The notes: generated from the sequence alone by a model not told the origin. DNA of 22,002 nt from a virus (IMGVR_UViG_3300042485_003947:1-22002), one strand, 5' to 3'. Shown: positions 1 to 22,002, counted from the stretch's first letter. A program made the numbers and translations.

Positions 1-702
1 CACATTTTCATCAATGGAACGGTTTCATCTGCAACATTTAATGGCATATATACAGTTGCCTCAGTTGTCGATGAATACACTTTTACTACATCAAATAATA
101 ATACAGAAACTCTACCGGTGCTCAACTTGCAAGATGCCAGGTCTCTTGCTTGTTATCCATGTTATGTAAAGGTTACATCAACTAATCTTTCTATTGAAAA
201 AATATCTAGAACACAAAATAATAACAATACAGAATCAATTTGGCTAAGAAGAGCTTACGAGTATATTAAAGCAAAAAGAGCTAGTATTGGTATTAGAGAT
301 ATCTTTCTAGGTAAAGAAATATACTTAGAGTCTGCAGAAATTATATCTAAACCCTTCTATGTTGATAAAGACATTGACTTATTAAGCGTAGAAGTAGCAG
401 AATACGTTCCTCAGTCAAACGATTCTGCTACGTCAATAGATTACTATATAAGTGTTGACGACGGAATAAAATGGATTCAAGTCTCGCCAATGAAAAAAAG
501 TTTTGTTGGCATACCAGAAATATTAGCCTTTAACCAAAATTTAAATAATACGAATATGCTTCCGCAGATAGCATATTATAATAGTCCAGAAATTCCAAGT
601 CCAATAAAATCAATAAGATTTAGAGCAATAATGAAAAAAACAAAGACTGGAAATTCTACTCCAGTTTTAGGATCCTATAAAATAGGAATAAGGTTTAAGT
701 AA
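1..702 (+). CDS. Tail/baseplate-type structural protein, C-terminal part (5' end outside window)
   Basis: The reading frame is open from base 1 to the TAA at 700-702, so this is the last 233 codons of a longer gene; an internal GTG at 118 is not the start. I do not recognise a named family. The visible part is rich in Ser/Asn/Thr and short beta-strand patterns, as in phage tail, baseplate or fibre proteins. Visible residues 147-163 read YYIS..DG..W..VSP, and the last residues read TPVLGSYKIGIRFK. Both signatures recur in the next gene, and the second recurs loosely at 3372-4637, so these look like paralogous virion parts. The next gene starts 1 nt after this stop, which indicates co-translation. 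Role in the virion is inferred from composition and neighbours. Confidence 0.75.
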   Translation, partial: HIFINGTVSSATFNGIYTVASVVDEYTFTTSNNNTETLPVLNLQDARSLACYPCYVKVTSTNLSIEKISRTQNNNNTESIWLRRAYEYIKAKRASIGIRDIFLGKEIYLESAEIISKPFYVDKDIDLLSVEVAEYVPQSNDSATSIDYYISVDDGIKWIQVSPMKKSFVGIPEILAFNQNLNNTNMLPQIAYYNSPEIPSPIKSIRFRAIMKKTKTGNSTPVLGSYKIGIRFK

Positions 703-703
703 A

Positions 704-2926
704 ATGAGCATAGACAATATACAAAAAGCAAGGTTTTTAAATACAATATTTAAAATGTATTATGCACTTGGGCAAGAGCCAAGTTATAATGACATATCAA
801 TTTTGTATGGTCAATACTTTGATAGAAACAGAATTGGACAACCAGTAAGCCTTAATTACGATGACATCAATGCTTCTAATGTTATTGACTATGATAAAAT
901 CAACAGGATTATGACAACTACATTATTTAATGTTGATGTATTGTACGACTCATTCCACGAAGAAGTCGAAGCACTATATCAGACTGTTTCTTCTTATAAA
1001 TTTAGAATTGACCATTTAAGATCAAAAAGAGCAGAGGTGGAAAAAAAAGTAGACGATTACCTTTTTTCACTAAAGAATACAGATGGATTTTATTACAGCA
1101 CCAGTAACGCTTTTAATGATACGGAAACAACAGATTTAAATTTTACATCTGCGTTAGTAGATACAGAAGTTAGAAAAGTAACAATACCAAAATTAAGCTC
1201 AAGCTTGTTTAACTTTATTGGAAACATTTTTAACACGACAAGCAGTTCAAAAGTAGAGATATTTTTTAATGGCGAAAGAAAAGAGGGGAAAGACGGAATT
1301 GATTTTAGTAAAGTATTTGACGGATTAAATAATTCTAGATGGTCATACACATCGTCAGATATGACAAGCGGATATAAGTCTAGCTCAGTTGGTTCATGTG
1401 TACTAAAAATAACAGTACCTATAGTTGATCCTGATCAAAATGGGATATCTACGGTAGAAGGAAGATTAATATCAAATAAACAGGTTGACACATCAATCCT
1501 TTTGGTTGATGGACAAGATAGAGCGAATTCTGTTTTTGCTAGCAAGTCTGGATCTTCTGATTACGATGTTTTTTCTTTTCACTTTGATCCAAAAGTTTGT
1601 TCTTCTGTAGAAATATATTTAACTAAAATTGAACCAGATTATATAAATAGTGACATAGATCAATCACTAAAGTATACTTACGATTTTACAATAGATGAGT
1701 TAGTAATTGCGTCTCCTTATTATGATTCCTCGGCCATATATGTAAGCAACCCAGTTTCTATACCTTCAGAGCAAAACAGTTCCATAATGATAGATGCAGT
1801 CTCCATAGAAACTGATAGCAATATACCATCAGGATGCAATATAAACTATTATATAGCAGAGGATGTATCCAATGCAGATCAGCTGAACGATTTTAATTGG
1901 CTCCCCATATCTCCAACTAACGCTAGTGGTCCATTGAATGAAAAAATTGTTAAATTTAATGGAGCCACATTAAGATCTAAAAATGTAATTGAACCAATAC
2001 AAAATTCTATATTGCCTACTGATGCAGAGTTAGTTAGAATTCCTAGGACTACAGAGAATAGGAATCCAATAGAATCATATTTCTATCAAAATGATTATAA
2101 TAATATAGGATTTAACCTTTATAGGTTTGCTAAGATGCCAACAGGAATCGATCCAATCACCCCATACATTTTAGAAAATGTTAATAGTAATCAGATAAAA
2201 ATGAGTATAGTCTCAGGCACATCTTTAAATCAATCTGGTTGGCAAGAAGTATTATCTGGATACAGGAATGATATAGTTCCAACTTTTTCAAATAGATCAG
2301 TTCCAAATAGCCAAGAGTTTTTTTCTACTGGATCAAGTGAAATAAATTATGGCAGCATGCACCTTGCCACTAACGTTTATACTCAGGCAGCAAGTTCTAT
2401 TACTAAGAACTTCTTAAAATCTATTGATGCACAGTACTGGGACATTGAGATTTACCTTAATGGATCTTTATTGTCAAGAATAGAGCCAGGTACACTATCT
2501 AAGTCAATAACATGGAATTTCCGTTCAGGACAAAATAGTTTGGTTTTTATAATTAATAAATCTACAAATGGTTCAAATGGAACAGAAACTTCATTTGTTG
2601 GTTCATTCAGTCTTTTTGATGGACTGTCTATTTTAAATATACCAGGTATAAAAGTTTATCAAGATTATTTATTTTATGTAAAGATAGAAGATTTAAGAAA
2701 TTTATATTCTAATACAGATAATGTTTTCTCAATAATTAATTATGAAAATAATAAAGAAATAGTATACAGAAGAGAAAAAGAAATAGGTGTTGGAAGTATT
2801 GTTGAATATTATGAGAATTTAAATAATGGAATTACAAAACTAAGATTAAGAGCGGACTTAATGCGAGGACAGAACGCATACTCGGCACCATCTTTAAACT
2901 CCTACAGGATTAAGTTTAAACACTAG
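704..2926 (+). CDS. Large beta-rich tail/baseplate/fibre-type structural protein
   Basis: A 740-residue protein ending at TAG. Residues 1-130 are helical and charged, with a likely coiled coil around 80-125. The rest is Ser/Asn/Thr/Tyr-rich beta-strand sequence typical of tail or baseplate proteins that bind fibres or receptors. Around residues 379-405 it carries NINYYIAED, then NWLPISP, which matches the YYIS..DG..W..VSP segment of the preceding gene. Its last residues (APSLNSYRIKFKH) match that gene's C-terminus. It has no enzyme motif or signal peptide that I can see. It starts 1 nt after the upstream stop and lies 7 nt before the next gene, so it belongs to a structural operon. The precise virion role cannot be read from sequence. 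Confidence 0.8.
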   Translation: MSIDNIQKARFLNTIFKMYYALGQEPSYNDISILYGQYFDRNRIGQPVSLNYDDINASNVIDYDKINRIMTTTLFNVDVLYDSFHEEVEALYQTVSSYKFRIDHLRSKRAEVEKKVDDYLFSLKNTDGFYYSTSNAFNDTETTDLNFTSALVDTEVRKVTIPKLSSSLFNFIGNIFNTTSSSKVEIFFNGERKEGKDGIDFSKVFDGLNNSRWSYTSSDMTSGYKSSSVGSCVLKITVPIVDPDQNGISTVEGRLISNKQVDTSILLVDGQDRANSVFASKSGSSDYDVFSFHFDPKVCSSVEIYLTKIEPDYINSDIDQSLKYTYDFTIDELVIASPYYDSSAIYVSNPVSIPSEQNSSIMIDAVSIETDSNIPSGCNINYYIAEDVSNADQLNDFNWLPISPTNASGPLNEKIVKFNGATLRSKNVIEPIQNSILPTDAELVRIPRTTENRNPIESYFYQNDYNNIGFNLYRFAKMPTGIDPITPYILENVNSNQIKMSIVSGTSLNQSGWQEVLSGYRNDIVPTFSNRSVPNSQEFFSTGSSEINYGSMHLATNVYTQAASSITKNFLKSIDAQYWDIEIYLNGSLLSRIEPGTLSKSITWNFRSGQNSLVFIINKSTNGSNGTETSFVGSFSLFDGLSILNIPGIKVYQDYLFYVKIEDLRNLYSNTDNVFSIINYENNKEIVYRREKEIGVGSIVEYYENLNNGITKLRLRADLMRGQNAYSAPSLNSYRIKFKH

Positions 2927-2933
2927 GTAAATT

Positions 2934-3365
2934 ATGACAAAAAGTTATTCAAAATTAAATAGAAAAAATATGGTACTAGAGCCAAACTTATCTAGGCAAA
3001 GACTATCATTCAAGGGTCCTATCCCGTCAAAAGTTTTAAACTTGTACTATGATCAATTTGTAGTTGATTGCTCAAGACTTTCTGTAATGGCAGATGAAGT
3101 AGACGCTGAAGCCAATCAACTGTCCATAGACTATGCAAATGATTTCAGTTTAGCTACTCCAGACTACTATATAGATGCCGACCTATCTTCCAAGGTTTAC
3201 AATACTTACAGCTACTATGATCACAATCAGGATGAACAGACTGTTAATACAGAGTCATTTTTAGAAAATTTAGAATTTAAAAAATATGGAATTAATTCAT
3301 CAATAATAAATTTATTAAATAATAAGATAAATATGTTAGAAGATTTAATTGGAAAAAAGGAATAA
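2934..3365 (+). CDS. Small unknown protein of the structural module
   Basis: A 143-residue protein that I do not recognise. The N-terminus is basic (KSYSKLNRKN), the middle is acidic and Tyr-rich (DYYIDADLSSKVYNTYSYYD), and residues 110-143 are an amphipathic helix that could oligomerise. There is no signal peptide or transmembrane segment. It sits between two beta-rich virion-type proteins, with 7 nt before and 6 nt after it. The context suggests a minor tail or baseplate component, or an assembly chaperone; this is inference from position only. Confidence 0.7.
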   Translation: MTKSYSKLNRKNMVLEPNLSRQRLSFKGPIPSKVLNLYYDQFVVDCSRLSVMADEVDAEANQLSIDYANDFSLATPDYYIDADLSSKVYNTYSYYDHNQDEQTVNTESFLENLEFKKYGINSSIINLLNNKINMLEDLIGKKE

Positions 3366-3371
3366 TTTAAA

Positions 3372-4637
3372 GTGTCAGAATTTATATATACAGAAAAAAA
3401 ATCTCAACAACTCCATGGTCCAATCTCTAGCACAGATTTTAATACAAGGGTTGAACAAAATTATTCAGACTTATTATATCTATATAACAAGTATGGCGTT
3501 TTAGATAAGAAGATAGCAGAGATAATAGAGAGGGTTGTAAAAGAAAACTTATTTTTAACGTCTGCTCTGAACGACCTGGTAGATAGAGTTAGGGCCATGG
3601 AGAGCCTAAGTACTAATCAAATATCTCTCTATTCAAAATCTCAAATAGATCTAATACCATTTGTTGGTACAGAATATTCTATAAGTTCAGATCAGCTGCT
3701 TGATTACAATGAGTATTACAATCAAGCTACATTACCTAGAATTACTGGATCTTCTTTCTCAAAGATAAAATTTATTAGCTCTACAAAAGGACAGGTTATA
3801 CCAGATTTTCTTCAGACTAGAATCGATAATAATCTTTCTGGTGGAGATTCTACCGGAGCTGTCATAGACACAACTCCCGTCCAGTATGCTTTCTTGGACC
3901 AACCAGATAAAATATGGAGAAGAAACGTAATACTAAATGAGGCAAACCCACTGGGTGTAAGCTTATATCTTTACATTAAGATCCCCTCCGGTTCAATGGG
4001 TTCGTCATTAACCAACTGCATATCGCTAGTTCCCTATCCAGCTAGTGGAGTTAATGTAGTCAAGGTGGAATACACCACTACATCTAATCCATCACTGTCT
4101 GATAAAGATTCTTATCTGCCAGTCAACCCAGGATATTATGACGATCAGTATGATGCAATAGGTAAGGTAGCCCCTGGTGGATGGTCTACTGTAGGCTCTG
4201 ACACTATCCATAATTCTGGTCCACTTAATTTTTATTTTGCAGAAAAGAGTGTAACTGCCGTTAGGATACTACTTAGACAAAAGAGCTACGTGATAGAGAA
4301 TAATAAGTATGTCTACACCTATGGTCTATCCAATATGGATGTTAGATATGATAAATTTATGCCTACCGGTAAAACTTTTATTAAATTTACTGCACCTGAA
4401 GGCAAAACTATCAATGAGATTCTAAATGTATCACCTAAGATATATAACGTTTCACAGTCTCAAGTTTCTCAGATCTCTTCTTATAGGGTTTTCTACCCAA
4501 ATGGAGAAACATATAGCCCCAATTCTAATACCGGGACCTCAAGCCATGTCTATATAGAGCTGACCATGTCCATGGCAGACAATAAAATACCTCCAGTTCT
4601 ATCAGACCTTATTATTCAGGCAGATTATAATCTTTAA
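3372..4637 (+). CDS. Tail/fibre-type structural protein with N-terminal coiled coil
   Basis: A 421-residue protein starting at GTG (3372), the first start codon after the upstream stop. Residues 20-85 form a heptad-like helix, a plausible trimeric coiled-coil stalk. The remainder is beta-rich with many Ser/Asn/Gly/Tyr residues. The C-terminus (around residues 390-421) has an IELTM strand followed by PPVLSDLIIQADYNL, resembling the ends of the two larger upstream structural proteins. It is probably a fibre-like or baseplate wedge protein. It is the last gene before a promoter-bearing gap at 4638-4700. The family is not recognised, and exact function is unknown. Confidence 0.78.
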   Translation: MSEFIYTEKKSQQLHGPISSTDFNTRVEQNYSDLLYLYNKYGVLDKKIAEIIERVVKENLFLTSALNDLVDRVRAMESLSTNQISLYSKSQIDLIPFVGTEYSISSDQLLDYNEYYNQATLPRITGSSFSKIKFISSTKGQVIPDFLQTRIDNNLSGGDSTGAVIDTTPVQYAFLDQPDKIWRRNVILNEANPLGVSLYLYIKIPSGSMGSSLTNCISLVPYPASGVNVVKVEYTTTSNPSLSDKDSYLPVNPGYYDDQYDAIGKVAPGGWSTVGSDTIHNSGPLNFYFAEKSVTAVRILLRQKSYVIENNKYVYTYGLSNMDVRYDKFMPTGKTFIKFTAPEGKTINEILNVSPKIYNVSQSQVSQISSYRVFYPNGETYSPNSNTGTSSHVYIELTMSMADNKIPPVLSDLIIQADYNL

Positions 4638-4640
4638 TTG

Positions 4641-4669
4641 TTGCAAAAAAGGCTTAATCTTTTTACTAT
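4641..4669 (+). promoter_or_regulatory. Sigma70-like promoter before the repeat protein
   Basis: TTGCAA (4641-4646) and TACTAT (4664-4669) are separated by 17 nt, the optimal spacing for a housekeeping-sigma promoter. The gap of 63 nt is unusually long for this compact region, and the following gene has the cleanest Shine-Dalgarno in this part of the window (AAGGAG at 4689-4694, 6 nt before ATG). Together these suggest a separately and strongly expressed transcript. Predicted from sequence only. Confidence 0.5.
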
Positions 4670-4700
4670 AACGCTGTAAGGTTTCTATAAGGAGAGCAAA

Positions 4701-5336
4701 ATGGCAACTGCGTACGTAGGTCCAAGACCTATTTTAAGGGGTGTGAACTCCAGCGATATGGTTAATCCATATACAACAATGACCGGTAGAGTCAAAGGTA
4801 CTGGAACGTACTCTTACTACCCGCTTTATAACACTAGTCATCTTTTGACTGGTGCACCAGACAATCATCGTGCACCTGGCACTGGTTACTTCCCAGGTGA
4901 CGTATTTATGTCACAAATCTTTACGGGTAGCGTATCTTACATTCACCCACTTTCTGGAACATTCCCTGACGGTACCGCAACTTATGATGGCGCTAGATTC
5001 CGTCCAAGTGAATTTAAAGGGCTTAGCGGATCTGCTGTTTTCGAAACCACATTTGGTCACGCAGAAAGAGAAAACGAATACAAGCTTCGTCAGTATTCTT
5101 TCAAAGGTTTAGCATCAGCTAAAGCTATGGACAACGTTGGGCATGCCGTTAGAACCGATGCACAAGGTGCACCTAATACCTTTGGAGTCTTTAGGCCTGA
5201 AGAAGAACATGGTGTAGCGAGTGCTAGAGTCTTCAATGCTACGTTTGGACAAGCAATTCCAACCGGCTATAATAATGAGTATGGTAAAAACAAAGTTCAA
5301 GAGTGGCGAGGCGTTGCCTCTTCAAAAGCTCTCTGA
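4701..5336 (+). CDS. Repeat-containing, probably abundant virion-associated protein
   Basis: A 211-residue Gly/Ala/Tyr-rich protein that I do not recognise. Residues 1-100 are Gly/Pro/Tyr-rich with no clear domain. Residues 101-211 hold an internal duplication of about 65 residues: RPSEFKGLSGSAVFETTFGHA at 101-121 matches RPEEEHGVASARVFNATFGQA at 165-185, and EYKLRQYSFKGLASAKAM (126-143) matches a segment at 193-211 ending RGVASSKAL. The short core G[LV]xSxxx[FML] thus occurs four times. Its own promoter, a consensus RBS and position at the end of the structural genes fit a highly expressed structural or decoration protein. It has no Cys. The call as virion protein is inference. Confidence 0.72.
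   Translation: MATAYVGPRPILRGVNSSDMVNPYTTMTGRVKGTGTYSYYPLYNTSHLLTGAPDNHRAPGTGYFPGDVFMSQIFTGSVSYIHPLSGTFPDGTATYDGARFRPSEFKGLSGSAVFETTFGHAERENEYKLRQYSFKGLASAKAMDNVGHAVRTDAQGAPNTFGVFRPEEEHGVASARVFNATFGQAIPTGYNNEYGKNKVQEWRGVASSKAL
5001..5333 (+). repeat. Twofold protein-level tandem duplication within the 4701-5336 gene
   Basis: Two copies of a roughly 65-residue unit, each with two GLxSA-type sub-motifs (residues 105-114, 134-143, 170-178, 203-211). The similarity is visible in protein but diverged in DNA, so the duplication is old and kept under selection. Confidence 0.7.
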
Positions 5337-5595
5337 TTACTATTCGTCTCCAATAGTATTGGATAAAGACGATAGAGTATCTGGCTTGTATGCTTGGCTA
5401 GCTCTCCTGGCAGCAGTTGCAGCCTACGATGCTTATGCCATAAAGACTAAAAAAGCAGAAACATTAACAAGATTTTTTTGGAGATCAACCGAACACCCAA
5501 CAAAAAGTTTGGTTCCAATATCTATTTGGCTTCTAGTAACTGGTCATCTGTTGTTAGAAAAAAATATTAGAAAGAATAAATTTAACCACCCATAG
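5281..5595 (+). CDS. Small two-helix membrane protein, actinophage-like
   Basis: The frame overlaps the end of the repeat protein by about 56 nt if it starts at ATG 5281 (104 residues). A TTG at 5314 next to GGCGAGG is an alternative start that would cut the overlap to 23 nt. Two hydrophobic stretches, GLYAWLALLAAVAAYDAYAI and SLVPISIWLLVTGHLLLE, flank a charged segment (KKAETLTRFFWRSTEHPTK). The order of a hydrophobic segment with AAYD, then a charged linker, HP, and a second helix with a GHL element resembles small membrane proteins I recall from actinobacteriophages near lysis or structural genes. Possible roles include holin-like or membrane-anchoring functions; neither is shown. It is the last gene before a strong terminator. 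Confidence 0.65.
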   Translation: MVKTKFKSGEALPLQKLSDYYSSPIVLDKDDRVSGLYAWLALLAAVAAYDAYAIKTKKAETLTRFFWRSTEHPTKSLVPISIWLLVTGHLLLEKNIRKNKFNHP

Positions 5596-5608
5596 CACGC
5601 TAGTGCTA
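5593..5608 (+). repeat. Short inverted repeat overlapping the stop codon
   Basis: TAGCAC and GTGCTA form a perfect 6-bp stem with a 4-nt loop, beginning at the TAG stop of the membrane-protein gene. It is too short for a terminator on its own and may be an RNA 3'-end structure. Confidence 0.35.
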
Positions 5609-5621
5609 GCAAGCATAAACT

Positions 5622-5638
5622 TGTGATATACTATCACA
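5622..5638. promoter_or_regulatory. Palindrome TGTGATA-TAC-TATCACA containing an extended -10
   Basis: A perfect 7-bp inverted repeat with a 3-nt spacer. Inside it, TGATATACT (5624-5632) fits an extended -10 element (TGn + TATACT). No good -35 is visible near 5604-5609. The arrangement looks like an operator laid over a promoter, but a hairpin role in RNA is equally possible. The intrinsic terminator begins only about 12 nt downstream. Confidence 0.4.
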
Positions 5639-5649
5639 GGCGATCTTAC

Positions 5650-5691
5650 TGAATTCCCGCCCTATAAATTTGGGGCGGGAATTCAATTTTT
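5650..5691 (+). terminator. Strong rho-independent terminator after the structural module
   Basis: A perfect 13-bp stem (5650-5662 with 5673-5685, core GAATTCCCGCCC / GGGCGGGAATTC) with a 10-nt loop is followed by A and five T. It has the highest GC density of this part of the window. It ends the structural transcript and separates it from the metabolic genes. Confidence 0.9.
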
Positions 5692-5736
5692 ATAACCAAG
5701 TTTTATATCTTTAGATGAAGGTAAAGAGGATTAACC

Positions 5737-6432
5737 ATGTCTATACAGTCCATAGAAGCGTTGGCCACAAATGGTGCGCTATCTTTTGACGTAGCAGAAA
5801 AATACCTAACCATATATCTAGGTGAAGCAGATTGGAAAGAAAAAATAGGACAACTGTGGACAGTGCAGAAAAGAAGATTAGGCGACGAGCAAAAAGCAAA
5901 AGATTTCATTAAGAAATCCGTAGCGTGTGCGTGTCTATCCCCCATAATAAATAAGTCAGCAATACCAGACGAAAAGCATGTATTGCTATTTTGGGTTGGT
6001 GGTTGGCCTCAGTTTAATGAGAGAGATTGGTTTGATCTATTTAAATCGATAGCTAAAAAAGATTTAGAGATAGAAAAGAATAGAAAAATTGTATTACAGT
6101 CTGGAATCTTTAATCAGATAGACGTTTCCCCGCTGACAAGACAGGCTTTTAATTGGATTTATGAGAGAACAGATAAAGAATCATTCTCAACAGAAGAAAA
6201 AAAGCAAGAAGCTTTAGAAAAAGTTAAAAACTTAGTTAAAATATATGGAGGAGCTATAATTTGTAACGTTTTTACTAGTTATCCAATGAACATAGAAAAA
6301 GTTTTGAACTGGAGAAGCGGATATTTCATAGAAAAAGAAATATATAAAGTATACTCTTTAGAACAAATATTAAAAATAAAAAAAGCAGAATTAAACAAAA
6401 CTAACCCAAAGTATATTACAAGTATTAAGTGA
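5737..6432 (+). CDS. Unknown 231-residue protein, first gene after the terminator
   Basis: The start ATG follows AGAGG with good spacing. I do not recognise the family. The protein is mostly helical and Lys/Glu-rich, with a hydrophobic Trp-containing strand (HVLLFWVGGWPQF, about residues 81-93) and two Cys near residues 63-65 (ACACLSP). There is no signal peptide; the aromatic segment looks like a folded core and not a membrane helix. As the first gene of the metabolic block, 15 nt before nrdJ, it may be regulatory or accessory. No function can be given. Confidence 0.7.
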   Translation: MSIQSIEALATNGALSFDVAEKYLTIYLGEADWKEKIGQLWTVQKRRLGDEQKAKDFIKKSVACACLSPIINKSAIPDEKHVLLFWVGGWPQFNERDWFDLFKSIAKKDLEIEKNRKIVLQSGIFNQIDVSPLTRQAFNWIYERTDKESFSTEEKKQEALEKVKNLVKIYGGAIICNVFTSYPMNIEKVLNWRSGYFIEKEIYKVYSLEQILKIKKAELNKTNPKYITSIK

Positions 6433-6447
6433 CAGGAGAAGTCTACA

Positions 6448-8544
6448 ATGAGTACGCCAATTACAACAGAAGAACCACAAGTGCAGCAACCAACAAAGAA
6501 TCAGTCTATGTTTATCTTTAAGATAAACGATGATTTTATTGATGGATACAGAAAGAAGAAGCCACCATTTGGCTACACTGACGCTGCAGGAAATTCTGTT
6601 GGTGAGATTACTTTTTTGCGTACTTATTCTAGATTAAAAGAAGATGGCACAAAAGAAACTTGGGCTGATGTTTGCGAGCGTGTTATTAATGGCATGTACT
6701 CTCTTCAGAAAGAGCACTGCAAGAAGAGTCGCCTTCCCTGGAATGATGTAAAGGCTCAGGCAAGTGCCAAAGAAGCATTCGATCGTCTCTTTAATCTTAA
6801 ATGGACTCCACCAGGTCGTGGCCTTTGGATGATGGGCACTCAAACAGTTAATGTACACAAGAACTCAGCTGCTCTTCAGAACTGTGCATTCGTAAGTACT
6901 GGTGAAATGTCTAAATTTAATCCAGCAAAGCCTTTTACATTTTTGATGGAAGCATCCATGCTTGGTGTTGGTGTTGGTTTTGATGATAAAGGTGCAGACA
7001 AAGATTTTACAATCTATGAACCAAATAAGCCTACCATTATTGATGTTATTGCAGATGACCGTGAAAGTTGGGCTAGATCTGTTGGCGATTTAGTCAACTC
7101 ATATCTCAAGCAAGATCAAAGCCCCATAGAATTTGACTACTCTTTGATTCGACCATTAGGCAGTCCAATAAAAACATTTGGAGGAACAGCTTCTGGTCCA
7201 GCTCCATTAATCAAATTGCACAAAGCAATTAAAAAGATATTTACTGGTCGTGCAGGAGATAAATTAACACGCAGAGATATAGCAGACATTGGAAATCTAA
7301 TTGGCGTATGCGTAGTCTCTGGTAACGTCAGACGTTCAGCTGAGCTTTTGATAGGTAGAATAGATGATGAAAATTTCCTTAACTTAAAAAACTCAGAAGT
7401 TTTTCCAGAGAGAAATTCATATGATGCCGAAAGCCCTGGTTGGGGATGGATGTCAAATAACTCAGTAGAAGTTTCAGTCGGACAAGACTTGTCAGCTATA
7501 GTTGACGGAATAGCTAGAAATGGTGAGCCCGGTGTTATTTGGATGGATATGTCTCGCAAGTATGGACGTCTTGCTGATCCAGCTAACAACAAAGATCACA
7601 GAGTTGCTGGTTTCAACCCTTGTGCTGAGCAATCACTTGAATCATACGAGTGCTGCACTTTAGTAGAAACATACTTGGGCAGACACGATTCACTAGATGA
7701 TTATAAGAGAACCTTAAAGTTTGCTTACCTGTATGCAAAAACAGTTACACTTCTGCCCACTCACTGGGAAGAGACAAACGCAATTATGCAGCGCAATCGC
7801 AGAATAGGCACATCTATGTCTGGTGTTGCAGATTTTGCAGATACAAACGGCATGCCAGTTCTTCGTGAATGGATGGATCAGGGATATAAAACTATTCAAA
7901 GATATGATAATATTTATTCCGAATGGCTAGGTGTACGTGAGTCAATTAAAATGACGACTGTTAAGCCATCAGGAACGGTATCTATTCTTGCTGGAGAGTC
8001 TCCTGGAGTTCACTGGACACCAGGCGGAAAGTATTTCAATAGAACCATTAGATTCTCTAACGATGATCCTATGCTTCCATTATTTAAAATGGCTAATTAT
8101 AAAGTTGAGCCAGCAGCAGAATCACCAGATACAACCAGTGTTGTCTACTTCCCAATTAAATCTAATTCAGTTCGCTCTGAAAAAGATGTAACAATATTTG
8201 AAAAAATAGCACTTGCAGCAGCAGCGCAAAGATACTGGTCAGACAATTCAGTATCCGTTACTGTATCTTTTGATGCAGAGACAGAAAAGCAACACGTAGG
8301 TACTGTACTTCATATGTACGATGGACAATTAAAGACAGTATCATTCTTACCTACAGGTAATGATACATACTTGCAGATGCCCTATACTCAAATAACAGAG
8401 CTAGAGTACCAAGAAGAGGGTTTGATGAAATTGTTCCCCATAGATCTAACTGGAGTTTATGCCGGTATGGCAGCTGACGCAATAGGGGAATCCTATTGCA
8501 CCACTGATTCTTGTGAAGTAAAATTCATCAAGGATAATAGTTGA
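6448..8544 (+). CDS. nrdJ: Class II (adenosylcobalamin-dependent) ribonucleoside-triphosphate reductase
   Basis: A 698-residue enzyme that reduces ribonucleotides to deoxyribonucleotides in the cytoplasm, using adenosylcobalamin to make a thiyl radical. It matches the monomeric Lactobacillus leichmannii type (739 residues). The radical site N390-P-C392-A-E394 corresponds to the known Asn/Cys/Glu triad. The redox pair is C146 (LQNCAF) and C403, which lies 11 residues after the thiyl Cys as in the model enzyme. The C-terminal shuttle pair is C684-x4-C689. The phosphate-binding PSGT is at 507-510. All catalytic residues are present, so it should be active if the host supplies B12. An RBS (CAGGAG) precedes the ATG. 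An acidic small protein gene follows after 10 nt, then thyX, forming a dNTP-supply block. Confidence 0.96.
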   Translation: MSTPITTEEPQVQQPTKNQSMFIFKINDDFIDGYRKKKPPFGYTDAAGNSVGEITFLRTYSRLKEDGTKETWADVCERVINGMYSLQKEHCKKSRLPWNDVKAQASAKEAFDRLFNLKWTPPGRGLWMMGTQTVNVHKNSAALQNCAFVSTGEMSKFNPAKPFTFLMEASMLGVGVGFDDKGADKDFTIYEPNKPTIIDVIADDRESWARSVGDLVNSYLKQDQSPIEFDYSLIRPLGSPIKTFGGTASGPAPLIKLHKAIKKIFTGRAGDKLTRRDIADIGNLIGVCVVSGNVRRSAELLIGRIDDENFLNLKNSEVFPERNSYDAESPGWGWMSNNSVEVSVGQDLSAIVDGIARNGEPGVIWMDMSRKYGRLADPANNKDHRVAGFNPCAEQSLESYECCTLVETYLGRHDSLDDYKRTLKFAYLYAKTVTLLPTHWEETNAIMQRNRRIGTSMSGVADFADTNGMPVLREWMDQGYKTIQRYDNIYSEWLGVRESIKMTTVKPSGTVSILAGESPGVHWTPGGKYFNRTIRFSNDDPMLPLFKMANYKVEPAAESPDTTSVVYFPIKSNSVRSEKDVTIFEKIALAAAAQRYWSDNSVSVTVSFDAETEKQHVGTVLHMYDGQLKTVSFLPTGNDTYLQMPYTQITELEYQEEGLMKLFPIDLTGVYAGMAADAIGESYCTTDSCEVKFIKDNS

Positions 8545-8554
8545 TAGGATAAAA

Positions 8555-8905
8555 ATGTCTAAATATGAAGAAGACGACATTAATAAAATGTTTTCGGAAA
8601 TTATGTCTTCTAATTCAATAGAAGGTTTAAACGAATCTAAAAACGAAGAAGTAATAGATATTAAAAATCTTCTTTTAGTTCAAGAGTCTTTGATGGATGC
8701 CCTGATCTGCATTAACTCTATGATATATAGGTTGTATACAGAAAAAGATTTTACTGTCGCAGAAGATACAGAAAAATATATGGCAGATCTCTATCAGGCT
8801 TCCGAAGATCTTTTCATACATATTTCGAAATCAGATGCTATACTAGATGAAATGGATTTAGATCTATTAGATGAAGACGAAGAAGACGAAGAAGAAGAAG
8901 GCTAA
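8555..8905 (+). CDS. Small acidic protein of unknown function
   Basis: A 116-residue helical protein with a very acidic tail: the last 20 residues are nearly all Asp/Glu (DEDEEDEEEEG), encoded by a GAA/GAC-rich DNA repeat at about 8870-8901. The N-terminal half contains helices with hydrophobic faces (NLLLVQESLMDALICINSMI). It lies between nrdJ (10 nt upstream) and thyX (6 nt downstream). The acidity could mimic DNA or bind a basic partner, but this is speculative; the family is not recognised. Confidence 0.7.
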   Translation: MSKYEEDDINKMFSEIMSSNSIEGLNESKNEEVIDIKNLLLVQESLMDALICINSMIYRLYTEKDFTVAEDTEKYMADLYQASEDLFIHISKSDAILDEMDLDLLDEDEEDEEEEG

Positions 8906-8911
8906 AATTAA

Positions 8912-9613
8912 ATGTCTGTTGAAAATAAAACCATAGAAGTATTAGACAAAGGTTATGTAAGACTTGTAGATAAGATGGGCAGCGATCTATCCGTAGTAAA
9001 TGCTGCCAGAGCATCTTTTGCCAAAGAGTCACAAGAGCTGTCAAAAAACGATGCAAGACTGATAGATTTTTTGGCTAGAGAAAATCATATGTCTCCATTT
9101 CGTCACGCATTTGTTACGCTAGAATTTAAAGCTCCCCTGATGGTAGCTAGACAACATTGGAAGTATGTAGTTGGATCTGACCATACTATGGATTCCTGGA
9201 ACGAATCTTCAAGAAGATATATAACTATGGATCCTGAGTTCTATATTCCAAAAGTTGAAGAATGGAGACTAGCTCCAGAAGACAAGAAACAAGGCTCACA
9301 CGGCTTAGCAGACCCCTTTGTGGGCTCTCTGCTAACAGACTCCTTGATTAGGTACGCAGAGCAGGGTGAGGCGTTATATAACATGGCCATGGACAATGGA
9401 ATAGCACCAGAACAAGCTAGATTATTCTTACCTGCTTATTCTTTATATGTAGTATATAGGTGGTCATGTTCTCTGCAATCTGTTGTATTATTCTTATCTC
9501 AAAGACTGGCAGAAGAATCACAGTTTGAAATACAAGAGTATGCTAAAGCCATAAAGGAAATAGTAGAACCATTATTTCCAATAAGCTTTAAATCTTTATT
9601 GACAGGGCGTTAA
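8912..9613 (+). CDS. thyX: Flavin-dependent thymidylate synthase (ThyX), variant signature
   Basis: A 233-residue protein with the ThyX fold pattern: GYVRLVDKMGSDLSVVNAARASF at the N-terminus, HMSPFRHAFVTLEFKAPLMVARQ at 59-81, the motif end SWNESSRRY at 95-103, and a C-terminal R198 in LSQRLAEESQFEIQEYA. ThyX makes dTMP from dUMP with FAD, NADPH and methylene-tetrahydrofolate. The canonical signature RHRxxSxNExSxRY is altered: K84-Y85-V86 stands where RHR belongs, and six extra residues separate it from SxNExSxRY. The PEFY..K..WR...KKQGS block after the motif is shared, as I recall, with a ThyX subgroup found in phages and some bacteria. It is probably still a dTMP synthase, but flavin and dUMP contacts may differ. 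It follows the acidic protein gene by 6 nt. Confidence 0.9.
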   Translation: MSVENKTIEVLDKGYVRLVDKMGSDLSVVNAARASFAKESQELSKNDARLIDFLARENHMSPFRHAFVTLEFKAPLMVARQHWKYVVGSDHTMDSWNESSRRYITMDPEFYIPKVEEWRLAPEDKKQGSHGLADPFVGSLLTDSLIRYAEQGEALYNMAMDNGIAPEQARLFLPAYSLYVVYRWSCSLQSVVLFLSQRLAEESQFEIQEYAKAIKEIVEPLFPISFKSLLTGR

Positions 9614-9618
9614 ACTAA

Positions 9619-9786
9619 ATGGCAACAAAGATAATTGCAGCCCTAATTTTTGCCGTACTAATAAATTGGTCAAACGGCTTACAGTTTGCATCTCATATTG
9701 AAAAAAATAATAGAACAAGAATCATTATGCTAAGCGTATCAATTGTATTAGCTTTTACATGTGGTTTGATTTTGTCTATAGTCTGA
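9619..9786 (+). CDS. 55-residue two-helix membrane protein
   Basis: The ATG at 9619 opens a 55-codon frame to TGA 9784-9786, filling a 200-nt gap between thyX and the next gene. The protein has two hydrophobic helices, about residues 4-16 (KIIAALIFAVLIN) and 36-54 (IIMLSVSIVLAFTCGLILS), joined by a basic/polar loop with NNRTR. It is a plausible small inner-membrane protein of unknown role. The codon style and + strand match the neighbours, and no other feature explains the gap. Confidence 0.55.
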   Translation: MATKIIAALIFAVLINWSNGLQFASHIEKNNRTRIIMLSVSIVLAFTCGLILSIV

Positions 9787-9813
9787 TTGTATTAAGAAGA
9801 AAGTCTCACAACA

Positions 9814-10440
9814 ATGCCAGAACTTAATGCTAATGTGCCAATGATTGAATGCTACGTTAGGGGCAATTTCTTAAGAGATCAGTTGGACTCCCATGGAAAA
9901 TATTTCCCCTGCATGATTTTTGGAGTAACAAGTATTCAGGGAAGAAGTCCCTTATTCCACTTCTTAATGGAAGATGGAGGGATTTGGTGGAGAATGCCGA
10001 TCAATGCCTTCTGTGAAAGACCAGGTGTTCCTGAGGTGGATATTCACGAACTTGTTCTTTGGAACTCTTTCAGCCCTCATGTAGCAGTTACTGAATTCCA
10101 AGCAATGAGAAATATGAGAATGAAGTACGTAAGTAGGTCTGGAGAGTTTGTCAGTACAAAGTATCTATTTACCCTTGATTGGCATGCTCCAGACGATAAT
10201 AATATAAATCTTGGATTTAGCACAAATCCCGGTCAACATAAATGTGGTCATGTGATGCTTAGAGATGATGGTAATTACGCTATACAACCAAATAATAGAG
10301 TTAGATTATTTGATCCATCCTTTACAACAAAAGAAGGAAACCTTATTGATAGGTTTGTCAATACTAGAAAATGGGATGTTGAGGATGCGGATAAATGGAA
10401 AACATCTGATGACAATAGATATTACTATGATATTAAATAA
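9814..10440 (+). CDS. Conserved phage protein of unknown function (cyanophage-like)
   Basis: A 208-residue soluble protein, starting MPELNANVPMIECYVRGNF. The opening MPELN..(I/V)P.IECYVR, the HKCGHVMLRDDGNYAIQPNNR block (about 147-167) and the DPSF element match a conserved hypothetical protein I recall from T4-like cyanophages and related marine phages. No enzyme motif is established for that family. The His/Cys pattern around 147-151 could bind metal. It lies 6 nt before the dCMP deaminase gene and 27 nt after the small membrane protein gene. Name and similarity are from memory and need a search. Confidence 0.72.
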   Translation: MPELNANVPMIECYVRGNFLRDQLDSHGKYFPCMIFGVTSIQGRSPLFHFLMEDGGIWWRMPINAFCERPGVPEVDIHELVLWNSFSPHVAVTEFQAMRNMRMKYVSRSGEFVSTKYLFTLDWHAPDDNNINLGFSTNPGQHKCGHVMLRDDGNYAIQPNNRVRLFDPSFTTKEGNLIDRFVNTRKWDVEDADKWKTSDDNRYYYDIK

Positions 10441-10446
10441 TTAAAA

Positions 10447-10914
10447 ATGTTGTATAACACAAAAGACAAAAAGTACATGCAATTGTGTATTGAGACAGCT
10501 AGAATTTTTTCTACGTGTGCAAAGAAACAGTATGCAGCGGTTCTAATAGATGATAATAATCATATTGTTAGCGTAGGATATAACGGTGGACCACGAGGAT
10601 TTGAGCACTGTAAAGACGGTGGCTGTCCAAGACTGCATGAGAATTCACAAGCTGGATCTAACTATGATAACTGCATAGCAATTCACGCAGAACAAAATGC
10701 CTTGCTGCATTGTGACTATAGTTCAAGTCCAAAAAAAATGTTTATCAATGGACCACCATGTTTCACTTGTGCTAAAATGATAGCAAGCAGTACGATAAAA
10801 GAAGTGTACTATTTAGTAAACTCTGAATATAAAGATTGGGATAACGTTTATAATTTCCTCCAAAAGTGTGGAGTATCTTTAACTGGAATAGAAAAATGGC
10901 AGCTGGAAAATTAA
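10447..10914 (+). CDS. dCMP deaminase (deoxycytidylate deaminase)
   Basis: A 155-residue zinc-dependent deaminase that converts dCMP to dUMP, feeding ThyX. The catalytic motif is H80-A-E82 (AIHAEQNALL), and the second zinc half is P-C105-x2-C108 (GPPCFTCAKMI). An extra Cys/His-rich insertion (H54, C55, C60, H64) matches the structural zinc insertion seen in phage-type dCMP deaminases. YNGGPRGFEHC is the substrate loop typical of this family. Length is normal. The 3' end overlaps the next small gene by 19 nt. Together with nrdJ and thyX it forms a dTTP-supply route. Confidence 0.93.
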   Translation: MLYNTKDKKYMQLCIETARIFSTCAKKQYAAVLIDDNNHIVSVGYNGGPRGFEHCKDGGCPRLHENSQAGSNYDNCIAIHAEQNALLHCDYSSSPKKMFINGPPCFTCAKMIASSTIKEVYYLVNSEYKDWDNVYNFLQKCGVSLTGIEKWQLEN

Positions 10915-11132
10915 ATTACATTGTTACATATGAGGGGTTAAGCCAAGTTTTTGGTTGCGCATCAAAGAAGATTGCGCTAGAATCTCCACCACCAGAAGGA
11001 TATTCGTTAAAACAAAAAAAGGTTCTGTTCATTACATTTGAACCAGATAAAAACAATCTTTGCGTTTATCAGATTCCACAAGAAGAGATAATGAGCGCAG
11101 AGATAAAGAGTAAGAAGCAAAGCGATGAGTAA
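10896..11132 (+). CDS. Small unknown protein
   Basis: From ATG 10896 the product is 78 residues; a GTG at 10866 in the same frame is a less likely start because it overlaps the deaminase gene more deeply and has no better RBS. Residues 1-30 are mixed, the middle forms beta strands (KKVLFITFEPDKNNLCVYQIP), and the C-terminus is Lys/Glu-rich. There are no membrane segments. It overlaps the deaminase gene by 19 nt and the next gene by 8 nt, so it is translationally coupled. The family is not recognised. Confidence 0.65.
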   Translation: MAAGKLNYIVTYEGLSQVFGCASKKIALESPPPEGYSLKQKKVLFITFEPDKNNLCVYQIPQEEIMSAEIKSKKQSDE

Positions 11133-11364
11133 AAAATTAAATACAAAGAAAAAAGTTAACGTAAAATTACTTCCGGGGCAAGCAATATATGTTGCTGACA
11201 TGGAGAGATTTGATCATATAATTTCTATGTATGATTCTATAGCCAAAGATTGTGTAGAAAAAGAAGAAAAAAGATCTTGGCTTCAGATAGCAGATGAAAT
11301 TAGGGTACATGTTAGGGAAACATATTTTAGTCCGGAAGAAGATTACGCTGATGAAAAATGGTAA
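11125..11364 (+). CDS. Small charged protein of unknown function
   Basis: A 79-residue protein with a basic N-terminus (KKLNTKKKVNVK), a beta strand with PGQAIYVAD, then two charged helices (MERFDHIISMYDSIAKDCVEKEEKRSWLQIADEIR). It has one Cys and no membrane helix. It overlaps the upstream gene by 8 nt and the next gene by 14 nt. The family is not recognised. It is likely one of a set of small early accessory proteins. Confidence 0.6.
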   Translation: MSKKLNTKKKVNVKLLPGQAIYVADMERFDHIISMYDSIAKDCVEKEEKRSWLQIADEIRVHVRETYFSPEEDYADEKW

Positions 11365-11629
11365 ATACACAAAAGTTATTATAGTTTCCTTTTTTTTTGG
11401 AGCACTATTAGCTAATGTTTCTTTCAAAAAAGTGTCTTCAAAGAAAGATAAAGTAAACTGGATGCAATATATAAATAGGCTTCAAGAGTTCTGCTTGTAC
11501 GATCTAGATGGAGCTAAACAAGAGTTTATCTCTTTAATAAACTCAGGCTTAAACTACGAAGAAGCATTTAACTTAACACTTATTTCTAAGGCGCATAGAG
11601 AGATGGTGCTAGGAGAAACCCATGATTGA
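11351..11629 (+). CDS. Small membrane-anchored unknown protein
   Basis: Starting at ATG 11351 gives 92 residues. Longer in-frame starts exist upstream, but they would bury the gene further in the preceding one. Residues 8-24 (KVIIVSFFFGALLANVS) are a single membrane helix, or an uncleaved signal anchor, followed by a basic stretch (FKKVSSKKDK) and a soluble helical domain. FFF is encoded within a run of nine T (11390-11398), a possible slippage or sequencing-error site. The frame continues cleanly on both sides, so no shift is indicated. It ends overlapping the glycosyltransferase start by 8 nt. Confidence 0.6.
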   Translation: MKNGKYTKVIIVSFFFGALLANVSFKKVSSKKDKVNWMQYINRLQEFCLYDLDGAKQEFISLINSGLNYEEAFNLTLISKAHREMVLGETHD

Positions 11630-12437
11630 TTTATGTGTTGTAAATTATAATACAAGAAGACTGTTGCAGAGATTTTTGGATGCTCTACACTCAGACGTAT
11701 ACAATCCAAATGGCGCGCTTGCAAAAAACTGGAATCTATTTATTATGGACAATGACTCTACGGATGATTTTGTTCCATGGTTAAGAGAAAACGAAGAACG
11801 ATATTTAATAGATAGAACATTTTTAAGAAAAAATATAGGATACTCTTCTGCTATTAACTATATGGCTTCTAAAAGTAGCGCAGAGATAGTTGGTGTTCTT
11901 AATGGTGACGTTTGGATGACCAGTGAAGATTGCCTGAACATAGAAAAAGCATTTGCCAACAATCCAAACCTACATATACTCGGCCCTAAACAAAGAGATG
12001 AGCATGGATATATAACTCATGCTGGCATCATAGGGACTAATGTGCAACCTAAACATAGAGGTTGGCGAGAGCATGACCCACAAGACTTGCTCTATAAGGA
12101 TCAGATTAATTGCGTAACTGTATCAGGATCTGCATACTTCGTGAGAAGAGATGTCTGGGATGATATGACTAATAATAAACAATATCGAGAATTATATCCT
12201 GATGCTATAGGAGCATTCTTGCCAACGCCACACTATTACGAAGAAACTTGGTGCTCTTACTTTGCAAGACACCTAGGCTACAATGTAGTGTATGATGGAT
12301 CGATATCTATCGGTCATAGCTGGCATGCATCAAGCCCAAAGCCAGGAGAAGGTATTAGCAATGCTGATAAGTACTTCCCCATAAGTAGAGAAATTTTTAG
12401 AAAAGCATGTGATCACATAGGTATAGAAAGAGACTAA
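11622..12437 (+). CDS. GT2-family (GT-A fold) glycosyltransferase
   Basis: A 271-residue cytosolic glycosyltransferase that transfers a sugar from a nucleotide donor; donor and acceptor are unknown. The N-terminal Rossmann-like strand DLCVVNYNTRRLLQRFL is followed by the nucleotide-binding DND at 43-45 (IMDNDSTDD), LRKNIGYSSAIN, and the metal-site equivalent NGDVWM at 94-99. The acceptor side shows Y-EE-TW at 206-210 and a His at 232 (SIGHSW). These match rhamnosyl/GT2-type enzymes. It is the first of a run of three glycosyltransferases and is coupled by an 8-nt overlap upstream and a 1-nt gap downstream. Confidence 0.9.
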   Translation: MIDLCVVNYNTRRLLQRFLDALHSDVYNPNGALAKNWNLFIMDNDSTDDFVPWLRENEERYLIDRTFLRKNIGYSSAINYMASKSSAEIVGVLNGDVWMTSEDCLNIEKAFANNPNLHILGPKQRDEHGYITHAGIIGTNVQPKHRGWREHDPQDLLYKDQINCVTVSGSAYFVRRDVWDDMTNNKQYRELYPDAIGAFLPTPHYYEETWCSYFARHLGYNVVYDGSISIGHSWHASSPKPGEGISNADKYFPISREIFRKACDHIGIERD

Positions 12438-12438
12438 A

Positions 12439-13335
12439 ATGTGGAGAAATGAAAAAATCTTCATAGCAGTTCCAGCTTTTAACGAAAAGTTTACGCACAT
12501 AACCGTAGAAGATGCTTTTGAAAAAGCTGACAAACCTGAAAATATTTATTTTGGTATTTTTAATCAAAAAACAAACAACCTTGAATTTGAAGATTTTTCT
12601 GGTTACAAAAATGTTAGATGCGTTAATGTAACATACAAAAATCCACTAGGTCTTGGGCTGGCTAGGGTAGCTGCAGCCAGTCTTTTAGAAGATGAAGAAT
12701 ATTTTTTGCAGCTAGACGCGCACACAATTTTTGCAAAAGGCTGGGACACGCGATTGCTAGGCGACCTAAAGGAGTTATTGCAGTATTGCGATAAACCTTT
12801 GATATCGCAATCGTTAGCTTGGCATCGTGAAGTAGATTATTTCAATAATGATCAAGCTTACATAAAAAACTTTAGAGGGGATAAAGCATATCCGCTTCAT
12901 AAAGAAGGGGATATTAAGACTCATCCAGACCATTCTAGGGAGTCGGAAGAAAAGATTCTTGGAAAATTTCTCGAGCACTACCTTTGCTATGGTGGTTTCT
13001 TATTTGGCGAATCAAAATTTTTATATGATATTTCTTATGATCCATTCATATTAATGGATCCAGAGCAAGAAATAACGGCTCTTAGAGCATCCACTAGAGG
13101 TTATAGATTTTTTAGTTCAGACATAACACCTATATCTACATTGGGTAAAGGCGAAGATGGCGGCTTCACAGAAGAAAAATATAAAGATGATATTAGATAT
13201 GAATTTTTAAAGTATAATTTTGATCAGATCAGAAAAAGCTGGCATGGCAAAAGATTTTATCAAGGTCTAAATTTTGGTTTTTACGGCGCTGAAACGAAAG
13301 AACTATATGATGAATATTTTAAAAAAATACTATAA
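12439..13335 (+). CDS. Skp1-type GlcNAc-transferase family (GT60/PF11397-like) protein, copy 1
   Basis: A 298-residue GT-A-type glycosyltransferase. The pattern FIAVPAFNEKFTHITVEDAF, then NVTYKNPLGLGLAR, and FLQLDAHTIFAKGWD with the D93-A-H95 metal motif matches the family of the Dictyostelium Skp1 GlcNAc-transferase (PF11397, with LQIDSH in relatives). Further family hallmarks are the LEHYLCYGG segment (about 179-187) and the RASTRGYRFFSSD segment (about 216-228). The family adds GlcNAc to hydroxyproline in eukaryotes; bacterial and phage members have unknown acceptors. It begins 1 nt after the preceding gene. It is clearly paralogous to the next gene. Sugar specificity is not shown. Confidence 0.88.
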   Translation: MWRNEKIFIAVPAFNEKFTHITVEDAFEKADKPENIYFGIFNQKTNNLEFEDFSGYKNVRCVNVTYKNPLGLGLARVAAASLLEDEEYFLQLDAHTIFAKGWDTRLLGDLKELLQYCDKPLISQSLAWHREVDYFNNDQAYIKNFRGDKAYPLHKEGDIKTHPDHSRESEEKILGKFLEHYLCYGGFLFGESKFLYDISYDPFILMDPEQEITALRASTRGYRFFSSDITPISTLGKGEDGGFTEEKYKDDIRYEFLKYNFDQIRKSWHGKRFYQGLNFGFYGAETKELYDEYFKKIL

Positions 13336-13366
13336 TATTTTTACATAACAATAGAAAGAAGATAAA

Positions 13367-14326
13367 ATGGATAAAAATAATATAGACACTATTTTTGTAG
13401 CAATTCCTGCATTAAATGAATATTTTACTGATATAACTATCCAAGATGCTTATAGAAAAGCTAAGTATCCTTCTAATGTTTTTTTTGGAATATTTAATCA
13501 AAAAACTAATGAATCTAAATTTGAAGACTTCTCTGAATATCCAAACGTTAGATGCGCTAATGTATCATATGAGGAGCCATTGGGGGTAGGTCTTGCTAGA
13601 TTAGCTTGTGCTACCCTACATAATGATGAGAAATATTTTCTACAAATTGATGCACACACAATTTTTGTAAAAGATTGGGACTCTATTCTAGTTGAAAATA
13701 TAAAAGAATTAAAGAAATATTGTGATAAACCACTGATTTCACAATCTATATCATGGCATGGTGAAGAAGTATATTTTGATCCGGAGAAAAAGTATATTAA
13801 TAATTTTATGGGAGAAAAAGCTTACCCTCTTTCTGCTAGAGAAGATGGTTTAAGTACTCACGTAGATAAATTTAGGGAACATGAAGAAAAAATATTAGGA
13901 AAGTATTTAGAGCACTACCTTTGTTATGCTGGCGGTGGACTTTTTGGAGATTCAAAATTTTTATATGAAATATCCTATAATCCATTTATCCTTTTTTGTC
14001 CAGAACAAGAAGTAACTGCATTAAGAGCTTCGACAAGAGGATATAGATTTTTTAGTTCAGATAAAACTGTTATATCAACTTTGATGAAACATCCAGAAAA
14101 TGGTTTTACTAAAGAAAAATATTCAGATGATAGACTTTTTGCTTTTAATGGAGTTTTTGAAGGTAAAAAAATATACGGAAATTTTGGCTATGATTATCTT
14201 TATGGTAAAAAATTTGGTTTTTGGGGAGCAGAAAATAAAGAAGAATATGATGAATATGTAAAAATATCAAATAATTATTTTGAAGAAAATGATAAAAAAT
14301 ATCAAAATTTAAAAAAGGAAAATTAA
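13367..14326 (+). CDS. Skp1-type GlcNAc-transferase family (GT60/PF11397-like) protein, copy 2
   Basis: A 319-residue paralogue of the preceding gene. It shares IFNQKTN, LEHYLCY, the RASTRGYRFFSSD block and DAH (D95-A-H97) at equivalent positions. Differences: an extra Gly in CYAGGGLFG, and a rewritten C-terminus (about residues 265-319) ending in a Lys/Asn/Glu-rich tail. The last 106 nt contain only 19 G/C, so the copy looks more AT-rich than its neighbour. An upstream gap of 31 nt with AGAAGAT before ATG carries its own RBS. Both copies keep the metal motif, so both are probably active. Divergence suggests different acceptors or donors. Confidence 0.88.
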   Translation: MDKNNIDTIFVAIPALNEYFTDITIQDAYRKAKYPSNVFFGIFNQKTNESKFEDFSEYPNVRCANVSYEEPLGVGLARLACATLHNDEKYFLQIDAHTIFVKDWDSILVENIKELKKYCDKPLISQSISWHGEEVYFDPEKKYINNFMGEKAYPLSAREDGLSTHVDKFREHEEKILGKYLEHYLCYAGGGLFGDSKFLYEISYNPFILFCPEQEVTALRASTRGYRFFSSDKTVISTLMKHPENGFTKEKYSDDRLFAFNGVFEGKKIYGNFGYDYLYGKKFGFWGAENKEEYDEYVKISNNYFEENDKKYQNLKKEN

Positions 14327-14327
14327 A

Positions 14328-14729
14328 ATGACAGATAAATTCAATGTATACTTATACAACGCAGAAGTTAAAAAAATAGTTGATGGAGATACATTTGATA
14401 TCCTTATTGACCTAGGATTTGATACTTTTAGAAAAGGTAGAGTAAGATTATATGGAATAAATACTCCAGAGAGTCGCACTTCAAATCTTGAAGAAAAGAA
14501 AATGGGATTGGCTGCTAAAGAGTTTACCGATCAATGGATCACTGCTGCAGGTAGAAAAATTAAAATAGAAACAATTCTTGATAAAAATGAGAAGTACGGA
14601 AGAATACTTGCTAGAGTGTGGAACGAAGCAGGAGCTTGTCTGAACACCGATATAGTTGCTGCAGGGTTAGCCAGAGAATATTTTGGTGTAGGCGATAAGA
14701 CATTCCAGGAATTCAAGAAAGAAAAGTAA
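14328..14729 (+). CDS. Staphylococcal-nuclease-like (thermonuclease-type) endonuclease
   Basis: A 133-residue SNase-domain protein that would cleave DNA or RNA with a calcium-type mechanism. It has VDGDTFD with D19/D21, R40 in GRVRLYG (equivalent to R35 of the staphylococcal enzyme), T46-P-E48 (equivalent to T41 and E43), and R92 in KYGRILARVW (equivalent to R87). The metal-ligand Asp at D40 of the model is Asn here (N45), a change I have seen in phage homologues. It has no signal peptide, so it acts inside the cell. AAAGGA lies over the upstream stop as RBS. Its TAA overlaps the next ATG by 1 nt. A role in host-DNA breakdown or repair is inference. Confidence 0.88.
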   Translation: MTDKFNVYLYNAEVKKIVDGDTFDILIDLGFDTFRKGRVRLYGINTPESRTSNLEEKKMGLAAKEFTDQWITAAGRKIKIETILDKNEKYGRILARVWNEAGACLNTDIVAAGLAREYFGVGDKTFQEFKKEK

Positions 14730-15133
14730 TGCAAACATTTTTACCATATCCTGATTTTGTGCAATCAGTAAAAGTTTTAGACTACCGTCGGTTGGGCAAA
14801 CAAAGAGTAGAAACATTCCAAGTCCTTAACATATTGATGGAAAGAACTCCCACTAAGGGTTGGCGCAATCATCCAGTTACACGCATGTGGACTGGATATG
14901 AAGAAGCTTTAAAGTTGTATCAAAACTATACTATCCTTGAATGGATAGATAGAGGATATAAAAATAATATGAAGTTTGAAGATGTAAATCATTCTTCTAT
15001 TATTTATCCAGGTTGGTTTGGTCAAGACTTGTTTCATAGATCTCATAGATCTAATCTTCTTAGAAAAGATTACGAATATTATTCCCAGTACTTTGACGAA
15101 GCACCAGATTTAGAGTATCATTGGCCAGTATGA
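14729..15133 (+). CDS. MSMEG_6728 family / pyrimidine-dimer DNA glycosylase-like protein
   Basis: A 134-residue protein that opens MQTFLPYPDF, then S-V-K-VLDYRRLGKQRVE, GW-NHPVTRMW, and later FHRSHRSNLLRKD-YY and YHWP. This is the conserved layout of the MSMEG_6728 family, which profile libraries group with pyrimidine-dimer DNA glycosylases (Pyr_excise, the T4 DenV class). DenV cuts at UV-induced pyrimidine dimers; whether this family does so is not established. The invariant basic and His residues (R20, R21, H49, H103) fit nucleic-acid binding. The start codon overlaps the SNase stop and the end overlaps the next ATG by 4 nt, so the three genes are translationally coupled. It is probably a DNA repair or base-modification-related factor. 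Confidence 0.85.
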   Translation: MQTFLPYPDFVQSVKVLDYRRLGKQRVETFQVLNILMERTPTKGWRNHPVTRMWTGYEEALKLYQNYTILEWIDRGYKNNMKFEDVNHSSIIYPGWFGQDLFHRSHRSNLLRKDYEYYSQYFDEAPDLEYHWPV

Positions 15134-15534
15134 GCATTACAGTTTATTTAGCTGGCGCTATGGATTACGTTGGCGACTACGCAAAAGGTTGGAGACAAGA
15201 GGCTACATTCATGTTATCCCTACGTGGATACAAGGTTCTTGATCCAACATCTATACCGGAAGATTGCACGATGTCTCCGGATGAAATTGTACAAAAAAAT
15301 CTATTTATGCAGAAGAAATCAGATCTTCTTCTGGTAGAATACATGTTAGAGAATAGAGCTTACATAGGTACTGATTACGAAATGGCTTGGGCTAAAATGA
15401 ATAATCAACCAACAGTGGTCATCTGCTCTAATCAGAATAAAGATCGTCCATATATGAAATATATGGCCACAAGACTTGCAGATACACTGCAAGATGCTAT
15501 AGAATATATAGCAATCCATTATCCAACAAAATAA
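15130..15534 (+). CDS. Nucleoside 2-deoxyribosyltransferase-like protein
   Basis: Starting at ATG 15130 gives 134 residues and a classic ATGA overlap with the upstream gene; a TTG at 15121 is an alternative start. SITVYLAGAMDY, then KSDLLLVEYM, then YIGTDYEMAWAK and PTVVI match the fold of nucleoside 2-deoxyribosyltransferases: a Rossmann-like protein whose catalytic Glu is in a GT..E...A motif (E84 here), with D65. The reaction swaps the base on a deoxynucleoside or hydrolyses the N-glycosidic bond. Some phage members act as nucleotide hydrolases or in base modification. Beside thyX, dCMP deaminase and the glycosyltransferases it suggests pyrimidine remodelling; the substrate is unknown. Confidence 0.85.
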   Translation: MSITVYLAGAMDYVGDYAKGWRQEATFMLSLRGYKVLDPTSIPEDCTMSPDEIVQKNLFMQKKSDLLLVEYMLENRAYIGTDYEMAWAKMNNQPTVVICSNQNKDRPYMKYMATRLADTLQDAIEYIAIHYPTK

Positions 15535-15546
15535 AAGGAAAAAATA

Positions 15547-15738
15547 ATGTCAGACAATAAGTTCAAATACTTTGCTGTTACAACAACTAGCTTAGTTAAG
15601 GCTAATAATAAAACAGAAGCACAAAATGTAGCCATGGGTCGCCGTGGATCAGATGGAGAGCTCTTGTTCAAGTCAACAGAAATTGAACGCATTTCGTCAG
15701 TAGAAGCACGTGAGCAATTAGAAGAATTCACGGCCTGA
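15547..15738 (+). CDS. Small unknown protein
   Basis: A 63-residue protein with a strong RBS (AAAGGA at 15534-15539, then an A-rich spacer). It reads as a small alpha/beta domain: a beta strand FKYFAVTTTSLVKA, a helix NKTEAQNVAMGRR, then LLFKSTEIERISSVEAREQLEE. It has Lys/Arg/Glu on the surface and no membrane segment or Cys. I do not recognise the family. It is the last gene before a terminator, which fits a modest-size accessory protein. Confidence 0.65.
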   Translation: MSDNKFKYFAVTTTSLVKANNKTEAQNVAMGRRGSDGELLFKSTEIERISSVEAREQLEEFTA

Positions 15739-15752
15739 TATTAATTATCTTT

Positions 15753-15792
15753 AGTGGGGGGGTTGGGTTTTCCTGACCCCCCACTTTATTTA
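15753..15792 (+). terminator. Rho-independent terminator with G7/C6 arms
   Basis: AGTGGGGGG (15753-15761) pairs with CCCCCCACT (15777-15785), giving a 9-bp stem and a 15-nt loop, followed by TTATTTAT. It lies 15 nt after the small-protein stop. Because the loop holds GGGTTTTCC, an inner stem is also possible. It should end the metabolic transcript. Confidence 0.85.
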
Positions 15793-15805
15793 TAAAGAGG
15801 AAAAA

Positions 15806-16492
15806 ATGTTAATAGCACAAATGGTTGGAAAAAATGAATCAGGAAGATTCTTAGATAAAGTACTTGAAAGACTATCAACTCAAGTAGATAAGATTGTATT
15901 TACTGACGACTGTTCAGAGGATGATACAGTACAAATAGCCTCTAAGTACGCTGAGGTTTTTAGCAACAATGAAACAATGTTTGAAAAGCATGAGGGTCAT
16001 CTAAGACTCAATGCTTGGAAAAACTTAGAGACAGTAGCTAAAGAAGGTGACTGGATAATTGCAATTGATTGCGACGAAATGCTCTTCCATGAAGATGGCA
16101 TAGAAATTAGAAAAGTTTTACAGTCAAGCCCTTATGATGTGGCGAACGTTAGGTTCTATCATATGTGGAACGAAACACAGTATAGGGTTGACAAATTATG
16201 GGCTCCTAATAATAGCTCTAGAATTTTTAGATACAAAAATGGTGGGACATTCTTAGACAAGAAGCTTGCCTGCGGTTCTGAACCAACCTATGTGGTTGAA
16301 TGGTTGAATCAAAGAAACTATTGGGTTCACTCAGGTCTAGTTATGCAACACCTTGGTTATGCTAGAGATGAAGATAAAGTAATTAAACATAAAAGATATA
16401 TGTCCATAGATAAAGGTGAGTTCCACAACATACAACATATTGAGTCTATTGTAGATCCTAATCCCGTACTAGTAAATTGGAATTTAAAATGA
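15806..16492 (+). CDS. GT2-family (GT-A fold) glycosyltransferase
   Basis: A 228-residue GT-A enzyme. The N-terminal strand and VGKNESGRFLDKVL, then VFTDDCSEDDT at 31-41, and IAIDCDEML with the DCD metal motif at 88-90 are diagnostic of GT2 transferases. The C-terminal half (HSGLVMQHLGY at about 192-202, then HKRYMSID) is typical of the capping part. The substrate is unknown. It begins 67 nt after the upstream stop, right behind a terminator, with an AAAGAGG RBS 5-7 nt upstream of the ATG. The next gene overlaps its stop by 4 nt, so it is co-translated with the GT-D-like protein. Confidence 0.9.
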   Translation: MLIAQMVGKNESGRFLDKVLERLSTQVDKIVFTDDCSEDDTVQIASKYAEVFSNNETMFEKHEGHLRLNAWKNLETVAKEGDWIIAIDCDEMLFHEDGIEIRKVLQSSPYDVANVRFYHMWNETQYRVDKLWAPNNSSRIFRYKNGGTFLDKKLACGSEPTYVVEWLNQRNYWVHSGLVMQHLGYARDEDKVIKHKRYMSIDKGEFHNIQHIESIVDPNPVLVNWNLK

Positions 16493-17166
16493 AAACATAT
16501 AACACTAAAGAAACCATAATCAAGGTAACAGAACTTATGGAGAAGAAAAAAAGATTTGCTTTTGTATCATATACAAGATCTTCATTCTTCTCTATACTGG
16601 GGGATATCAAGGGTGATAAAAAACCACCAAAGAATTTCGTTCAGTCAATACTTACTAGTATCACTTCTAATGATCCACAATACATTGCTGGAGTACAGCC
16701 TGACTTTATCCATTCACAGCAAGACAAGCTTAGTAAAGTAGGCTTAAAAGATAAGGTGTTTTATGACTCATGCTTTCTTGAAAATTATATCAACCAAGAC
16801 TATGACATATTCAATACGTTCATGCAGTACTATTTTAAGCATAATAAGGTATTAGTCATTTCTTTTCAGCATAAATCTAATATTGGAAAGTTTTTCTCTA
16901 AAGACTCTGCATTCATACAAGTCCCATATAATGATTTTTATGATAAGATAGATTCAATAATAGCTCAAGTTTCTGAGTTTGATAACGAATATCAAATGTG
17001 CGTACTAGATTGCCCCATGTTTGCTTCTGCTTTAGCTCCCAAGCTTTGGGAAAAAACAAAGATGTCAATTTTAGACCTTGGGAAAACACTAACTGTAGCA
17101 CGAGCATTTGATAGAAATAAAGAGGGTGGACTTGAAGAAAAATTGGGAAGAACACCAAGACGATGA
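16489..17166 (+). CDS. Possible GT-D-fold glycosyltransferase
   Basis: ATG 16489 overlaps the upstream TGA (ATGA), giving 225 residues; a TTG at 16477 is in frame but less likely. The C-terminal half, VLVISFQHKSN, a Phe/Pro-rich loop (IQVPYNDFYDKIDSII), CVLDCPMFASALAPKLW and MSILDLGKTLTVARAF, resembles the order seen in DUF1792/GT-D glycosyltransferases: a strand-loop, then a strand with a Gly/Ala helix, then a final ID(I/L)G element. The expected acidic motif is not clear, so the assignment is tentative. It is coupled to a GT2 enzyme, which fits a glycosylation pair. The 3' end overlaps the following nuclease gene by about 35 nt. Confidence 0.6.
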   Translation: MKTYNTKETIIKVTELMEKKKRFAFVSYTRSSFFSILGDIKGDKKPPKNFVQSILTSITSNDPQYIAGVQPDFIHSQQDKLSKVGLKDKVFYDSCFLENYINQDYDIFNTFMQYYFKHNKVLVISFQHKSNIGKFFSKDSAFIQVPYNDFYDKIDSIIAQVSEFDNEYQMCVLDCPMFASALAPKLWEKTKMSILDLGKTLTVARAFDRNKEGGLEEKLGRTPRR

Positions 17167-17776
17167 TGAGTTTCTTAAAGATCTTTTGTTTGAAAGTAAT
17201 TTATCTTTAACTCAGATAGCATCAGAACTATCTTTTTCAGTTGCTAACTTAAATAAAAGAATAAAACAACTAGGTCTTTCTTGGATAAAAGAAAAAAATA
17301 AAAAGATGTCAAGAGGTCAAACGGCCTTGACTCTAGTTATGAAAAAACTTTTACCAGGAGAAGAAATTGTTAATGAGCATCACTTAGGTGATAAACTTAG
17401 GTTAGATGTATACTGCCCAAAATATAATCTTGCTGCAGAGTATCATGGTAGACAGCATTTTTTTTACACTCAAAGATTTTTCAATACAATATATGAGTTT
17501 GAAGAAGCTCAAAAAAGAGATGAAAAAAAGATGCAAATGTGCAAAGAGTTAGGCATAGCTCTTATCGTTTTTAGATACAACGACAACCTATCAGAAGAAT
17601 CCGTATATGATAGAATGTTGCAAGCAATAAAAAACGCACCAGATATGCCAGTACGTGTTGAAAAAAGAACACTAAAAAATAATCAATTTTACTTAGAGTC
17701 AAAGAAAAAAAACTCTGAAAGTAGAAAAGCTTATTATAAAAAAATAAAGGAAAAAAGAAAACAAGATGGAACCTGA
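17132..17776 (+). CDS. HTH + Vsr/DUF559-like PD-(D/E)xK endonuclease
   Basis: The start is uncertain: TTG 17132 lies 5 nt behind AAAGAGGG and gives 214 residues, while GTG 17126 and TTG 17108 are alternatives. Residues 25-51 (LTQIASELSFSVANLNKRIKQLGLS) form a helix-turn-helix. Residues 80-150 match the Vsr/DUF559 nuclease core: LRLDVYCPKYNLAAEYHG with D92 and E103-x-H105, then RDEKK and a GIALIVFRY strand. A basic Lys-rich tail follows. Such nucleases cut DNA and often move as homing-type genes; this could also be a phage recombination nuclease. It overlaps the GT-D-like gene (35 nt) and the helicase gene (11 nt). Confidence 0.75.
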   Translation: MKKNWEEHQDDDEFLKDLLFESNLSLTQIASELSFSVANLNKRIKQLGLSWIKEKNKKMSRGQTALTLVMKKLLPGEEIVNEHHLGDKLRLDVYCPKYNLAAEYHGRQHFFYTQRFFNTIYEFEEAQKRDEKKMQMCKELGIALIVFRYNDNLSEESVYDRMLQAIKNAPDMPVRVEKRTLKNNQFYLESKKKNSESRKAYYKKIKEKRKQDGT

Positions 17777-19235
17777 GCTAGATACGGAACAAAAAGATAA
17801 AGAATTCCCAGTCGAGTATCAAATATTTGCTCTTTCACTTAGAGAAAAAGATGCAATAATCTTTTTCGACGCTTTCCTTCCTGAAGATATAGTGGGAACA
17901 ATACATGGTCAGACTGGGATAAATGAGTTCTATAAAGCGCTCCTTGCTTATCACCACACCACAAAGCTAAACGTAGTAGACCCTATAGCTTTTAAGGTAT
18001 GGCTAGATTCCGAGACTGATATCTATTCTGCATTAGGTGGAGCTTCTGGTGTTGGAATAATGATGGATATTCTAATGTCCATAGAGTTGTCTACTCCTGA
18101 GTCTATTACTAAGTTAATAAAACATAAAGCCAATAAGAGAAAGCAATTGGACTCTCTGCAGGAGCTCCAGATTTTAATTACTCAAAAAGGTGAAAAAAAT
18201 GAAAAAGATATATTTCGAATATCTCAAATTACTTCCGACATCAAAGATCTTGAAGGTGAGTTAAATTACAATCCTTTAGATAACGTTACAACTGCTAACG
18301 ACATATCCAAGAGAGCAGAAGATTTACTTGAAATACCAAACTTTTTGCCGACACAATACAAATCTTTAAATAGAGCTATGGGTTATACTGATGAGGGCGG
18401 TTTCTTTAAGGGTGCAGTACATGCGATAATTGCAGGCTCAGGAAAAGGAAAGAGCACATTCGCAAAGTGTCTGATCAATCATTGGGCAGACACAGGCTAT
18501 AGAGTTCTCTACGTAAACTTTGAAGAAGCAATTTCCCACTGGGAAAGAGTTTTAATGACTCAAATAATTGGTAAGAATGTTTACAAAGAGTCTGGCACTT
18601 GGAATGAAGAGCAAAAAAATAAGTATCTTAAAATTTTTAGAGATAAGTTAGACCAATGGGGTGATAGATTCATGGTAAGACATGACCCAGACACTCCTTA
18701 TTTTGAGGACTTAGAAAGATGGCTTAGAGATATCATGGGAAGTGCCGATCGCATTCCAGATGTGATTGTTATAGATACTATCCAGTCTATGTTTACAAAG
18801 GGTGGAAAAGGAAAACCTCGTTGGGGTGAATTTGAAGAAATGATGGTTCGCTTGGAGAAGCTAGCAAGAGACATGAACTGCGTTCTAATTATTACTGCCC
18901 AAGAAAACTCAAATAGAATGAAAGAAAAGAGAGAAGTAGTTCAACAATCTGATACAGGTGGTTCATTAGCCATACAACAAAAGTGTGCGGTTACAATATT
19001 TATCACAGATAAAAAGTTAGTTAGTGGTGATGACTCAGAAGATGAAAATGTAATGCAACTTCAGATACCAAAAAATAGAATTACAGGATCTACTTTTGTA
19101 TATGATTCTCCTCTGGTAAAATATGTAGACGAAAGAAAAACATATGAAGAATATGAAGCAATTACCCAAAAGAGTTACAATCAAGATTTAGGTTTTGATG
19201 TCAGCGATCTAGCTGATTCAATGAGCGTTATTTAG
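17766..19235 (+). CDS. DnaB-type replicative DNA helicase
   Basis: A 489-residue hexameric helicase of the RecA-fold DnaB (SF4) class that unwinds the replication fork with ATP. Residues 18-105 look like the helical DnaB N-domain and 120-165 like a linker. The C-terminal motor has Walker A AGSGKGKST (223-231), the catalytic Glu E254 in NFEEAIS, Walker B VIVIDTIQ (D337) and a sensor Q379 in TAQEN. Length and motif order match phage DnaB proteins. There is no sign of an embedded primase; a separate primase lies at 20874. It overlaps the nuclease gene upstream and leads to a Fe-S protein 6 nt downstream. Confidence 0.93.
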   Translation: MEPELDTEQKDKEFPVEYQIFALSLREKDAIIFFDAFLPEDIVGTIHGQTGINEFYKALLAYHHTTKLNVVDPIAFKVWLDSETDIYSALGGASGVGIMMDILMSIELSTPESITKLIKHKANKRKQLDSLQELQILITQKGEKNEKDIFRISQITSDIKDLEGELNYNPLDNVTTANDISKRAEDLLEIPNFLPTQYKSLNRAMGYTDEGGFFKGAVHAIIAGSGKGKSTFAKCLINHWADTGYRVLYVNFEEAISHWERVLMTQIIGKNVYKESGTWNEEQKNKYLKIFRDKLDQWGDRFMVRHDPDTPYFEDLERWLRDIMGSADRIPDVIVIDTIQSMFTKGGKGKPRWGEFEEMMVRLEKLARDMNCVLIITAQENSNRMKEKREVVQQSDTGGSLAIQQKCAVTIFITDKKLVSGDDSEDENVMQLQIPKNRITGSTFVYDSPLVKYVDERKTYEEYEAITQKSYNQDLGFDVSDLADSMSVI

Positions 19236-19241
19236 GAAGTT

Positions 19242-20045
19242 ATGTTAAAACTAACAGTTAAAGAATTAAAAGATTACCAGTTGTGCGGAAGACTATATGA
19301 CTATAGGTATGTAGACAAGCTTACCGAAAAAATAGGCGGGAGAGATCTAACTTACATAAAGTATGAGAATGCTTTAAAGAGTATTGTTAATTTCTTTTTT
19401 TACAAAAAACAATCAGGATCAGTACCCTCTTATGCTTCTTTATTGAATAGGTGGGAGAAGATATGGTACCCCAAGGGCACTACTGCATATGATATAACAC
19501 ACGAACAACACGAAAGTTTCTATGGCAATAATGCAAGTCTTACCAGCAGAGCTGCTTCAGCTTTATTGGCTATATCAGAAAACTTTTCAGACAGTGGAAT
19601 CATACCTATTGCAATCGACGAAGAGTTTATAATACCAGTCAACAACAAGGTTGCTATAACTGACAAGTTTGATTTGATTTATTACTACAATAAAAAAATA
19701 TATGTAGTTAAATGGGTTTTTAATATAAAGTTTAAAAAACAATATCTGTATTCAACAGACTTTGCGGTAATGAACATGAGCTATTTTAGTAAGTATGGAA
19801 ACAAAATAGACATAACAGAGTTTGGTTACTATGATCTTTTAAATCCTAAGTCTAACTTTACTAAGTTTGAAAGCAAGAAAGAAGATCTTGAAACAGTAGA
19901 TGCGTGGTGCTCTACGCTTTTTGAGGATAAATTATTCTTGCCAAGAAGAGGTATGATTTCATACTGCACCTCATGTCCACATGATGCAGTTTGTTCTAAG
20001 TGGAATGTAAGTACAAAAAAGGATGGACAAACAAATGTCAAATAA
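19242..20045 (+). CDS. Cas4/RecB-like Fe-S protein with degenerate nuclease site
   Basis: A 267-residue protein resembling the PD-(D/E)xK superfamily members Cas4, AddB and phage exonucleases. The N-terminal LTVKELKDYQLCGRLYDY places C15 as in the CPRKY-type segment. The C-terminal cluster C242-x2-C245-x5-C251 (CTSCPHDAVC) would complete a four-Cys Fe-S site. D144 (ITDKFDLI) matches the metal-binding Asp. The next strand, where D/E-x-K is expected, reads KIYVVKWVF (152-160), so the catalytic acid and Lys appear lost. It may bind DNA as a structural or recombination factor without cutting. No CRISPR is near. It sits between the helicase and HD genes. Confidence 0.75.
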   Translation: MLKLTVKELKDYQLCGRLYDYRYVDKLTEKIGGRDLTYIKYENALKSIVNFFFYKKQSGSVPSYASLLNRWEKIWYPKGTTAYDITHEQHESFYGNNASLTSRAASALLAISENFSDSGIIPIAIDEEFIIPVNNKVAITDKFDLIYYYNKKIYVVKWVFNIKFKKQYLYSTDFAVMNMSYFSKYGNKIDITEFGYYDLLNPKSNFTKFESKKEDLETVDAWCSTLFEDKLFLPRRGMISYCTSCPHDAVCSKWNVSTKKDGQTNVK

Positions 20046-20721
20046 TATACTTGATGAAATATTATCAGAAAATAATAGTGTTATACCTAAAAAAGATGAA
20101 GACAAAATACTCCAGCCAATCTTAGATGAAATTAATTATATATTTGATGAGTCTATAAAGTCTTTCGTAAGAGCTATACTCTTAAGAGCTTCTAGCTTTT
20201 GGTCTATACCATCTAGTTTTTCTGGCAAGTATCATCCAGCTGATGAGCACAACTATGGTGGCAATGTTCTTCACACAAAAAGAGTTGTTAGAGCAGCAAA
20301 GATAATGTGTGAATCATACTCCCTATCTAGAGAAGATACGGACATAGTATTTGCAGCTTGCATATTGCACGATGTTACTAAAGGTATTAAGCTAGATGGA
20401 GAAGACTCTTTTCATTATGATCCAATGCATCCTTATACTGTTGCAAGACTGGTGCAAAAATGTCAAGAAGACGACAAGAACTATGCTTCAGAGTCCCAAT
20501 CTTCAACGCTTTTTATATCTGAGGAAGTCGTGCAATCAATCCTGAGACTAGTAAGATGTCACCTAGGACCATGGTCTCCAGTACCAGAAACTATTCCTAT
20601 TACATATATGGACATGATAGTCCACCTTGCAGATAACGTTGCATCAAAGGTTCATTATATTGTAGATGGAGAAAATGTAAATTTAGAAAGATGGAAGACG
20701 CAAAAAGATGAACGAAATTGA
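20035..20721 (+). CDS. HD-domain phosphohydrolase
   Basis: The start at ATG 20035 sits 11 nt from AAAAGGA and gives 228 residues; ATG 20023 would overlap that RBS. The HD signature is complete: H80 in GGNVLHTKRV, H112-D113 in ILHDVTKG, H132 in MHPYTVAR, H176 in RCHLGPW, and D200 in HLADNVASK. HD proteins use two metals to hydrolyse phosphate esters, nucleotides or RNA ends. The spacing resembles YhaM-like exoribonucleases and nucleotide phosphohydrolases more than HD-GYP. It overlaps the Cas4-like gene by 11 nt and the next small gene by 14 nt, within the replication cassette. Substrate unknown. Confidence 0.87.
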   Translation: MSNNILDEILSENNSVIPKKDEDKILQPILDEINYIFDESIKSFVRAILLRASSFWSIPSSFSGKYHPADEHNYGGNVLHTKRVVRAAKIMCESYSLSREDTDIVFAACILHDVTKGIKLDGEDSFHYDPMHPYTVARLVQKCQEDDKNYASESQSSTLFISEEVVQSILRLVRCHLGPWSPVPETIPITYMDMIVHLADNVASKVHYIVDGENVNLERWKTQKDERN

Positions 20722-20890
20722 TGATCGTTTATTAAAAAGATTTACCGCAATAAAAAAGATGGAATATTTCATAGAAGAATCTGTGTATTATAGAACTCAT
20801 TCCGAAGAAATGATAAAAGATAATAAGATGATTTTGTGGAATTCAAAACAAGAATCTGGTAAAATACCACTGTATGAAAATAGAAGTTGA
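20708..20890 (+). CDS. Small unknown protein between HD and primase genes
   Basis: A 60-residue protein, helical and charged (LLKRFTAIKKMEYFIEESVYYRTHSEEM). It overlaps the HD-domain gene by 14 nt and the primase gene by 17 nt, so it is translationally coupled to both. It has no Cys, signal peptide or membrane helix. The family is not recognised; a regulator or primase-accessory role is conceivable from position alone. Confidence 0.6.
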   Translation: MNEIDDRLLKRFTAIKKMEYFIEESVYYRTHSEEMIKDNKMILWNSKQESGKIPLYENRS

Positions 20891-22002
20891 AGAAAATAAG
20901 TTTCTTTCACAATGGAAATATTATGAAGTAGCTAGATTTGTTCCATCACTAAATAGGGTGATTAGAGACAAAAAAAATGGCCAACCAGTTATAGTGACAG
21001 CGGAAGAAATACCGACATATGCTAATTCTAATGACAACACCGGCATATATACATCGGTATTTGCCTACAATAACCAAGATATAGATCAGGCAATAAGGCT
21101 TGGTCCACTATATTTCGACATAGATAGTGAGTCTATATCCGATGCTTATGACGATTGTATGAAATTATATAATCATTTAATGCAGTTTATACCAGAGAGT
21201 TCTGTACTAATTTATTTTACTGGAAAGAAAGGTTTTCATATAGAATGTGAGCCAATCTGCTTAGGGATAAATCCATCTAATAGTCTTCCTAAGATATATA
21301 GATTTATTGCTAATGATTTAAAATCTAAGCTAGGTTTAAATACTTTGGACTTTAGCGTATATGATGCTAGAAGAATGTGGAGACTCGTTGGTTCAAAGCA
21401 TCAAAATACTGGGTATTATAAAACTCTCTTGAATCCATATGGACAAGATAATATATTTATAAAAGGTATAGAAGCTATCAAAGAATATAGTTCTAGCCCT
21501 TCTTCTTTAGAGGTATGTAAGCAAGAATTTAGCTACAAAGCCAATGAGTGGTACAGACAATACACCTATGATATAGAAGAGCATGAAAAAAGAAAAGACA
21601 ACCCATTAGAGTATTTCAATAAGTATGGCGCAAAAGCTTTTAAGGATCTGAAAGAGACTCCTAAAATATTTAATAAGGATAATTTGTTAAACAAATGTTC
21701 TGCCGTAAAAAGACTTCATCAACAAGCAATTGATGATGGATACTTAGAGCACGAAGCTAGGTTATTCTTGTGCTCCATACTTACATATACTGAAGACTCT
21801 ATTAAATATCTACATGAGATACTTTCACACTGTAGGGATTATAACTTTTCTAAATCATCGTCTCATATTAATGACTGGATAAAGAGAAGACAAATGTCCA
21901 TTGGTGGTAGACCATATACTTGTGAAAGAGCAAATTCAGTTGGCGTTGGCTGCGGAGAATGTTCTTTGGAGCAAAGAAATAAATATGTAAAAGTTAATGG
22001 AA
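20874..22002 (+). CDS. Archaeo-eukaryotic-type (AEP) DNA primase, 3' end outside window
   Basis: ATG 20874 opens a frame that stays open to the last base (376 visible codons). The first 190 residues match AEP/PrimPol-like primases: LGPLYFDIDSE with D82 and D84, the nucleotide-binding motif YFTGKKGFHIE (114-124, H122), and a third acidic residue D159, followed by VYDARRMWRLVGSKHQNTGYYK (162-183, H176). AEP primases make the RNA or DNA primers for replication. The visible C-terminal part has C350, C360 and C363 (GCGEC), a likely zinc or Fe-S site, as in primase accessory domains. It overlaps the upstream small gene. It belongs with the DnaB-type helicase as the replication start set. A C-terminal helicase or other domain could follow outside the window. 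Confidence 0.88.
   Translation, partial: MKIEVEENKFLSQWKYYEVARFVPSLNRVIRDKKNGQPVIVTAEEIPTYANSNDNTGIYTSVFAYNNQDIDQAIRLGPLYFDIDSESISDAYDDCMKLYNHLMQFIPESSVLIYFTGKKGFHIECEPICLGINPSNSLPKIYRFIANDLKSKLGLNTLDFSVYDARRMWRLVGSKHQNTGYYKTLLNPYGQDNIFIKGIEAIKEYSSSPSSLEVCKQEFSYKANEWYRQYTYDIEEHEKRKDNPLEYFNKYGAKAFKDLKETPKIFNKDNLLNKCSAVKRLHQQAIDDGYLEHEARLFLCSILTYTEDSIKYLHEILSHCRDYNFSKSSSHINDWIKRRQMSIGGRPYTCERANSVGVGCGECSLEQRNKYVKVNG

Follow-up and report, generated by a model that had tools for sequence, protein, structure and literature searches.

The window analysed here is a 22,002-bp IMG/VR virus record, only a fragment of its own genome, in which glycosyltransferase-like genes are interleaved with nucleotide-modifying genes, and the open reading frames listed in an earlier note on this sequence all exist where it had placed them. 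A dCMP deaminase (10447) and ThyX (8912) are both present upstream, as described there. They are followed on the plus strand by a family 2 glycosyltransferase of 271 amino acids (GT2a; 11622..12437; PF00535, E 6.2e-10), two PF11397 glycosyltransferases that are 60% identical and hence the paralogues they had been taken for (12439..13335, E 2.2e-21, and 13367..14326, E 1.2e-19), an SNase-type nuclease (14328..14729; PF00565, E 1.6e-13; phrog_452, 5e-41), a DenV-like pyrimidine-dimer glycosylase family protein (14729..15133; PF03013, E 8.4e-23), a nucleoside deoxyribosyltransferase-like protein (15121..15534; PF15891, E 3.2e-6), a second family 2 glycosyltransferase of 228 amino acids (GT2b; 15806..16492; PF00535, 3e-9; PF13704, 2.9e-8), and a GT-D fold glycosyltransferase-like protein of 225 amino acids (16489..17166; PF22882, 3.5e-4), whose ATG start codon at 16489 overlaps the GT2b stop by 4 bases. 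All eight of these genes lie on the same strand. Pfam supports the SNase and DenV-like assignments, and the nucleoside enzyme matches its family at 27.9 bits, under the cut-off of 30 bits.

The window's closest long relative is G008 (IMGVR_UViG_3300013005_000001, 210,302 bp), which shares about 94–98% protein identity with it over most genes from RNR to HD and lacks PF11397. Exact terminal overlaps in G001 (119 bp), G008 (123 bp), G009 (127 bp), and G010 (58 bp) led us to treat these four as closed genomes of 202–211 kb. The host of this uncultured freshwater phage lineage of approximately 200 kb is probably actinobacterial, since the RNR is 78% identical to that of the Actinomycetia phage DSL-LC01 and a WhiB gene is present in G008. 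At the DNA level, a search of cultured phages returned short matches only, in the SNase and DenV regions.

Core and accessory genes at the locus

The gene order of the window is kept in relatives fetched from viral contigs. Among 90 distinct loci spanning the interval from ThyX, or from an 88-aa open reading frame, to DnaB, all 90 carry GT2a, GT2b, and the GT-D gene, together with the SNase (82/90), the nucleoside enzyme (84/90), the DenV-like gene (75/90), or PF11397 (13/90). As many of these loci had been fetched with glycosyltransferase queries, the count was repeated on loci fetched with DnaB, where each of the three was again present in 30 of 30; the GT-D gene lies upstream of DnaB in all 68 of the DnaB-fetched loci that have room upstream. 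The trio is under strong purifying selection, with dN/dS values of 0.017–0.055 (0.017–0.047 for GT2a) against 0.115–0.22 for the PF11397 genes. A conserved glycosylation module is thus real in this large uncultured phage lineage, but the five interleaved genes that the earlier note had grouped together describe the window's contig and are no conserved unit: synteny gives three core genes and two optional ones, and the idea of a single five-enzyme cassette was dropped. The interspersed genes for the SNase, the DenV-like protein, and the nucleoside enzyme are frequent neighbours of the trio through ordinary synteny.

The slot between GT2a and the SNase is empty (5–6 bp) in most relatives and is filled in others by one or two PF11397 genes, a C5-methyltransferase, a 2OG oxygenase, AIPR, or, in some, GT25 with a gene for an unknown protein of 272 amino acids. 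The second PF11397 protein is 90–94% identical in phages that are otherwise more diverged (dS 0.14–0.22), the first differs from its counterpart in locus L030 with dS 0.24 and dN/dS 0.22, and dS of the PF11397 genes against several relatives is only 0.14–0.24. Because the second PF11397 protein reaches this identity, and the SNase up to 99%, where GT2a identity is no more than about 72%, recent exchange is indicated, and the sequence comparisons point to the PF11397 pair as a recently exchanged accessory. Between clades, the GT-D protein diverges fastest, at 33–35% identity where GT2a retains 72%, which could reflect a changing acceptor.

Enzyme families and folds

The earlier note assigned the enzyme families correctly, and four of the five glycosyltransferase assignments exceed Pfam cut-offs. 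Both GT2 proteins pass the curated PF00535 cut-off of 23.3 bits, at 39.7 and 37.5 bits, and both PF11397 proteins pass the family cut-off of 21 bits, at 77.2 and 71.4 bits. GT2a has conserved NxDVW and PHY(Y/F)EETW motifs with invariant D96 and E208, and no relative of it was found in the cellular genomes scanned; in GT2b, D88-x-D90-E91 is invariant. The best solved relative of a GT2b profile in the PDB is annotated as GmaR of Listeria (4.8e-9, over the N-terminal 112 residues), a known flagellin O-GlcNAc transferase, followed by TarS (2.6e-5), a teichoic-acid enzyme, with weak matches to SunS and GalT1. The functions of glycosyltransferase families cannot be transferred at such distances, and GmaR is a regulator and flagellin modifier of the host bacterium, whereas GT2b is encoded by a phage.

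The fifth assignment, at 16489, stays below its cut-off by sequence (PF22882 GT-D-like, 20.4 bits against 27) and is supported by fold. Sequence searches of the PDB with phmmer and profiles gave nothing meaningful for this protein, and Pfam gave no PF08759 match at E < 1. An AlphaFold2 model built from 21 sequences of the lineage is confident (pLDDT 91.5), and its only Foldseek matches in the PDB at E < 0.001 are the DUF1792 structures 4phr, 4pfx, and 5v4a (TM 0.65–0.72). With DUF1792 as the sole significant match, the predicted fold bears out the earlier GT-D call as far as fold is concerned. Strongly conserved residues in the family are R30, S31, K44-K-P-P47, VPYN145-148, DCP174-176, and D196-x-G198. 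In a viral library, the protein has one close match, an uncharacterised phage protein, and the remainder are mostly proteins of giant viruses, among which two have a methyltransferase or GT2 domain in their annotation.

Structure prediction was less rewarding for PF11397, where the model is poor (pLDDT 53). Its matches include GalNAc-T2, chondroitin synthase, TarP, and RmlT among others, and it supports only a GT-A-like N-terminal region. By sequence (phmmer and profile), the PDB holds no meaningful solved relative of these proteins; two weak PF11397 relatives occur in the cellular genomes scanned, and the literature searched gave no account of PF11397 in phages. The family includes Skp1-type hydroxyproline GlcNAc-transferases of GT60, with which the phage proteins share the Pfam match, the GT-A-like N-terminal region, and a D-A-H motif (D95-A-H97 in the second protein), but identity of the proteins between phage lineages is only 26–33%.

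Candidate acceptors of the sugars

The earlier note had kept open both a sugar-bearing DNA base and a multi-sugar protein or glycan, rightly so, and the latter has turned out to be the better option. That the enzymes add sugars to a modified base of the phage's DNA, the situation in T4 and in phages with a 5mC-TET-GT pathway, is improbable. As in those phages, the glycosyltransferase genes lie near nucleotide metabolism genes, adjoining RNR, ThyX, dCMP deaminase, and DnaB; in some relatives a C5-cytosine methyltransferase sits between GT2a and the SNase, XacN1 and locus L040 have PF11397 homologues next to, or a short way from, carbamoyltransferases, and 2OG oxygenases are abundant in the relatives' genomes. 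The argument from interleaving with nucleotide genes nevertheless finds no support, as the SNase, the DenV-like protein, and the nucleoside enzyme are each lost somewhere and the trio stays. A hydroxylated base is normally a prerequisite for DNA glycosylation, and the search for a hydroxymethylase that the earlier note had proposed was run on relatives, as the window's record covers only part of its genome. Known DNA-hydroxymethylation enzymes are absent from the relatives examined: no ThyA-type (PF00303) enzyme occurs in 16 long contigs, including the four closed genomes, and no TET/JBP match exceeds the cut-off in the 13 relatives tested, the top score being 17.8 bits against 34.9; the highest-scoring of these loci also match PF13640 over its own cut-off. 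Weak matches to PF12851 were dropped as below cut-off. The C5-methyltransferase is missing from the GT2a–SNase slot of most trio-bearing loci and from the window, and no base-modifying family is among the Pfam families listed for 83 further G008 proteins (25 of the 26 families of the first batch being listed). The α- and β-glucosyltransferases of T4 have the GT-B fold, in contrast to the GT-A-like and GT-D folds of the window's enzymes. DNA glycosylation is accordingly disfavoured, and the DNA-sugar framing of the region should be dropped.

Modification of a host surface polymer during infection, such as a wall teichoic acid-like or capsular glycan, which would block superinfection or free trapped progeny, seems rather unlikely. 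The proximity of GT2b to TarS and the low-confidence resemblance of the PF11397 model to TarP and RmlT would agree with it, and a host-surface role has already been proposed for the glycosyltransferases that other freshwater actinophages carry (PMC10202952). However, strongly hydrophobic segments are absent from all five glycosyltransferases (maximum 19-residue hydropathy 0.52–0.88), and the families listed for the 83 G008 proteins include no GtrA-like protein, flippase, lipid-carrier family, or polyprenyl-phosphate transferase. Envelope conversion of the Gtr kind, which requires membrane proteins, is therefore disfavoured. Enzymes that decorate teichoic acids are themselves cytoplasmic, and a soluble transfer to teichoic acid is possible given the relationship of GT2b to TarS.

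A protein acceptor is favoured by the parallel between the GT-D protein and dGT1 of Streptococcus, the GmaR match of GT2b, and the position of a related gene pair in another phage. In dGT1, a DUF1792 GT-D domain works with a GT-A domain and adds glucose to the growing O-glycan of the adhesin Fap1 (PMC5063993). The phage trio likewise pairs a GT-D fold with GT2/GT-A enzymes and would consist of soluble sequential sugar transferases, but its enzymes are encoded by separate genes with GT2 first, and no SRRP adhesin or secretion genes were seen in the phage. The unrelated uncultured phage GX15bay (MK557849) has adjacent homologues of GT2a and GT2b (42% and 28% identity) within a multi-glycosyltransferase cluster directly before the terminase and portal genes; it differs in its genome of 52 kb, its larger cluster, and the lack of a detectable GT-D match. 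For mycobacteriophages with two glycosyltransferases, e.g., Maravista, modification of a virion protein by the phage-encoded enzymes has been suggested (PMC11256854). These are also actinophages, but with genomes of about 60 kb, in contrast to a lineage of approximately 200 kb with a fixed GT2-GT2-GT-D trio beside replication genes.

The explanation that we favour, at roughly even probability, is that sugars are added stepwise in the cytoplasm to a protein, most likely one of the phage virion, and the retention of the trio in every distinct relative while neighbours turn over supports this explanation. GT2a and GT2b would transfer sugars from nucleotide donors using their conserved acidic motifs, and the GT-D enzyme would attach another, in analogy to the action of DUF1792 on Fap1, the three acting one after another on what is most likely a structural protein. 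In the minority of phages, including that of the window, that have acquired them horizontally, one or two PF11397 enzymes may extend or vary the glycan. The host could supply the donor sugars; relatives also carry further sugar genes (RmlD, RmlC, GT17, GT2, a nucleotide-sugar epimerase, and a TOD1/MUCI70-like gene), of which RmlD, RmlC, and the epimerase could contribute to donor supply.

Against a virion protein stand the kinship of GT2b with TarS and the location of the trio, which lies apart from the structural genes in a block for nucleotide metabolism and replication, a setting that would be in keeping with early expression and a target in DNA or the host. The trio could instead modify a host protein, a non-virion phage protein, or a small molecule early in infection, in takeover or anti-defence, which we judge slightly less probable than a DNA target. 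Gene order makes co-transcription with early or middle genes likely, and the GT2a–SNase slot carries defence-type genes (AIPR, methyltransferase) in relatives, but the GT2a and GT2b homologues of GX15bay adjoin the structural block.

Possible hydroxyproline glycosylation, and significance

A more specific form of protein glycosylation, which we consider very improbable, is that PF13640 oxygenases hydroxylate proline in short collagen-like GPx segments of the tail fibres, on which the PF11397, GT2, and GT-D enzymes then build a glycan. PF13640 oxygenases are common in genomes of the lineage, several adjoin tail-fibre genes, and in four unrelated loci (L038, L039, L040, and L042/L276) one lies at most three genes from PF11397 (p 0.03 by permutation of shuffled positions). 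The adjacency was not used as main evidence because it is absent from L278 and L279–L282, close relatives of two of these loci; in the window's own lineage, the PF13640 genes are located elsewhere in the genome than PF11397. Short collagen-like segments in G001 score below cut-off, and collagen-like sequence is absent from the three fragments scanned. If true, this would be eukaryote-like hydroxyproline O-glycosylation on the tail fibres of a bacteriophage.

The retention of three enzymes together in every distinct relative examined makes the question of phage glycosyltransferase targets testable. Should the acceptor be a virion protein, as we favour, virion glycosylation would be a core rather than an optional trait in a widespread lineage of freshwater actinophages, and a GT-D enzyme would have become a phage core gene.

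The insertion slot and other genes of the window

The slot between the GT2a gene and the SNase gene (12437-14328 in window numbering) is an insertion hotspot in the relatives L005, L010, L053 and L096, where the cargo consists of C5-methyltransferase, GT25, PF11397, 2OG oxygenase or AIPR abortive-infection-type genes. In relative L017, the GT25 gene in the slot adjoins a minus-strand gene for a 272-aa protein (L017:11194-12009) without a Pfam match. Elsewhere in the window, a 208-aa protein (9814-10440) matches phrog_3704 ("ferredoxin", 3.5e-54), and its gene is present in only 3 of the 90 relatives' loci that span ThyX or the 88-aa ORF to DnaB. A small structural-region protein (4701-5336) carries F+GL+SAKA-like motifs in repeats; its homologue in G008, the closest long relative, has no PHROG match.

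Enzyme clusters in the long relatives

Six to eight PF13640 2OG-Fe(II) oxygenase genes and a DUF6065 gene are clustered next to tail-fibre genes in the long relatives G001 (g200-211k on L024, and the start of L014) and G008 (g158-169k), and this cluster is well conserved between the two genomes. G001 also contains a second sugar cluster (g91.7-96.5k; L018, L019) with RmlD-like, two methyltransferase, GT2, RmlC and GT17 genes, and a protein starting with MKIVVIGGGTAGWLAALMIKK (L024:6597-8111) that looks like a flavin-dependent tryptophan halogenase. The phage genome G008 encodes two glutathione-peroxidase-like proteins (PF00255, best 2.2e-30).

Carbamoyltransferase neighbourhoods

Carbamoyltransferase genes, called by annotation in phage XacN1 (L285), by Pfam in L040 and by sequence appearance in L041, adjoin or lie close to PF11397-family genes; in XacN1, these genes are close to the DNA polymerase gene. 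Such neighbourhoods could represent another glycan or DNA modification.
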